Shown here: one piece after another, positions 1 through 62,018 of the stretch | How the letters are laid out: each line of letters begins with the position of its first letter | How positions within the stretch are numbered: the first letter of the stretch is position 1 | Source: Desulfobacterales bacterium | Lineage (GTDB): Bacteria; Desulfobacterota; Desulfobacteria; Desulfobacterales; SpSt-501 | Assembly: GCA_030834695.1 (NCBI GenBank) | Contig: JAUQXK010000131.1 | Location: 1 to 62,018 of the forward strand | Reading direction: 5' to 3' | Length of the DNA stretch: 62,018 nucleotides | Translations under genes and position numbers: made by a program | Notes under the pieces: generated by a model | What the model saw: the letters and a program-made list of their open reading frames with translations, nothing else | Database searches by the model: none | Told to the model about the DNA's origin: nothing

Positions 1-23
1 TTTTGAGCATACAAAATAGGCCC

Positions 24-71
24 AAAAAAAGATCAGGCAGTTAGGATCAATTTTAATCCTAACCGCCTGAT
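24..71 (-). terminator. Rho-independent terminator after tRNA-Val
   Basis: Two 16-base arms (32-47 and 56-71) pair with one mismatch around an 8-base loop. On the minus strand the hairpin is followed by a run of seven T (24-30), just downstream of the tRNA-Val gene. Confidence 0.85.
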
Positions 72-77
72 TTTATT

Positions 78-152
78 TGGTAGGCGCTGCTGGATTTGAA
101 CCAGCGACTTCTACCGTGTGAGGGTAGCGCTCTCCCGCTGAGCTAAGCGCCC
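78..152 (-). tRNA. tRNA-Val (anticodon CAC)
   Basis: Read on the minus strand, the acceptor stem GGGCGCT pairs with AGCGCCT (one G-U pair). A D-arm, an anticodon stem CTACC/GGTAG with loop CTCACAC (anticodon CAC) and a TTCAAAT T-loop are present. The CCA end is encoded at 78-80. It reads Val codon GUG. It lies downstream of scpB and is followed by a terminator. Confidence 0.95.
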
Positions 153-223
153 GGAGTTGGCTGGGCCGTGAAACCGGACCGATGGTCGATTTCTACTTAC
201 GTGGTTCCGGGGTCGAAAGCAAG

Positions 224-943
224 TTATTTTTCGGGGCGCTCGTCCGCGGCGTCAGGGGGCTCCGGCGCCGCCGCTTCTCGGACATCATCGGCGGCGGGCG
301 GCTCGCCGCCCGCTTCCATCGGCGGCTCGGCCGCCGGCGCCTCCGATGGCGCCTCGCCGGCTTCCGTCGCGGCAGGTTCCTCGTCCGGCTCGATCGCGAT
401 GTTGCCGCGCATCTCCAGGGGCGCCTTGCCGAATTCTTCGATTTCCTTCGGAGTGGGCAGATCCTTTAAGTCCTTCAGATCGAATGTTTCCAGGAATTTC
501 CGGGTGGTGGCGTAGATCAGCGGCCGTCCGGCGATCTCCTTGCGCCCCAGCACGCGGACCAGCTTGCGCTCCAGGAGCTGCCGCAGCACGCCGCCGCAAT
601 CCACCCCGCGGATGTGCTCCACGTCGGAGCGGATGACCGGCTGCTTGTAGGCGATGATGGCGAGGGTCTCCAGAGCGGCGCGGCTCAGGCGCACCGGCTT
701 GGGATCGACCAGCCGCCGGATCCAGGCGGTATACTCCGGACGGGTGCGGAATTGATACCCGCCGGCCACCTCCGCCAGATAGAAGCCACCCTGGCGGGCG
801 TCGTAGTCGGCCTTCAGCGCCGCCACGGCTGCTGCGACCGCTCCGGCCTCCGCCGGCTCCAGGATCTTCTTAAGCCGTTCCGCGCCGAGCGGTTCCTCCG
901 CAACGAACAGCAGACTTTCAACGATGTTTTTGAGGTCCTGCAT
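224..943 (-). CDS. scpB: Segregation and condensation protein ScpB
   Basis: ScpB is the winged-helix kleisin partner that binds ScpA in the Smc condensin complex for chromosome compaction and segregation. The 239-residue product opens with MQDLKNIVESLLFVAEEPL, and residues 1-180 carry the two winged-helix regions, including ALETLAIIAYKQPVIRSDVE. The last ~60 residues are a low-complexity Ala/Glu/Pro tail, as in many deltaproteobacterial ScpB. Its ATG overlaps the scpA stop by one base (TAATG), so the two are translationally coupled. Confidence 0.95.
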   Translation of the reverse strand: MQDLKNIVESLLFVAEEPLGAERLKKILEPAEAGAVAAAVAALKADYDARQGGFYLAEVAGGYQFRTRPEYTAWIRRLVDPKPVRLSRAALETLAIIAYKQPVIRSDVEHIRGVDCGGVLRQLLERKLVRVLGRKEIAGRPLIYATTRKFLETFDLKDLKDLPTPKEIEEFGKAPLEMRGNIAIEPDEEPAATEAGEAPSEAPAAEPPMEAGGEPPAADDVREAAAPEPPDAADERPEK

Positions 944-1683
944 TATTGGTAGAATATCCTGATGATGCCCGAGCTTACATGCTGGACAAGGCGAATGAGG
1001 GCGAGCTTGACCATTTCCAGAATCGCCAGAAAGGTGACGACGATCTCGCCCCGGGTGGGCTGCTCCGGAAATATTTCAAAAAACGTAAGTGATCCGCGTA
1101 CCTCCAGCAGGTCTGCGATCTGCGAAATTCGTTCCTTGACCGAAATCGTGTCGGCGGTGAACTCGATGCGCGCCTCGTCCGGCAGCCCGGAGAGGATCCG
1201 CTGGAAGGCGTCGATCAGTTCGAACAGCCCGATCTTGATCACCTCGTCATCCGACGGGGCGGCCGCCAGCGCCGCGGAGCTCGTCGGGCGGGTGAACGTA
1301 TCCTCCCCCAGCAGGGGCCGTTCCGCCAGCTGTTCCGCTGCGGACTTGAGCTGCAGGTATTCGATCAGCGGCCGGACGAGCGCCTGCCGCGGATCTTCGT
1401 CCTCCCCTTCCTCCTCGGCATGGACCGGCAGGAGCATGCGGGACTTGATTTGGGCCAGGGTGGAAGCCATGACCACGAATTCCGCCGCGTACTCGACGCT
1501 CAAGGCCTTCAGCCATTCGAGGTACTGGAGATACTGCTCGGTGATGAGGGCGATCGGGATATCGTAAATGTTGATTTCGTTTTTTTTAATCAGATGGACC
1601 AATAGATCCATCGGTCCCTCGAAGATGTCCGAGAGCTTCACCCGATACGGCCCCTCCGCCGCTGCCCCATGCTGTTCCGTCAC
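943..1683 (-). CDS. scpA: Segregation and condensation protein ScpA (kleisin)
   Basis: ScpA is the kleisin that bridges Smc heads. After a short N-terminus the protein shows the family hallmark FEGPMDLLVHLIKKNEI, then a helical middle and a C-terminal winged helix (TRGEIVVTFLAILEMVKLAL). I chose GTG at 1683 because AAGGA lies upstream and it gives 246 residues, the usual ScpA length. The reading frame is open further upstream but that part overlaps trpS in another frame. It starts 14 bases after trpS and is coupled to scpB. Confidence 0.93.
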   Translation of the reverse strand: MTEQHGAAAEGPYRVKLSDIFEGPMDLLVHLIKKNEINIYDIPIALITEQYLQYLEWLKALSVEYAAEFVVMASTLAQIKSRMLLPVHAEEEGEDEDPRQALVRPLIEYLQLKSAAEQLAERPLLGEDTFTRPTSSAALAAAPSDDEVIKIGLFELIDAFQRILSGLPDEARIEFTADTISVKERISQIADLLEVRGSLTFFEIFPEQPTRGEIVVTFLAILEMVKLALIRLVQHVSSGIIRIFYQ

Positions 1684-1696
1684 CTGGATCCCGTCC

Positions 1697-2677
1697 TTAA
1701 AGCTTGATGGCCGCGCGCACGTCTTCCATGGTCTGCCGGGCGGCCTGCCGGGCCCGGTCGTTGCCGGCCGTGATGATCTCCTCCACGAGCTGCGGCCGCT
1801 CCTGGTAGTAGCGCCGTCGCTCGCGGATGGGATCCAGGAATGCGTTGAGATACTGGGCCATGAGCTTCTTGCACTGCACGCAGCCGATGTCCGCACTACG
1901 GCAGCGCCGGTTGACCTCCTGCACCACCTCCGGCGGGGAGTAGAGCTTGTGAAAGTCGTACACGTTGCAGACGTCGGGATCGCCGGGGTCGCTCTTGCGC
2001 ATGCGCTGGGGGTCGGTGACCATGCCGGCCACCTTGCCGGCGACCGCTTCGGGCGAGTCCGACAGAAAGATGGCATTGCCGTAGCTTTTGCTCATCTTGC
2101 GGCGGTCGGTGCCCAGCAGTTTCGGGGTTTCAGTCAGAATGACCTCCGGCTCCGGAAAGACCGGACCGTAGAAATAATTGAAGCGTCGGGCGATCTCGCG
2201 CGTGATTTCCACATGCGGCGCCTGATCCACGCCGACCGGCACGCCGTAGGGTTTGTACATAATGATGTCGGCGGCCTGCAGCACGGGATACCCCAGAAAC
2301 CCGAAGGTGGAGAGATCTTTGTTGTTAAGCTGCTCGATCTGGTCCTTGTAGGTCGGATTGCGCTCCAGCCAGGGCACCGGCGTGATCATCGATAAAATCA
2401 GGAACAGCTCGGCGTGCTCCTTGATTCGGGACTGGATGAAGAGGGTGCTCTTTTCGGGGGTCAGCCCGGCACTCAGCCAATCGAGCAGAATATCGTCGGT
2501 AAAGCCCCGAATGCCGCCGGGGGTTTCGTAGTCGCTGGTCAGGGCATGCCAGTCCGCGACGAAAAAGAAGCAGTCGTATTCATCCTGCAGACGCACCCAG
2601 TTGGCCAATGCGCCGTGGTAGTTTCCCAAATGCAGCGGCCCGGTGGGCCGCATGCCGCTCAATAGCCGTTTTTTCAT
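1697..2677 (-). CDS. trpS: Tryptophanyl-tRNA synthetase
   Basis: This class I enzyme charges tRNA-Trp. The HIGH-type signature appears as PTGPLHLGNY near residue 10 and the KMSKS signature as RKMSKSYGN near residue 195. The 326-residue length is typical. The ATG at 2677 was chosen because it places MKKRLLSGMRPTG at the N-terminus; a CAGGAG lies 13 bases upstream. It sits between the DHH/CBS nucleotidyltransferase and scpA on the same strand, the likely operon. Confidence 0.96.
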   Translation of the reverse strand: MKKRLLSGMRPTGPLHLGNYHGALANWVRLQDEYDCFFFVADWHALTSDYETPGGIRGFTDDILLDWLSAGLTPEKSTLFIQSRIKEHAELFLILSMITPVPWLERNPTYKDQIEQLNNKDLSTFGFLGYPVLQAADIIMYKPYGVPVGVDQAPHVEITREIARRFNYFYGPVFPEPEVILTETPKLLGTDRRKMSKSYGNAIFLSDSPEAVAGKVAGMVTDPQRMRKSDPGDPDVCNVYDFHKLYSPPEVVQEVNRRCRSADIGCVQCKKLMAQYLNAFLDPIRERRRYYQERPQLVEEIITAGNDRARQAARQTMEDVRAAIKL

Positions 2678-2724
2678 GGAAACGCATGCACTCCTGTCGT
2701 TAGGATTCGATTCCGCGGCCGGCC

Positions 2725-5445
2725 TTACGCATTCAGACCGCACTCGCGCGCATGGAGGTGGGCGCGGGCGAAAGCCAACTCGTCCTCGTAGGACTCCACG
2801 CGACCGTTCAGTTTGGCATTGAAGACGGCCTGAAACACTTCTCGGAAGATCGGACCGGGGCTGACTCCGAGGCGCTTTAAATCCTCCCCCCGCAGGGAAA
2901 TCGACACCCGCCGGAGGTTCGTGAAATACAGCGAGATCGCCTTCTTGACCTTTTCATGCTCGGTGGCCGCCATCATGAACAGGATCAGCTCCGTCCGCAG
3001 GCCGGCCAGCCGGTGGTGGAGCGTGCTGTTGTCGACCGGCAGATGGCGGACCAGCCAGTGCAGGGACTCCAGCGCTTTCGCGCGGCCGGTCACGCAAAGC
3101 GCTTCCTGCCGCGGCGTCAACTCGAGACGCCGACAGATCTCTTGGGTCTGCGACCGCGCGCAACGGTGGATCAGCGCCAGAAAATAAACGGCCCACTTCA
3201 TATAGGATTCATCCAGAAAAAGCAAATCATGCCAGGCCACGACCTGGCGAACCGCATTGAGCAGGGCGGCCACCTGTTTGTCGCAGCTCAGCGCGGGATG
3301 GACCATTTTGAGCAGGCCGAAATCATTCAACCGGGCGACGGCCGCGGCCGGGTTGTCCTCCTGCAGGATCAGCTGCAGTTCGTTGAACATCCGTCGGCCG
3401 GACAGCTCGCGGAAAAAGTCCATGCCCACGGCATTCTGAATCAAGCCGTTCGTCAGCCGGCTGATGGCGAAGCCGAAGCGCTGCTCGAAGCGGATGGCCC
3501 GGAACACCCGCGTCGGATCCTCGACGAAGCTCAAGTTGTGCAGGACGCGGATGGATTTTTCCTTGATGTCCTTCTGGGCGTTGAAGAAGTCGATCAGCAG
3601 GCCGAAGCGGTCCGGGTTGAGCTGGATGGCCAGGGTGTTGATGGTGAAGTCCCGGCGGTAGAGGTCCAGCTTGATCGAACTCATTTCCACCACCGGCAGG
3701 GCGGCCGGGAACTTGTAGTATTCCATGCGGGCCGAGGCCACGTCGAGTTTATAGCCGTCCGGAAAAATGATGACCGCCGTGCCGAATTTATCGTGGGTGT
3801 GGATGCGCGCACCGGAAATCCGGGCGTATTTCTTGGCGAACGCAATCCCGTCGCCCTCGATCACGATGTCGATGTCTTCGTCGCCGCGATACAAAAAAAG
3901 GTCGCGCACGAAACCGCCCACGACGTAGGCGCCGCATCCCAGCGTGGCGGCCACCTCGCCGACCGTTCGGAGCAGGTCCAGCAGGCGCGGCGGCAGCCGT
4001 TCGTGCATGAAGCGGGTGACGTTGCGCCGGCGCGGGCTGAAGGACTCGCGCAGCGGGTCGGTGGACGTCCCGGCTTCCGGAAGCCCCTGGCCCACGAGCA
4101 CGTTCAGCAGGTCGGTGCGGGTGATCACCCCGGCGATGTGTCCGTCCGCCATCACCGGCAGGATGCGTTGTTTGTTTTCGATAATCTTCTTTTGGATTTC
4201 GGCCAAATCGGCATCCGGCCCGACGCTGGCCACTTCCGTGTTCATGTAAGTGCGCACCGAGACCGCGCCCAATTTGTGAAAGAGCGCTTTCTCGATCACC
4301 TGGCGGGTGATGTAGCCGCGCAACTCGGCATGGTCATCGGTTTTTTCGACGACCAGCAGCGCGTTGATGTTGTAACGGGTCAGCAGGTGGTTGGCGCGTT
4401 CGCAGGAAATCTCCGGCTCAACCGAGATGGCCGGAGACGACATCAGATGCCGAGCCAGCCGCCGGGCCTTGATTCGGTCCAATAAGATTTCGAGCAGCTG
4501 GTTTTCGGTCTGGGTCAGGGTCTGGCCTTTGACGGTGGCGGCCGCGGCATAGGGGTGCCCCCCGCCGCCCATCCGGCTCAATATGGCCGCGACATCCACT
4601 TCGTCGATCCGGCTGCGGGCCACGATATAGACCTTGGATTCCATCAGGGCCAGCGCAAAGATGACGTCGAGGTTTTCCATCTTGGCCATTTTCTGAACCA
4701 GGAAGGCGAAATCCGGCACGTAAGTCTCGAGGGCGATGCTGGTCATGACCACTTCGACGCCGTTGACGTTCGAACGAACGGCCGCCTGGATCATATCGTT
4801 GAGCAGAGCCACTTGATCGGGGTTGAGCTCGCGGGCGATCAGATCGGAGACGACGTTCAAGTTGGCGCCCTTTGACAGCAGAAAAGCGGCGGCCAGAAAA
4901 TCTCGGTCGGTCGTGGACGCGTAGGTGAACGATCCGGTGTCCTCGTACAATCCCAGGCACATGATCGTGGCTTCGTCGGGCGATATGGCCACGCCCCGGG
5001 CGCGAATCGCCTCGATCAGGATGGTGACATTGGCGCCGGTCGGCTCACAGACTTCCACGCTGCCGCGGATATCGTTGTCGGAGGCGGGGTGGTGGTCGTA
5101 GATGTGGACCTCGACATCGGGTTTGCCGACCAGTGCGGCGAGTTTCCCGATGCGACCGATGTGGCGGGTATCCACCAGCACGAGTCTTCGAACCTGATCG
5201 AGGTCGATCGAATGGATGTCGGCCATGTTGAAGAGATAAACCATCGTGCTGATGAAAAAATTTCTCAGGTTTTTTTCCTGGGCACCCGGAAACACGACGC
5301 GTGCCTCGGGATAGAGCTTCTGGGCAGCCAGAAGCGAGGCCAGGGCGTCGAAATCCGCATTGATATGGGTCGTAATGACCGTCTGCGCGGGAGAATGATT
5401 GAGTCGGATCAAGGCGTTGTCCAATGCCCGGTTTCTCCGTTTCAT
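2725..5445 (-). CDS. DHH phosphoesterase-CBS-tRNA nucleotidyltransferase fusion
   Basis: A three-part protein of about 906 residues. The first ~310 residues are a DHH/RecJ-like phosphoesterase (NADFDALAS, DTRH, DHHPAS and the glycine-rich GGGGHPYAAA). Residues ~320-450 hold a tandem CBS pair. Residues ~470-850 are a polynucleotide adenylyltransferase/tRNA CCA-end polymerase (GGFVRDLFLYRGDEDIDI with the catalytic DxD, then RIHTHDKFGTA). In Desulfobacterota such fusions act as the A-adding half of CCA repair, and that role is assumed here. The start is uncertain: ATG 5445 is used, and an in-frame TTG at 5514 would add 23 residues. Confidence 0.88.
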   Translation of the reverse strand: MKRRNRALDNALIRLNHSPAQTVITTHINADFDALASLLAAQKLYPEARVVFPGAQEKNLRNFFISTMVYLFNMADIHSIDLDQVRRLVLVDTRHIGRIGKLAALVGKPDVEVHIYDHHPASDNDIRGSVEVCEPTGANVTILIEAIRARGVAISPDEATIMCLGLYEDTGSFTYASTTDRDFLAAAFLLSKGANLNVVSDLIARELNPDQVALLNDMIQAAVRSNVNGVEVVMTSIALETYVPDFAFLVQKMAKMENLDVIFALALMESKVYIVARSRIDEVDVAAILSRMGGGGHPYAAAATVKGQTLTQTENQLLEILLDRIKARRLARHLMSSPAISVEPEISCERANHLLTRYNINALLVVEKTDDHAELRGYITRQVIEKALFHKLGAVSVRTYMNTEVASVGPDADLAEIQKKIIENKQRILPVMADGHIAGVITRTDLLNVLVGQGLPEAGTSTDPLRESFSPRRRNVTRFMHERLPPRLLDLLRTVGEVAATLGCGAYVVGGFVRDLFLYRGDEDIDIVIEGDGIAFAKKYARISGARIHTHDKFGTAVIIFPDGYKLDVASARMEYYKFPAALPVVEMSSIKLDLYRRDFTINTLAIQLNPDRFGLLIDFFNAQKDIKEKSIRVLHNLSFVEDPTRVFRAIRFEQRFGFAISRLTNGLIQNAVGMDFFRELSGRRMFNELQLILQEDNPAAAVARLNDFGLLKMVHPALSCDKQVAALLNAVRQVVAWHDLLFLDESYMKWAVYFLALIHRCARSQTQEICRRLELTPRQEALCVTGRAKALESLHWLVRHLPVDNSTLHHRLAGLRTELILFMMAATEHEKVKKAISLYFTNLRRVSISLRGEDLKRLGVSPGPIFREVFQAVFNAKLNGRVESYEDELAFARAHLHARECGLNA

Positions 5446-5865
5446 GGCGATGAATGCACTCGGACAGGGCGGCCGCAGAAGCACCAGCCTACCATATTCG
5501 TTGATGAAATCCAAATCGGCTTTTGTCTGCGGAGCGTGGTCGCGTTTATGATTATAACTTATTGAAATAATAATTATTAAAATTTAATGGCCGGCCCATT
5601 CTGGCGAGCGTGACGGCTTTCCGCGGCTTTCTACGCACATCGACTCAAAACGCTTAAGTTTTTTTAAGGCAAGGCCGATAGTCAATCAAACACCTATTAT
5701 TAGCGGCATGGTGCGCCTTATTCGAACGGAGCCGGGCGCCCGGCTGAGGGGTGGTTCGATCGCAGATCGACAAATTCCATTGCGCCAGCGCAGGGTTCAC
5801 AGGATCCCAAACCGATCGGACTCTTAGAGGGCCGTTGCGTATGGTCGATCAGGGAGGATGTGCGC
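5446..5865. other. Divergent intergenic region
   Basis: About 420 bases separate the divergent nucleotidyltransferase and pilC genes. The part near 5550-5590 is very AT-rich (TTATTGAAATAATAATTATT) and probably holds the leftward promoter. An ideal ribosome site (AGGGAGGA) lies just before pilC. I see no gene here. Confidence 0.5.
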
Positions 5866-7074
5866 ATGCCAGTCTATCAATGGATAGGTAAAAACCGGTC
5901 AAACAAGGTTCAAAAGGGCGAAATGGAGGCCCAGAGCGAGGAGGCCGTCCGCGCCAGCCTGGTCCGCCAAAAGATCACGCCCAGCCGGATCAAGCAAAAG
6001 CCCAAGGATCTGTTTGAAAACGTCCGGTTTTTGCAGCCGAAGGTCAAAGAAGCAGACATCATTCTGTTCGCCAGGCAGTTTTCCACCATGATTGATGCTG
6101 GTTTGCCGATCATCCAATGCCTGGACATATTGTACAACCAGCAGAAGAACGCCACCTTCAAGAAAATGCTAAAGCAGATCAAGGAGTCCGTTGAAGGCGG
6201 CGCCACCCTTGCGGAAGCACTTAAGAAGTTCCCCAAACACTTCGATGATTTGTTCGTCAACATGATCGCCGCCGGCGAAGCCGGCGGTATTCTGGATGCC
6301 ATCCTGAGGCGTTTGGCCGCCTACATGGAAAAGGCCGCCCGGCTGAAGGCGAAGGTCAAGGGCGCCATGACCTACCCATTGGTTACCCTGGCCATTGCGG
6401 TTATCGTATTGGCGGTCATTCTGGTTTTCGTCATCCCGGTCTTCGAAGAGATGTTCGCCGATTTCGGCAGCGAACTGCCGGCGCCCACCCAATTCGTCGT
6501 CGCCATGAGCGACCTGGTGAAGTCCAAAATCCTGTACCTCATCGGCGCGGGGATCCTTTTTGTCATCGCGTATAAGAAATATTGTGCCACGGAAAAGGGG
6601 CGTGATATGGTCGACGCCCTGGTGCTGAAGCTGCCGGTGTTCGGCATGCTGCTGCGCAAAGTGGCGGTGGCGAAGTTCACGCGTACCATGGGGACCATGC
6701 TGTCCAGCGGCGTGGCCATCCTGGAAGCCTTGGACATCGTCGCCAAAACGGCCGGAAACCGCACCATTGAGAAGGCCATCTACAACGTGCGTTCCGGCAT
6801 CGCCGAAGGTCGAACGATGGCCGATCCGCTGAATGAAAGCGGTGTGTTCCCGCCCATGGTCTGCCAGATGATATCGGTGGGGGAATCCACCGGCGCACTG
6901 GACGCCATGCTGGAAAAGATAGCCGATTTTTACGACGAGGAAGTGGACCAGGCGGTGGACAACATGACCGCCCTGATTGAACCGATTATGCTGGTGTTCC
7001 TCGGGGTGACGATCGGCGGTTTGGTGATCGCCATGTATCTGCCGATCTTCAAGATGGCCGGCGCCATCCAGTAA
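5866..7074 (+). CDS. pilC: Type IV pilus inner-membrane platform protein PilC
   Basis: PilC is the polytopic platform that couples the pilus assembly and retraction ATPases to pilin insertion or removal. The 402-residue protein has two GspF/T2SSF domains (from ARQFSTMIDAGLPIIQCL and from FTRTMGTMLSSGVAILEAL), each with the MIAAGE/MISVGE-type motif, and three membrane helices (near 170-190, 220-240 and the C-terminus). ATG 5866 is preferred over GTG 5860 because GGAGG lies 8 bases upstream of it. A terminator follows, and no other pil structural gene is in the window. Confidence 0.95.
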   Translation: MPVYQWIGKNRSNKVQKGEMEAQSEEAVRASLVRQKITPSRIKQKPKDLFENVRFLQPKVKEADIILFARQFSTMIDAGLPIIQCLDILYNQQKNATFKKMLKQIKESVEGGATLAEALKKFPKHFDDLFVNMIAAGEAGGILDAILRRLAAYMEKAARLKAKVKGAMTYPLVTLAIAVIVLAVILVFVIPVFEEMFADFGSELPAPTQFVVAMSDLVKSKILYLIGAGILFVIAYKKYCATEKGRDMVDALVLKLPVFGMLLRKVAVAKFTRTMGTMLSSGVAILEALDIVAKTAGNRTIEKAIYNVRSGIAEGRTMADPLNESGVFPPMVCQMISVGESTGALDAMLEKIADFYDEEVDQAVDNMTALIEPIMLVFLGVTIGGLVIAMYLPIFKMAGAIQ

Positions 7075-7116
7075 GCGGATGCGGGGGATTGCGTTCCAAA
7101 CCCCCAAAACGGGCAT

Positions 7117-7159
7117 GGCCTGAAGGCGGTTCGATCAGAGACGGCCTTCAGGCCTTTTT
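7117..7159 (+). terminator. Rho-independent terminator between pilC and pilS
   Basis: Arms GGCCTGAAGGC (7117-7127) and GCCTTCAGGCC (7144-7154) pair perfectly and are followed by TTTTT. This would separate pilC transcription from the kinase downstream. Confidence 0.8.
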
Positions 7160-7182
7160 GGCCGAACCCGCAGGTAAACCTC

Positions 7183-8529
7183 ATGAATCCCGAACGCGAC
7201 CTGAGAAACTGGCTCCAGAAGCTCATGGGCGCCCGGATCCTTTTTTCCTGCCTGCTGCTCGGATCCACAGCTTTTCTGGAGTTCTACCGCCCGCGCCCCC
7301 CGGAAGCGGATCCGTTGTATGTCCTCTATGGCCTGATCGGAGTTATTTTCCTCCTTTCCCTGATCTACGCCATTGCCTTGAAGCAGGTTGAAAACCTGCG
7401 GGCGTTCGCTCATCTTCAAACCGTCATCGACAGCCTGCTCGTGACCGTCATTCTGTATGTGACCGGCGGTTTTTCAAGCCTCTTTTCATTTCTCTACCTG
7501 GTGGTGGTCGTGTACTCCAGTCTGCTGCTGCCGCGCCGCAGCACGGTGCTGATCGCAGCGCTTTGCGGCCTCCAGTTCGGCTTGATGGTGGACCTGGAGT
7601 ACTACGGCCTTTTGAATCCGTTCAGCCGTCCGGGCACCGCGTTGGTTTGGGTCACCGGCGGGGACCAGGCCCTTTACAAGATGGTGATCATCATGATCGC
7701 CTGCATCGTGGTGGCCCTGCTGAGCAGCTTTTTGTCCGAGCAGGCCTTGAATTCCCGGCGGGAGCTGCGCGTCATGGAACAGCAGGTCAAGCGGGTCGAG
7801 AAAATGGCAGCCGTCGGCGAGATGGCGGCCGGCTTGGCTCACGAGATCAAAAACCCGCTGGCATCCATTACCGGGGCGATCGAACTGCTGCGCGACGAAA
7901 TCCGGCCCGACCCCGATCACGACCGATTGATGCAGATCATTCTGCGCGAGGCCGACCGGTTAAGCGCGTTGGTCGGCAATTTTCTGCTGTATGCCCGGCC
8001 GCCGTCCGGAAAACGCGAAGCCATCGACTTGGAGAAAGTCGTGCGCGAGACCGCCGAACTGTTTGGCAAGAAAGGCGACGTGGACGGCCGGATCGCGATG
8101 TTCATCAAGACGCAGCCGGGAATTTGGATCGACATGGACGCCGCCCACTTGAAACAGGTGCTATGGAACCTGCTGATCAACGCCGCTGAAGCCATTGCAG
8201 CACACGGGGAGATCCGTATCGAGCTGTCCGCCGCCAAGGACCGCCAGGTCAGTCTGCGGGTCGGCGATACCGGCTCGGGAATGCCGCCGGAAACGCTCAA
8301 ATCGATTTTCGATCCTTTTTTCACCACTAAACCCAACGGCACCGGATTGGGACTGGCCATCGTCCACCGCATTCTGGATGCGTATGGCTGCCGGGTGGAT
8401 GTCGACAGCACCCCTGGCCGTGGAACCCTATTCAGCGTTTATTTCCGGCAGATTGAAAGGCCCGGTTCACGCGCAGCTCCGCATCGGCCCGCCATAATTC
8501 TTGACAGCCCTTCCCAAATAAGCTACTGA
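7183..8529 (+). CDS. pilS: PilS-like sensor histidine kinase
   Basis: A 448-residue membrane kinase. Five or six hydrophobic segments fill residues 15-185, followed by a short linker without a recognisable PAS domain. Then come HisKA (H box AAGLAHEIKNPLAS, phosphoacceptor His220) and HATPase_c (N box QVLWNLLINAAEAI, G1 VGDTGSGMP, G2 GTGLGLAIVH). PilS of the PilSR pair controls pilin transcription with sigma-54, and the position after pilC supports this name. The partner regulator pilR is not downstream; lysS follows instead. Confidence 0.82.
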   Translation: MNPERDLRNWLQKLMGARILFSCLLLGSTAFLEFYRPRPPEADPLYVLYGLIGVIFLLSLIYAIALKQVENLRAFAHLQTVIDSLLVTVILYVTGGFSSLFSFLYLVVVVYSSLLLPRRSTVLIAALCGLQFGLMVDLEYYGLLNPFSRPGTALVWVTGGDQALYKMVIIMIACIVVALLSSFLSEQALNSRRELRVMEQQVKRVEKMAAVGEMAAGLAHEIKNPLASITGAIELLRDEIRPDPDHDRLMQIILREADRLSALVGNFLLYARPPSGKREAIDLEKVVRETAELFGKKGDVDGRIAMFIKTQPGIWIDMDAAHLKQVLWNLLINAAEAIAAHGEIRIELSAAKDRQVSLRVGDTGSGMPPETLKSIFDPFFTTKPNGTGLGLAIVHRILDAYGCRVDVDSTPGRGTLFSVYFRQIERPGSRAAPHRPAIILDSPSQISY

Positions 8530-8560
8530 AAAAATTTAAACTTGTATCTGCATTCGTGAA

Positions 8561-8583
8561 GAAAGCCGCAGCGCGCGGCTTTC
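8561..8583. terminator. GC-rich hairpin after pilS
   Basis: A perfect 9-base inverted repeat (8561-8569 and 8575-8583) encloses a 5-base loop 32 bases after the pilS stop. It has no T-run, so it may be a Rho-assisted or processing hairpin. The rest of the gap to lysS (8584-8795) shows nothing recognisable. Confidence 0.45.
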
Positions 8584-8795
8584 CTGCGGAGCATGATCTT
8601 TCGCTGGGGCGGCTGCAGGCGCGGCCTCATGTATCGGGAAGGCAACCCGCGCCCGGAAGCGGGCGGGGCATCCATGCCGCGTCGTCCGGCCCCCATCCCG
8701 GGCCGGTGGACGACGGCAAGCCTGAAGCAGCCTCATCCCACTTGCGCCTTCCGCTTTGACCATATACTCCTATCGCGGGTCAACCATCGGGGACT

Positions 8796-10274
8796 ATGGA
8801 TACCATTAGCGACGTTGTTCAGAAACGTTACGAGAAAGTCGAGGCCCTGAAGCGCAGCGGAGTCAGCTTGTATCCGAACGACTTCAAGGTGTCTCATACC
8901 ATCGGCGAAATCCTTTCGGTCGTCCAGGCCGCCCCGGACACCTTGACCGAGCAGGGCCCCTTCTTCGACATCGCCGGACGGCTCATGGCCATCAACCACT
9001 TCGGCAAAGCCGCCTTTGTGCGGGTGCGGGACCGTTCCGGGCAGCTGCAGGCCTATATTCGCAGGGACCGCATCGGCGAAGCGGCCTTTGCGCTATTCAA
9101 ACAGTTGGACATCGGCGATTTCGTAGGGCTGAGAGGCAGCCTGTTTCAAACCCGGACCGGGGAATGGACGCTGCTGTCCGATTCGCTGCGGCTGCTGTCC
9201 AAAGCGCTGCGGCCGCTGCCGGAGAAGTTCCACGGGCTCAAGGATCCGGAGAAGCGTTATCGCCAGCGCTACGTAGACCTGGTCATGAACGCCGAGGTGC
9301 GGGAATTGTTCAGCCGGCGCAGCCGGATGATCCAGGAGATCCGGTCTTTCTTTCTGGAGCGGGAGTTTCTGGAAGTGGAAACCCCCATGATGCAGCCGAT
9401 TCCCGGCGGGGCCGAAGCCACCCCTTTCAAGACCCACCACCAGGCCTTGGGGATGGACCTTTATTTGCGCATCGCCCCCGAGCTTTATTTGAAGCGTCTG
9501 GTGGTGGGCGGGTTTGAGCGGGTCTTCGAAATCAACCGCAACTTCCGGAACGAGGGGATTTCCACTCAGCACAATCCGGAATTCACCATGCTCGAATTCT
9601 ACCAGGCCTACGCCACTTACTCCGACCTGATGGCGTTGACGGAAGATCTGCTGGCGCGCGTGGCCGAGGCCGTCGCTGGCTCCGCGACCGTGAGCTACCA
9701 GGGCCAGCAGATTGTTTTCGCCGGGCGATGGCGGCGCCTTTCTCTCTATGATGCGCTGGTGGAGATCGGAGAAATTCCGCGCGGAATCCTCCACGATCGC
9801 GAGCGACTGCTCGAACTGGCGGCTCAGCGCCAGGTGACGGTCACCAAGACGGGCAAGCTGGGCAAGGTGATCACCAAGCTTTTCGACGCGCTGGTGCAGC
9901 CGCATCTGATTCAGCCCACGTTCATCACCGGGTACCCCGCCGAGGTGTCGCCGCTGTCGCGGCGCAGCGACCAAACGCCCGACCTGACGGAGCGCTTTGA
10001 ACTGTTCATCGGCGGCCGTGAGATCGCCAACGGGTTCTCCGAACTGAACGACCCGATGGACCAGCGGGCGCGGTTCCTGCAGCAGGTCAGCGAACGAGCG
10101 GCCGGAGACGCCGAGGCCCACTGGATGGACGAGGATTATATCGAAGCCCTGGAATACGGAATGCCGCCGACCGCCGGGGAGGGCGTCGGCATCGATCGTC
10201 TCGCCATGCTGTTGACCGATGCGCCGTCGATCCGGGAGGTGATCCTCTTCCCGCACATGAAGCCGCGCGAGTGA
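8796..10274 (+). CDS. lysS: Lysyl-tRNA synthetase, class II
   Basis: This enzyme charges tRNA-Lys. The 492-residue protein has an N-terminal OB fold (FFDIAGRLMAINHFGKAAFVRVRD) and a class II core: motif 1 around SRRSRMIQEIRSFF, motif 2 in FEINRNFRNEGISTQHNPEFTMLEFY and motif 3 in GEGVGIDRLAML. ATG 8796 gives the normal length. Its codon partners, tRNA-Lys(CTT) and tRNA-Lys(TTT), also occur in this window at 36289 and 54304. Confidence 0.97.
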   Translation: MDTISDVVQKRYEKVEALKRSGVSLYPNDFKVSHTIGEILSVVQAAPDTLTEQGPFFDIAGRLMAINHFGKAAFVRVRDRSGQLQAYIRRDRIGEAAFALFKQLDIGDFVGLRGSLFQTRTGEWTLLSDSLRLLSKALRPLPEKFHGLKDPEKRYRQRYVDLVMNAEVRELFSRRSRMIQEIRSFFLEREFLEVETPMMQPIPGGAEATPFKTHHQALGMDLYLRIAPELYLKRLVVGGFERVFEINRNFRNEGISTQHNPEFTMLEFYQAYATYSDLMALTEDLLARVAEAVAGSATVSYQGQQIVFAGRWRRLSLYDALVEIGEIPRGILHDRERLLELAAQRQVTVTKTGKLGKVITKLFDALVQPHLIQPTFITGYPAEVSPLSRRSDQTPDLTERFELFIGGREIANGFSELNDPMDQRARFLQQVSERAAGDAEAHWMDEDYIEALEYGMPPTAGEGVGIDRLAMLLTDAPSIREVILFPHMKPRE

Positions 10275-10277
10275 CGA

Positions 10278-10393
10278 CTTCGCCGCAAGCTCCGCTTCGG
10301 CGTTGCGCTGCGTGCCGCGTGTGCTGCGGCGTACGTTGAGTACGCCTCGCACCAGCGACATTTGCGCGCCTTGAAGTTGAGCTTGGGGCGAAG
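10278..10393. repeat. 116-bp intergenic element with 15-bp inverted ends
   Basis: The ends CTTCGCCGCAAGCTC (10278-10292) and GAGCTTGGGGCGAAG (10379-10393) are inverted repeats with one mismatch. In the middle, GGCGTAC-GTTGA-GTACGCC (10328-10346) is a second, perfect hairpin. It begins 4 bases after the lysS stop. I recall similar segments as dispersed intergenic repeats in deltaproteobacterial genomes, but only one copy is in this window. The remaining ~170 bases to the next gene hold nothing clear. Confidence 0.6.
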
Positions 10394-10564
10394 GCGTCTT
10401 ATAAGGCCGACATTCAGGGATTGCGAGCGATAGAATACGCCGGGGGCCCGGCCATCGGCAGACATGGCCGGATGCGTCCGAAGTCAAGAGACCCATTTGA
10501 ATTCACTAAACGCCCGGCGTTCCTTGTCCGGGGCGAACATATCAGGATTGCTTGAAAAGAAATC

Positions 10565-11795
10565 ATGTCTTTTGAATTTTTCATCGGCGGCCGGTACCTG
10601 AGGGCCAAGCAGAAGCAGGCGTTCATTTCGCTGATCACGTACCTGTCCATTGCGGGCGTTGCGGTGGGGGTCATGGCCCTGATCGTGGTCATCGCGGTGA
10701 TGGCCGGATTTGAAGCCGACCTCAAAGCGCGGATTCTCGGCGGCCAGGCCAACGTGATTCTCCTGCGCTACAGCGGACCGTTCGAAGAGTACCGGGAGGT
10801 GATTCGCCGGGTCGATACGATACCGGGGGTGGCGGCCTCCACGCCGTTTATATACAGCCAGGTCATGCTGCGGACGGCGGCCAACACCACCGGCGCCGTG
10901 CTGCGGGGGATCGACCCGGCTTCCATCGGCGGCGTCCTGAAAACGCTCGAGCATGTGAAACTGCCCGCATCCGCTCCGATCGGCGGCCCGGAGTCGGCCG
11001 GCGGCGTGCTTCCGGGGATCGTCCTCGGGCGCGAGCTGGCCAAGAACCTCGGGGTCGTCCCGGGGGACGTGGTTCACCTGATCTCCCCGCGCGGCATGCT
11101 GGCGCCCACCGGCCACGTACCGGCCATGAAACCCTTCCGGGTCAGCAGCTACTTCGAGTCCGGGATGTATGAGTTCGACCAGACGTTCGCCTATATCCAG
11201 CTCGCCGACGCCCAGCGCCTGCTGCGCATGGGGGATTCGGTGACCGGGGTGGAAGTGCGCGTCGACGACATCTACCAGGCCCGTGCGGTGGCCGATGCGA
11301 TCGTTGCGCAGCTGGGCAGTGCTTATTACGCCCGGGACTGGATGCAGATGAACCGCAACCTCTTCAAGGCGCTCAAGCTGGAACGGCGCGTGATGTTCAT
11401 TATCCTGACGCTGATCGTTCTCGTGGCGGCGTTCAACATCGCCAGCTCCCTCATCATGATGGTGATGGGCAAGACCAAGGACATCGCCATTCTCAAGGCC
11501 ATGGGCGCCACCAACCGCAGCATCCGTAAAATTTTTGTTTTCAACGGGATGGTGATCGGTTCGATCGGCACCAGCTTGGGGCTGGTGCTCGGCGTGGTTC
11601 TGTGCAGCCTGCTCAAACATTACAACATCCATGAATTAACCGGCGACATTTATTATTTTACGACCCAATTGCCGGTCAAGATGGAGGCGTTGGACGTGGT
11701 CTGCATCGTGCTGGCCGCGTTGGCGATCTGTTTTTTAGCGACGATCTACCCCGCCCGCCAGGCGGCCCGATTGAATCCGGTGGAGGCGATCCGAT

Positions 11796-11803
<8 letters not shown>
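10565..11803 (+). CDS. lolC: Lipoprotein-releasing ABC transporter permease (LolC/LolE family)
   Basis: The inner-membrane permease of the Lol system releases outer-membrane lipoproteins to the periplasmic carrier LolA. The 412-residue protein has an N-terminal helix (YLSIAGVAVGVMALIVVIAVMAGF), a ~230-residue periplasmic MacB-PCD domain and three C-terminal helices with the FtsX motif (MGKTKDIAILKAMGATNRSI). A single permease gene suggests a LolF-like homodimer rather than a LolC/LolE pair. It overlaps lolD by 8 bases. Confidence 0.93.
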
Positions 11804-12527
<724 letters not shown>

Positions 12528-12604
12528 CGGGGTCGCGAACCGTGCGGTCGACGCCATCGGATCTTCAGCGGGCGACCCCAATGGGCCGACAGGAGCCTAT
12601 GCGC

Positions 12605-15262
12605 ATGATGTTCTGCAGTCGAACCGGTCATCTGGCATTTTATCTGGCGTGGATTCTCGCGGCCGCCGCTCTCTGGTGCACCCCTCCGGCCGTCGCCCAA
12701 CCGTCGGCGGGGGTCATCGTCATGCCGTTTGCCGTGCATGCCCCGGCCGAGCTGGCCTATCTGCGGGACGAGATCCCCGAGGCGATGCGACAGCAGTTCG
12801 AAGAAGAGGGCGCCAACGCGCGCGTCCTGGAGCCCGAAACGGCCGAGGCCTGGGGCAAGACCGGAGAGACGGATGCGGATTTGGCGCGGCTGGCGATGCA
12901 GACCGGCGCCGATTACGTGGTTCGCGGAAGCCTCACCTGGATCGGACAGAATTTCAGCCTGGACGCCCGGCTGCTTGCCTCCACCGGGGATCGGCCGGCC
13001 AAAGTCTTTTCAGCCGTCGGCCTGGGGGTCGAAAACCTGCCCGGCGTCGTGAAAAAGGTGGCGCGCGACATGGGGCTCACGATTTTCAAACGCCAGCGGG
13101 TCGCCGATGTCGAGGTCCAGGGCAACCAGCGCATTGAAACCGATGCCATCCGCCGGGTGATCAAGACCCGGACCGGGGACGTTTTTCTCGCTAAGAACGC
13201 GGCCGAGGACCTGAAGGCGGTATTCGGGATGGGCTATTTCGATGACGTCCAGATCCAGGCCGAGCCCCGGACCGACGGCATCGCGCTGGTGTTCGCGGTG
13301 ACCGAAAAGCCGACGGTCCGGTCGATCCAGCTGGCCGGCAACGTGGTATTCGACGAGGAGGATATCCGCAAGAGCCTGACCTTGAAGAAAGGGTCCATTT
13401 TAAACGTATATACGGTGCGTAACGACATGCGCCGGATCGAAGAGATGTACAAAGAGAAAAACTATCACAACGTCGGCGTCCGCTACCAGATCGAGCCCCA
13501 AAAGAACAATCAGGCCGACGTGGAATACAAGATCGACGAGGGCAGCAAGATCCTCATCAAGAAAATCCTTTTTACCGGCAACGCCGCTTTTACCGAAAGC
13601 AAGCTGAAAAAGGAGATCGCCACCTCTGAAAAAAGCATTCTGTCCTGGTTCACTTCCGCCGGGGATTTAAACCAGGAAATTTTGAACCAGGACTCCGGCC
13701 GGCTGACGGCGTTCTACCACAACAACGGCTACATCCGGGCGCGCGTCGGCGACCCGCAGGTCGAATTCGAGGAGGACGGCATCGTCGTCACGTTCAAGGT
13801 CAGCGAGGGACCGCGGTTCAAGGTGGGCAAGGTGGACTTCAAGGGCGATCTCATCCTGCCCAAGGATGAGCTGATGAAAAAGATCAAGATCGTCAAGGAG
13901 CCCTTTTACAACCGCGAAACCCTGCGCAGCGACGTGCTCGGCCTGACCGACATCTACACCGGTGAAGGCTATGCCTACGCCGACGTCTCGCCCAAAGTGG
14001 ATCAGGACAACGAAAACCTGGTGGCCAACATCACCTTCCAGATCGACCGGGGCAAACAGGTGTATTTCGAGCGCATTCAGATCAGCGGCAACACCAAGAC
14101 CCGGGACAAGGTGATCCGCCGCGAATTGCGCGTTTACGAAGAGGAGCTATACAGCGGCCAGCAACTCAAGCGCGGGATCCGCAATCTGAACCGGCTCGAC
14201 TTTTTTCAGAACGTGAAAGTCGACACCGCCAAGGGCAGCGCCGACGACCGCATGAAGATGAACGTCGAGGTGACCGAGAAGAGCACGGGTTCCTTCAGTT
14301 TCGGCGCGGGCTACGGCAGCGAAGAGAACGGCTTTGTCACGGCTCAGATCGCCGAGCGCAACCTGTTCGGCCGCGGCCAGACGCTCGGGCTGCGCGGCAT
14401 GGTGGGATCCAAGACCCAGAAATACGTGCTGAGCTTTACGGAGCCCTGGCTATTTGATATACCGCTTTCGGCCGGTGCGGAGGCCTACAAGTGGGATTAT
14501 GAGTACGACGAGTACACCAAGGACAGCATCGGCGGAAAGCTCAGGTTCGGCTACCCGCTGTACGATTACATCCGCGGGTATCTAACGTACACCTATGACC
14601 TTACCGACATCCGCCATGTGGACGAAGATGCGGCCGAATCCATCCAGCGGGACGAGGGCCGTCACACCAAGAGCAGCATCACGCTGATGCCGAAGTACGA
14701 TTCGCGCGACAGCCTGTTCAATGCCAAAGAGGGCTCGGTTCACAGCATCGAATACGAATTCGCCGGGGTCGGCGGGGATGTCGGCTTCAATAAAATCATC
14801 GGCGACACCGGCTGGTATATCCCCTTGGTCTGGAAGCTGGTGGGAGTGGTCCACGGCCGGGCGGGCTACGTGAACAAGCTGCCGAACTGGGATCTGCCGG
14901 ATTACGAGAAATTTTATCTCGGCGGCATCAACACCCTGCGGGGCTTCGACCGGGACGACTTGGCGCCGAAGGACAACGGCTCGCCGGTCGGCGGGGAGAA
15001 GTTCATCCAGGGCAATTTCGAGATCAAGTTCCCGCTGGTCGAGGAAGCCGGTGTCTTCGGCATCCTCTTCCTTGACACGGGCGCCGTCTATAGCCAGGAT
15101 GAGACCTGGGATTTCAACAAGCTGAGAGAAAGTGCCGGTCCGGAGATCCGTTGGCTCTCGCCGATCGGCCCGATCCGTCTGGCCTACGGCTTTGTGCTCG
15201 ATCCGAAAAGCGGCGATTCGGGCAGCGGAAGCTTTGAGTTTTCGATGGCCTCCGCATTTTGA
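12605..15262 (+). CDS. bamA: Outer membrane protein assembly factor BamA
   Basis: BamA inserts beta-barrel proteins into the outer membrane. After a signal peptide (to about PPAVAQ) comes a ~130-residue TolB/FlgO-like alpha/beta domain (GVIVMPFAVHAPAELAYLRD). Five POTRA domains follow (starting near RVADVEVQGNQR, TVRSIQLAGN, IKKILFTGNA, VGKVDFKGD and YFERIQISGN), then a 16-strand barrel with the family motifs GGINTLRGFDRD and a terminal aromatic residue. ATG 12605 was chosen because AGGAG lies 9 bases upstream, giving 885 residues. It precedes skp and fabZ, the classical envelope cluster order. Confidence 0.95.
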   Translation: MMFCSRTGHLAFYLAWILAAAALWCTPPAVAQPSAGVIVMPFAVHAPAELAYLRDEIPEAMRQQFEEEGANARVLEPETAEAWGKTGETDADLARLAMQTGADYVVRGSLTWIGQNFSLDARLLASTGDRPAKVFSAVGLGVENLPGVVKKVARDMGLTIFKRQRVADVEVQGNQRIETDAIRRVIKTRTGDVFLAKNAAEDLKAVFGMGYFDDVQIQAEPRTDGIALVFAVTEKPTVRSIQLAGNVVFDEEDIRKSLTLKKGSILNVYTVRNDMRRIEEMYKEKNYHNVGVRYQIEPQKNNQADVEYKIDEGSKILIKKILFTGNAAFTESKLKKEIATSEKSILSWFTSAGDLNQEILNQDSGRLTAFYHNNGYIRARVGDPQVEFEEDGIVVTFKVSEGPRFKVGKVDFKGDLILPKDELMKKIKIVKEPFYNRETLRSDVLGLTDIYTGEGYAYADVSPKVDQDNENLVANITFQIDRGKQVYFERIQISGNTKTRDKVIRRELRVYEEELYSGQQLKRGIRNLNRLDFFQNVKVDTAKGSADDRMKMNVEVTEKSTGSFSFGAGYGSEENGFVTAQIAERNLFGRGQTLGLRGMVGSKTQKYVLSFTEPWLFDIPLSAGAEAYKWDYEYDEYTKDSIGGKLRFGYPLYDYIRGYLTYTYDLTDIRHVDEDAAESIQRDEGRHTKSSITLMPKYDSRDSLFNAKEGSVHSIEYEFAGVGGDVGFNKIIGDTGWYIPLVWKLVGVVHGRAGYVNKLPNWDLPDYEKFYLGGINTLRGFDRDDLAPKDNGSPVGGEKFIQGNFEIKFPLVEEAGVFGILFLDTGAVYSQDETWDFNKLRESAGPEIRWLSPIGPIRLAYGFVLDPKSGDSGSGSFEFSMASAF

Positions 15263-15350
15263 TTCGAACATGCGATCGCCGGGTGGAACGAACCCGCCCG
15301 GCCGGGCATGGCGGAAACCATATCAATTCGCAACAAGAAAGGGGACAGGA

Positions 15351-15890
15351 ATGCGGCTAACCACAGCCTTTACCGTGATGGCAGTCGCCATCCTTTGCGT
15401 TTTGGGAGGCGGCCGGGCGATCGGTGCCGATGCGCCCAAAATCGCCGTTGTCAACCTGCAGACCGTTTTGGAAACCTCGGTCGCCGGCAAGGCCGCCCAA
15501 AACGAGCTCAAGACCCAGAAGGACAAGCTGGAGGCGGATTTGAAGCAGAAGGGAAACGAGCTCCAGGAACTCGAGAAACGCCTGCAGCGCGAGGCCATGG
15601 TGATGAGCAAGGAAACGCGCGAGGACAAGGAGCGGGAGCTTCGGATCAAAGCCAGCGATTTTCAGGCGATGCAGAAGAAATACCGCAGCGACCTTCAGGA
15701 TCTCGAGCGCCGGCTGATGGGACAGTTGCAGAAGGACATCAGCGACTTGGTGGGAGAAATCGGCAAGAAAGAGGGCTATCAGCTGATCGTCAGCAACATC
15801 GGCGTGCTGTACTCCCAGCCGGCCATGGACATCACCAACCGGCTGATCCAGGATCTGAACGCCAAGTCCGGCAAGAAGAGCAGCCCCTAA
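15351..15890 (+). CDS. skp: Periplasmic chaperone Skp/OmpH
   Basis: Skp holds unfolded outer-membrane proteins in the periplasm for BamA. The 179-residue protein has a signal peptide (MRLTTAFTVMAVAILCVLGG, cleavage near IGADA), the N-terminal strand KIAVVNLQTVLETS and a long charged coiled coil (residues ~45-125). It ends with the C-terminal strand region LIVSNIGVLYSQPAMDIT. ATG 15351 follows AAAGGGGACAGGA. It lies directly downstream of bamA and is probably cotranscribed. Confidence 0.92.
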   Translation: MRLTTAFTVMAVAILCVLGGGRAIGADAPKIAVVNLQTVLETSVAGKAAQNELKTQKDKLEADLKQKGNELQELEKRLQREAMVMSKETREDKERELRIKASDFQAMQKKYRSDLQDLERRLMGQLQKDISDLVGEIGKKEGYQLIVSNIGVLYSQPAMDITNRLIQDLNAKSGKKSSP

Positions 15891-15974
15891 CGCCCGGCCC
15901 GGCCGGCTGCCTCTGCGGACGGCACGGCGAATGGGTTGCGATCATACGGCGCCTTCCTGCTATGGAGGAAATCG

Positions 15975-16430
15975 ATGGTTACCCTGCTGGACATCCAGGC
16001 GATTATGCGGCGCTTGCCGCACCGCTATCCGTTTCTCCTGATCGATCGAATCGTCACCCTGGTTCCGGGTGAGTCCATCGTTGCGTTGAAGAACGTGACC
16101 ATGAACGAGCCGTTTTTCCAGGGCCATTTCCCCGCGCAGCCCGTCATGCCGGGAGTTCTGATCGTGGAGGCCATGGCCCAGGCCGGGGGCGTCCTGGCCA
16201 GCGAGAGCCGGGGTGCGGAGCAGGCGGGCGCCATCATCTATTTCATGGGGATGGATCACGTGCGGTTTCGACAACCGGTCGTGCCGGGCGACCAATTGAT
16301 CCTGGAGGCGCAGGTATTAAAAATGCGGTCGAAGGTCGCCAAGATGGCGGGTCGGGCCCTGGTGGACGGCAAGTTGGTGGCCGAGGCCGAGTTGATGGCC
16401 TCTTTTGGCGAGAGCGGAGACAGCGCCTGA
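15975..16430 (+). CDS. fabZ: 3-hydroxyacyl-ACP dehydratase FabZ
   Basis: FabZ dehydrates beta-hydroxyacyl-ACP in fatty acid synthesis and competes with lipid A synthesis for the substrate. The 151-residue hot-dog-fold protein has [12 protein letters not shown] at the N-terminus, the catalytic His in [23 protein letters not shown] and the usual C-terminal strands. ATG 15975 follows GGAGGAA. In many relatives lpxD stands between skp and fabZ, and lpxA follows; neither is present here. Confidence 0.96.
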
Positions 16431-16506
16431 ACGGACGGTCCCGGACCGCGGCGTCCTCGGAATCGCGTGGATCGGGTCCGTCGCTCAAGTTGGGGAGGAA
16501 ATGTTG

Positions 16507-16683
16507 ATGGTCATCCACTCGGAACTCCTGGAGATTCTCGCGTGTCCGAAATGCAAGGGCGAGATCCGATTGGCGCCCGCCCAAGACGGCTTAATCTGCG
16601 ATCGCTGCCGGCTGGTCTACGAAATCCGCGACGACATACCCATCATGTTGATCGAAGAAGCCAAGCCATTCATCGAGACCTGA
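16507..16683 (+). CDS. Trm112-family small zinc-binding protein
   Basis: A 58-residue protein of the Trm112/UPF0434 (YcaR) family. ELLEILACPKCKGEIRL and LICDRCRLVYEIRDDIPIML carry the two CxxC pairs that bind zinc, and the length is standard. Family members activate methyltransferases in archaea and eukaryotes; the bacterial role is less clear. ATG 16507 is used because GGAGG lies 8 bases upstream. It sits between fabZ and DUF4416. Confidence 0.88.
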   Translation: MVIHSELLEILACPKCKGEIRLAPAQDGLICDRCRLVYEIRDDIPIMLIEEAKPFIET

Positions 16684-16707
16684 TCACCGGTTATCGTCGA
16701 CCTCCGC

Positions 16708-17274
16708 ATGAGCGTTCCCCATCCGCCGCAGCCCGCCAAACTGGTCATCGGCCTGTTTTTGGCCTGCAAGGATCTTTTCCCGGCCCTAGCGGCGGAGCTG
16801 GAGGCGGCCTTCGGCCGGGTGGATCTCGTGAGCGCTTGGATGCCCTTTGATTACACGACCTACTATGCGAAGGAGATGGGCTCCGGCCTGTCGCGGCGCG
16901 TGCTGGCTTTTCGGCCGTTGATTGCTCAGAAACGGCTGCCGGAGATAAAATCGGCTACCAACGCCATCGAGCGCGCCTACGCGGTGGACGGCCGGCGACA
17001 GGCCAACATCGATCCCGGCTACCTGCTGCTCGAACGATTTGTGCTGGCCACCGGAAAAAACTACAGCCACCGGATCTATCTGGGGCAGGGCATTTACGCC
17101 GACCTGACGCTGATCTATCGCCGGGGAACATTCGACGCATTGCCCTGGACGTATCCCGATTACGCCGAACCTCCGCTGCGGCGGTTTTTGCTCTCCGTAC
17201 GCGGAAAATACGCGCTGGATCTCAAAGCGGCGGTTCCCGGCGGCAACTACGGAGGAGTGTTCTGCGATGATTAA
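16708..17274 (+). CDS. DUF4416 family protein
   Basis: A 188-residue protein of unknown function matching DUF4416, common in Desulfobacterota and other anaerobes. Recognisable stretches are KLVIGLFLACKDLFPALAAE, DYTTYYAKEMG, NIDPGYLLLERFVLATGKN and IYLGQGIYADLTLIY. No membrane segments or signal peptide are seen. It overlaps yicC by 8 bases, so it is likely cotranscribed with RNA-metabolism genes. No biochemical role can be read from the sequence. Confidence 0.85.
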   Translation: MSVPHPPQPAKLVIGLFLACKDLFPALAAELEAAFGRVDLVSAWMPFDYTTYYAKEMGSGLSRRVLAFRPLIAQKRLPEIKSATNAIERAYAVDGRRQANIDPGYLLLERFVLATGKNYSHRIYLGQGIYADLTLIYRRGTFDALPWTYPDYAEPPLRRFLLSVRGKYALDLKAAVPGGNYGGVFCDD

Positions 17275-18148
17275 AAGCATGACCGGCTTCGCCTCCGCCT
17301 CCGTCAGTTCCGGCGGCTGGTCGCTGTTCGTTGAGATTCGGGCTTACAACAGCCGGCACCTGGACCTGGCGTTGCGGCTGTCGCCGGGCTACGGCGATCT
17401 GGAAGAGCGGGCCAGAGCCCTGATCGCCGCCCGGCTGACCCGGGGGCGTGTGGAGGCCAAGATCCAGATCGAAGACACCGTTGCGGCCGGCGGCTGCGTG
17501 GAGGCAGACATGGCCCGCGCTCAAGCGGTGCGGACCGCGCTGGAGCATGTCCGGTCCGAATTGGGCCTGTCGGACCCCGTTACCCTTGAGATGGTCGTGG
17601 GGGCCGGCGGCATTCTCAAGACGGTTCAGCCGGATGTCGATCTGGCGGCGGCGGGGGCGCTGCTCGAAGAGGTCTTGGCCCAGGCCCTGGAGAATCTCGA
17701 CGGCATGCGCACGGCCGAGGGATCTGCGTTGTCTTCGGATCTCAGCCTGCGGCTGGATGCCGTTGAGGCGGCCCTGGTTGAAATAGCCCGGCACGCCGAG
17801 GGGTTGCCGGCGGCCTATCAGGATCGTCTGAAGGACCGACTGGCAGTGTTGACCCAGGGGCTGATCGAGATCGACCCGCTCCGAATCGCCCAGGAGACGG
17901 CCGTGCTGGCGGACCGCTGCGATATTTCGGAAGAAATCGTGCGGGCCCGAAGCCATCTGGAGCAGTTCCGGCGGATCATGGGCGCTGCGGAGGCCGGGGG
18001 GCGCAAGCTGAACTTTCTGCTGCAGGAGCTCAATCGCGAGTTCAATACCATGGGATCCAAAATCGGCAATGCGGCGGCCGCGCACGAGGTCGTTGCAGTG
18101 AAAACCGAACTGGAAAAAATCCGGGAACAAATTCAGAACATCGAATGA
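17267..18148 (+). CDS. yicC: YicC/YloC family endoribonuclease
   Basis: The 293-residue protein starts with the family hallmark MIKSMTGFASASV and includes VEIRAYNSRHLDLALRLS near residue 22. It ends in the DUF1732 helical domain (GRKLNFLLQELNREFNTMGSK). YicC proteins have been shown in other bacteria to be endoribonucleases affecting small RNAs; activity here is inferred. The order yicC-remA-gmk is widely conserved and supports the assignment. Confidence 0.92.
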   Translation: MIKSMTGFASASVSSGGWSLFVEIRAYNSRHLDLALRLSPGYGDLEERARALIAARLTRGRVEAKIQIEDTVAAGGCVEADMARAQAVRTALEHVRSELGLSDPVTLEMVVGAGGILKTVQPDVDLAAAGALLEEVLAQALENLDGMRTAEGSALSSDLSLRLDAVEAALVEIARHAEGLPAAYQDRLKDRLAVLTQGLIEIDPLRIAQETAVLADRCDISEEIVRARSHLEQFRRIMGAAEAGGRKLNFLLQELNREFNTMGSKIGNAAAAHEVVAVKTELEKIREQIQNIE

Positions 18149-18212
18149 AGCGGTCCGTCCGCGGATAGAACCCTGAGAGGTCGTCCATCCGGCGAATGAC
18201 GTAGGAGGATTG

Positions 18213-18494
18213 ATGGATCAAGCGCTGCTCAACATCGGATTCGGGAGCACGGTGGTTTCAGACCGGGTGGTGGCGATCGTCTCCCCGAACTCCTCGCCGA
18301 TGAAACGGTTGAAGGACGAAGCGCGTGAAGATCGACGATTGATCGACGCCACCTATGGCCGCCGGACCCGGTCCATCATTATCCTGGACAGCAACCACGT
18401 CGTGCTTTCCGCCATTCAGGCCGAAACGATCTCGCAGCGGTTTGCCGTCTTAAAGGACGTCGGCGAGCCTTCGGCCGCACGGCTCCCGCTTTAG
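18213..18494 (+). CDS. remA: DUF370/RemA-like DNA-binding regulator
   Basis: A 93-residue protein with [44 protein letters not shown], split here by the family's conserved SPNSSP-type turn, and ending with [14 protein letters not shown]. RemA activates biofilm-matrix genes in Bacillus; in other phyla the role is unknown. ATG 18213 follows AGGAGG by 4 bases. It lies between yicC and gmk, the usual position. Confidence 0.9.
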
Positions 18495-19157
18495 GTGAAA
18501 CATGGTCCGCCCGTGCCCCGACCGGCCATGGACCGAGCCGCCCGCATGTTAGCACCGGCCGGCGGGCTTCCGCGCCACCCATCCGGCCGGAGCGGCGAGC
18601 TGTTCATTATCTCGGCTCCCTCCGGCGCCGGCAAGACGACCCTGCGGCAGGCGGCGTTAACCCGGCTGCCCGACCTGAGCTATTCGGTGTCCTTCACCAC
18701 CCGACCGCCACGGACGGGCGAACGGAACGGTTACGATTATACGTTCATCTCTGCGGACGAGTTTGAGGCCGGCATCCGGGACGAGCGTTGGGCGGAATGG
18801 GCCCGGGTTCACAGCCACTACTATGGAACCTCCGCAAAGGTTCTGGAGCAGGCGCGGGCCGCGGGCCGTGACGTGCTGCTGGACATCGACGTGCAGGGGG
18901 CGCAACAAATCTGCCGCCGCTTTCCGGAAAGCGTGACCATCTTTATCATGCCGCCGTCGCTGGAGGTCTTGGAGCAGCGGCTGCGGGCTCGCGGAACGGA
19001 CCGCCCGGAGACCATCGAGGTGCGCTTGCGCAACGCGCGGCACGAGATGGACCAACGACACGGATACCGCCACGTCATTGTGAATGACGACCTGGATACG
19101 GCCATCGAGGCGCTGATGGCCATTTTGAATTCTTATCGTTCGACACGTGAAAACTGA
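18495..19157 (+). CDS. gmk: Guanylate kinase
   Basis: Gmk phosphorylates GMP to GDP. The protein shows the P-loop SAPSGAGKTT, the GMP-binding stretch SFTTRPPRTGERNGYDYTFIS and DVLLDIDVQGAQQI. The longest start, GTG 18495, directly abuts the remA stop and gives 220 residues, about 30 longer at the N-terminus than usual. ATG 18528 or 18546 would be closer to the family length, and none has a clear ribosome site. It overlaps rlmB by 11 bases. Confidence 0.94.
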   Translation: MKHGPPVPRPAMDRAARMLAPAGGLPRHPSGRSGELFIISAPSGAGKTTLRQAALTRLPDLSYSVSFTTRPPRTGERNGYDYTFISADEFEAGIRDERWAEWARVHSHYYGTSAKVLEQARAAGRDVLLDIDVQGAQQICRRFPESVTIFIMPPSLEVLEQRLRARGTDRPETIEVRLRNARHEMDQRHGYRHVIVNDDLDTAIEALMAILNSYRSTREN

Positions 19158-19938
19158 AATACTCTATGGCTTTCACTCCGTAAAGGAAGCCCTGGCGGCC
19201 GGCCGGCGCGTTCCGCTCGAAATTTATGTGGAGCGCGGGCATGCCGATTCGGTTCGGCTTCAGGAGCTCTTGAAGATGGCCGAAGCGCGCGGTGCGGCCG
19301 TGCGAGTGCTGGACGCCGCCCGGCTGGCAGCGATGTCCGGCGGCAGCGCTCAACCGGCGGTGGCGCTGCGGGCCTCCGCCTATCCTTTCGAGGAGTTTTC
19401 CCGGGCCGTGGATGAGGCCGAAGCGGCCGGGTCCGGACCCATCCTCGTGCTGGACAGCATTGTGGACCCGCACAACCTGGGTGCGATCGTGCGCTCGGCG
19501 CTGTGTGCCGGTGTCGCGGCGGTTCTCATACCGAAGGATCGCTGCGCCGGACCCACGCCGGCCGTATCGAAGATTTCAGCCGGAGCCCTTGAACATATCC
19601 GGCTGGTGCAGGTCACCAACCTGGTGCGCAGCCTTGATATTTTAAAATCGCGCGGGCGCTGGGCGGCGGGTTTGGAGCGGCAGGCTCCCCTGACCATTTT
19701 CAGCGCCGATATGCGGTTGCCGCTGGCGCTGGTGATCGGAGGCGAGGAGCGGGGGCTGCGAACGCTGGTTCGCAAAACATGCGACCTGCTGGTGTCGATT
19801 CCGCAGTCCGGCGTGATCGACTCCCTGAATGCGTCCGCCGCCGCCGCCGTCGCTCTTTACGAAATTCGCCGCCAGCGCGGGGTCGACCGTCGACCGCGGG
19901 GCGCGGCCGAGTCCGATGGTTGCCGCGGCGGCGCATAA
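19147..19938 (+). CDS. rlmB: 23S rRNA (guanosine-2'-O)-methyltransferase RlmB family
   Basis: A SPOUT-class 2'-O-methyltransferase of the TrmH/RlmB group. The substrate-binding N-terminal domain begins ILYGFHSVKEAL. The catalytic knot contains DSIVDPHNLGAIVRSALCAG (motif 1), LALVIGGEERGL (motif 2) and IPQSGVIDSLNASAAAAV (motif 3). The start is GTG at 19147, inside the end of gmk. The C-terminal ~25 residues overlap the start of comF. The exact rRNA target is inferred from family. Confidence 0.9.
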   Translation: MKTEILYGFHSVKEALAAGRRVPLEIYVERGHADSVRLQELLKMAEARGAAVRVLDAARLAAMSGGSAQPAVALRASAYPFEEFSRAVDEAEAAGSGPILVLDSIVDPHNLGAIVRSALCAGVAAVLIPKDRCAGPTPAVSKISAGALEHIRLVQVTNLVRSLDILKSRGRWAAGLERQAPLTIFSADMRLPLALVIGGEERGLRTLVRKTCDLLVSIPQSGVIDSLNASAAAAVALYEIRRQRGVDRRPRGAAESDGCRGGA

Positions 19939-20740
19939 CGGGCGGCTGCGCCGGCCGGTCATCGCCGCGCTGGCGGCGCTACGTGCGGCGGTGTTTCCGG
20001 CCCGATGTCTGCATTGCCGCCGGTTGCTTCCGGCCGACTCCGGCGGTTTCGAAAAGCCGGCGCCGGCCGGCGTCGACCGGGATCTCTTGCGGCCCTACTT
20101 CTGCAGCGATTGCCGGGCGGCGGTGACACCGGTGGAATCGCCGCTTTGTCCGCGTTGCGGCATCATGTTCAAGAGCCGCGCCGGTGCGGATCATCTCTGC
20201 GGGCGCTGTCTGGAACAGGCGCCGTCATTTAACATGGCGCGGGCGGCCCTGGTCTACGACCGGTCGGCGGTGGATATCATCCACTGCTACAAATACAAGG
20301 GCAAGACACGACTGGCCGCGCCGCTGGGAACCATTCTGTGGCGCGCCTTTGTTCGATACTGGGAGGGTCGGCCGGTCGATCTGGTGCTGCCGGTCCCGCT
20401 GCACCGCCGGCGACTGCGGCGGCGGGGGTTCAATCAGTCCGACCTCCTGCTGCGGGAGTGGCAGACGCACTCCCACCCATCGGCGGTGCCGCCGATGGGC
20501 GCCGGGGTGTTGGCGCGCACGCGAACAGCCGCCCCGCAGGCGGGGCTCGGCCGGCGTGAACGCGAATCCAACATCCGGGGGGTCTTCACCGTTCGGCGCC
20601 CGGAGCAGGTGGACGGCCGGAACATTTTGTTGGTGGACGACGTCATCACCACCGGTGCGACGGCCGGGGAATGCGCCCGCGTGCTCCTGGCCAACGGCGC
20701 GGCCCGGGTGGATGTGCTGGCCCTGGCGCGGGTCATCTGA
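19916..20740 (+). CDS. comF: ComF family phosphoribosyltransferase-like protein
   Basis: A 274-residue protein with N-terminal zinc-finger cysteines (CLHCRRLL, FCSDC, CPRCG, CGRCL) and a phosphoribosyltransferase fold ending in the PRPP loop ILLVDDVITTGAT. The middle has the ComF signature YKGKTRLA and PVPLHRRRLRRRGFNQ. ComF proteins help DNA uptake in competent bacteria, but most members have unknown roles. ATG 19916 overlaps rlmB by 23 bases. Confidence 0.9.
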   Translation: MVAAAAHNGRLRRPVIAALAALRAAVFPARCLHCRRLLPADSGGFEKPAPAGVDRDLLRPYFCSDCRAAVTPVESPLCPRCGIMFKSRAGADHLCGRCLEQAPSFNMARAALVYDRSAVDIIHCYKYKGKTRLAAPLGTILWRAFVRYWEGRPVDLVLPVPLHRRRLRRRGFNQSDLLLREWQTHSHPSAVPPMGAGVLARTRTAAPQAGLGRRERESNIRGVFTVRRPEQVDGRNILLVDDVITTGATAGECARVLLANGAARVDVLALARVI

Positions 20741-20745
20741 GGAAT

Positions 20746-20820
20746 CACCTCCGGCCGGCCGAAAACCCGATGCGCCGGACCTCGAAAAGATTGTACATGT
20801 TTTGCCGGAGGAATAATAAC
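20746..20820 (+). repeat. Intergenic repeat, copy A (short)
   Basis: This 75-base segment shares GGCCGAAAACCCG, GCCGGACCTCG, TGTAC-TG and TTTGCCGG-G--AATAA with copy B at 22419. Its left part is shorter, with only the CTCCGG end retained. It lies between comF and pgeF. Confidence 0.6.
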
Positions 20821-20855
20821 CACGAAATACTCCGACCAACGGGGGGTCGTCTGGC

Positions 20856-21620
20856 GTGATTTTTAGAAATGAAGCGGGGACCGACTATTGCCAGTTCGAG
20901 CATCTATCAGCGTGCAGCGATGTCGGTCACGCTGTTTTTTTGAGGACACGCGGAGGCAGCGATGCACCGTTCGACCGACTGAACGTCAGTCTGGCGGTCG
21001 GTGATGAAGTACTGCGGGTGCAGCACAACCGACGCCTGGTGGCCGGTGCGCTGGATGCCCCCGAGTTGGTCTTCGTGCGCCAGGTTCACGGGGTCGGTGT
21101 GCGGGTGGTCGACGGCCGGCCGGCCGGGGATGCCGGATCCCTGCCGGAAGCCGACGTTCTGATCACGGATCGGACGGGGAAGTTTCTGGTGGTGCAGGTA
21201 GCCGACTGCCAGGCCATCCTGATGTACGATCCCGTCCGCCGGGTGGTGGCCAATGTTCACTGCGGCTGGCGCGGCAGCGTGGCCGATGTGGCCGGACGAA
21301 CGGTGGAGGCTCTGCGCGGCGGCTTCGGTTGTGAGCCGAAGAACCTTTTGGCGGGGATCGGTCCGTCGCTCGGGCCCTGCTGCGCCGAGTTTGTCAACTA
21401 CCGGGAGGAAATCCCCTCCCGGCTTTGGGCCTACCGGCGCGATACGGTTTATTTCGATTTTTGGGCCATGACGCGCGATCAACTGATCGCGGCCGGTGTG
21501 CGCGAGGACCACATCGAGACCAGCCGGTTGTGCACCCGCTGCAACACCGACCGGTTTTTTTCATACCGCGGGGAGAAGCGGACCGGACGGTTCCCGGCGG
21601 TGATCGGATTGAAAATATGA
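20856..21620 (+). CDS. pgeF: PgeF/YfiH family (polyphenol oxidase-like) protein
   Basis: The 254-residue protein carries the conserved metal-site pattern: QVHGVGV (His), VADCQAILMYDP (Cys in ADC) and VHCGWRGSVADV (His), plus the C-terminal LCTRCNTDRFFSYRGEKRTGR. The family was once called laccase-like; E. coli PgeF edits peptidoglycan precursors by removing wrongly placed L-Ser, and homologues act on purine nucleosides. GTG 20856 is the start used. Its stop overlaps the pyrK start (ATGA). Confidence 0.92.
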   Translation: MIFRNEAGTDYCQFEHLSACSDVGHAVFLRTRGGSDAPFDRLNVSLAVGDEVLRVQHNRRLVAGALDAPELVFVRQVHGVGVRVVDGRPAGDAGSLPEADVLITDRTGKFLVVQVADCQAILMYDPVRRVVANVHCGWRGSVADVAGRTVEALRGGFGCEPKNLLAGIGPSLGPCCAEFVNYREEIPSRLWAYRRDTVYFDFWAMTRDQLIAAGVREDHIETSRLCTRCNTDRFFSYRGEKRTGRFPAVIGLKI

Positions 21621-22414
21621 CTCTGACCGTTGCCCGCGTGCTTTATAACACCCCGCTCGCCTCGTCCTATGGCCGCGTCGGACTGAGCTGCGGCGATGCG
21701 TTCGCCCATGCCAAGCCCGGCCAGTTCGTCATGCTGGGGTTTGCGGAAAGCATCGATCCGTTGCTGCGACGCCCGTTCTCCATCCATCGCCGGCTGGATG
21801 GCGATGGGGCGTTGCGCGGCATCGAGCTGCTCTACAAGATCGTGGGACCGGCGACGCGGCGGCTGTCTCGGCTGGCGGCCGGGGAGTCCGTCAGCCTGCT
21901 GGGGCCGCTGGGAAGCGCTTTTGTTCTACGGGCGGGGGTCCGCCGTTTATACCTGGCGGCCGGCGGAGTGGGGGTCGCGCCGCTGTTGTTTTTCGCCGAA
22001 CATTTGGACCGCCGCCAGTTGCAGATGCTCGACTGTCGGCTGTTTCTGGGCGGACGCAGTCGCGAAGACCTTTTATGCGTCGAAGACTTCGAGCGTCTCG
22101 GCATCGCGGTCGTGTCGACCACCGACGACGGCAGCTGCGGTGATCAGTGCCGGGTGACGACTCCGCTGGAGGAGGCCATCCGGCTGGCGCCTCCGGATCT
22201 GGTGCTGGCCTGCGGCCCGCGGGAGATGCTGGCCTGCGTTCTGGGCATCGTGCGGCAGCACGGCACTGCCTGTCAGGTCTCCATCGAGACCATGATGGCC
22301 TGCGGCATGGGCGCATGTCTCGGCTGCGCGGTCAAGGGCCATCAGGACGAAACGCGTTTCCTGCACGCCTGCATGGATGGGCCGGTGTTTGACGCCGATG
22401 AGATCGGGCTGTAG
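21617..22414 (+). CDS. pyrK: Dihydroorotate dehydrogenase electron-transfer subunit PyrK-like
   Basis: A 265-residue FAD/[2Fe-2S] flavoprotein. It has the FAD-binding barrel (LLRRPFSIHRR), a ferredoxin-reductase NAD-binding region (LYLAAGGVGVAPLLFFAEHL, VLACGPREML) and a C-terminal iron-sulphur motif with cysteines in CGMGACLGCAVKG and HACMDG. PyrK shuttles electrons from PyrD-bound dihydroorotate oxidation to NAD. No pyrD follows, so the partner must be elsewhere. The start overlaps pgeF by 4 bases. Confidence 0.9.
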   Translation: MTLTVARVLYNTPLASSYGRVGLSCGDAFAHAKPGQFVMLGFAESIDPLLRRPFSIHRRLDGDGALRGIELLYKIVGPATRRLSRLAAGESVSLLGPLGSAFVLRAGVRRLYLAAGGVGVAPLLFFAEHLDRRQLQMLDCRLFLGGRSREDLLCVEDFERLGIAVVSTTDDGSCGDQCRVTTPLEEAIRLAPPDLVLACGPREMLACVLGIVRQHGTACQVSIETMMACGMGACLGCAVKGHQDETRFLHACMDGPVFDADEIGL

Positions 22415-22418
22415 ATTA

Positions 22419-22536
22419 TCACTCCGGCAGCAAGATATTTCTGGTTTGACCAGATCGTTCATCCGCGCGGCGGCCGAAAACCCGCCCCGCCGGACCTCGG
22501 CTGGAGGTGTACCTGCTCATTTGCCGGGGTAATAAG
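22419..22536 (+). repeat. Intergenic repeat, copy B
   Basis: A 118-base segment between pyrK and the ATP synthase genes. The left end is ACTCCGGCAGCAAG, the centre GGCCGAAAACCCGCC then CGCCGGACCTCGG, and the right end ATTTGCCGGGGTAATAAG. The ends are imperfect inverted repeats. The centre matches copy A closely and copies C and D in the GCCGAAA-CCC core. Confidence 0.65.
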
Positions 22537-22619
22537 TTTGGCGTTGACTTGGTAGAGACGATATGTTAGGTGCAGTCGTTCTATTCCGGCGGCGACGCGT
22601 CGAAGAGACTCCATTTCTT

Positions 22620-22838
22620 ATGAAGCGTGAGACCAGACGGGCGTGGCGGGAGCTGGCGTATTACAGCAGTCTTGGTTTATCCATGGCGCTCTCGATCGTC
22701 ATCGGGCTGGCCGTGGGGGTCTACCTGGATCGGCGGTTTGACACATCTCCCTGGTGCCTGTTGATTTTCTTGGTTTTGGGTATTGCCGCCGGGTTTCGTA
22801 ATATTGCGCATGCGATTCGAAAGAGCCGCGACCTGTGA
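22620..22838 (+). CDS. atpZ: AtpZ-type F0F1 ATP synthase accessory subunit
   Basis: A small two-helix membrane protein of 72 residues. WRELAYYSSLGLSMALSIVIGL and LLIFLVLGIAAGFRNI are the helices, and GVYLDRRFDTSPW between them is the AtpZ/AtpI family signature. These proteins assist c-ring assembly or transport Mg2+. An in-frame ATG at 22563 would add 19 residues; neither start has a strong ribosome site. It begins the F0 cluster. Confidence 0.82.
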   Translation: MKRETRRAWRELAYYSSLGLSMALSIVIGLAVGVYLDRRFDTSPWCLLIFLVLGIAAGFRNIAHAIRKSRDL

Positions 22839-22872
22839 GCCGCATGCGGACTGACTCATTTGTGCCGACGCC

Positions 22873-23259
22873 GTGCAGATTCAACAACGCATATTGCAGT
22901 TCGTCACCCGCGCCAACTGGGTCATCCTGGCCGGGGCGACCGTGGTGGGAATTGCGGTGGCACCGCTGGACTTCGCGTTTGGCATTCTCAGCGGAGGCCT
23001 GATCGTCACCGTCAACTTCTACCTGTTGGCCAGGACGCTGCAACGGGCGCTGACACCGCCCCATCTGGCCTCGCACAACGCAGTGATCGCCAAGTATTAT
23101 CTGCGCTTTCTGGCCAGTGCATTCGTTATTTTTCTGCTGATCGCCGGAGGCGTGGTGAATCCGCTGGGGCTTGTCATCGGCCTTTCGGTTGTGGTAGTGA
23201 GCATCATCCTAGCGACCATTCGTGAAGTGAAAAAAATCATCTTTAAGGAGGCGGTCTAA
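22873..23259 (+). CDS. atpI: ATP synthase subunit I (AtpI-like)
   Basis: A 128-residue membrane protein with four hydrophobic helices (residues ~15-35, 38-58, 75-95 and 98-118). It sits directly before atpB, the position of the ATP synthase I protein that assists c-ring assembly. FGILSGGLIVTVNFYLLARTL and the C-terminal IREVKKIIF fit the family. The start is GTG 22873. It ends 2 bases before atpB. Confidence 0.85.
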   Translation: MQIQQRILQFVTRANWVILAGATVVGIAVAPLDFAFGILSGGLIVTVNFYLLARTLQRALTPPHLASHNAVIAKYYLRFLASAFVIFLLIAGGVVNPLGLVIGLSVVVVSIILATIREVKKIIFKEAV

Positions 23260-23261
23260 GG

Positions 23262-23951
23262 ATGGAACACCCCTATCTGTTTCTGCCCAAGGTTTTTGAA
23301 CTCTTCGGTTTGGGTCATTTCGCGAATGCCTATCCTCACGTGGTTTACTCCTGGCTCGTCCTCTTGATCTTGATCGTTTTGGCCTATATCGGCGGCCGCA
23401 GCATCACCCTCGTCCCCGGCAAGGCTCAAAACTTTTTTGAAGTGGTGGTCTCGGGGATGGAGGAGTTCATGGTGGATGTGACCGGCGAGGAGGGGCGGTG
23501 GTTTTTTCCGTTGGTCGGCACCCTCTTTCTCTACATCGTGACCTGCAACCTGATCGGGCTCATCCCGGGTTTTTTCCCGCCGACCGCCAGCATCAACACC
23601 ACACTGTCCTGCGCGCTGGTGTCTTTCACGTTCACGCACTTCATCGGGGTGAAGTACCACGGCGTTAAGTACATCAAGCACTTTCTGGGGCCCATCTGGT
23701 GGATGATCCCCATCATCTTCCCGATCGAGTTGATCGGCCACCTGGCCCGCATCATGTCGCTGTCCTTCCGGTTGTTCGGAAACATGATGGGGCATGAACT
23801 GGTTCTCATGATCCTGTTCATGCTGGCGGGCGCCTTCTTCGCACCGCTGCCGATCATGGCGATGGGGATTTTCGTATCCTTTGTTCAGGCCTTTGTGTTC
23901 TTTTTGCTGTCGATCATGTATTTCAGCGGTGCCATGGAGCATGCGCACTGA
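23262..23951 (+). CDS. atpB: F0F1 ATP synthase subunit a
   Basis: The ion-channel half of F0. The 229-residue protein has about six membrane helices and the stator Arg in [15 protein letters not shown], which faces the c-ring carboxylate. An AAGGAGG precedes the ATG at 23262. The F1 genes (atpHAGDC) and subunit b are not in this window, consistent with the split F0/F1 arrangement common in Desulfobacterota. Confidence 0.95.
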
Positions 23952-24046
23952 TCAGCGTGGATCGGTGCGGGTGCGGCAGATGCGCGTTTAATGGGAGCCT
24001 GGAAGAAGCCCCATCACATACCCATCCAAAGGAGGAAGACAAACGT

Positions 24047-24328
24047 ATGGAAGCCAAAGCATTGGAGTTCTTCATCGCCTGTGTGACTGCCGCCGGTTTC
24101 GGAATTGCGATCGCCGCTTTCGGTTGCGGCATTGCCCAGGGGCTAGGTCTGAGGTCTGCGGTCGAGGGCATTGCCCGGAACCCGGAGTCCTCGGGTAAGG
24201 TCACCGTGACCATGCTGATCGGTCTGGCCCTGATCGAATCGCTTTGTATTTATGCGCTGGTCGTTGCGCTGATTCTCATCTTCGCGCATCCCCAGGCCAC
24301 GGCCATTGCCAAGCTGTTCATGAAGTAA
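24047..24328 (+). CDS. atpE: F0F1 ATP synthase subunit c
   Basis: The proteolipid that forms the rotor ring. The 93-residue protein has two helices joined by the polar loop [13 protein letters not shown] and the ion-binding Glu64 in [10 protein letters not shown]. Gln31, Ser65 and Tyr69 match positions of the sodium-binding site of Ilyobacter-type c-rings, but the Thr after Ser is Leu here. ATG 24047 follows AAAGGAGGAAG. A strong terminator ends the operon. Confidence 0.95.
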
Positions 24329-24348
24329 TCGTTGTTTTTAACAGTGCA

Positions 24349-24382
24349 AAAGCCCGCGGAAGACCTTCCGCGGGCTTTTTTT
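24349..24382 (+). terminator. Rho-independent terminator of the F0 operon
   Basis: Arms AGCCCGCGGA and TCCGCGGGCT pair perfectly around a 6-base loop, followed by a run of seven T. It starts about 20 bases after the atpE stop. Confidence 0.92.
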
Positions 24383-24386
24383 GCTC

Positions 24387-24502
24387 GATGAATCCCGCTG
24401 CGCATAATGGTGCGCCGCCACGTGCAACCTGATCTGAGGCCCGGAGCGGTGGGGTTTCGGCTGCAGCGATGGTTGACGCGGCGGGACCAATTTATTGCCG
24501 GA
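24387..24502 (-). repeat. Intergenic repeat, copy D (inverted)
   Basis: On the minus strand this segment reads GGCTCCGGCAATAAATTGG at one end and GCAGCCGAAACCCCACCGC in the centre, matching copy C (42796). The far end near 24390 is degenerate. It lies between the F0 terminator and the end of uvrA. Confidence 0.55.
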
Positions 24503-24511
24503 GCCATAACG

Positions 24512-27370
<2,859 letters not shown>

Positions 27371-28127
27371 CGCTCTATATCCCGATCCCGGTCGGCCGGT
27401 GGCCTTGAGACCATCTGGAATAATTCGTAAAAACCGTCTGTAATCCTTGTAGAACCGCGATAATTAAGATCTGAACCGGTCGCCGCTTGCGTCGGGCCTT
27501 GATCCTCAACGGTTTGAAAGAACCGCCTCAACTCAAAACCAACTGGGTCGCACCCCCGCAGAAAGGTCGATTTTATTTATCATATAATTCCATTAATTTC
27601 AGTATGTTTTTTAATCAGCGGACTTTGCTTCAGCAAGCCGTGCACGGTCCCGGCATGGATCTCATGGCGCGGATCGAGATGAAGGCTCGACCCCGGCGGG
27701 GGGGGTGTCGCATAGGCGTTCTTTCGGCCGTCATTAATTTAAAAATTGTAGATAATAAAAGATAATAGAAGGATTCATGAGATGTCTCCCCGGACGGGTT
27801 CATCGGGAAAGGATTGGATTCCCCGAAATTGTTTGAAAATCTAACAATTCTCCGGAAGGTTCTCATTCAGCCAAAATTCGCCTCAGTTAAAATTTTAAAA
27901 TATGATAACAGACAGATATAAATTGTTCATAACCGCAGGCGAGGACAGCGCAAACGCCAGAAATTCAGGTTTGACTTTACTCGGGCCATTGGCTTAAAAC
28001 GCTGCCTCATGATCGCGGGGCATCACACGGAGTGTATGGCCTCCTCCCCCCTTTCTGATTCCTCTTTCGGCCCGCAGCAGCCAGCACGCCGGGGGCGACC
28101 GGTTAAACCAGCAGCATAGAACAGTCG
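27371..28127. other. 757-base AT-rich gap between uvrA and the DnaA paralogue
   Basis: The gap divides uvrA (leftward) from the dnaA-like gene (rightward) and holds both promoters. Several AT-rich blocks stand out from the GC-rich surroundings (27570-27610, 27735-27775, 27880-27935). Two one-mismatch DnaA-box-like 9-mers occur on the plus strand as TGTAGATAA (27749-27757) and TGTTCATAA (27924-27932). I see no convincing gene; the 92-codon open frame at 27487 lacks recognisable features. Confidence 0.5.
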
Positions 28128-29474
28128 ATGAACAAGGCGTGGAAAGACATTAAGGCAAGTCTCAAGAGGCGGATCCCGGCGCATAGCTTTCGCATGTGGA
28201 TCGAGCCGCTTGAACTGCACCGTGGAGATGATGACGATTGTGTGATTACCTGCCCGAACGCCTTTTCCCGAAAGCGAGTCCAGGACCACTTCGGCGCGCT
28301 GATCGAAACGGAGTTGCGGCGGGTCCTCGGTGATGCTGCCGGCGCCGTCGGCTATCATGTGGCCGGCCGGCGGAACGGGCATCGGATCGGCCCCGAAGCC
28401 CACCTGCAGTTGCCCTTGCCAAGCGAAACCATCCGCCCCCACAACGGCCGTCTGCTGCGGAAGGATTTCACCTTCGACCACTTTGTCGTGGGTGCCAACA
28501 ACGACTTTGCTTATTCGGCATCGCTTTCCCTGGCCACGCAACGCGAATGCCGCCAACCCGCGCTGTTCCTGCTCGCCGGAACGGGACTCGGCAAAAGCCA
28601 CCTGTCTCAGGCCATCGGCCACCACATCCTGGACCAAGCGCCGGATGAGCGCGTGTATTACATGACCGCTGAAGATTTCAGCAACGAGATGGTTCAGGCC
28701 TATCGTCACGATTCAATCGATAAATTCAAGACCAAATACCGGCAGCACTGCGATGTGCTGTTGATCGAGGACGTGCACTACTTGAGCGGAAAGGAGCGCA
28801 CGCAGATCGAACTGGCGATGACCTTGGACACGCTGTACGAGGCCGGCAAGCGCATCATTTTCTCCAGCAGCTGCCTGCCGTCGGACATTCCCAAGCTGCA
28901 CGAGAAGCTGCGGTCGCGATTCTCTTGCGGGCTGATCTCCGCCATCGAGCCGCCGAATTACCGCACGCGCGTGCGCATTCTGCAGAAAAAGGCCAGCCTG
29001 CAGAATTACCACGTACCGGAGCCGGTGATCAGCTACCTGGCCGCGGAATTGGTGGGTGACGTGCGCCAGCTCGAAAGCGGCCTGAACGGAGTGGCCGCCA
29101 AGTCTTCTCTATTGGGGGCGCCGATTAATCTGGCGCTGGCCGAGAGTGTCGTCAAGCATATCGCCAGCCAGCGTCAGAAAATCACGCTGGAGGTGATCAA
29201 GACGCTCGTCTGCAAATATTACAGCGTCTCCCTGGCGGATCTGATTTCGCGCTCACGTAAGCAAAATCTCGTGCGGCCGCGCCAGATGGCCATCTATTTG
29301 TCGCGCCGTTTCACGGACTCTCCCCTGCAGACCATCGGCAAGACATTCAACCGCTACCACGCGACCGCACTGCACTCGATTCATTGCATTGAAAAAGGGC
29401 TGAAGTCGGACAGCTCCATCCGGCAACAAGTGGAGTTCTTCCGTCAGAAGTTGGAATCCGGAAAGTTCAATTAG
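28128..29474 (+). CDS. Divergent DnaA paralogue (DnaA-like AAA+ protein)
   Basis: A 448-residue protein with full DnaA architecture: N-terminal domain (residues 1-75, SFRMWIEPLEL) and AAA+ core with Walker A GTGLGKSHL (151-159), Walker B LLIEDVHYL (211-219) and the sensor region LHEKLRSRFSCGL. The C-terminal DNA-binding domain has RPRQMAIYLSRRFTDSPL. The box-reading signature, normally GGRDHTTV, is FNRYHATA here, so Asp and one Thr are lost. dnaN, recF and gyrB are not adjacent. It may be a regulator or a second initiator; which one cannot be decided here. Confidence 0.85.
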   Translation: MNKAWKDIKASLKRRIPAHSFRMWIEPLELHRGDDDDCVITCPNAFSRKRVQDHFGALIETELRRVLGDAAGAVGYHVAGRRNGHRIGPEAHLQLPLPSETIRPHNGRLLRKDFTFDHFVVGANNDFAYSASLSLATQRECRQPALFLLAGTGLGKSHLSQAIGHHILDQAPDERVYYMTAEDFSNEMVQAYRHDSIDKFKTKYRQHCDVLLIEDVHYLSGKERTQIELAMTLDTLYEAGKRIIFSSSCLPSDIPKLHEKLRSRFSCGLISAIEPPNYRTRVRILQKKASLQNYHVPEPVISYLAAELVGDVRQLESGLNGVAAKSSLLGAPINLALAESVVKHIASQRQKITLEVIKTLVCKYYSVSLADLISRSRKQNLVRPRQMAIYLSRRFTDSPLQTIGKTFNRYHATALHSIHCIEKGLKSDSSIRQQVEFFRQKLESGKFN

Positions 29475-29525
29475 GCCGATCGGGACTGGGTGCGGAGTTC
29501 AAACCGGTGCGCCGATGCCAAGTTC

Positions 29526-29723
29526 CTATTGGAACGTCAGCAGTTGGTCGTCGCCCGCCGCGGACTCCTCTAAAACCTCCAAGAAGATGGCCTGATCGCG
29601 CTCGATGGCACAGCGGATCCGGATCGCGCAATAATTGCGGCAGATCGGGTCATCGGCCTGGAAGCTTCCGAAACACCCGAGGGGGATCGTGGCCGATGAG
29701 CGGCCAAGGCTTTTTTTTTTCAT
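29526..29723 (-). CDS. Small cysteine-rich protein
   Basis: A 65-residue protein with Cys17, Cys28, Cys32 and Cys38 in LGCFGSF and DPICRNYCAIRIRCAIERDQ. The spacing suggests a metal site or disulphides. It overlaps the end of suhB by 4 bases and is therefore likely translated from the same message. I recall similar short Cys proteins in sulphate reducers but know no function. Confidence 0.6.
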   Translation of the reverse strand: MKKKSLGRSSATIPLGCFGSFQADDPICRNYCAIRIRCAIERDQAIFLEVLEESAAGDDQLLTFQ

Positions 29724-30508
29724 GAACGGGTTCCCCCTCCCATGAGCTTAAGCAAGTCGGTATGAATGCGGCCGTTGGTTGCTAGGATCTCACGGCCGTC
29801 GGCTCCCACCGGCCGGTTGGAAAAATCAGTGGTTCGGCCGCCGGCCTCTCGCACGATCAGCGCTCCAGCGGCCGTGTCCCAGGGCTGCAACCGGTCCTCC
29901 CAATAGCCGACAAACCGTCCGCACGCCACGAAACACAAGTCCAGCGCTGCCGAACCGAAGCGGCGGATACCCCGCGACGCCTTCAGGCAGCGCAGCAGCC
30001 GTTCGGCCATGGCGTCGAACCCGTGGGAGCGTTCGTACGGAAAACCGGTGGCCAACAGGCTGTCCGCAACTCGTGTTTCCGGGCTGACGCCGATCGGCTC
30101 ACCGTTCAAAAAAGCACCCCTTCCGGCCTGCGCTGAAAACAGCTCTCCGCTGACCGGGTTGAGCACCACTCCCGCCAGTACGGCATCTCCGCGGGCGAAA
30201 GCGATGGAGACGGCGTAAAAAGGGACCTGGTGTGCGTAATTGACGGTCCCGTCCAAAGGGTCGACCAGCCAGCGCTCCTCCGCTGACCCGGGCTGCGTTC
30301 CGCTTTCCTCGGCGACGATGCCGTGTTGCGGATAAGCGGCCCGGATCGTACGAATGATCTCTTTTTCAGCGGCGATGTCCGCGTCCGTGACCAAATCGTT
30401 GGGTCCCTTTGAGTCGATCGAGCTTAAATGCTTCCAACGGGAACGCAGCACGTCCGCGCTCGCGTAAGCGGCCCGGACCGCGACTCGCAGTAGGTGATCG
30501 AGATCCAT
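29720..30508 (-). CDS. suhB: Inositol monophosphatase family protein
   Basis: A Mg2+-dependent phosphatase of the IMPase/SuhB fold, 262 residues. Metal-binding motifs are EESG near residue 70, DPLDGTVNYAHQVPFYAVSIA near residue 85 and the C-terminal WEDRLQPWDTAAGALIVREAGG. It could act on inositol phosphates, as a bisphosphate nucleotidase or as a rRNA-transcription factor like SuhB; the sequence does not decide. It follows hflX. Confidence 0.9.
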   Translation of the reverse strand: MDLDHLLRVAVRAAYASADVLRSRWKHLSSIDSKGPNDLVTDADIAAEKEIIRTIRAAYPQHGIVAEESGTQPGSAEERWLVDPLDGTVNYAHQVPFYAVSIAFARGDAVLAGVVLNPVSGELFSAQAGRGAFLNGEPIGVSPETRVADSLLATGFPYERSHGFDAMAERLLRCLKASRGIRRFGSAALDLCFVACGRFVGYWEDRLQPWDTAAGALIVREAGGRTTDFSNRPVGADGREILATNGRIHTDLLKLMGGGTRS

Positions 30509-30583
30509 CGCTGGTCACGTTATATCGGTTCAAGGAATCATGTCAACCTCAATCGGTTGTGGTCGATCGGGGGTCTCGCACCG

Positions 30584-32299
30584 TCAGTCGCCCGCTTCGG
30601 CTTCGGCGCTGCCGCTTTTTTCGAGGGCCGTCCCGCTCCCATCGCCTGGCGGCGAAGCGGCGTTCGCCTGAGTCGCAACGGCGGCGATCATGGACCGCAT
30701 GGCTGCAATGAGGGGAGGCAGCGTCGATGGGTCTCGGGCGGAAACGGCCACGCCCCCATGCCGGAAAGCCACATTCCGGGCCAGATCCGGCGCTACCCGG
30801 TCGCGTTTGTTGAATACGTTGAGACGGGCCTTGGCGCCGAGTTGCAGGTCGTCGATGATGGCTTCGACCGCCCGGATCTGGTCTTCAAAGCGCGGGTTGC
30901 TGAGATCCACGACGTGCAACAGCAGGTCGGCGCTTTCCAGCTCCTCCAGGGTCGCCCGGAAGGCCACCATCAGGTCGCGGGGCAGGTCGCGGATGAAACC
31001 CACGGTATCCGTAATGATCACCTCGATGTCCTTCGGGAAACGCAATCGCCGGCTGGATGGATCCAGGGTTGCGAACAGGCGCTCTTCTGCCAGCACCCGG
31101 CTGTGCGTGAGGCTGTTGAGCAGGGTGCTCTTGCCGGCGTTGGTGTAGCCGATGATCGAGATCACCGGAACATTTTTTTTGTCGCGTTTGGCGCGCAGCT
31201 GCCGACGGTGGCGGCGCACCTCCTCCAGCGCCTCTTCGAGCTGTGCGATCCGCCGGCGCACCTGGCGGCGGTCGACCTCAAGCTTGGTTTCGCCGGGACC
31301 CCGGCCCCCGATGCCGCCCGCCAAGCGGGACAGGGCGGTGCCCTTGCCCACCAGGCGCGGCAGCATATACTTGAGCTGAGCCAGTTCCACCTGGAGTTGG
31401 CCCTCGCGCGACCGGGCGCGCTGGGCGAAAATGTCCAGAATCAGTTGGGTGCGGTCGATGACCCTCAAATCGGTCTGGTCGGTAATGGAGCGGATCTGGG
31501 ATGGGTTCAGTTCCTGGTCGAAAACAAGGATGGAGGCCGCCTCCTGGAGGGCGTGGATCGCCAAATCCTGGAGCTTGCCGGTGCCGATCAGGTATCGGTG
31601 GTCCACCTTTTCGCGCTGCTGGATCACGGAGCCGACGACCGCGATCCCTCCCGAGCGGGCGAGTTCCCCCAACTCGGCCATGGACTCTTCGGACTGACGC
31701 CGGGGGGCGGAGGAGACGCTGACCAACAGGGCCCGATCGCGCGTGAAATCGGCCGTGCGCCCTTTGATCACCCGCTGCAGTTCGTCTTCCAGGGCCTGGA
31801 TGAGCGCCAGGCAGTCGAGGTTCAGCGCATTCGGCGCCAGGTCCGGCAACAATCGATGGGGCAGGCGTTCGGAAGCGCCCGGAAGGACATGGGCGGCCTG
31901 CACCCGGCGCGGCAGCCCGTCGGCTCCCATCCCGATAGCCGCCATCAGGTCCAGCCGGAGCAGGGCCAGGTCGGTCAGGTCGTCGCGGGTAAGCGGTTCT
32001 TCGTTGAGGTGGGTGTGGATGCAACGCAGGCCGTTGAGCCGCCCCGGAGCCGCCTGGTATTCGGCGGTGGTGGGGATGATGATCTTCTTGGGGTCGCCCA
32101 CCACCACGAAGGCGATCCGTCCCTGCCGGTTCACCAGCAGGCCGATCTGTCGGCGGATTTCGTGGGACAGCAGGCTGAGGTCCCGGGCGAGCTCAGGGGT
32201 GATCAAAACCTCCGGCGGGACGCGCCGGCGGTAGAGGTTTTCCAGCCTTCGGATCTGGTTGGGTTTCAGGCCGGCGATATTACCGAAAAGCCTCTTCAT
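30584..32299 (-). CDS. hflX: Ribosome-associated GTPase HflX, long form
   Basis: HflX splits stalled or idle ribosomes. Residues ~205-400 form the HflX N-domain, with GTGKLQDLA and GGIGGRGPGETKLEVDRR. The G domain follows with G1 GYTNAGKSTLLN, G3 DTVGFIRDLP and G4 NKRD. An extra ~190-residue domain precedes it; it contains H95-x-H97 and D107 in a JAMM-like arrangement. The 571-residue length is long compared with E. coli HflX. It follows dnaB on the same strand. Confidence 0.93.
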   Translation of the reverse strand: MKRLFGNIAGLKPNQIRRLENLYRRRVPPEVLITPELARDLSLLSHEIRRQIGLLVNRQGRIAFVVVGDPKKIIIPTTAEYQAAPGRLNGLRCIHTHLNEEPLTRDDLTDLALLRLDLMAAIGMGADGLPRRVQAAHVLPGASERLPHRLLPDLAPNALNLDCLALIQALEDELQRVIKGRTADFTRDRALLVSVSSAPRRQSEESMAELGELARSGGIAVVGSVIQQREKVDHRYLIGTGKLQDLAIHALQEAASILVFDQELNPSQIRSITDQTDLRVIDRTQLILDIFAQRARSREGQLQVELAQLKYMLPRLVGKGTALSRLAGGIGGRGPGETKLEVDRRQVRRRIAQLEEALEEVRRHRRQLRAKRDKKNVPVISIIGYTNAGKSTLLNSLTHSRVLAEERLFATLDPSSRRLRFPKDIEVIITDTVGFIRDLPRDLMVAFRATLEELESADLLLHVVDLSNPRFEDQIRAVEAIIDDLQLGAKARLNVFNKRDRVAPDLARNVAFRHGGVAVSARDPSTLPPLIAAMRSMIAAVATQANAASPPGDGSGTALEKSGSAEAEAGD

Positions 32300-32407
32300 T
32301 CGGGTTGGGGCGATGCCTCCTTGTTATGGCTACGGCCATCCAACAGCAAAGACTTATGCCTGGGTCCGGCGCGGCGGGGGTTCGGCAGCAGAGCGCCGCA
32401 ACCATGG

Positions 32408-33787
32408 TTACGCCGTTCCGCGCATCGCCTCGGGGGCCATGTTCTCAAACCGGGTGTAGGCGGACAGGAACGTCAGGAGCACATCGCCGATCGGGCCGTT
32501 GCGCTGTTTGGCGAGGATGACCTCGGCAGTGCCCCTGTGGGGATTGGTCTCCTCCTTGTTGTAGACCTCGTCGCGATAGATGAAGGCGACCACGTCGGCG
32601 TCCTGTTCGAGGGCGCCGGACTCCCGCAGGTCCGATAGCCGCGGCCGCTTGTCGTTGCGTTGCTCCAGCATCCGATTCAGCTGAGACAGGGCGATGACCG
32701 GCAGATGGATTTCCTTGGCCAGGGCCTTCAACGACCGGGAGATCTCCGAGATTTCGAGGTCGCGCCGTTCGGCGCTCGCCCGGCCCTGCATGAGCTGCAG
32801 ATAGTCGATCACGATCAAGCCGATGTTTTTATCCATCTTCAGGCGGCGGGCTTTGGCCCGCACCTCCATCGCCGACAGGCTCGGCGAGTCGTCGATGAAG
32901 ATCGGAGCGGCGGAGAGCACGCCGGCCGCGTCCGTCAGCCGCTCCCAGTCCTCCATGCTGAAAAAACCGCTGCGCAGCCGCGACGAATCGATGCGGGCCT
33001 CGGCGCACAGCAGGCGCAGGGACAACTGCTCTTTGGACATTTCCAGTGAAAAGATGGCGACCGGCACCCCGGCATCCACAGCGGCATTGCGTGCGATGTT
33101 CAGGGCCAGGGCGGTTTTGCCCATGCTCGGTCGGGCCGCCAGAATAATCAGGTCGGAGTTCTGCAGCCCCGAAGTCAGATTGTCGAGCATGGTGTAGCCG
33201 GTGGGAACACCGGTTACAAGGCTCTTGTTTTTTTGTTTTTCCTCCAGAAAGTCGATGTTGCCGTCGATGAGCTTGCTGAGCGGATAGAACGCCTGGCGGG
33301 CCTTCTTGTCGGTGATTTCGAAGATCGCGGCTTCGGCGTAATCGATGATATCGTCCGTGCCGCCCTGCTCCTGGAAGCAGCGTTTGGTGATGGCGTTGGC
33401 TTTCTCGATCAGCCGCCGCAGCACCGCCTTGTCGTGGACGATACGGGCGTAATGCTGGGCGTTCACGGCCAGGGGCACCGCATCGAGCAGCCGCGCCAGA
33501 TACGCGGCCCCGCCGACGACCTCGAGCTGCCCCTTTTCCTTTAAGCTGTTGTTGAGAGTGATGACGTCCACCGGCTCGCCGCGGTCGAACAGATCGGTCA
33601 TGACCGCGAAAATCCTCTGGTGGGCCGTGCGGTAGAAATCCGCAGGGGCCAGGATCTCTACGACCTCCAGCAGCGCGGTGTTGTCGACCAGAATGGCGCT
33701 GAGCAGCGACTCCTCCGCCTCAATGTGCTGAGGCGGAACACGGAGCAGCTCCGCGTCCTTGGCGGCGGGGTTTTCCTTTTCGGCCAT
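32408..33787 (-). CDS. dnaB: Replicative DNA helicase DnaB
   Basis: The hexameric 5'-3' helicase of the replisome. The 459-residue protein has the N-terminal helical domain (PPQHIEAEESLLSAIL), Walker A ARPSMGKTALALN, Walker B LIVIDYLQLMQG and the C-terminal RecA-like core with SQLNRMLEQR. Linkage to rplI is widely conserved. No intein or insertion is seen. Confidence 0.97.
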   Translation of the reverse strand: MAEKENPAAKDAELLRVPPQHIEAEESLLSAILVDNTALLEVVEILAPADFYRTAHQRIFAVMTDLFDRGEPVDVITLNNSLKEKGQLEVVGGAAYLARLLDAVPLAVNAQHYARIVHDKAVLRRLIEKANAITKRCFQEQGGTDDIIDYAEAAIFEITDKKARQAFYPLSKLIDGNIDFLEEKQKNKSLVTGVPTGYTMLDNLTSGLQNSDLIILAARPSMGKTALALNIARNAAVDAGVPVAIFSLEMSKEQLSLRLLCAEARIDSSRLRSGFFSMEDWERLTDAAGVLSAAPIFIDDSPSLSAMEVRAKARRLKMDKNIGLIVIDYLQLMQGRASAERRDLEISEISRSLKALAKEIHLPVIALSQLNRMLEQRNDKRPRLSDLRESGALEQDADVVAFIYRDEVYNKEETNPHRGTAEVILAKQRNGPIGDVLLTFLSAYTRFENMAPEAMRGTA

Positions 33788-33913
33788 AGGGTTGCCCGGT
33801 TCCTAAACTGAGCGATTCCGGCTTTCTGACAGGAGCGCGGCGGAGAATCCGCCCGGCGCTGCCGCCGGCATGCGGTCGTGTCCGGGTTGCCGAATCGATG
33901 CAAGCCCGGGGAT

Positions 33914-34360
33914 TCAGCCTTCGCTGACCACTTCCAGCGTGATTTCCGGCTCGACTCCCTTGTAGACACGGATGGGGATTTTGAAGCTGCCCAACTGCTT
34001 GATGGGTTCGGTCAGCAGGACCATGCGCTTTTCAACACCGATGTTCTGGGCGGCCAGGGCATTGATGATATCGCGCACGCCGACGGATCCGTACAGACGG
34101 TCTTCCTCGGCCACCTTGGCGACGATCCGGCAGGCAACGCCTTCAAGCTTTTGCGCCATCTCCTCGGCCAGCTTACGCTCCTTGGCGATCTGCAGTTCGA
34201 ACTTGGCCTTTTCCGACTCCAGCTTCTTGCGGTTTTGCGGAGTGGCGACGAGCGCCTTTTTCTGGGGCAGTAGGAAGTTGCGGGCGAAACCCGGTTTGAC
34301 CTCGACCTCGCTGCCGATGATTCCCAGGGATTCGATGGTTTGGGTGAGTATCACTCTCAT
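33914..34360 (-). CDS. rplI: 50S ribosomal protein L9
   Basis: The 148-residue protein starts MRVILTQTIESLGIIGSEVE and has the L9 signature GFARNFLLPQKKALVAT, followed by the long connecting helix and the C-terminal domain. A GGAGG precedes ATG 34360. It lies between DUF2232 and dnaB, in conserved order. Confidence 0.97.
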   Translation of the reverse strand: MRVILTQTIESLGIIGSEVEVKPGFARNFLLPQKKALVATPQNRKKLESEKAKFELQIAKERKLAEEMAQKLEGVACRIVAKVAEEDRLYGSVGVRDIINALAAQNIGVEKRMVLLTEPIKQLGSFKIPIRVYKGVEPEITLEVVSEG

Positions 34361-34386
34361 AGGATATCCTCCACGGTCTGGCGCCG

Positions 34387-35313
34387 TCAGCCCGGCGCGA
34401 GCGGTTTTTCCAGTTTTCGAAAATTGAACCAGGTGTCGAAGAATCCGACGCCGACCACGGCCAGCAAGACCACTTGCTGGATGGCGATCAACCCGTAAAG
34501 CACCACGCGGGCGAAGAGCGGGATCCGTTTCTTCTGAAAGAAATAAGCCACGATTGCCATTCCTTGGAAGAAATAGATCACCATGAACACGATCAAGCCG
34601 TTCAGGCCCAGCAGCTTGGCGCTGACGCTCGGCACCAGCAGAAGGGCGCCCGATCCGATCACTCCCCACACCATCGGCTCCGGCGCCTTCCAGCGATCCA
34701 GCGCTCCGTAGTCCGGGAACGGCAAGCCCCGCCGCTGACATAACCGGCGCGAGACCAGCAGGCAGACCCAGGTCACCACCAGGGTCGAGCCGATCACCAG
34801 AGCGGGCATGATTCCCACCAGCACCCGCTGGATGACGTCGAGCGAGTTTTCCAAAAATTCAAGCTGCTCCGGGGAAAGCCCCATCTGCTGATAAAGCAGT
34901 AGGCTCAACTCCAGGTGCTGGCGAATGCCCTCGGAGACGGTGGCCAGCGGACTCTGTCCGATCCATAGGCTGGCGACCAGGACCCCGCCGAGGCTGGCCA
35001 GGATGACGGCGATGCAAACGGCGGCGACGGTCTTTTCCAGAGAAAGACGGCGTGCCATCAGCTCGCCCATCACGAAGCCGATCAGCAACAACTCGCCGAA
35101 AAACAACGCTTCCACGGGGCCGCCCAGCAGCAGCGCACAGCCGATCGCCGCCACGACGATGGCCCAGGCGGCCGGCCGGCCGAGCTTGGCGCGAAAAAAA
35201 ATCAGCGGTACCGGAATAAATACCGATCCGATCAGGCCGGCCATTGGAACCATCGTGCAAACCGCAACGGCCAGACAGGTGATGACAACGCCGGTGGCAA
35301 GATCCTTGCTCAT
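34387..35313 (-). CDS. DUF2232 (YybS-like) membrane protein
   Basis: A 308-residue protein with about eight membrane helices (for example TGVVITCLAVAVCTMVPMAG and LVIGSTLVVTWVCLLVSRRL). It belongs to the DUF2232/YybS group that sits between rpsR and rplI in Desulfobacterota and Firmicutes. No function is known. ECF S-component-like folds have been suggested for the family, which I cannot test here. Confidence 0.85.
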   Translation of the reverse strand: MSKDLATGVVITCLAVAVCTMVPMAGLIGSVFIPVPLIFFRAKLGRPAAWAIVVAAIGCALLLGGPVEALFFGELLLIGFVMGELMARRLSLEKTVAAVCIAVILASLGGVLVASLWIGQSPLATVSEGIRQHLELSLLLYQQMGLSPEQLEFLENSLDVIQRVLVGIMPALVIGSTLVVTWVCLLVSRRLCQRRGLPFPDYGALDRWKAPEPMVWGVIGSGALLLVPSVSAKLLGLNGLIVFMVIYFFQGMAIVAYFFQKKRIPLFARVVLYGLIAIQQVVLLAVVGVGFFDTWFNFRKLEKPLAPG

Positions 35314-35372
35314 GTACCCGTTGCAGGGGCCGTAGAACGACCCGCCGGCCGGAGGCGCAGGCCCGCCCCCGT

Positions 35373-35657
35373 TCAGCCCTGGTCCATGGACCCGACAAAG
35401 GGCAGCAGGGCGATCGTCCGGGCGCGCTTGATGGCGTGGGTGAGCGTCCGTTGGTGACGGGCGCAGCAGCCGGAAATCCGTTTCGGAATGATCTTGCCGC
35501 GCTCAGTGATGAAATACCGCAGCATGCGCGGATCCTTATAGTCGATGACCAGGCTGCTGTCGGCGCAAAATCGGCATACCTTCCGCCGATGAAAGACGCG
35601 ACGCTTGCGTTTGGGAGCGGCAGACGGCCGGGAATCGCGATTGGTGGGTGCGGGCAT
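35373..35657 (-). CDS. rpsR: 30S ribosomal protein S18
   Basis: A 94-residue basic protein with the S18 core [33 protein letters not shown] and [23 protein letters not shown]. The CRFC and CCARH cysteines are of the zinc-type (C+) S18. It lies 3 bases after rpsF with no ssb between them. Confidence 0.97.
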
Positions 35658-35660
35658 GAG

Positions 35661-36098
35661 TTAGGCCTCCTGTTGGGTTTCCGCGGAATCGGTCGGTTGG
35701 GATTCGGCGGCGGCAGCCGCTTCGACGGGAGCCGCGGGAGTGACCTCGGCAGGCTTCTGCGCCTCGGCCTCGGCTTTGGCCATCTCTTCCTTGATCTTCT
35801 CGATGTCCGGGGTTGGGTCGAGCAGCACCGACATATGCTTCAGCACGCGCTCGTCGATGCGGAAGAACCGCTCCATCTCGTTGACCAACTGACCCGTGCC
35901 GCAGAAATCGAAGCGCACGTAGTAGCCGCGCTCCTTTTTGGCGATGGCGTAGGCCAGCTTTCGAGATCCCCACTCATCGATGCGGATGAGGAACCCGCCC
36001 ATTTGGGACAGGATGTCCTTCACTCTCTCGATAACCGGCAAACGTTGCTCCACGGAGAGATCCGGATCTAAGATAATAAAGGTTTCGTACCGTCGCAT
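35661..36098 (-). CDS. rpsF: 30S ribosomal protein S6
   Basis: Residues 1-100 form the S6 fold (MRRYETFIILDPDLS, WGSRKLAYAIAKKERGYYV). The last ~45 residues are an Ala/Glu/Pro-rich tail typical of larger deltaproteobacterial S6. A strong AAAGGAGGAG precedes the ATG. It is the first gene of the rpsF-rpsR-DUF2232-rplI-dnaB run; an AT-rich stretch upstream (36165-36190) may hold the promoter. Confidence 0.97.
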   Translation of the reverse strand: MRRYETFIILDPDLSVEQRLPVIERVKDILSQMGGFLIRIDEWGSRKLAYAIAKKERGYYVRFDFCGTGQLVNEMERFFRIDERVLKHMSVLLDPTPDIEKIKEEMAKAEAEAQKPAEVTPAAPVEAAAAAESQPTDSAETQQEA

Positions 36099-36288
36099 TA
36101 CTCCTCCTTTCGGGTGTCAAGCCCTGGAGTCCGGCCCCAGAGCAAGGATGGACAGGCGATCATTTAAAGAAATAAAAAATATATTCATTACCAGCTGATT
36201 CTGCCCAGGTCAACAAAATTTTCAGGAAGGGAGCGGTTCCAGCGCACCCGAAAAAAATGAGACCGGCGCGCTTGAGCTCAAATCGGGT

Positions 36289-36365
<77 letters not shown>

Positions 36366-36421
36366 CCACATGACTTCTGCAAAACAACGAACGCGACATC
36401 TACCAGCTTTGCATGCCCTTG

Positions 36422-37192
36422 TCAATTTTTTTTCCAGGGGGGCTTTTCCCGGTTCCAATTTTCGCGCTTGAGGCGTTGGGGGTCGATCTTGCGGCCGTTG
36501 CGGGTCCGGCGCTTCAAAGACGCCGGCACCTGCGAACCGGCGGCTTTTTCCATATCCAACGAGAAGCTGCCGGCTGTTGCGGGCCGGTCCGAATGTCGCT
36601 CGGCCCGCGCCGGTTTCCGAGCCGTTTCCGCCGGTTCGTCGGGCAGGGCCGGTCCGCTGAAGCAGCCGGCCGGGATTTGCCCCGCCAAAAACAGGCCGGC
36701 GCCGAATCGGGCAAACGTCACGCCCTGCTCTTCGGCCGAACGAACGTTCACAGCCAGAATCACCGGGTCCGGGTCGATGCGGCGGCCCAACCGTTCGGCC
36801 CATTCGCGCTGCGCGGACAGGACCACTTGCGGGTGGGCGGATGGGTAAATCCCGTTGGCGTGAACGCTGGGGTACGCGCGGCGGCGGACCGGTGCATAAA
36901 GCAGTTTCGGCGGCCGCTCCGCCTCCGGGTCGGGGGGCAACACCTCCCGCTGGCGGGCGCGAATCCGGTGCGCGTCGATTTCGAAAGCCGGAGTCGGGGT
37001 CGTGATCAGCACTTCGCGCAAATGGGATTCGTTGACGTACCCCCAGCCGTGCTCCTCGTGCAGGGCTTTGAGCAGGTCTTTGGTTTTGACGAACCCGTCC
37101 GCATCCGGAATCAGGCCGAATTCATCCGGCCGGCGGCCCAACACGTAGGCCAGCATCTTGGCGAGGTTTCGAGGGGAACGCGTTTTGTTCAT
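36422..37192 (-). CDS. Tpt1/KptA-like RNA 2'-phosphotransferase family protein, atypical active site
   Basis: The 256-residue protein has the KptA N-terminal fold (RNLAKMLAYVLGRRPDEFGL, DADGFVKTKDLLKAL) and the second domain (LLYAPVRRRAYPSVHANGIYP, HPQVVLSAQREWAERLGRR). The usual Arg-His pair of LRHxP reads Gly19-Arg20, and the LYHGT-type motif reads LYAPV. The canonical NAD-dependent activity is therefore doubtful. A Lys/Arg/Pro-rich tail ends the protein. It lies beside tRNA-Lys, but bacterial substrates of this family are not known. Confidence 0.75.
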   Translation of the reverse strand: MNKTRSPRNLAKMLAYVLGRRPDEFGLIPDADGFVKTKDLLKALHEEHGWGYVNESHLREVLITTPTPAFEIDAHRIRARQREVLPPDPEAERPPKLLYAPVRRRAYPSVHANGIYPSAHPQVVLSAQREWAERLGRRIDPDPVILAVNVRSAEEQGVTFARFGAGLFLAGQIPAGCFSGPALPDEPAETARKPARAERHSDRPATAGSFSLDMEKAAGSQVPASLKRRTRNGRKIDPQRLKRENWNREKPPWKKN

Positions 37193-37374
37193 GTCGGCTG
37201 CCGTCGCTCCCGATGGGTCCGCTGCCGGGCCTCTGGATATGCGACCCGCCGGCGATCGGCCTATTTCGCCCTGGCCTGGCGGTCCGCCGGCTTGACCCAT
37301 CTAGTGGCTTCTGATATTTTGCCGCATCTTTGAAAAAGTCAACAGGATATCCTCAATTAGAAAGGATCATCGCC

Positions 37375-38667
37375 GTGAAAACACCCAAGAATTCATGCCG
37401 TCTTTACGAACGCGCCGTCCAGTCGATCCCCGGCGGCGTCAACAGCCCGGTACGGGCCTGCAAGTCCGTGGGAGCCGATCCGCTGTTCATCCGCAGCGCC
37501 GACGGGGCCGTGATCGTCGATGCGGATGGAAACCGCTACATCGATTACATCGGCTCCTGGGGACCTATGATTCTTGGGCATCGCCACCCCGCGGTGATGG
37601 CCGCCATTCAAAAGGCGATGCAGCGCGGAACCAGCTTCGGCGCGCCCACGGATCTCGAAATCACCCTGGCGGAAATGGTGATCGCGGCCGTGCCGTCGGT
37701 GGAGATGGTGCGCATGGTCAATTCCGGCACGGAGGCCGCCATGAGCGCGATCCGATTGGCACGGGGCTATACCGGCCGCGATCTGGTCGTCAAGTTCGAC
37801 GGCTGCTACCACGGCCACGCCGATACTCTGCTCGTGGCGGCAGGCTCCGGGGTCGCTACGCTCGGAATCCCCGGCAGCCCCGGCGTCCCCAAGCCCACGG
37901 CGCGGCATACCCTTTCGCTGCCTTACAACGACATCGACTGCTTCCGCCGGGTCATGCAAAAGCAGGGCGGGCAGGTGGCCTGCGTCATCGTCGAGCCGGT
38001 GGCCGGCAACATGGGCCTGGTGGCGCCCGTCAAGGGCTTCCTGCAGAGCCTGCGCAAGCTTACGGCGGAGTACGGTGCGCTTTTGATCTTCGACGAGGTC
38101 ATGACCGGGTTCCGGGTGGCCTACGGCGGTGCGCAGAGCCTTTACCGCATTCAGCCGGATCTCTCCTGCTTCGGCAAGATCATCGGCGGCGGGCTGCCGG
38201 TGGGGGCCTATGGCGGCCGCCGCAAGATCATGTCCCACATTGCTCCCCAGGGGCCGGTCTACCAGGCCGGAACCCTGTCCGGCAATCCGCTGGCCATGGC
38301 GGCCGGCATCGCCACCCTGACGCAACTCCGGAAAAAGAGTTTCTACGAGAAACTCGAGAAGCAGAGCGCACGGCTCTGCACCGGCCTCGCCGCGGCCGCC
38401 GCCCGTTCCGGTTTTCCGGTGCAAGTCGACCACGTGGGGTCGATGCTCGGCATGTTCTTCTGCGCCGATCCGGTCCGAAGCATCGAAGACGCCAAGAAGA
38501 GCGACCTGGCGCTCTTTTCGAAATTCTACCAGGGGATGCGCCGTGAGGGCGTCTACATCGCTCCCTCCCAGTTCGAAGCGCTCTTCCTGTCATCGGCGCA
38601 CACCTCCGAGCACATCGACCGTACCGTGCGGGCGGCGGAAAAGGTTCTCAAACGGCTCCGTGAATAG
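37375..38667 (+). CDS. hemL: Glutamate-1-semialdehyde 2,1-aminomutase
   Basis: HemL converts glutamate-1-semialdehyde to 5-aminolevulinate, the tetrapyrrole precursor. The 430-residue PLP enzyme shows VNSPVRACKSVG, NSGTEAAMSAIRLARGYTGRD, FDEVMTGFRVA and the PLP-binding Lys in CFGKIIGGGLPVGAYGG. GTG 37375 with AAGGA upstream gives the standard length. Confidence 0.97.
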   Translation: MKTPKNSCRLYERAVQSIPGGVNSPVRACKSVGADPLFIRSADGAVIVDADGNRYIDYIGSWGPMILGHRHPAVMAAIQKAMQRGTSFGAPTDLEITLAEMVIAAVPSVEMVRMVNSGTEAAMSAIRLARGYTGRDLVVKFDGCYHGHADTLLVAAGSGVATLGIPGSPGVPKPTARHTLSLPYNDIDCFRRVMQKQGGQVACVIVEPVAGNMGLVAPVKGFLQSLRKLTAEYGALLIFDEVMTGFRVAYGGAQSLYRIQPDLSCFGKIIGGGLPVGAYGGRRKIMSHIAPQGPVYQAGTLSGNPLAMAAGIATLTQLRKKSFYEKLEKQSARLCTGLAAAAARSGFPVQVDHVGSMLGMFFCADPVRSIEDAKKSDLALFSKFYQGMRREGVYIAPSQFEALFLSSAHTSEHIDRTVRAAEKVLKRLRE

Positions 38668-38772
38668 CCCCATCTCTGCGTGGCGCCTTCCCCGGCGGGG
38701 CTTGATCCGGGCCTCTTGACGAAGCCGTTCTTTTTATTTCAAAGCGGCGCGGAATGGTATTTTTCTGACGCG

Positions 38773-40194
38773 ATGGACGTGAACAAGAATTATATCCCCG
38801 CAGCGGTGCGGCGGATTCACCTGATTGCCGTCTGCGGAACGGCCATGGGCGCCCTGGCGTGCATGCTCAAGGATCTGGGATACGAGGTCACGGGCTCGGA
38901 CCAGAAAGTGTACCCACCCATGAGCCGCTTTCTGGCCGACCGGAGCATCCCGGTCCGGGACGGCTACCGGGCCGAGCACCTGGCCTACGGGCCGGATCTC
39001 GTGGTGGTGGGCAACGCCGTGCCGCGCACCAATCCCGAGGCGGTCGAATGCGAGCGGCGCGGCCTGCCTTACTGCTCCATGCCCCAGGCCGTCAACCGAT
39101 TCGTAGCGGACGGCCGGCGGACGTTGATGATCGCCGGCACCCACGGAAAGACCACGACATCCGCTCTGCTGGCCTGGGTCCTGCAGACGGCGGGCCGCGA
39201 CCCTTCGTTCGTGATCGGCGGCATCCTCAAGGATTTCGACAGCAACTATCGCTTGGGCCGCGGCGCTGATATCGTGATCGAGGGTGATGAATACGACACC
39301 GCGTTTTTCGACAAGGGGCCCAAGTTCCGGCACTACCGGCCCGCCGCCACAGTGCTGACCAGCATCGAATTCGACCATGCGGATATCTATCGCGATCTCG
39401 AGCACGTTCAGAGCGCTTTCCGGGGCCTGGTGGGCGGGCTCGGCCGCGAGAGCCTGTTGGTGGCTTACGACCGGGATCCGGCCATCGATGCGGTGATCGC
39501 CGGCGCCGCCGCGACCGTGCAGCGCTATGGCGGCGAGACCGGTTCCGACTGGCGCCTGGGGCCGGTTACGGTAGACCCGCCGTGGATCTCCTTTGAGGTG
39601 TTGCGGGCCGAAGCGTCCTTCGGCCGTTTCCGTACGCGCATGATCGGCCGGCATAACCTATTGAACGCCCTGGCCGTTGTCTCGGTTGCGGACCGCCTGG
39701 GGATCTCGGCCGCAGCCGTGGCCGAAGCGCTGGAAAGCTTCCAGGGCGTCAAGCGCCGCCAGGAGATCCGGGGCGAGCGGCGCGGCATCCTGGTCATGGA
39801 TGACTTCGCCCACCACCCGACGGCCGTGCGCGAAACCATTGCGGCGGTTCGATCCGCTTACCCGGGCCGACGGCTCATCGCCGTCTTCGAACCGCGCACG
39901 AACTCGAGCATGCGCAAGGTGTTTCAACCGGTCTATCCCCAGTCCTTCGAGGGCGCGGACCGGGTCTGCATCCGCAGGCCTTCCATGCTGGAGAAGGTGC
40001 CGGAGGCCGAGCGCTTCTCGGCCGAGGCCCTGGTGGCCGATCTGCAGCGGCAGGGCCGGGATGCCGCGTTCTTCCCCGATACCGAGAGCATCATCGCCGC
40101 CATCGTCGACACCGGGCGGAGCGGCGACGTCGTGCTGATCATGTCCAACGGCGGCTTCGACAACATCCACGAAAGGCTGCTGAGCGCCCTCTAG
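38773..40194 (+). CDS. mpl: UDP-MurNAc:L-Ala-gamma-D-Glu-meso-DAP ligase Mpl
   Basis: Mpl recycles the cell-wall tripeptide onto UDP-MurNAc. The 473-residue Mur ligase has the N-terminal HLIAVCGTAMGALACMLKDLG, ATP-binding AGTHGKTTTSALLAW, VIEGDEYDTAFFDKGPKF and the C-terminal FAHHPTAVRETI. The EYDTAFFDK stretch separates Mpl from MurC. ATG 38773 was chosen for length. A GT2 gene follows after 11 bases. Confidence 0.92.
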   Translation: MDVNKNYIPAAVRRIHLIAVCGTAMGALACMLKDLGYEVTGSDQKVYPPMSRFLADRSIPVRDGYRAEHLAYGPDLVVVGNAVPRTNPEAVECERRGLPYCSMPQAVNRFVADGRRTLMIAGTHGKTTTSALLAWVLQTAGRDPSFVIGGILKDFDSNYRLGRGADIVIEGDEYDTAFFDKGPKFRHYRPAATVLTSIEFDHADIYRDLEHVQSAFRGLVGGLGRESLLVAYDRDPAIDAVIAGAAATVQRYGGETGSDWRLGPVTVDPPWISFEVLRAEASFGRFRTRMIGRHNLLNALAVVSVADRLGISAAAVAEALESFQGVKRRQEIRGERRGILVMDDFAHHPTAVRETIAAVRSAYPGRRLIAVFEPRTNSSMRKVFQPVYPQSFEGADRVCIRRPSMLEKVPEAERFSAEALVADLQRQGRDAAFFPDTESIIAAIVDTGRSGDVVLIMSNGGFDNIHERLLSAL

Positions 40195-40205
40195 CTGCAC
40201 TCGAT

Positions 40206-41360
40206 ATGGAACTCACCATCCTGATGCCCTGCCTGAACGAGGCCGAAACGGTCGGAATCTGCGTCGACAAGGCGCTCGCTTTTCTGCGCCGCACCGGGGT
40301 TGACGGTGAAGTGCTCATCGCCGACAACGGCAGCAGCGATGGATCGCCCGCCGTTGCGGAATCCCGCGGAGCCCGTGTCGTGCCGGTCCGCGAGCGAGGC
40401 TACGGTGCGGCGCTGAGCGGCGGGATCGCCGCCGCCCGCGGGCGTTACATCGTCATGGGCGACGCCGACGACAGCTACGATTTCTCCCGGTTGGAAGGCT
40501 TTCTAGACGAACTGCGCAACGGGGCGGACGTGGTCATGGGCAACCGCTTCAAGGGGGGCATCCAGGCGGGGGCGATGCCGGCGCTGCACCGCTGGCTGGG
40601 CAATCCGTTGCTCAGCTATATCGGGCGGCGGCTGTTCCGGATCCAGGTGAATGATTTCCACTGCGGTCTGCGCGGGGTCAATGCCCAATCGATCCGAGCT
40701 CTCAACCTGCGCACCCCGGGCATGGAGTTCGCCAGCGAGATGGTGGTGCGCGCCGCCCTGGAGGGCTTGAAAGTGGTGGAGGTGCCCACGTCCCTCTCTC
40801 CGGACGGACGCTCGCGGCCGCCGCACCTGCGCACCTGGCGGGACGGCTGGCGTCACCTCAAGTTTTTGCTGACCTATTCCCCGCGCTGGCTCTTCCTTTA
40901 CCCCGGCATCGGCTTTCTATCGCTCGGCTTGATCATCACCGCCCTGCTTTTCCCGGGGCCCCTGTGGCTGGGCGGGATCGGCCTGGAGAACAAGACCTTT
41001 ATGGCCGGATGTCTGTGCCTGCTGGTGGGGGTGCAGAGCATTGCCTTTTCGCTGCTGGTCCGGCGCTACGCTTCGCGGCAGGGGTACCTGCCGCGTCACC
41101 GGCGGTACGCCCATTTCCTCGACAACCTGACGTTGGAGCGCTTGGCCGTGGTGGCGCTCGTCCTGTTTTTTCTCGGGGGCTGCGGCGTCGCCTGGTGTTT
41201 TTTCAAGTGGTGGGGCGCCTTTTTCGGCCCCTTCGACAGCCCCGTCGCCACCCGGCTGATGGTGTTTTCCATTTCCATCCTGGCCGCTGCCACCCAAATC
41301 CTGCTCGCCGCTTTTCTCGGCGCCATCATGGACGTGGGGAAAGAAATCCAGGACCGGTGA
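40206..41360 (+). CDS. Family 2 glycosyltransferase with membrane domain
   Basis: A 384-residue protein. Residues 1-230 form a GT2 domain similar to dolichyl-phosphate sugar synthases (LTILMPCLNEAETVG, ADNGSSDGS, MGDADDSYDF with the metal-binding acidic motif, and VMGNRFKGGI). Four C-terminal membrane helices follow. It probably transfers a sugar to a polyprenyl-phosphate carrier; donor and acceptor are unknown. It pairs with the membrane protein downstream. Confidence 0.87.
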   Translation: MELTILMPCLNEAETVGICVDKALAFLRRTGVDGEVLIADNGSSDGSPAVAESRGARVVPVRERGYGAALSGGIAAARGRYIVMGDADDSYDFSRLEGFLDELRNGADVVMGNRFKGGIQAGAMPALHRWLGNPLLSYIGRRLFRIQVNDFHCGLRGVNAQSIRALNLRTPGMEFASEMVVRAALEGLKVVEVPTSLSPDGRSRPPHLRTWRDGWRHLKFLLTYSPRWLFLYPGIGFLSLGLIITALLFPGPLWLGGIGLENKTFMAGCLCLLVGVQSIAFSLLVRRYASRQGYLPRHRRYAHFLDNLTLERLAVVALVLFFLGGCGVAWCFFKWWGAFFGPFDSPVATRLMVFSISILAAATQILLAAFLGAIMDVGKEIQDR

Positions 41361-41387
41361 ACGGCTGAAAACCCAAGGCGCTCACGC

Positions 41388-42743
41388 ATGTCGAGTCCGA
41401 CTTACGAACGACTGAACTGGCGGTTCCCGGAGTGGGCGGCGTTCGCCCTGGTTTCCGGGTTGCTGCTGCTGCCGTCCCTCGTGAACGGATTTCCGTTCCT
41501 GTTCCCGGATTCCTGGGGATACTCCGGCGCCTGCCCGGATGACATGCGCAGCCCGGTGCTGGGCTGCAGCATGCGGCCGTTTACATGGCTCGGCGGAAAC
41601 TGGGCGTATGCCATCGTCCAATCCGCCGCGGCCGCCGCGGCGATCGTTCTACTCTGGTCGCGGGTCCTGGAGCGGCGATTCACCGGTGCGCTGGTGGTCG
41701 CGGTGATCGCTTCGGGCGTGGGCTTGTTTTCCGGCTGGGTTATGGCGGACGTGTGGACGTTGGTGGGGTTCATCTGCCTGTTCGTCATCGCCGCCGGCCG
41801 GTTCCATCCGGTGGCGGCGGCGGGGGTTGCCTTTGCCTGCGGCGCCCATTTCGGCAACTTCCCCGCGTTCGGCGCAACGGCCCTGGCGCTGCTGCCCATC
41901 GTTCCCGCCCGGCGGCGGTATACCGTCCGGGTCGGGTTGTGCTTCGCCGGCGCAGCAGCCCTGGTCGTGGCGGCAAACCTGATCGGCGGTTCGATCAAGT
42001 TCGGGTCCGGCAACGGATCGGTTTTCCTGGCGTCGCGGATTCTGCACGACATGCCGGAGGTCCTGGAACTCAAATGCCGTCAGGATCCGGATTTTCAGAT
42101 GTGCCGGCGAAAAGACGAAGTCCTTGCCTGGAGCGCGGAGAACCACCAAAGTTTTACCTGGACGGGGTTTTACAACCTGGGACTCGCCTGGCCGGAGTTC
42201 AACCGCATCTGCCGGGAGCTGGTTTGGTTCAGTTTGCGCGACGTGCCGCACAGCCTTTACACCCATGCGGCCGCCGCGATTCGAAATTTCGCCAGGCTGC
42301 TGCTTTTTCCCGAACTGTCCAACGGTTTTGAAACCTTCGGACCGGATTCGTTCGTCGCGGAGGACCTGCGCATCGCTTTTCCCGCCGATGTCGCGCCCTA
42401 CTTGCGCTCCCGCCAGGCCAGCGGGGAGCTCGAACGGTTTTTGAAGAAACTGGATGCGCCGTTTGTCGCGTTGGTCTGGCTGTCGAACTTCGGCTGCCTG
42501 TTGTCCGTCGTCCGGGGATGGAAACGCTGCCGTGAAGACGTGCTGGTAAAGCTGGCGCTTTTTGCCCTGATCGCAGCGGTCGCCAATGCCGTGTTCATGT
42601 CCAACCTCAGCGGCGTGTTCGGCCGCTACCAGGCGCGCATCGAATTTTTGCCGATTTTCGCGGCGCTGGTGTTGATCTGGCGCAAGTTCGCTGGAAACGG
42701 CGACCGGCATTTTCGCAATGTCTGGCCGTTGCGCGAAAGGTGA
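41388..42743 (+). CDS. Polytopic membrane protein, possible GT-C glycosyltransferase
   Basis: I do not recognise a specific family. The 451-residue protein has about nine to ten membrane helices and a ~150-residue extracytoplasmic part (residues ~205-360). The first loop after helix 1 contains FPDSWGYSG and MRPFTWLGG, which resembles the acidic first loop of GT-C enzymes that use polyprenyl-linked sugars. Neighbouring the GT2 gene, it could use the lipid-linked sugar made there; this is inference. Confidence 0.6.
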   Translation: MSSPTYERLNWRFPEWAAFALVSGLLLLPSLVNGFPFLFPDSWGYSGACPDDMRSPVLGCSMRPFTWLGGNWAYAIVQSAAAAAAIVLLWSRVLERRFTGALVVAVIASGVGLFSGWVMADVWTLVGFICLFVIAAGRFHPVAAAGVAFACGAHFGNFPAFGATALALLPIVPARRRYTVRVGLCFAGAAALVVAANLIGGSIKFGSGNGSVFLASRILHDMPEVLELKCRQDPDFQMCRRKDEVLAWSAENHQSFTWTGFYNLGLAWPEFNRICRELVWFSLRDVPHSLYTHAAAAIRNFARLLLFPELSNGFETFGPDSFVAEDLRIAFPADVAPYLRSRQASGELERFLKKLDAPFVALVWLSNFGCLLSVVRGWKRCREDVLVKLALFALIAAVANAVFMSNLSGVFGRYQARIEFLPIFAALVLIWRKFAGNGDRHFRNVWPLRER

Positions 42744-42795
42744 AAGAATTGTAGAATGATGGCTATGCAGCGTCCGGATTGGCACGCTGCTTTAT

Positions 42796-42904
42796 CAATC
42801 CGGCAATAACCGGTGCACCTTCAGCCGAGGCCCGGCGCGGCCGAAACCCCACCGCGAGGATGAGTGATAGGGGCGCTTTGAACATATTTTATTGCCGGAG
42901 AAAC
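42796..42904 (+). repeat. Intergenic repeat, copy C
   Basis: The ends TCCGGCAATAA (42799-42809) and TTATTGCCGGA (42889-42899) are a perfect 11-bp inverted repeat spanning 101 bases. The centre holds GCGGCCGAAACCCCACCGC. This copy lies just upstream of the HTH-EIIA gene and the Ehr cluster. Confidence 0.7.
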
Positions 42905-42952
42905 AACTTGAGAAAAAACCGGATTGGTTTGTGGTTGGAAGGTCGTCGATAA

Positions 42953-43657
42953 ATGGAGCTGAGCGTCCGCAAGGCCGCGGCGTTGCTGGGGGTATCTGAA
43001 AACACGATCTACCGCTGGATCGAAGAGCGGCAGATCCCTGCCTACCGGGTCAACGAGAGCTACCGGTTCAACCACGCCGAGCTGCTGGAATGGGCCAACT
43101 CGCACCCGGTCCGCCCTCCGGCCAGCCTGATCGAGGAGGCCGAGGCGGTCCACACGGCCTTTGCCCTGGAGGACGCCCTGCGGACCGGCGGCGTGTTTGA
43201 AAAGATCACGGGCCATGACGGTCGCAGCGTCCTGGAAGCGCTGGTGGCCGCCATGCCATTGCCGCAGGATGTCGAGCGGGAATTTTTGCTGCAGATGCTG
43301 CTGGCGCGGGAATCCGCCGGTTCGACCGGCATCGGCGACGGCGTGGCCATCCCGCACGCCCGCAATCCCATCGTCATGCGCATTCCCCGGCCGCTCGTTT
43401 CGCTGTGCTATCTGGAGCAGCCGATCGATTTCGGCGCCATCGACGGCAAGCCGGTCCATACGTTGTTTGCCATCGTCAGCCCCACCATCAAAACCCACCT
43501 TGGCCTGTTGTCGCGCCTGGCCTTCGCGCTGCGCGACGCCGAGTTCGCCCAAGCCGTCGCCCGGCGGGACCCGTGCGATGTGATGTTCGCCGAAGCCCGC
43601 CGAATCGACCGTCTGCTGGCGCAGCATGAACTCGAACGGGCGGCGGTTCGGCCATGA
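42953..43657 (+). CDS. HTH-PTS EIIA (PtsN-like) fusion regulator
   Basis: A 234-residue protein. Residues 1-55 are an excisionase/MerR-type HTH (VRKAAALLGVSENTIYRWIEERQIPAYRV). Residues ~75-225 are a fructose/nitrogen EIIA domain with phosphoacceptor His135 in GVAIPHARNPI. A phosphorylation state set by a PTS relay could switch DNA binding. It overlaps the first Ehr gene by 4 bases, so it probably belongs to the same operon and may control it. Confidence 0.85.
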   Translation: MELSVRKAAALLGVSENTIYRWIEERQIPAYRVNESYRFNHAELLEWANSHPVRPPASLIEEAEAVHTAFALEDALRTGGVFEKITGHDGRSVLEALVAAMPLPQDVEREFLLQMLLARESAGSTGIGDGVAIPHARNPIVMRIPRPLVSLCYLEQPIDFGAIDGKPVHTLFAIVSPTIKTHLGLLSRLAFALRDAEFAQAVARRDPCDVMFAEARRIDRLLAQHELERAAVRP

Positions 43658-45630
43658 TGCTTTTCCTGACAGCCCTGGCGGTCATGACGGCCGGCGGAGC
43701 AGCATGTCTTCTGATCGGCCGCCGGCCGGCCGCCTCGTGGGTGGGCGCTTCCACCTGCGTGCTTGCCTCCGCCGCCGTCCTGGCGGCGGCTGCCGGTGCG
43801 ATGATCTCCGGGCGGGCCGATGAGCTGCTCCTGCCGTGGCCCATCCCGTTCGGTTCCTTCCATGTGGGGGTCGACGGCCTGTCCGCGTTTTTTGCGCTGG
43901 TGATCGCGTTGGTATGCCCGGCGGCGGCGATTTACGGCGTTTCCTATTTGAAACCCTACCAAGAGAAGAAGAGCCTGGGGCGCACCTGGTTTTTTTTCAA
44001 CCTCCTCATCGTGAGCATGCTGCTGGTGGTCGCCGCCCGCGATGCCGTGCTGTTTCTGATCGCCTGGGAGGTCATGGCCCTGACCTCTTTTTTTCTGGTG
44101 ATGTTCGATGGCGAGCAGGCGGAGACCGTGGCGGCAGGCTGGACGTACTTGATCGCCACCCATCTCGGGACGGCCTTCTTGTTGGCCATGTTCGTGCTGC
44201 TGAGCGGTGACGGGCCGAGTATGGACTTCAGCCGCCTGCGCGCCGCATCCCCGGCGGCGGCCGGCGCTTGCTTCCTGCTGGCGTTGGCGGGGTTCGGGAC
44301 CAAGGCCGGATTCGTTCCGTTGCACGTCTGGCTTCCCCAGGCGCATCCGGCCGCACCCTCGCACGTCTCGGCCGTGATGAGCGGGGTGATGATCAAAACC
44401 GGGATCTACGGGCTGCTGCGGGTCCTGACGTTGCTGGGCGCCCCGGAGGGTTGGTGGGGCTGGACCCTGGTGGGAGTGGGGGCTGTCTCCGGCATCCTGG
44501 GGGTGCTGCTGGCGTTGGCCCAGCACGATCTCAAGCGTCTGCTGGCCTACCACAGCGTCGAGAACATCGGGATCATCACGCTGGGGATCGGGCTGGGGCT
44601 GATCGGCGCCAGCTCCGGCGACGCCGCCCTGGCCGTGCTCGGCATGCTGGGGGCCATCCTGCATGTCCTCAACCACGCTGTATTCAAGGCCCTGCTGTTT
44701 CTGGGCGCCGGCGCCATTCTGCATGCCACCGGCAGCCGCAACATCGAGCAGTTGGGCGGCCTGATTCGGCGCATGGGCACCACCGGTGCGACGTTCTTGA
44801 TCGGATCGGCGGCGATTTCAGGACTGCCGCCCCTCAACGGGTTTGTCAGTGAATTCCTGATCTATGCCGGAGCGTTCGGAGCCCTCGCCGGGAAGCCGGG
44901 AACGGGCGCGGCCGCCTTGCCGGCCCTGATCGTGATCCTGGCCCTGGCCATGATCGGCGGACTGGCGGCGGCCTGTTTCGCCAAGGCCTTCGGCATGGCC
45001 TTCCTGGGGGAACCGCGCAGCGGCGCGGCCGACTGCGCCCATGAGGCCCCGGCCGGGATGTGCCTTCCCATGATCGTTTTGTCCGCGCTGTGCGTGGGCA
45101 TCGGGTTGCTGGGCGCGCTGGCGGTCGCGGCGGCGGTGCCGGCGGCCGCGGTGCTGCTGCCGGCCGCGGACGTCCTGGACCTGGCCCGTCCGGCCCGGCT
45201 TTGGCTGGGCTACATCAGCGCCGGAGCGCTGCTGCTCCTGGTCCTGGCCGCGGCGCTCGCGGCGCTGCGGCGCCGGCTGCTTTCCGGAAGGGAGGTCGGC
45301 CGGACGGTGACCTGGGACTGCGGGTATGCCGCCCCCACCGCCCGGATGCAGTACACGGCCTCTTCGTTTGCCTCACCGCTGCTGGGCTCCTTCCGCCTGA
45401 TTTTGCGTCCGGATCTGCAGGTGCAGGCCCCCCAAGCGATGTTCCCGGCAGCGGCGTCCCTGCACACCCGGGTCGAGGACACCTTCGAGCGCCACGTCTT
45501 CAAGCCGGCGTTCCGGCTGGTGAGGAAGCTGGCGCTCCGGCTGCACTGGCTGCAGGCCGGCCCCAACCAGCTGTATGTGCTCTATGTGGCGATCGCCGTC
45601 ATGGCTCTCCTCGTCTGGAAGCTGAGGTAG
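43654..45630 (+). CDS. Hydrogenase-4/Ehr complex membrane subunit, HyfB/NuoL-like
   Basis: A 658-residue Mrp-type antiporter-like subunit with about 15 membrane helices. It contains the proton-translocation motif region FGTKAGFVPLHVWLPQAHPAAPSHVSAVMSG, split by the family's conserved His-containing turn, and YHSVENIGIITLG. The C-terminal hydrophilic region (residues ~560-640) is HyfB-like. It is the first structural gene of a six-gene complex I-related cluster. Confidence 0.9.
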   Translation: MMLFLTALAVMTAGGAACLLIGRRPAASWVGASTCVLASAAVLAAAAGAMISGRADELLLPWPIPFGSFHVGVDGLSAFFALVIALVCPAAAIYGVSYLKPYQEKKSLGRTWFFFNLLIVSMLLVVAARDAVLFLIAWEVMALTSFFLVMFDGEQAETVAAGWTYLIATHLGTAFLLAMFVLLSGDGPSMDFSRLRAASPAAAGACFLLALAGFGTKAGFVPLHVWLPQAHPAAPSHVSAVMSGVMIKTGIYGLLRVLTLLGAPEGWWGWTLVGVGAVSGILGVLLALAQHDLKRLLAYHSVENIGIITLGIGLGLIGASSGDAALAVLGMLGAILHVLNHAVFKALLFLGAGAILHATGSRNIEQLGGLIRRMGTTGATFLIGSAAISGLPPLNGFVSEFLIYAGAFGALAGKPGTGAAALPALIVILALAMIGGLAAACFAKAFGMAFLGEPRSGAADCAHEAPAGMCLPMIVLSALCVGIGLLGALAVAAAVPAAAVLLPAADVLDLARPARLWLGYISAGALLLLVLAAALAALRRRLLSGREVGRTVTWDCGYAAPTARMQYTASSFASPLLGSFRLILRPDLQVQAPQAMFPAAASLHTRVEDTFERHVFKPAFRLVRKLALRLHWLQAGPNQLYVLYVAIAVMALLVWKLR

Positions 45631-45636
45631 AAGGGC

Positions 45637-46551
45637 ATGCCGATCGCCGCCATCATCCAGGTCCTGTTGGCGCTGCTGCTCGCACCCCTGCTGCCCGGTG
45701 TGATCAACCGGGTGAAGGCTTTCTTCGCCGGGCGCTGCGGGCCACCGTTGCTTCAGCCCTACTACGACATTCTCAAGCTTCTGAGAAAGGGTGCGGTCTA
45801 CAGCCGGACGACCAGCTGGGTCTTCCGCGCCGGGCCGGTTCTGGGGCTGGCGGCGGCTATGGTCAGTCTCACCGTTCTGCCCCTGGGCGGCACCCCGGCC
45901 GCGCTGGCCTTCCACGGGGACCTGCTGCTGTTCGCCTACCTGCTGGGCCTCATGCGCTTTGTGACCATGACGGCCGCCCTGGACACCGGCTCGGCTTTCG
46001 AGGGGATGGGCGCCAGCCGCGAGGCCTGGTTTGCGATGCTGGCCGAGCCGGCCCTGCTGCTCGGCCTGGCGGCCATGGCCGTGCACACCGGGAGTCTTTC
46101 GCTCAGCGGCATGCTGGACGGCCTCGCCCTGGCGGATATCCGCGGACCCGGCGCGCCGCTGCTGCTGCTGGTCGCGGTGGCCTTCACGATCGTGCTGCTG
46201 ACCGAAAACGCGCGCATCCCGGTGGACGACCCCAACACGCATCTCGAGCTCACCATGATCCATGAGGTCATGGTGCTGGACCATGGCGGGGTCGACTTCG
46301 GCTTCATCCAGTATGCCGCCTGCTTGAAGCTGTGGGCCCTGGCGGCGCTCCTGACCGGCGTGCTGCTGCCGCCGCCCGGCGGCTGGCCGCCGGCGAACAT
46401 GGCGCTCGGCGTGGCGCTGATTCTGGCGGTGGCGGTCATGGTGGGCGTGATCGAATCGGTGATGGCCCGGCTGAAACTGGTGCGGGTGCCGCAGCTGCTG
46501 GTGGCGGCCTCGGTGCTGTCCGCACTGGCGCTGGCGCTGGTGTTGAGGTAG
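45637..46551 (+). CDS. HyfC/NuoH-like membrane subunit of the Ehr complex
   Basis: A 304-residue NuoH-type protein that would join the peripheral arm to the membrane arm. Family marks include RCGPPLLQPYYDILKLLRKG, EGMGASREAWFAMLAEPAL and TENARIPVDDPNTHLELTMIH, split here by the conserved Pro-Asp turn. About eight helices are seen. It lies 6 bases after the HyfB-like gene. Confidence 0.9.
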   Translation: MPIAAIIQVLLALLLAPLLPGVINRVKAFFAGRCGPPLLQPYYDILKLLRKGAVYSRTTSWVFRAGPVLGLAAAMVSLTVLPLGGTPAALAFHGDLLLFAYLLGLMRFVTMTAALDTGSAFEGMGASREAWFAMLAEPALLLGLAAMAVHTGSLSLSGMLDGLALADIRGPGAPLLLLVAVAFTIVLLTENARIPVDDPNTHLELTMIHEVMVLDHGGVDFGFIQYAACLKLWALAALLTGVLLPPPGGWPPANMALGVALILAVAVMVGVIESVMARLKLVRVPQLLVAASVLSALALALVLR

Positions 46552-46553
46552 AC

Positions 46554-47198
46554 ATGCCGACTGCATTGGACATCCTGGCCGTTCTGCTGATTCTGGCCAA
46601 CCTGCGCCTGCTCGGCTCCAGCCGCCTGGCGGCCTGCATCCGGGCGGTCGCCCTGCAGGCCGTCATCCTGGGGGCGGCCGCGCTGCTGGTCAATCTATCC
46701 GACCTCGATGTCCGGGTGGTCATCATCGCCGTCGCCAGCACGGGCCTCAAGGCCGGCGCACTTCCATGGCTGCTGCGCCGCGCGATCCGGGAATCGGGAG
46801 CCGTGAACGAGATCGAGCCCTTCATCGGGTTCACGGCTTCGCTCCTGGTCGGAGTGGGCCTGCTGGGCCTTTGCTTTCTCATCGGCTCCCCGCTCTCGGC
46901 CCATGTGGCCGCGGAATCCGGCCTGCTGATCACGGTATCCCTGTTCACCACGGCAACGGGTCTGCTGGTCATCGTTTCGCGGCGCAAGGCGGTGACACAG
47001 GTGCTGGGCTACCTGGCCATGGAAAACGGCATCTACGCCTTCGGCATGGCCTTTGCCATCCAGGAGCCGCTGCTGGTCGAAATGGGCGTGCTGCTGGACG
47101 TCTTCGTGGCCGTTTTCGTCATGGGGATTACCATCTACAACATCAGCCGGGAGTTCGATCACATCGACACCGACCGGCTGTCGGCTCTGAGGGACTGA
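46554..47198 (+). CDS. HyfE-like membrane subunit of the Ehr complex
   Basis: A 214-residue protein with about seven helices, similar to HyfE, whose N-terminal part resembles NuoK. LKAGALPWLLRRAIRESGAVNEIEP and GYLAMENGIYAFGMA carry the charged residues of NuoK-like subunits. ATG 46554 is 2 bases after the previous stop. Confidence 0.87.
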   Translation: MPTALDILAVLLILANLRLLGSSRLAACIRAVALQAVILGAAALLVNLSDLDVRVVIIAVASTGLKAGALPWLLRRAIRESGAVNEIEPFIGFTASLLVGVGLLGLCFLIGSPLSAHVAAESGLLITVSLFTTATGLLVIVSRRKAVTQVLGYLAMENGIYAFGMAFAIQEPLLVEMGVLLDVFVAVFVMGITIYNISREFDHIDTDRLSALRD

Positions 47199-47202
47199 GG
47201 CG

Positions 47203-48672
47203 ATGCTCTGGCTGCTCCTGCTGATTCCGACCGGCGCGGGGCTTCTATCCATGACGCTGCGGCGGCAAGCCCGGCTGCGGCGCTGGCTGCTGCTGATGGC
47301 GGCGGCCGCGCATGCCGCTCTCACCGCATCGGCCTGGGTGGTCCGCCCCGAGGCGGTGCTGTACGGATGGCTTGGGCTGGACCCGGTGTCCCTGCTTTTT
47401 TTGAGCATCACGAGCGGTCTTTTTCTGGCGACCTCGGTTTACGCAGCCGGGTATCTGCGGCGGGAACCTCCCCGCAAGACGGACTTCCAGGAGGGATTGT
47501 TGTTTACGGACGCGCCGGAAGCCCGGTTTGTCGGCTGCCTGCTGCTGTTTCTGGCGACGATGACCCTGGTGGCCGTATCCCGCCACCTCGGGCTGCTCTG
47601 GGTGGGAGTGGAGGCCACTACGCTCGCCAGCGCTCCGCTCATCTATTTCCACCGCCATCACCGCAGCCTCGAAGCCACCTGGAAATACCTGCTCATTTGC
47701 TCGGTCGGCATCGCGCTGGCCCTGCAGGGAAATTTTTTTCTGGCCGTGGCCGCCAAGGGCACCCCGGAGGTGCACCTGACCATCGAGCACCTCATGGCCA
47801 GCAGCCGGCAGCTGGACCCGTTGTGGCTCAAGGCGGCCTTTCTGCTCCTGCTCGTGGGTTACGGCACCAAGATGGGCCTCGCGCCCATGCACACCTGGCT
47901 GCCCGACGCCCACAGTGAAGCCCCCTCGGTGGTATCGGCCCTGCTGTCCGGGGCCCTGCTGAACTGCGCCTTCCTGGGCATCCTGCGGGTGCACGCGCTC
48001 CTGGGGGCGGCCGGGCTGGGCGATTTCAGCGGCCAGCTGTTGATCGGGCTGGGCTTGGTATCGATGGCCGTGGCAGCGGTGTTCATCATCGAGCAGGCCG
48101 ACTTCAAGCGCATGCTGGCCTATTCCAGCGTGGAACACATGGGGATCCTTTCTTTGGGGGCCGGCCTGGGCGGCCTGGCCGGCCTGGGATCCATGCTGCA
48201 CATGGTCAACCACTCCTTTGCCAAAGCGATGCTGTTCCTGCTGGCGGGCAACATCCTGGCCGCCTACCGGACCAAGAGCACCCGCCAGGTTCGCGGTCTG
48301 CTGCAGGCCCTGCCGCTCACGGGTCCGCTGTGGGTGGCGGGTTTCCTGGCCATCGCCGGGTCGCCGCCGTTCGGGTTGTTCGTGAGCGAGTTGATCATCC
48401 TCAAGGGAGCTCTCCAGGGTGGACATGTTCTGATCGCAGCGGCCTATCTGCTCATATTGGGTATTATTTTCGTGGCCATGGCGCGCAGCGTGCTGCAGAT
48501 GGCTTACGGCGTGCCGGAGGGGGCCGCCCCCGAATCCACGCGGGTGCAAGAGGCCTGGGCCGTGCTGCCGCCCATGGCGCTGGGGGCGCTGGTGCTGGCC
48601 CTGGGGGTCTACATGCCGGCGTGGCTTCAAGAGGCCCTGTCCGGCGCCGCGCAGGCAGCGGGGGTCCGCTGA
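47203..48672 (+). CDS. HyfF/NuoN-like antiporter subunit of the Ehr complex
   Basis: A 489-residue second Mrp-type antiporter-like subunit. It has GYGTKMGLAPMHTWLPDAHSEAPSVVSALLSG, containing the channel Lys and His, and AYSSVEHMGILSLG. Two antiporter-like subunits in one cluster are typical of Hyf and Ehr complexes and suggest that at least two ions could be moved per cycle. Its stop overlaps the next ATG by 1 base. Confidence 0.9.
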   Translation: MLWLLLLIPTGAGLLSMTLRRQARLRRWLLLMAAAAHAALTASAWVVRPEAVLYGWLGLDPVSLLFLSITSGLFLATSVYAAGYLRREPPRKTDFQEGLLFTDAPEARFVGCLLLFLATMTLVAVSRHLGLLWVGVEATTLASAPLIYFHRHHRSLEATWKYLLICSVGIALALQGNFFLAVAAKGTPEVHLTIEHLMASSRQLDPLWLKAAFLLLLVGYGTKMGLAPMHTWLPDAHSEAPSVVSALLSGALLNCAFLGILRVHALLGAAGLGDFSGQLLIGLGLVSMAVAAVFIIEQADFKRMLAYSSVEHMGILSLGAGLGGLAGLGSMLHMVNHSFAKAMLFLLAGNILAAYRTKSTRQVRGLLQALPLTGPLWVAGFLAIAGSPPFGLFVSELIILKGALQGGHVLIAAAYLLILGIIFVAMARSVLQMAYGVPEGAAPESTRVQEAWAVLPPMALGALVLALGVYMPAWLQEALSGAAQAAGVR

Positions 48673-50162
48673 TGCGCGGCATGCTCTCCGTATACAACGC
48701 GCAAGCGGTGCGGATATCCGACTGCCCGACGCTTTCGGTCGAGGCCTTCAGTGAAGTGCTGGTTCGAGAGGTCCCCGGCCGGTCGCGCCTCGTCGCGCTG
48801 CTGGCCGCCCCCTGGCCGGACGGATCCATGCACCTGCTCGCCGTGCTGGCCGGACTGGCGGACGATAGCCTGTCGCTGCTGGCCGCCCCCGTTGGGAGCC
48901 AGTATTCGAGCCTGACACCGGCCGTCACCCAGGCCCATTGGTTTGAGCGCGAGATCGCCGAGGTGTGGGGCATTCAGCCCCTGGGCCACCCCTGGCTCAA
49001 GCCGATCCGGTTTCAGGCCTCGGCCGCCGGAAACCCGGGGCCGGCGATCGGCATTACGGATTTTTTCAGCATGCAGGGGGAGGAGGTGCACGAAGTCGCG
49101 GTGGGGCCGGTGCACGCCGGAGTGATCGAACCCGGGCATTTCCGGTTCCAATGCCACGGAGAAACCGTCCACCACCTGGAAATATCGCTGGGCTATCAGC
49201 ACCGCGGCGTGGAGCGGGCGCTGCGCAGCGGCCCGGACCGGCGCACCCAACACTACATTGAAACGCTGGCCGGCGATACCAGCATCGGCCACGCCTCTGC
49301 CTGGTGCCGGGCCATGGAGCAGTTGGCCGGAACGCGAGTATCCCCACGGGCCATGGCCATCCGCGGTATTGCCGCCGAACTCGAGCGGCTGGCCAACCAC
49401 ATCGGCGATCTCGGCGCCCTGGCGGGGGACGTGGGGTATTTGCCGACGTTGAGTTTCTGCGGCCGGATCCGCGGCGATGCCTTGAACATGACGGCCCTGA
49501 TCTGCGGCAACCGCTTCGGCCGGGGTCTGCTCATGCCCGGCGGGGTCGCGCAGGACATCGACGGCGAGCTGGCCCATACGCTCCTCGGCCGGCTGGACGC
49601 ACTCGAGTCCGACACCCGCGGTGCGGTGGAATTGATGTTCCGCGCCCCGAGCGTTCTGTCGCGCTTCGAGGGGGTGGGAACGGTTTCGGCCGCAGCGGCA
49701 CGTGACATCGGCCTGGTCGGGCCGGCCGCCCGGGCCAGCGGGCTGGAAATCGACGTTCGTCAGAATTTCCCGTACGGCATCTATCGATTCGCCTACATCC
49801 CGGTGTGCACCGGGGCCGGCGGCGACTGCTTTGCGCGGGCCCACGTGCGCTGGATGGAAGTCCAGCGCAGCATCGAGTTCCTGCGCGAGCAGCTCCGCCA
49901 ACTGCCCGGCGGCGTGCTGCAGCAGCCCATGGGCAACCTGCCTCCGGACCGGTTGGCCGTTTCGCTCAGCGAAGGCTGGCGGGGCGAAATCGTGCACGTG
50001 GCCATGACGGACAGCCGGGGGATGTATCGCCTCTACAAGGTGATCGACCCCTCTTTTCACAATTGGTTCGGCCTGGCCTGCGCATTGCGGAACCAACAGA
50101 TCTCGGACTTTCCGCTGTGCAACAAAAGCTTCAATCTTTCCTACTGCGGGCATGATCTATAG
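48672..50162 (+). CDS. HyfG/NuoCD-like large subunit without NiFe-binding cysteines
   Basis: A 496-residue fusion of a NuoC-like domain (residues 1-125, HWFEREIAEVWGI) and a NiFe-hydrogenase/NuoD-like domain (from HAGVIEPGHFRFQCHGE). The N-terminal ligand motif, normally CGIC, reads AGDT at about residues 200-203. The C-terminal motif, normally DPCxxC, reads NLSYC at the last nine residues. It therefore cannot bind a normal NiFe centre. This is the defining trait of Ehr (energy-converting-hydrogenase-related) complexes. Confidence 0.9.
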   Translation: MRGMLSVYNAQAVRISDCPTLSVEAFSEVLVREVPGRSRLVALLAAPWPDGSMHLLAVLAGLADDSLSLLAAPVGSQYSSLTPAVTQAHWFEREIAEVWGIQPLGHPWLKPIRFQASAAGNPGPAIGITDFFSMQGEEVHEVAVGPVHAGVIEPGHFRFQCHGETVHHLEISLGYQHRGVERALRSGPDRRTQHYIETLAGDTSIGHASAWCRAMEQLAGTRVSPRAMAIRGIAAELERLANHIGDLGALAGDVGYLPTLSFCGRIRGDALNMTALICGNRFGRGLLMPGGVAQDIDGELAHTLLGRLDALESDTRGAVELMFRAPSVLSRFEGVGTVSAAAARDIGLVGPAARASGLEIDVRQNFPYGIYRFAYIPVCTGAGGDCFARAHVRWMEVQRSIEFLREQLRQLPGGVLQQPMGNLPPDRLAVSLSEGWRGEIVHVAMTDSRGMYRLYKVIDPSFHNWFGLACALRNQQISDFPLCNKSFNLSYCGHDL

Positions 50163-50179
50163 AAAGGCGGTCGGCTCTC

Positions 50180-50956
50180 ATGCTGGATGTATTGCTCACA
50201 CGGCTCAAGCAAAAACACCGCACGATGGCATACCCCGCCGGCCCGTCCCCGGAGCTGCCGCCGCGCTTCGCCGGCCGGCCGGTCATTGCGGCGGAGCTAT
50301 GCAGCGAGGGCTGCCGGGAATGCGCCGCCGTCTGCCCCACCGCCGCCGTCCAGGCCGTGGCCGGCGGCGTGCGCCTGGACATGGGCCGCTGCCTTTTCTG
50401 CCGCGCCTGCGAGCGGAGCTGCAGCCGGCAGGCGATCGCTTTCGGAAAGGATCACCGCCTGTCCGCCGGCCGGCGCGAGGACCTGATTGTCGGGGCTGAG
50501 AGGCCGGCGGCGGCGCCGGCCCGGCACGCGCTGGCGGAGCGGTTGTTTAAACGATCGTTCAAACTGAGGCAGGTCTCGGCCGGCGGCTGCAATGCCTGTG
50601 AGGCGGATTCGAACGTGCTGGGCACCCTCGCCTGGGACATGGGCCGCTTCGGCATCCAGTTCGTGGCCTCGCCGCGCCACGCCGACGGCCTGCTCATCAC
50701 CGGCCCCGTCACCCGCAACATGCTCCTGGCGCTCAAAAAAACCTACGAAGCCGTGCCGTCTCCCAAGGTGGTCATCGCCGTCGGCGCCTGCGCCGTCTCC
50801 GGCGGCTGCTATGCCGGCCATCCCGAGCAGTGTGACGGCGCGGCGGCGGTGCTCCCGGTGGACCTGTTCATCCCGGGCTGCCCGCCGCACCCTCTCACCA
50901 TTTTGGACGGTCTGCTGCGTTTCATCGGCCGGATCCCCGAGGCCGCCGCAGGATGA
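50180..50956 (+). CDS. Ferredoxin-NuoB fusion, small subunit of the Ehr complex
   Basis: A 258-residue protein joining an N-terminal 2x[4Fe-4S] ferredoxin part (Cys41, 45, 48, 52 and 71, 74, 77, 81) to a NuoB/HyfI-like domain. The proximal cluster ligands lie in GGCNACEADSN (Cys137, Cys140), GACAVSGGCY (Cys204) and PGCPPHP (Cys234). It merges the roles of HyfH and HyfI, so electrons could pass from a soluble ferredoxin to the large subunit without a separate HyfH. It closes the cluster. Confidence 0.88.
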   Translation: MLDVLLTRLKQKHRTMAYPAGPSPELPPRFAGRPVIAAELCSEGCRECAAVCPTAAVQAVAGGVRLDMGRCLFCRACERSCSRQAIAFGKDHRLSAGRREDLIVGAERPAAAPARHALAERLFKRSFKLRQVSAGGCNACEADSNVLGTLAWDMGRFGIQFVASPRHADGLLITGPVTRNMLLALKKTYEAVPSPKVVIAVGACAVSGGCYAGHPEQCDGAAAVLPVDLFIPGCPPHPLTILDGLLRFIGRIPEAAAG

Positions 50957-51079
50957 TCCTGCGGGCCTTCGATAAGCCCGGGCCGCGCAAGCTTCTTCCG
51001 CTTCATTCCATCCCGATGTCAGCTCGGAGCGTGTCCATATTCCAACAATCCCCTCAAACCACTTGACTTGCTGCGCGAG

Positions 51080-51115
51080 TTTCGTTAACTAAGATTTTCC
51101 AAAAAGTTAACGAAA
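51080..51115. promoter_or_regulatory. BirA operator upstream of birA-bioYMN
   Basis: Perfect 11-base inverted arms TTTCGTTAACT (51080-51090) and AGTTAACGAAA (51105-51115) are separated by exactly 14 bases. This matches the known biotin-repressor site pattern (GTTAAC-N14/16-GTTAAC type). It lies 20 bases before birA, whose product has a DNA-binding domain. A -35-like TTGACT at 51063 and a -10-like hexamer inside the left arm would let bound BirA block transcription. Confidence 0.85.
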
Positions 51116-51135
51116 AAAACGACGTCATAATTCTT

Positions 51136-52056
51136 ATGAAATCCCGAATCCTTGCACTGCTGCGTGACTCCGACGGCGTCGTCTCCGGCAGCGCGATCTG
51201 CGCACGCCTCGGCACCTCGCGGGTGGCCGTCTGGAAGCATATTCAAAAGCTCCAGGAGATGGGTTACGCCATCGAGTCCGGCCCGAAAGGGTACCGAATC
51301 GGCTCATCCCCGGACCGTCTTCATCCTTGGGAGTTTCCCGGCCGCGAAGATCGAATGGTCTATCTGCCGGAGACCCCATCCACCATGGATGTCGCCAAGG
51401 ACCTGGCGCGTCGGGACTGCCCGGCCTTCACGGTGGTGGTCGCCGGCCGCCAGACCCGGGGCCGCGGCCGGATGCGGCGCGTCTGGGGCTCGGAAGAGGG
51501 CGGGCTGTACTTCACGGTGGTGCTGCGGCCGCACCTTCCGGTTCTGTGGAGCTCGCGGGTGAACTTTCTGGTTTCGTTGACCTTGGCCGGCGTGCTTCGC
51601 GAGGGCTACGACGTGGACGCGGGTTTGAAATGGCCGAACGACATCCTGGTCCAGGGCCGCAAACTCTGCGGCCTGCTCTCGGAGATGGAGAGCGAGGGCG
51701 ACCAAGTCCGTTTCATCAACGTCGGGATCGGCCTCAATGTCAACAACCGTCCGCCGGCCGTGGAGCCTCCGGCGGTGTCCCTCCAGGAGTTGCTGGGCCG
51801 GCCGGTCTCCCGCCGGGACATTCTAACCCGTTTCCTCGATGAGCTGGAGCAGGCCATGCACACCGAGCCATGGGATACGGTCATGGCTGGGTGGAAGGCG
51901 AGATCGGTCACGTTGAACCGGCCGGTGCGCATCGTGACCGCGCGGGACGACCTTAGCGGGACGGCCGTGGATGTGGACGAAAACGGCGCATTGTTGTTGA
52001 AGCAGGCCGATGGAACGATGGCGACCGTCGTCTACGGCGACTGCTTTCTGGCATGA
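51136..52056 (+). CDS. birA: Bifunctional biotin ligase/biotin operon repressor
   Basis: BirA makes biotinyl-5'-AMP, biotinylates acyl carriers such as carboxylases and represses biotin genes. The 306-residue protein has an N-terminal winged helix (residues 1-60, RLGTSRVAVWKHIQKLQEMGY), then the ligase core with GRQTRGRGRMRRVW, LKWPNDILVQGRKLCGLL and INVGIGLNVNN, and a C-terminal SH3-like domain. The operator just upstream indicates autoregulation with bioYMN. Confidence 0.96.
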   Translation: MKSRILALLRDSDGVVSGSAICARLGTSRVAVWKHIQKLQEMGYAIESGPKGYRIGSSPDRLHPWEFPGREDRMVYLPETPSTMDVAKDLARRDCPAFTVVVAGRQTRGRGRMRRVWGSEEGGLYFTVVLRPHLPVLWSSRVNFLVSLTLAGVLREGYDVDAGLKWPNDILVQGRKLCGLLSEMESEGDQVRFINVGIGLNVNNRPPAVEPPAVSLQELLGRPVSRRDILTRFLDELEQAMHTEPWDTVMAGWKARSVTLNRPVRIVTARDDLSGTAVDVDENGALLLKQADGTMATVVYGDCFLA

Positions 52057-52101
52057 ATGGGCCGGCCTGCAGGGCCGCTCTGCAACCTTTGGAAAAAATA
52101 A

Positions 52102-52656
52102 ATGAGTTCATTCCGCACCAGGGAAACCCGGGCTTCGGGCGCTTTGCGTCCGATGGTCCATGCCGCGCTGTTTGCGGCGTTGACGGCCGTCGGCGCTTTC
52201 CTGTTTGTGCCCATCGGCCCGGTGCCGATCGTGCTGCAGAACATGTTCGTGTTCCTGGCAGGGCTTTTGCTCGGAAGCCGCTGGGGGCTTGCGAGTGTGG
52301 CGGTGTACCTCCTGGCGGGTCTTTGCGGCTTGCCGGTTTTTGCCGGCGGCACCGGAGGGATCGGCCGCTTTCTGGGGCCGACCGGCGGTTTTCTGCTGGG
52401 GTATCTGCCGGCGGTCTTTTTGATCGGATCGATCGCCGAGCGGCGGTCCGGGCGCATGCCGTGGGACGTGGTCGCCATGCTGCTCGGCTCGGCCGCACTT
52501 TACGCCTGCGGGGTGGCGTGGCTCGTGGTCGTGACCAAGATGACGTTTGCCAAGGCCGCGGCGGTCGGCATGCTTCCGTTCCTGCCGGGGGACGCGCTCA
52601 AGATCGCCGCCGCTGCCTTGATCGCCCGGGCGGTTCGTCCGATCATGGCCGTATGA
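52102..52656 (+). CDS. bioY: Biotin transporter substrate-binding subunit BioY
   Basis: The S component of an ECF biotin transporter. The 184-residue protein has about six helices and the BioY marks PIGPVPIVLQNMFVFLAGLLLG, GGTGGIGRFLGPTGGFLLGY and the Asp of LPGDALKIA. It lies between birA and the ECF ATPase and permease genes. Confidence 0.95.
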   Translation: MSSFRTRETRASGALRPMVHAALFAALTAVGAFLFVPIGPVPIVLQNMFVFLAGLLLGSRWGLASVAVYLLAGLCGLPVFAGGTGGIGRFLGPTGGFLLGYLPAVFLIGSIAERRSGRMPWDVVAMLLGSAALYACGVAWLVVVTKMTFAKAAAVGMLPFLPGDALKIAAAALIARAVRPIMAV

Positions 52657-52744
52657 GCTGCCTCATGGCCTGTTGCCGTGCACCATCTTTTCTATCAGCG
52701 AACACCAAACACGATACACCAAAAACCCAAACACATAGCCTACC

Positions 52745-53497
52745 ATGTCTGCAATTATCGAAATGGACCACCTGACCCACCGTTTTGCGGACGGCACGGT
52801 CGGGTTGGATGGGGTCACGCTTGAAATCGAGGCGGGCGCTTTTGTGGTTATCGCCGGCGCCAACGGGTCGGGCAAGACCACGCTGCTCCGCCACCTCAAC
52901 GGCTTGCTCCTGCCGACCTCCGGCAGCGTACGCGTGGCCGGCGTATGCGTGCAGGAAAACCCGATGAAGTCCCGGGTGCTGGTGGGCATGGTGTTCCAGG
53001 ATGCCGACAGCCAGATCGTCGGCGAGACGGTGCGCGACGACGTGGCCTTCGGACCCGAAAACCTCAGGCTGGACCGGGTCGAGATCGACCGGCGGGTGGG
53101 CGAGGCCCTATCCGCCACGGGGTTGATACACCTGGCGGATAAACGCCCTCATTTGCTTTCCGGGGGAGAGAAGCGGCGGTTGGCCATCGCCGGAATACTG
53201 GCCATGCGGCCGCGGGTGATCGTTTTTGATGAACCGTTTGCGAACCTGGATTATCCCGGCGTCCGCCAGGTGCTTGATCAGATACTGCAGCAGCATCGTG
53301 CGGGCTGCACGATTATCGTAACGACCCACGACCTCGAAAAAGTGCTGGCTCATGCGGATCGCCTGATCTTCATGCGCGAGGGCCGGATCGAAGGCGATGG
53401 TCCGCCGCCGGCTCTGATCGCCCGGGCGGAGAGCTTCGGCGTACGCCATCCGCGTGCCGTGCATCTCGGGGTGGAGGCGCTCTCGTGGCTGAACTGA
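52745..53497 (+). CDS. bioM: ECF transporter ATPase BioM
   Basis: The ATPase of the biotin ECF transporter, 250 residues. It shows Walker A GANGSGKTT, Q-loop MVFQDADSQIVGETVRDDVAFG (the CbiO/EcfA hallmark), signature LLSGGEKRRLAIAGIL, Walker B VIVFDEPFANLD and His switch VTTHDLEKV. It overlaps bioN by 13 bases. A single ATPase gene suggests a homodimer, as in BioMNY of Rhodobacter. Confidence 0.93.
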   Translation: MSAIIEMDHLTHRFADGTVGLDGVTLEIEAGAFVVIAGANGSGKTTLLRHLNGLLLPTSGSVRVAGVCVQENPMKSRVLVGMVFQDADSQIVGETVRDDVAFGPENLRLDRVEIDRRVGEALSATGLIHLADKRPHLLSGGEKRRLAIAGILAMRPRVIVFDEPFANLDYPGVRQVLDQILQQHRAGCTIIVTTHDLEKVLAHADRLIFMREGRIEGDGPPPALIARAESFGVRHPRAVHLGVEALSWLN

Positions 53498-54240
53498 CCG
53501 CTTTCGCCTATCAGCCCGGGGTTTCGATCCTGCATCGCCTGGACGTTCGCATGAAGCTGGCCCTGGTGGCGGCTGCGTCGCTGATTTCGCTACGGCTCGA
53601 TTTTCCGGGTATCGGGCTGATGGCGCTGCCGCTTCTGTCGGTCGCCGCCGGCTGCCGCCGGAGTCTGCGGATTCAGGCGGGCGAGCTGCGCTGGATCGGG
53701 CTGCTGCTGGCTTTCGTTTTCTCGGCGCGGGTGTTGTCCACTGACGGCACAACGGTCTTATCCGTGTTGGCGCTGGATATCACCGGCGAGGGCCTGCGCG
53801 AGGGGGCGCTGGTCTGTCTGCGCCTCTCATTGGTGTTCCTGGTCGGAACACTGCTCATGGCCACGACGCGTTCGACAGAAATCAAGACCGGTGTTCAATG
53901 GTTTCTACAGCCGCTGCCGTTGGTTCCCGCCGAGCGGGTCGGCACCATGCTGGGTTTGCTCGTGCGATTCATCCCGGTGATTTTCGAAGAAGTTTCACGG
54001 GCGTCCGATGCGCAGCGCGCGCGCGCGGTCGAGAATCGTCGGAATCCGCTTCGGCGCGCGGTGAAGCTGGGCATTCCGATCATGAGCCGGGTCTTCGAAA
54101 GATCGGATCGACTGGCGCTGGCCATGGAGGCGCGCTGCTATTCCGAGCGCCGCACCCAGCCCTCACTCAGGGCCGCCCTTAAGGATTGGGTCCTGTTCGG
54201 GCTGAGCTGCGGATGGCTGGTTGTCTTGCTGGCAGTTTGA
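53485..54240 (+). CDS. bioN: ECF transporter transmembrane subunit BioN
   Basis: The T component that couples ATPase and BioY, 251 residues. The EcfT coupling motif appears as SRASDAQRARAVE, with a second Ala-Arg motif MEARCYSERR. Several hydrophobic helices fill residues 25-110. GTG 53485 lies inside bioM, consistent with coupling. It closes the biotin uptake operon. Confidence 0.92.
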   Translation: MAELTAFAYQPGVSILHRLDVRMKLALVAAASLISLRLDFPGIGLMALPLLSVAAGCRRSLRIQAGELRWIGLLLAFVFSARVLSTDGTTVLSVLALDITGEGLREGALVCLRLSLVFLVGTLLMATTRSTEIKTGVQWFLQPLPLVPAERVGTMLGLLVRFIPVIFEEVSRASDAQRARAVENRRNPLRRAVKLGIPIMSRVFERSDRLALAMEARCYSERRTQPSLRAALKDWVLFGLSCGWLVVLLAV

Positions 54241-54303
54241 GGCCATGCCGTTTTTCTGTTGACAAAACGCATCCGGATAAATATAAAAAAGCGTTTCAGA
54301 ACC

Positions 54304-54379
54304 GGGCCGTTAACTCAGGCGGTAGAGTATCTGCCTTTTAAGCAGAGAGTCGCTGGTTCGAGTCCAGCACGGCCCACCA
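54304..54379 (+). tRNA. tRNA-Lys (anticodon TTT)
   Basis: Acceptor GGGCCGT pairs with ACGGCCC. The anticodon stem is TCTGC/GCAGA with loop CTTTTAA (anticodon TTT), the T-loop is TTCGAGT and CCA is encoded at 54377-54379. It reads Lys codons AAA and AAG. Confidence 0.96.
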
Positions 54380-54399
54380 GTTGCATAAAGCTTAAATTC

Positions 54400-54477
54400 G
54401 TCCCCATCGTCTAGCCAGGTCCAGGACACCGGCCTTTCACGTCGGCAACACCGGTTCAAATCCGGTTGGGGACGCCA
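54400..54477 (+). tRNA. tRNA-Glu (anticodon TTC)
   Basis: Acceptor GTCCCCA pairs with TGGGGAC. The anticodon loop CTTTCAC gives TTC, the T-arm contains TTCAAAT and CCA is encoded at 54475-54477. It is 20 bases after tRNA-Lys. An integrase gene starts downstream, so this tRNA is the likely integration target. Confidence 0.95.
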
Positions 54478-54488
54478 ACAATAAAATC

Positions 54489-54521
54489 AGGGACTTAGGT
54501 CAAAATCCTAAGTCCCTTTTT
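54489..54521. terminator. Terminator between tRNA-Glu and the integrase
   Basis: Perfect 11-base arms AGGGACTTAGG (54489-54499) and CCTAAGTCCCT (54507-54517) with a 7-base loop are followed by TTTTT. It can end both the rightward tRNA transcript and the leftward integrase transcript. Confidence 0.88.
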
Positions 54522-54555
54522 CATTGCTACTGAGTGAAAAACTGCGTGAATTTTT

Positions 54556-55608
54556 TTAGAACTTTTGGAGGTTTTGCAGTTCCAGCAGCTTGAGGGCATC
54601 TTTGGTGTCGCCGTAGTTGCCCTCGACATAAATCTCGGTTGTGCTCTGGCGGCGGTGACGGAGAATCCGCTGAACCTGTTTCAGTCCGACCTTGTGAAGA
54701 TCGTTAAGATACTTAGCCACTGAGTGGCGAATATCGTGATACCCGAATTCTTCTACCTTTGCGTCCTTGCAAATTTTCTTGAGCATTTTCCAGCGGGCAA
54801 CAAAGCGCTGGCCATACAATTTGCTTTTCGGGTTCATATGACAAAAAACATAAGGGCTCTTGGGGTGGCGGTTCTTCCATTGCCAGATGAGCAGGTTGAA
54901 TAGGTCGTCGTTCATCCAAAGCTTCTCATAGGTCATCTCCCCGGAACGATTTTTCCGAGTGCCCAGGCGCACCCACCGCTCCTCGAAGTTTACATCATTG
55001 GACCATGTCCACCGCAGGACCTCTCCTTTACGGGCTCCGGTATGCCAGTAGGCGCCGAGTAGAACCCGATCGTGCCCGGTTGCCGCCAGCATGACCTTCA
55101 GGATGTCCTTGATGGGAATCAATCTCCGAACGGCCTTGGTGTGCGGTTTAATCTTGATGGGCGCGGTCGGATCGTATAGCACGGCATACATCTGCTGGAC
55201 CCAGGAATAAAAGGCGCGGAGGTTCTTCCTGTCTTTGTTCGCGGAGTTGTTGCTGCCGGTCTTTGCCCGATTGTTTATGAAATCGAGGATAACGGGAGGC
55301 GTGATGTCCACCACGCTGACGTCACCGGCAAACTTGTAGAAGCGCTCGAGACAAGATTTTTTTTCGTCGAAGGTCTTCTTCGGAAAATTTATCTTGCAGT
55401 CGGCCAGATACTTTTGGGCCAGCGTCCAGAGCGCGAGGTCTTTACCGCTCGAAGAAAACCTCTGCTGGTTTTCCTTGAGGCGCTTCTTTTCGCCTTGGAC
55501 CCACTGCCGGGCCTCCGTTTTTAGCTTGAAGAACCCTTTTGCCCGTTGTCGTTCGCCGTTCAGCAGGAAGTCCGCTCTCCAGCCCCATTCCGTTTTCCAG
55601 ATGGCCAT
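54556..55608 (-). CDS. int: Tyrosine recombinase/phage integrase
   Basis: A site-specific recombinase of 350 residues. An N-terminal AP2-like arm-binding region (WKTEWGWRADFLLNGERQRAKG) is followed by a SAM-like core-binding domain and the catalytic domain: Arg in HTGARKGEVLRW, HxxR in YHDIRHSVAKYL and the nucleophile Tyr in STTEIYVEG. ATG 55608 has GGAGGG upstream. It faces tRNA-Glu and probably integrated the element there. Confidence 0.94.
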   Translation of the reverse strand: MAIWKTEWGWRADFLLNGERQRAKGFFKLKTEARQWVQGEKKRLKENQQRFSSSGKDLALWTLAQKYLADCKINFPKKTFDEKKSCLERFYKFAGDVSVVDITPPVILDFINNRAKTGSNNSANKDRKNLRAFYSWVQQMYAVLYDPTAPIKIKPHTKAVRRLIPIKDILKVMLAATGHDRVLLGAYWHTGARKGEVLRWTWSNDVNFEERWVRLGTRKNRSGEMTYEKLWMNDDLFNLLIWQWKNRHPKSPYVFCHMNPKSKLYGQRFVARWKMLKKICKDAKVEEFGYHDIRHSVAKYLNDLHKVGLKQVQRILRHRRQSTTEIYVEGNYGDTKDALKLLELQNLQKF

Positions 55609-55813
55609 ACAATGCCCTCCGTGTTGTTCTCCAGCTTCCCCCCACCTTGGTGGCAGGCAGCAGCCCACGCCGCATGAGGTCGCGCACCGTTTCCGTATTA
55701 AGGGATAATTCGGCAGCTACCTGTTCCGGCGTGAGTATAGCGTTTTGGAAATCACAGTCAATTGATGATGCAGGAAACACGACGTTACGACTCCCGGCGC
55801 CCAGGTTGGGCAC
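55442..55813 (-). CDS. HTH/excisionase-like protein overlapping the integrase
   Basis: A 123-residue frame starting at GTG 55813. Residues ~25-75 are an excisionase/MerR-like HTH (LTPEQVAAELSLNTETVRDL, GLLPATKVGGSWRTTRRAL). The HTH ends close to the integrase start; the remaining ~50 residues overlap the integrase in another frame and look like low-quality basic sequence. It may act as the directionality factor. The start codon is uncertain, and a GTG 11 residues later is possible. Confidence 0.6.
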   Translation of the reverse strand: MPNLGAGSRNVVFPASSIDCDFQNAILTPEQVAAELSLNTETVRDLMRRGLLPATKVGGSWRTTRRALYGHLENGMGLESGLPAERRTTTGKRVLQAKNGGPAVGPRRKEAPQGKPAEVFFER

Positions 55814-56192
55814 GAGATCCGGCGTAACATCGTCAATGAAAGACCTTGCAGAAAGGTCGAAGGGTAATTTCAGTCGGGTGAAAATGGAACCGGACCCGCC
55901 TATTCAACCTCATGATAGGAATTCGGGCGGGTTTTTGTCAAGGACACGGAAATCGATGCAGCCTGGGGGAGACAAGGACAGCTGGCATCGATTATAATAA
56001 TCGGAGTGCCTGCCAGAAATAGCTGCAAGTATGGCCACCGCTGCTGGGCAAGGGCAAAATTTCAAGCTACGGGGTAAAGGCGGTTGTGGGTGGATGTTTG
56101 ATTGATGATACCGGGCCGGCCCACTTCCGAACCTGGCGGTAGGGGATTCGGTCCCAGGGCGAAATAGAGAGATGCCTCGGGACCGAGCATCC
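55814..56192. other. Gap with GC-rich hairpin
   Basis: No gene is recognised. A hairpin with arms ACCCGCC (55894-55900) and GGCGGGT (55926-55932), plus an inner CCTAT/ATAGG pair, is followed by TTTTT on the plus strand and could be a terminator or attenuator. The rest (55940-56192) shows nothing clear. Confidence 0.45.
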
Positions 56193-57101
56193 TTAAATAA
56201 TCGCCTTCAGTCTGTGTCTGGCGATTTTGATAGCATTCGGGTTCATATCAAGCCCAATAAATTTCCGGCCCAGGCGTTTGGCTACTGCACATGCCGTTCC
56301 GGAGCCGCAAAATGGCTCAAGAACGACATCGCCTGGGTTTGAAAAAGCCCTGATCAACATTTCCAACAAGGGCTCGGGCTTCTCCGTTGCATAACCATGC
56401 CTAACATGGCGGTGGGAAGTCGATATACCTTTGATGACGCTTCCCGCAGGAACGCCATTGCGGCCGTTCAAGTAGCACTTGTAGTACAAGCTCTTACCAC
56501 TCTGTGAGAATTTGTACCGTCCGCTTGTGATCCCGGCCTGAATGAGTCGTGGATCGTCTGGCGATTTCAATGACTGCCAGCTGTACTGCCCTTTCCCGTC
56601 CCCGTCATTATGACAATAACGGGCGAGCAGCTCTTTGCTGAACGGATCGCAGATTTGATTGAAGGTGTAATGCTTCCCCTTCGAATAAACCAGGATCGTT
56701 TCATGGACTTTGGTGAAGCAGCGGCGGGAGCGATACCCGCCTTTTCCATTGCGGTCCCAGATCAGTTCATTGATAAAATTCTTGTATCCAAAAATATCAT
56801 CCATCTTGCATTTCAAGTAATGAATCGTGCGGTAATCCGCTTGCACACAAATTATTGCATTAGGCTTCATAACCAGCTCGCACAGCTGTAAACGCTTGTG
56901 CATGAAATCCAAGAAGGCATCGAGCGATGGAAAAAGATCGAGAAAATCGCCCCAGTCTTTTTGCGTAAAATATGGTGGGTCGAGATAGATCAAATCAAAG
57001 ACCCCTTTCGGGAATAAGGCGAGCAACTTAAGGTTGTCACCCAACAACATCTGGTTGAGCGGCAGGTTGTGAGCCTGCCACCCGGTACTAAATTTTCCCA
57101 T
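56193..57101 (-). CDS. DNA methyltransferase, N6-adenine/N4-cytosine beta class
   Basis: A 302-residue enzyme. Motif IV DPPYF lies near residue 42, before the AdoMet-binding motif I region VLEPFCGSGTACAVAKRLGRKFIGLDMN near residue 270, split by the conserved FCGSGT turn; this order marks the beta class. MLLGDNLKLLALFPKG is the typical start. No restriction endonuclease is adjacent, so it looks like a solitary methyltransferase of the element. The target sequence cannot be read. Confidence 0.92.
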   Translation of the reverse strand: MGKFSTGWQAHNLPLNQMLLGDNLKLLALFPKGVFDLIYLDPPYFTQKDWGDFLDLFPSLDAFLDFMHKRLQLCELVMKPNAIICVQADYRTIHYLKCKMDDIFGYKNFINELIWDRNGKGGYRSRRCFTKVHETILVYSKGKHYTFNQICDPFSKELLARYCHNDGDGKGQYSWQSLKSPDDPRLIQAGITSGRYKFSQSGKSLYYKCYLNGRNGVPAGSVIKGISTSHRHVRHGYATEKPEPLLEMLIRAFSNPGDVVLEPFCGSGTACAVAKRLGRKFIGLDMNPNAIKIARHRLKAII

Positions 57102-57724
57102 TGCTTGCGTCCAATCTTAAAGCTTGGACGGGCACGGAGGTAACTATTTAGATTTGGGCGCTCAGCTGAAGCCCGATAACATTTTCGCGAGGTGCAATTT
57201 GGTTGGATGACTTCAGCCGATTTGGTTGTTGGTAACATTTTCAAGGTTTCCAATTGCCCTGTCGTTAATGGTTACGGAAGGACCCTCGCACTTTATTGCA
57301 ATCCTCCCAAACTCTTGCCTTGTAGATGATTCCTCCTTCTGACGCGAAATAATGGCGCATTGGTGATGTTAAACCAGCTCATTCAGCAGATCGGTGGCAA
57401 AAAGAGCTTTGGGCTCTTTCCAGCGCCGACGCGTCAATATCAGACCACCGCAGCCGGTGTGAGCTTGGCAAAAAATACGGTTAAATGGAATACGTCGATT
57501 TAATAAGCGGCTGCATGAACCGCTAATAACTGGGGACGAATAGGTGGTTGCTTGATAGGGCGCCCAAAAATCTTGGGTCGCAAGTGAATCGGGGTTAGGA
57601 ACCCGCTAAAGAAATATTTCTGGTTGCCAATATAAGGAGTTAGGGCGATTTTTGTCAAGTATGCCGGGTGGGTCAATTAACTCGACTCCGGTTTGCCGGC
57701 AAAGAAGGGGAGGGCAAAGTCAAT
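57102..57724. other. Long structured intergenic region in the element
   Basis: About 620 bases separate the divergent methyltransferase and DUF3102-like genes. Several small inverted repeats are present: CGTCCAA/TTGGACG near 57109-57131, AAAGAGC/GCTCTTT at 57401-57419 and GCGG/CCGC near 57508-57522. No convincing protein gene is seen. It may hold promoters, an origin or a small RNA. Confidence 0.45.
57399..57419 (-). terminator. Minus-strand hairpin terminator upstream of the methyltransferase
   Basis: Arms AAAGAGC (57401-57407) and GCTCTTT (57413-57419) pair perfectly. On the minus strand the hairpin runs into TTTTT. It would stop leftward transcription about 300 bases before the methyltransferase start, hinting at a short leftward transcript arising between 57420 and 57720. 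Confidence 0.5.
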
Positions 57725-58801
57725 ATGGCAGCGGCTAAACCAAAAAAAACGAAAAAATCATCTGGTAAAGAAGCCCAAACTAAAAAAGCTTATGAACCAA
57801 CACTTTGGGCTTTAGTGATGGATGGTACTTCTATTGCTCAAATAAGTTATATGAAAAATGAAGGATACTCTCGGGAGATCATTTCAAAAGCATACAAAGA
57901 TTTCGATTATAAAAAGTTCACAAGATTAAAGGATAAAAACCCCATTGAATATTTGAAAGAGGGTAAAAAACAGATTGTAGGGCAATGGCATGCTATCGAG
58001 GGTCTTTCAGTTCATAACGAAAAATATACTGTTAGGTTTTTGATCAACATTGGTACCATTCTTAACGATATCGAAGCAGCTCTGAAAACCAAGTCAAAGT
58101 ATATGAAGTGGTTAAGAAAGAATTTTGGTCATAAGCATATGCGATATTTTCAGCAGGCCAAGCAGTTAGCTAACATGGGCGACTTTGCGTATGATGAAGC
58201 CGCCCTTGGGAAAAACAGACTGTTAGCGTTTTCCCGATTAATTAGCGACCCTAAAACAAATTACCAAGAATTGTTAGAGAAATATCCGTTTAAAGACATT
58301 ACTGAAGATCATGGCAGCCTTGTGTTTAAGCAGCACGTGGACAGCATTATCACGTTTCATCGAATGAAGGCTACCGGAGTTGACTATATTGAATTTGCGC
58401 AGGCGGAGCTGATCGCATCGATCTTAAAAGAAGCACTCCCAGTAAAAACAGCGGAAAAGATCGCCAAATGGCTTGGCCATTTCAAAACCGAGGCGAAGAA
58501 GAAGGAATGGCTTGATAATCTCATACTGAATCATCTGCAGTTTCCGGATCAGCAGTCTGTGGCCAAGAAGGGACAGATCAAACTTAGGGAACACTTAGCC
58601 TTCCTCATCAACTTCGGCAAACAAGAGACTTTAGCCGATGCGACTCAAATAGAGGCCGTCCGAGACCTGGTTGACCGAGAAGCGCTGATGGGTCTCCACC
58701 GCCTCATTCAGCTATTGGCGGAAAAACTGAATATCGAGCTTGCCCCGCCAACCGGCGAAAAGGTCACGAGCCTCCAGGACAGGAAAAGGAGGGCCGCATG
58801 A
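57725..58801 (+). CDS. DUF3102-like protein of unknown function
   Basis: A 358-residue, strongly helical protein. The first 25 residues are Lys/Ala-rich and likely disordered or DNA-binding. Residues ~100-155 (VRFLINIGTILNDIEAAL, YMKWLRKNFGHKHMRYFQQA) resemble the DUF3102 domain found in phage and plasmid proteins; the match is by eye. ATG 57725 follows GGGGAGGG. It overlaps the TGT-like gene by 4 bases, so the two should work together. Confidence 0.72.
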   Translation: MAAAKPKKTKKSSGKEAQTKKAYEPTLWALVMDGTSIAQISYMKNEGYSREIISKAYKDFDYKKFTRLKDKNPIEYLKEGKKQIVGQWHAIEGLSVHNEKYTVRFLINIGTILNDIEAALKTKSKYMKWLRKNFGHKHMRYFQQAKQLANMGDFAYDEAALGKNRLLAFSRLISDPKTNYQELLEKYPFKDITEDHGSLVFKQHVDSIITFHRMKATGVDYIEFAQAELIASILKEALPVKTAEKIAKWLGHFKTEAKKKEWLDNLILNHLQFPDQQSVAKKGQIKLREHLAFLINFGKQETLADATQIEAVRDLVDREALMGLHRLIQLLAEKLNIELAPPTGEKVTSLQDRKRRAA

Positions 58802-59625
58802 AAATCTATAACGCAGTAGGCAGCGCGGATATTCTCGCGGAATACCACAAAAAGACAAAGAAGAAGCTCAACGTTCTCGTGGCTTATCCCTACCTCAAAG
58901 GGAGCGCCTATAAACTGACCAAAGAATATCGCGGCATGATTGAATCCCTTTATCTGGACTCGGGAGCCTTTTCGGTGAGTAAGGGGAAAATCAAGTTGTC
59001 CGTATCGGAATACGGCCGGTACATCGCACGTTATGGGAGGCTGTTTGATGAGGTTTTCAATCTGGACGATGATTTTTTTGACCCCATGCACAACCTTACC
59101 AATCAGGCGTATCTGGAAAAGCTGCTGCCGGCGGGTGCCAAAAAACCGATTCCGGTAATCCATGATGCTGAAGATCCATTTGAGGAGTTCAAGGGGTACG
59201 TCAAGCAGAACCACACCTATATTGCCGTAGGGTCGAGCAAAAGGATTTCGCCAGAAGTGTTTAAAAAAATCACTAAAAAATTTCCAACGGTAAAAATCCA
59301 TATGTTTGGCAAACTGGATCGTAAGATGCTGGCTAAGTACAAACCCTATTCGGCGGACGCTTCGACCTGGGCAACCGCGGCCGGCTTGGGTCGGTTCTAT
59401 TATTGGGACCCGGAAGAAAAAAAAGAATATCTGATCGTCTTGAATCCGGAAGAAAAGGCCAGCGGCAAAAACGTAACCTACAGCGAGTTTCCACACAAGG
59501 CGAATCTCGACAGATTTCTGAAGGACACCTTCGGGTACGATCACAGTCAGCTTGTTGCCGATTCCAAGGCGCGGATGGTCGTCAACCTGCATTTCTTCAA
59601 GCAACTGGAGGAAATGCTCAACTGA
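58798..59625 (+). CDS. TGT/DpdA-like transglycosylase-fold protein
   Basis: A 275-residue protein. Residues line up by eye with tRNA-guanine transglycosylase landmarks: LYLDSGAFSV (Asp54, like DSGGFQ), FNLDDDFFD (Asp90-92), PIPVIHD, YIAVGSS (like GGLAVG) and YSADASTW (Asp187, the nucleophile position). The C-terminal zinc motif of tRNA enzymes is absent, as in DpdA-type enzymes that insert 7-deazaguanines into DNA. Family placement is by motif only, so the substrate is unknown. A terminator follows. Confidence 0.72.
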   Translation: MKIYNAVGSADILAEYHKKTKKKLNVLVAYPYLKGSAYKLTKEYRGMIESLYLDSGAFSVSKGKIKLSVSEYGRYIARYGRLFDEVFNLDDDFFDPMHNLTNQAYLEKLLPAGAKKPIPVIHDAEDPFEEFKGYVKQNHTYIAVGSSKRISPEVFKKITKKFPTVKIHMFGKLDRKMLAKYKPYSADASTWATAAGLGRFYYWDPEEKKEYLIVLNPEEKASGKNVTYSEFPHKANLDRFLKDTFGYDHSQLVADSKARMVVNLHFFKQLEEMLN

Positions 59626-59650
59626 AAAAACGAACCACGGTGCGTTTTTT
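59625..59650 (+). terminator. Terminator after the TGT-like gene
   Basis: Arms AAAAAACG (59625-59632) and CGTTTTTT (59643-59650) with an inner ACC/GGT pairing form a hairpin ending in T6, directly at the stop codon. A second GGGC/GCCC hairpin followed by T7 lies near 59688-59721. Confidence 0.7.
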
Positions 59651-59835
59651 GTAAAGTCCTTTCAACCACCTCCGTTATTCTTTCTGGGCTGATCCGATCT
59701 CGGGTTGGCCCATTTTTTTGCCTTAAAATCGGTTCCAGTTTCTTTCTCGTTCCGATTTCGATTCGAAAGAAGAATAAATTATAAACAAGGACATTCACAT
59801 GTTCATCAAATTTCATTTCAAGGAGGCAATTTTCA

Positions 59836-60609
59836 ATGGAAACAAGGAAGAAAAGGAAGAGTAACGGCGGGACCCGGGAGTGGTCCGAGAAGACGGTCAA
59901 TTGTTGCACTGGCTGCACGCATAACTGCCGATACTGCTATGCCCGTGACAATGCGATTCGGTATAAGCAGCTGACCGCAGATCAATGGCCGAACGAGAGA
60001 GTACGGCCACATGACGTTAATAGGGGGCGCAGGAAGAGGTTCCCAGGATGGGTGATGTTTCCGTCATCGCACGATATCACTCCCACCAACTTGGCCGGCT
60101 GCTTGGTCTTTTTAGATGAACTGTTAAGGGTCGGCAACCAAGTTCTCGTCGTCTCCAAGCCGCATTTGGACTGTATTGAGGCAGTCTGTGAAAAGTTCGG
60201 TGATCACCAGAGCCAGATCTTGTTCCGATTCACCATTGGGGCGTGTGATGATAGCGTTTTAAGTTTCTGGGAACCTGGGGCGCCGAGATATGCAGAAAGA
60301 AAAGCATCGCTGAAATATGCATTTCTGAAAGGATTCCAGACATCGGTCAGCGTGGAGCCAATGCTGGATACAGCAAATATCGACAGCTTGGTTGCTGATC
60401 TGATGCCGTTCGTCTTGGAATCGATCTGGATCGGCAAGATGAACCATATCAGCAGCATTTCCAAATATGTCGATGAACCGACCCGCAATGCATTGGCCCA
60501 GTTGGATGCAAGGCAGAGCGACGCCATCATCAAGGGGATCTACGCGCGTCACAAGGATAACCCGATGATCAGGTGGAAAGAAAGCATTCGAGCCGTAGTC
60601 GGAATCTAA
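59836..60609 (+). CDS. Radical SAM protein, SPL/DUF5131-like
   Basis: A 257-residue protein with the radical-SAM motif CxxxCxxC as Cys27, Cys31 and Cys34 in GCTHNCRYCYA. This wording is typical of spore-photoproduct-lyase-like and DUF5131 proteins. VLVVSKPHLDCIEAV, SVSVEPMLDT and ESIWIGKMNHIS are further family-like stretches. AGGAGG lies 9 bases before the ATG. It would cleave S-adenosylmethionine to start a radical reaction; the substrate is unknown. It sits after the TGT-like gene, separated by terminators. Confidence 0.82.
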   Translation: METRKKRKSNGGTREWSEKTVNCCTGCTHNCRYCYARDNAIRYKQLTADQWPNERVRPHDVNRGRRKRFPGWVMFPSSHDITPTNLAGCLVFLDELLRVGNQVLVVSKPHLDCIEAVCEKFGDHQSQILFRFTIGACDDSVLSFWEPGAPRYAERKASLKYAFLKGFQTSVSVEPMLDTANIDSLVADLMPFVLESIWIGKMNHISSISKYVDEPTRNALAQLDARQSDAIIKGIYARHKDNPMIRWKESIRAVVGI

Positions 60610-60630
60610 AAGCCGTTGCCCATACCTGGG

Positions 60631-60665
60631 AGGGATGACTCCAACAATCTGGATCATCCCTTTCT
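60631..60665 (+). terminator. Terminator after the radical SAM gene
   Basis: AGGGATGACTCCA (60631-60643) and TGGATCATCCCT (60650-60661) pair with one bulge, followed by a T-rich stretch (TTTCTGTTTC). It is 22 bases after the stop. Confidence 0.65.
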
Positions 60666-60775
60666 GTTTCTGATGGTTCGGAATGAAACTGGAACTGTCA
60701 TGCCATGCTGACAGTAACAAATAACCACAATGACGATTGATGTTCATTGGAATCAACTCAACAGGAGGAAACAAG

Positions 60776-60943
60776 ATGAGGACTGCAGAATATCAAAAAT
60801 CATTAACCGTGGCGTTCCGTCCGGAGGTATTTCAACGCATGAAGGAGATCACCGACGAACGCAAGACCAGCATCGCTGAATTTGTTCGCCAGGCCATAGA
60901 CGAAGCCTTGAAAAAGGAAGCGTCTGAGGAACTGCGCTTTTAG
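60776..60943 (+). CDS. Ribbon-helix-helix (CopG/Arc-type) DNA-binding protein
   Basis: A 55-residue protein. The strand YQKSLTVAFRP is followed by two helices (EVFQRMKEITDERK and SIAEFVRQAIDEALKKE), the compact RHH fold. ATG 60776 follows AGGAGG. Such proteins usually act as repressors or plasmid copy or partition regulators. No toxin gene is adjacent; the primase follows after 20 bases. Confidence 0.8.
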   Translation: MRTAEYQKSLTVAFRPEVFQRMKEITDERKTSIAEFVRQAIDEALKKEASEELRF

Positions 60944-60963
60944 GAGAAGTTGGTGAACGTCAA

Positions 60964-62018
60964 ATGCTCTTAACCTTCAAGACCGTGCTCGCCGGTCAAA
61001 AACCATACAACACCCTCTGCGGAGATGAATACGTAGCGTTATTGAAAGCGAATGAAACGAAGATTCACCAGGGCAATATCGGCGTTTACCTTGCCCGAAA
61101 GGTGATCGTTCAGAATCAGGAGCTTTACCAGCCTCTGATAGACATCGATGGCGGTTCAGATCTCAGTAGTGATCCGAAGATCGAAAGCGCGATCCAGTTT
61201 GCGGAGGCAACGCTGAGGGTGCTCCAGAAGTATGGGGCCGGCGAGCATTTCAAGTTCATCGCAACGGGGGGAACTGGATTCAGGGCGATATCGAACCTTC
61301 TGTTCAACCGTGATGCCTATCAGGCGTTTGCCGATTTCGTCCGTTATGAAATGCCGCACATTACCGACCTGGGGCCAACGGATGAAACTGATCGGCCCCA
61401 CCAGGTCCTGGCTTACAAAGGCCATCCCGACCAGACATCAAAAGAGCTGGTGGACGGTCATAGCGCTGTGATCGAGCAGGGTCTTCTCGACCATGGGACA
61501 TTTGGTGTGTTGGATTACAGGGCAGGAACGGAAGGCAAGCTTGAGCCTGAAGATGTGATCAAACTGGTGGAATGGCTCCTCGCTGGAACGCTTATCTCCG
61601 ATCTGAATTCACTGGGGGCCTTTGGAAAGCGGCTCGCTGAATACCAGCATATCCTGTCGGAGCTCATTTTTGACCCTTTCAGCTATATCCAGCTTCGTAG
61701 CAAGATCAAGCCAGTCGGACTTGAGGTGATGCGTGAAATGCTCGAAGGGAAGGGCATGCTTTCAAGGGTTGAACAGCGAGGCCGCAGCCAGGCAATATCG
61801 TTTAAGGGCCTCCCATGCCCGCTTTGTGGGAAAATCGATTCTAACGCCAGAGCCTATCCACCCGCATATGCGCTTCGGTGTTTTAACAGCAATTGTCAGG
61901 CCAATAAGGGTATTCCCCTCAGAAGCTGGGCCAAAATCAAACTGAAGGCCCCTTGTACCTCCGACAAACGTGATACTTTTGATCTCACGCCCCCAGCCTC
62001 TTTTGTCAGCATGGACCG
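60964..62018 (+). CDS. Archaeo-eukaryotic-type primase (AEP/PrimPol), truncated by the window
   Basis: A reading frame open from ATG 60964 to the window end (351 codons, no stop). YQPLIDIDGG gives the catalytic DxD (Asp60, Asp62) of AEP primases. FIATGGTGFRAISNLLF sits where the sxH nucleotide-binding motif is expected, although the His is replaced. VLDYRAG may be the third acidic motif. Further on, a zinc ribbon is formed by CPLCG and CFNSNC. A helicase domain may follow outside the window. The family call is by motif reading only. Confidence 0.7.
   Translation, partial: MLLTFKTVLAGQKPYNTLCGDEYVALLKANETKIHQGNIGVYLARKVIVQNQELYQPLIDIDGGSDLSSDPKIESAIQFAEATLRVLQKYGAGEHFKFIATGGTGFRAISNLLFNRDAYQAFADFVRYEMPHITDLGPTDETDRPHQVLAYKGHPDQTSKELVDGHSAVIEQGLLDHGTFGVLDYRAGTEGKLEPEDVIKLVEWLLAGTLISDLNSLGAFGKRLAEYQHILSELIFDPFSYIQLRSKIKPVGLEVMREMLEGKGMLSRVEQRGRSQAISFKGLPCPLCGKIDSNARAYPPAYALRCFNSNCQANKGIPLRSWAKIKLKAPCTSDKRDTFDLTPPASFVSMD

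Follow-up and report, generated by a model that had tools for sequence, protein, structure and literature searches.

DpdA enzymes occur in phages as well as in bacterial dpd islands, and spore photoproduct lyase (SPL) acts on DNA. In the bacterial Dpd system, DpdA (solved structure PDB 7ui4) is accompanied by a ParB-like protein, DpdB. The TGT fold is also that of the tRNA-guanine transglycosylases (PF01702) and of Cap10 of type IV CBASS, which works with a partner protein according to PMC11996544. As for phages, DpdA without preQ0 genes has already been described for 76 of them in PMC6884629, which also reports on two tested DpdA-only phages: Orion was unmodified and 7-11 contained about 0.02% dADG.

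Here we describe a locus on an integrated element of a sulfate-reducing Desulfobacterales bacterium, within a contig stretch of 62,018 nucleotides (hereafter the window; Table 1). A first-pass annotation of this DNA had proposed that a TGT/DpdA-like base-exchange protein (P0001) and an adjacent SPL/DUF5131-like radical-SAM protein (P0002) constitute a new nucleic-acid modification cassette, and both reading frames were recovered where it had placed them. The G+C content passes from 0.57-0.69 upstream of 54 kb to 0.46-0.54 beyond, and the tRNA-Glu gene, at the element's edge, is probably where integration took place. The methyltransferase encoded nearby is possibly a second DNA mark of the element. 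The contig terminates at 62018, before the other end of the element is reached; the truncated ORF at that end had no PHROG match up to E 1, its best Pfam match being at 0.094. By eye, a ribosome-binding-like stretch precedes the ATG of both the P0001 and the P0002 genes.

Table 1. Features of the element and its edge in the window
Feature	Position	Strand	Basis or remark
tRNA-Glu (ttc)	54400..54477	+	ARAGORN
Tyrosine integrase of the element	54556..55668	-	PF00589 E 1.8e-16; phrog_1 E 4.1e-38
N4/N6 DNA methyltransferase	56193..57101	-	PF01555 E 1.7e-48
P0003, upstream DpdA partner, uncharacterised family	57668..58801	+	4-bp overlap with dpdA
P0001, DpdA-like TGT-fold protein, 275 aa	58798..59625	+	ORF list, homology, fold, residues
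Terminator-like hairpin, then T tract	59685..59712	+	12-bp stem; -20 kcal/mol, z -4.18
P0002, SPL-like radical-SAM protein, 257 aa	59836..60609	+	Profiles and structure model
Ribbon-helix-helix regulator	60776..60943 (scanned ORF 60737-60943)	+	phrog_3180 Arc-like repressor E 2e-4
Replication-protein-like ORF, truncated by contig end	60964..62018	+	Primase-like by eye only

A TGT-fold protein of the DpdA group

P0001 is an intact TGT-fold protein of the DpdA group, as had been proposed at first pass. It matches phrog_887, named ‘queuine tRNA-ribosyltransferase’, at E 2.7e-32 over residues 1-243, finds by tblastn 159 of 50,697 phage records, including phage 9g at 4e-16, and in a profile comparison aligns its catalytic Asp with that of PDB 7ui4, ‘DNA-guanine transglycosylase’ (E 0.0015). 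Homology to the phage DpdA proteins (9g, CAjan, and DpdA-only cases such as Salmonella phage 7-11) extends over near-full length, although at an identity of about 23-27%. Furthermore, an AlphaFold model (pLDDT 81.3, pTM 0.81) was compared with solved structures. In Foldseek alone other TIM barrels outrank TGT, the archaeosine TGT 1j2b appearing at rank 6, and re-ranking of these matches by VIA-align puts DpdA on top: 7ui4 has Z 17.4 over 258 residues (3.8 Å), the next row Z 16.0, the tRNA TGTs Z 15-16, and the Cap10-CdnD complex chain 9ntn_B has Z 15.1.

The TGT landmarks read from the sequence (DSGAF, LDDD, AVG, and SADAS with Asp187) are all present. Asp187 and His168 are kept in 43/43 element and 10/10 phage homologues, while Asp54 and Asp90 are kept in 42 of the 43 element proteins (the 43rd is without that half) and again in all ten from phages. 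His168 is the counterpart of the DpdA histidine, 9g His196 in PMC6884629. Since P0001 contains no Cys at all, the zinc motif is absent, and CxCxxC occurs in none of 53 homologues; the Asp pair, the histidine and the missing zinc motif are common to P0001 and phage DpdA. From the tRNA-guanine transglycosylases, which it resembles in fold and Asp chemistry, P0001 differs by lacking both the zinc site and a PF01702 match up to E 1. The cut-off of the DpdA equivalog model NF041059 was reached by none of three element homologues scanned.

Unlike their phage relatives, these genes sit on integrated elements, where they are frequent (22 of 347 genomes of one order, with up to six places per genome). 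Homologues were also found on Bacillota plasmids (10 of 72,556 records); in three neighbourhoods opened there, most genes were hypothetical and none was annotated as radical-SAM or que. A search for close relatives by peptide pattern in viral and genome contigs confirmed none.

Genomic neighbours of the DpdA-like genes

The gene strongly linked to DpdA is that of the upstream P0003 family, not the radical-SAM gene. Of the 43 loci, 39 have a member of this family ahead of DpdA; 32 of those built the HMM, so that their match is by construction, and seven did not. In a BLAST clustering, 32 of 41 upstream partners fell into one cluster and four into another, and P0003 itself matched an HMM made from the -1 genes of the other DpdA loci, with the window left out, at E 1.3e-13. 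The 43 loci were opened among 52 DpdA-like places (nine unopened or uncounted, one of them in L271) and are non-independent, several sharing one genome; 34 of the stretches reach at least 5 kb on both sides, L010, L012 and L197 are on short contigs, and genes were called with a simple longest-ORF picker.

No family in Pfam matched P0003 up to E 1, and tblastn found no counterpart of it in phages. The Pfam scan likewise found no recognised DNA-binding domain, which was counted against a DNA-targeting explanation. An adjacent partner is a trait shared with the bacterial Dpd system. Whereas the element genes follow a P0003-family gene, the phage-contig DpdA of L067 is adjoined by a ParB_N protein. 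Identity of the family with DUF3102 was rejected (1 of 30 partner proteins matches, E 0.053), and so was homology of the partner to the helical domain of fused radical-SAM proteins (hhalign Prob 1.0% and 0.15%). P0003 had been passed over in the first-pass annotation.

P0002 carries C27-x3-C31-x2-C34, whose three Cys are invariant in 48/48 sequences. Its confident model (pLDDT 95.3) has SPL as nearest solved structure (4fhc, Z 15.8), with other radical-SAM folds within Z 1. The motif and the SPL-like fold are common to SPL, DUF5131, PA0069-like and TcmP-associated radical-SAM proteins, but P0002 stays below the curated cut-offs scanned: Radical_SAM matches at E 3.2e-4, below the Pfam gathering score, DUF5131 (PF07505) at E 7.7e-5 with 22.7 bits against 28.9, the SPL model TIGR04070 with 11.5 bits against 400, and PF20903 with 15.1 against 27. 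The first-pass observation of a TGT-like gene next to an SPL-like radical-SAM gene holds. The TcmP HMM matched none of the window ORFs, and no TcmP lies beside P0002.

An SPL-like radical-SAM gene is found within 6 kb of DpdA in seven of the 43 loci, once on the opposite strand and once 5.6 kb away, and is missing from the stretch examined in the other 36. Seen from the other gene, a TGT-like gene is absent from the stretch examined in 121 of the 122 loci that represent the radical-SAM subfamily of the window. An obligate TGT-rSAM cassette is rejected by these counts. A fixed two-gene unit is not supported by them, nor by the strong terminator-like hairpin found here in the 211 bp between the dpdA and radical-SAM genes.

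Nevertheless, of the 22 SPL-like radical-SAM places in DpdA-bearing genomes, 15 have a TGT-like gene within 6 kb (expected 0.18), eight of the 15 adjoining a second, weakly assigned TGT-like family (TGT2; 15 of 19 places opened, three short fragments left out and one merged); counting DpdA-like genes alone gives 7/22 (expected 0.14). On these figures the refuting condition named at first pass, no conserved linkage between the two genes, does not overturn the proposal outright, but as a test for DpdA itself it is weak. A seed-free, collapsed set of 13 clusters was obtained from the 22 places by removing five query-alignment places and G895, whose element is almost identical to that of G770, and by merging tandem copies. 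In this set the DpdA-only link is weak, 1/13 (P 0.08), and with TGT2 included it becomes 6/13, above chance even if both kinds of gene are restricted to one tenth of the genome (P 9e-4), five of the six being near TGT2, itself found by inspecting radical-SAM surroundings. With a tenfold higher density of both genes in mobile DNA, nothing would be unusual about the DpdA-side count (P 0.03-0.59, depending on the density assumed). The linkage thus rests largely on TGT2 and the query loci.

Supply of the precursor

In agreement with the first-pass annotation, the seven element ORFs scanned included no recognisable preQ0 gene and no further dpd gene, the far end of the element being beyond the contig; in this the visible part of the locus differs from the bacterial Dpd system, and PADLOC, run on four window proteins, showed no Dpd model. 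The host genome has YhhQ, TGT and QueA and no full-length QueC, so an inserted base would need salvage. Among eight DpdA hosts, all with TGT and QueA, six have full-length QueC; in G000 and G770 the matches to QueC are weak and span about 55 positions, and these are the only two with a YhhQ family member. That the host supplies the precursor, as suggested at first pass, is plausible in the form of salvage, and the complementary QueC/YhhQ pattern makes this idea testable.

Possible functions of the locus

In the reading that we favour, with a probability of roughly 0.55 on sequence and model evidence, a DpdA-type enzyme and P0003 would put a salvaged 7-deazaguanine in the DNA of the element, the radical-SAM protein being optional. 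P0003 would most likely bring the DpdA-like enzyme to DNA, as the ParB-like DpdB may do in Dpd systems; the chemistry of Asp54 and Asp187 would then swap guanines in element DNA for a 7-deazaguanine (preQ0 or preQ1), which the host would salvage through YhhQ, and the inserted base might protect or mark the element. The SPL-like protein would be a second enzyme carried at times, probably acting on nucleic acid, its gene apparently forming its own transcription unit here. Against this reading, it must be considered that proteins with the TGT fold can also have tRNA as substrate or, as in 9ntn_B, bind a protein that is modified. The results for the DpdA-only phages Orion and 7-11 count against it as well, as does the truncated dpdA of D. 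widdelii. Since a P0003-family gene is upstream of nearly all relatives and a radical-SAM gene near few, this DNA marking may be partly new: the element genes have a near-fixed partner of an uncharacterised family and no precursor genes where examined, and that partner offers a way to study how DpdA is directed to its DNA.

A tentative competitor, to which we give appreciable but lesser credit, is that dpdA and P0003 form an anti-restriction module and that the radical-SAM gene has an unconnected role in repair or modification and is carried in the replication part of such elements. P0002 relatives with 57-58% identity adjoin a D5-like replication gene in L044 and L045, with no TGT-like gene accompanying them, a relative at 58% in L069 likewise lacks one, the radical-SAM gene of L233 overlaps a DUF927 gene, and 24 of 80 genome loci of the window's radical-SAM subfamily (best 80 of 138) have a TcmP-like gene no more than 500 bp away; an ordinary DpdA-side count under tenfold mobile-DNA density points the same way. 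Such independence fits poorly with the 6/13 proximity obtained over both TGT families, a figure that includes a family found via the radical-SAM genes. The excess over expectation in the 22 places would instead suit the pair envisaged at first pass, in which DpdA inserts a 7-deazaguanine and the radical-SAM enzyme remodels it on DNA, as would the DNA-acting SPL as nearest solved fold and the short spacings (9-107 bp from TGT2 in four loci, a gap of 278 bp to DpdA in L266, and the spacing in the window). We consider this hypermodification unlikely, given the 36 DpdA loci with no such gene and the distant or opposite-strand cases among the remaining seven, the seed-free DpdA link, the nearly complete separation within the window's radical-SAM subfamily, the hairpin, the closeness of other radical-SAM folds to SPL, and D. 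widdelii, in which the radical-SAM ORF is intact and the N-terminal half of dpdA is gone. A radical step that remodels the inserted base is a possible role, not the leading reading. Its extension, in which a P0003-recruited DpdA together with a radical-SAM subset yields a new hypermodified 7-deazaguanine in the DNA of Desulfobacterota elements, with TGT2 and its radical-SAM neighbours in parallel, appears just as doubtful. If the enzyme did act on the inserted base, this would be a radical-SAM step on a DNA-borne 7-deazaguanine, of which we know of no report.

Two other substrates seem improbable to us. The TGT-like protein could act on a protein, possibly P0003, in the manner of Cap10 binding deazaguanylated CdnD: the match to 9ntn_B and the adjacent partner in 39 of 43 loci are in line with this, and deazaguanylation is described in PMC11996544. 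Yet DpdA is the better structural match and its histidine is kept, the host is without full-length QueC, and, unlike the CBASS locus, the seven scanned ORFs (the far end lying beyond the contig) include no recognised CD-NTase or QueC-like Cap9 gene. It is similarly hard to credit a tRNA- or RNA-directed TGT altering host translation for the element, which the fold common to tRNA TGTs and the name of phrog_887 would suggest, but for which both the PF01702 match and the zinc motif are missing, in a host already equipped with TGT and QueA.

In the open-licence literature, judged by titles and the beginnings of abstracts, no TGT/DpdA with an SPL-like radical-SAM protein is described, and nothing was found there on DUF5131 together with radical SAM. 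Finally, the ribbon-helix-helix regulator downstream of P0002 belongs to a BLAST cluster common to the DpdA neighbourhoods of L011 and L196.

The DpdA-type protein and its mobile element

At about 54 kb in the window, G+C falls from 0.57-0.69 to 0.46-0.54, and the element's genes follow (see table). Taxonomically, the genome shares its order with Desulfosarcina widdelii (NZ_AP021875.1). The first-pass annotation had placed the genes of P0001 and of the radical-SAM protein P0002 correctly. All TGT motifs claimed for P0001 are present, and it has no cysteines. The protein matches phrog_887 (E 2.7e-32) and 159 of 50,697 phage records, 120 of them covering 80% or more of the query, with 26.4% identity to the DpdA of phage 9g. 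A seven-sequence profile reached a DNA-guanine transglycosylase, PDB 7ui4 (E 0.0015), in an alignment that includes the nucleophile region. The same structure was the top structural alignment (Z 17.4) of an AlphaFold2 model built from nine sequences (pLDDT 81.3, pTM 0.81), with tRNA TGTs ranked after it (Z 15-16); 9ntn_B, from a Cap10-CdnD complex, scored Z 15.1, and Foldseek by itself put other TIM barrels first.

Asp187 and His168 are kept in 53/53 homologues (43 from elements, 10 from phages), and Asp54 and Asp90 in all of them except the D. widdelii copy, whose N-terminal half, where these two residues would lie, is missing. His168 aligns with His196 of 9g, a histidine that separates DpdA from DpdA2 in PMC6884629. 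The earlier claim of a TGT fold is thus upheld by the 7ui4 and phrog_887 matches and by the conserved catalytic residues: P0001 is a true DpdA-type protein, and it is encoded by a mobile element.

Features of the element (window coordinates) and loci of TGT2, a second TGT-like family
Feature	Location	Remark
tRNA-Glu	54400-54477	adjoins element
Tyrosine integrase	54556-55668	
N4/N6 DNA methyltransferase	56193-57101	
P0003	57668-58801	
P0001, DpdA-type	58798-59625	intact
P0002, radical-SAM	59836-60609	
Ribbon-helix-helix protein		on element with P0001 and P0002
Replication-protein-like ORF		continues past contig end at 62018
TGT2	L265:13225-14532	
TGT2	L267:6734-8062	
TGT2	L268:5504-6847	
TGT2	L269:13293-14606	
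TGT2	L270:11484-12794	
TGT2	L294:7379-8692	

Among the seven element ORFs scanned, no precursor gene was recognised, as had been noted. Among eight DpdA hosts examined, TGT and QueA occur in all and full-length QueC in six; the window's host, whose genome is rated 100% complete, and genome G770 give no more than a weak QueC match, spanning some 55 positions, and precisely these two carry the YhhQ/Vut_1 family. Because its host lacks full-length QueC and has YhhQ, the element's base, if it uses a 7-deazaguanine, would have to be a salvaged one, judging from gene content. PMC6884629 describes DpdA without preQ0 genes as the largest DpdA phage group (76 phages); of two DpdA-only phages tested there, one was unmodified and the other carried about 0.02% dADG.

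The upstream partner of DpdA

DpdA homologues were found in 4/389 genomes of the class and 5/395 of the phylum (the window's genome counted in both), and in 22/347 of the order of G770, two of these already among the earlier finds; 43 of 52 DpdA-like places were opened. In 39 of the 43, the gene directly before dpdA, in the same orientation, encodes a member of one family (HMM E at most 1e-4), at gaps of -92 to 370 bp; its window member, P0003, overlaps the P0001 gene by 4 bp. Thirty-two of these loci seeded the HMM and match by construction. The seven non-seed matches are the window (3e-13), L010, L252, L254, L258, L266 and L272, the last being a near copy of a seed. All-against-all BLAST of upstream genes grouped 32 of the 41 together and four in a second cluster, and no consistent Pfam match was obtained across 30 family members. 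The P0003 family is a new, near-fixed partner of DpdA, and this upstream gene is DpdA's real partner.

A targeting role beside DpdA may be proposed for P0003. According to PMC12839542, the ParB-like DpdB acts together with DpdA and can be dispensable; on the phage contig of L067, a ParB_N protein (E 1.3e-10) follows DpdA.

Other neighbours recur. DUF6573 lies near DpdA in 12 of 41 loci forming one BLAST cluster (L233:8781-9254 assigned by Pfam), and also on a Thermobacillus plasmid with a distant DpdA-like gene (L200:3556-3933). In G930, three related DpdA elements share one 82-kb stretch (C2:1062000-1143900; L272, L273, L237, L274, L236) amid repeated genes that by eye are chemotaxis-like, a picture that suggests joint duplication of the element and its surroundings.

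Linkage of radical-SAM and TGT-like genes

A six-sequence profile located 22 radical-SAM places in 13 of 28 DpdA-bearing genomes; five of these places were query sequences themselves. Of the 22, fifteen have a TGT-like gene within 6 kb (0.18 expected): seven are near DpdA-like genes (0.14 expected) and eight near TGT2. When the query places and genome G895 were removed and tandem copies merged, 6 of 13 remained linked (P 1.3e-7; P 9e-4 if both genes occur in only a tenth of the genome), five beside TGT2 and only one beside DpdA (P 0.08). On linkage, the first-pass annotation is borne out in part.

Counted from the DpdA loci, SPL-like radical-SAM genes turned up in 6 of 41 by motif scan, and within 6 kb in 7 of 43 by HMM scan, three at less than 300 bp, one on the opposite strand and one 5.6 kb off. 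Against a uniform background the six (five if G770 and G895 are merged) are an excess (P 1e-6 to 2e-4); with a background ten times denser in mobile DNA, the excess is no longer clear (P 0.03 to 0.59). Three findings speak against a fixed dpdA-radical-SAM cassette: a hairpin of 12 bp followed by a T tract separates the genes (59685-59712, -20 kcal/mol, z -4.18), in D. widdelii the radical-SAM ORF is whole beside the truncated dpdA, and P0002 relatives of 57-58% identity at L044, L045 and L069 have no TGT-like gene there. For TGT2 the link is real; for DpdA, beside which the SPL-like gene is optional, it is suggestive. Radical remodelling of the inserted base, as earlier proposed, goes beyond the evidence. 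Another stable hairpin directly 3' of the radical-SAM gene (60631-60661, -21.8 kcal/mol, z -3.46) is consistent with its being its own transcription unit.

TGT2 and the wider radical-SAM family

TGT2 proteins are about 440 aa long (motifs DSGGYS, SLDIP, YDSIN). Of 15 opened loci, 6 have an SPL-like radical-SAM gene no more than 6 kb away, four of them at 9-107 bp; it often follows TGT2. The putative superfamily placement of TGT2 rests on weak scores: phrog_887 at E 1.8e-4 in one of two proteins scanned, and the DpdA profile by hhalign at 73% probability (E 3e-5, 55 columns), with no match in PDB, nor in Pfam for the one protein scanned.

P0002 carries C-x3-C-x2-C and weakly matches Radical_SAM and DUF5131 in Pfam; its model (pLDDT 95.3) comes closest to 4fhc, a spore photoproduct lyase (Z 15.8), with further radical-SAM enzymes scoring within Z 1. 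The family at large is common: relatives occur in 40/389 genomes of the order, many as weak matches. Among 122 loci (the best 80 of 138 genome stretches plus 42 viral contigs), a TGT-like gene is visible within the retrieved stretch in one, L070 of D. widdelii; in 24 of those best 80 a TcmP-like gene lies less than 500 bp away (4/5 examples confirmed as TIGR04474), and some members are fused to a methyltransferase and DUF1848, others to unidentified N-terminal domains. The window's subfamily thus usually acts without a TGT.

Large fusions include L055:2457-5489, with N4/N6 methyltransferase and DUF1848 (Pfam), L046:6922-10971, L052:8671-10701 and L053:9651-12116; by eye, N-terminal domains resemble N-formylglutamate amidohydrolase or DUF1848. 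An RNase PH-like gene, also by eye, precedes the radical-SAM gene in 12 loci (L073, L075, L078, L097, L104 and seven more), a recurrent neighbourhood of chromosomal appearance.
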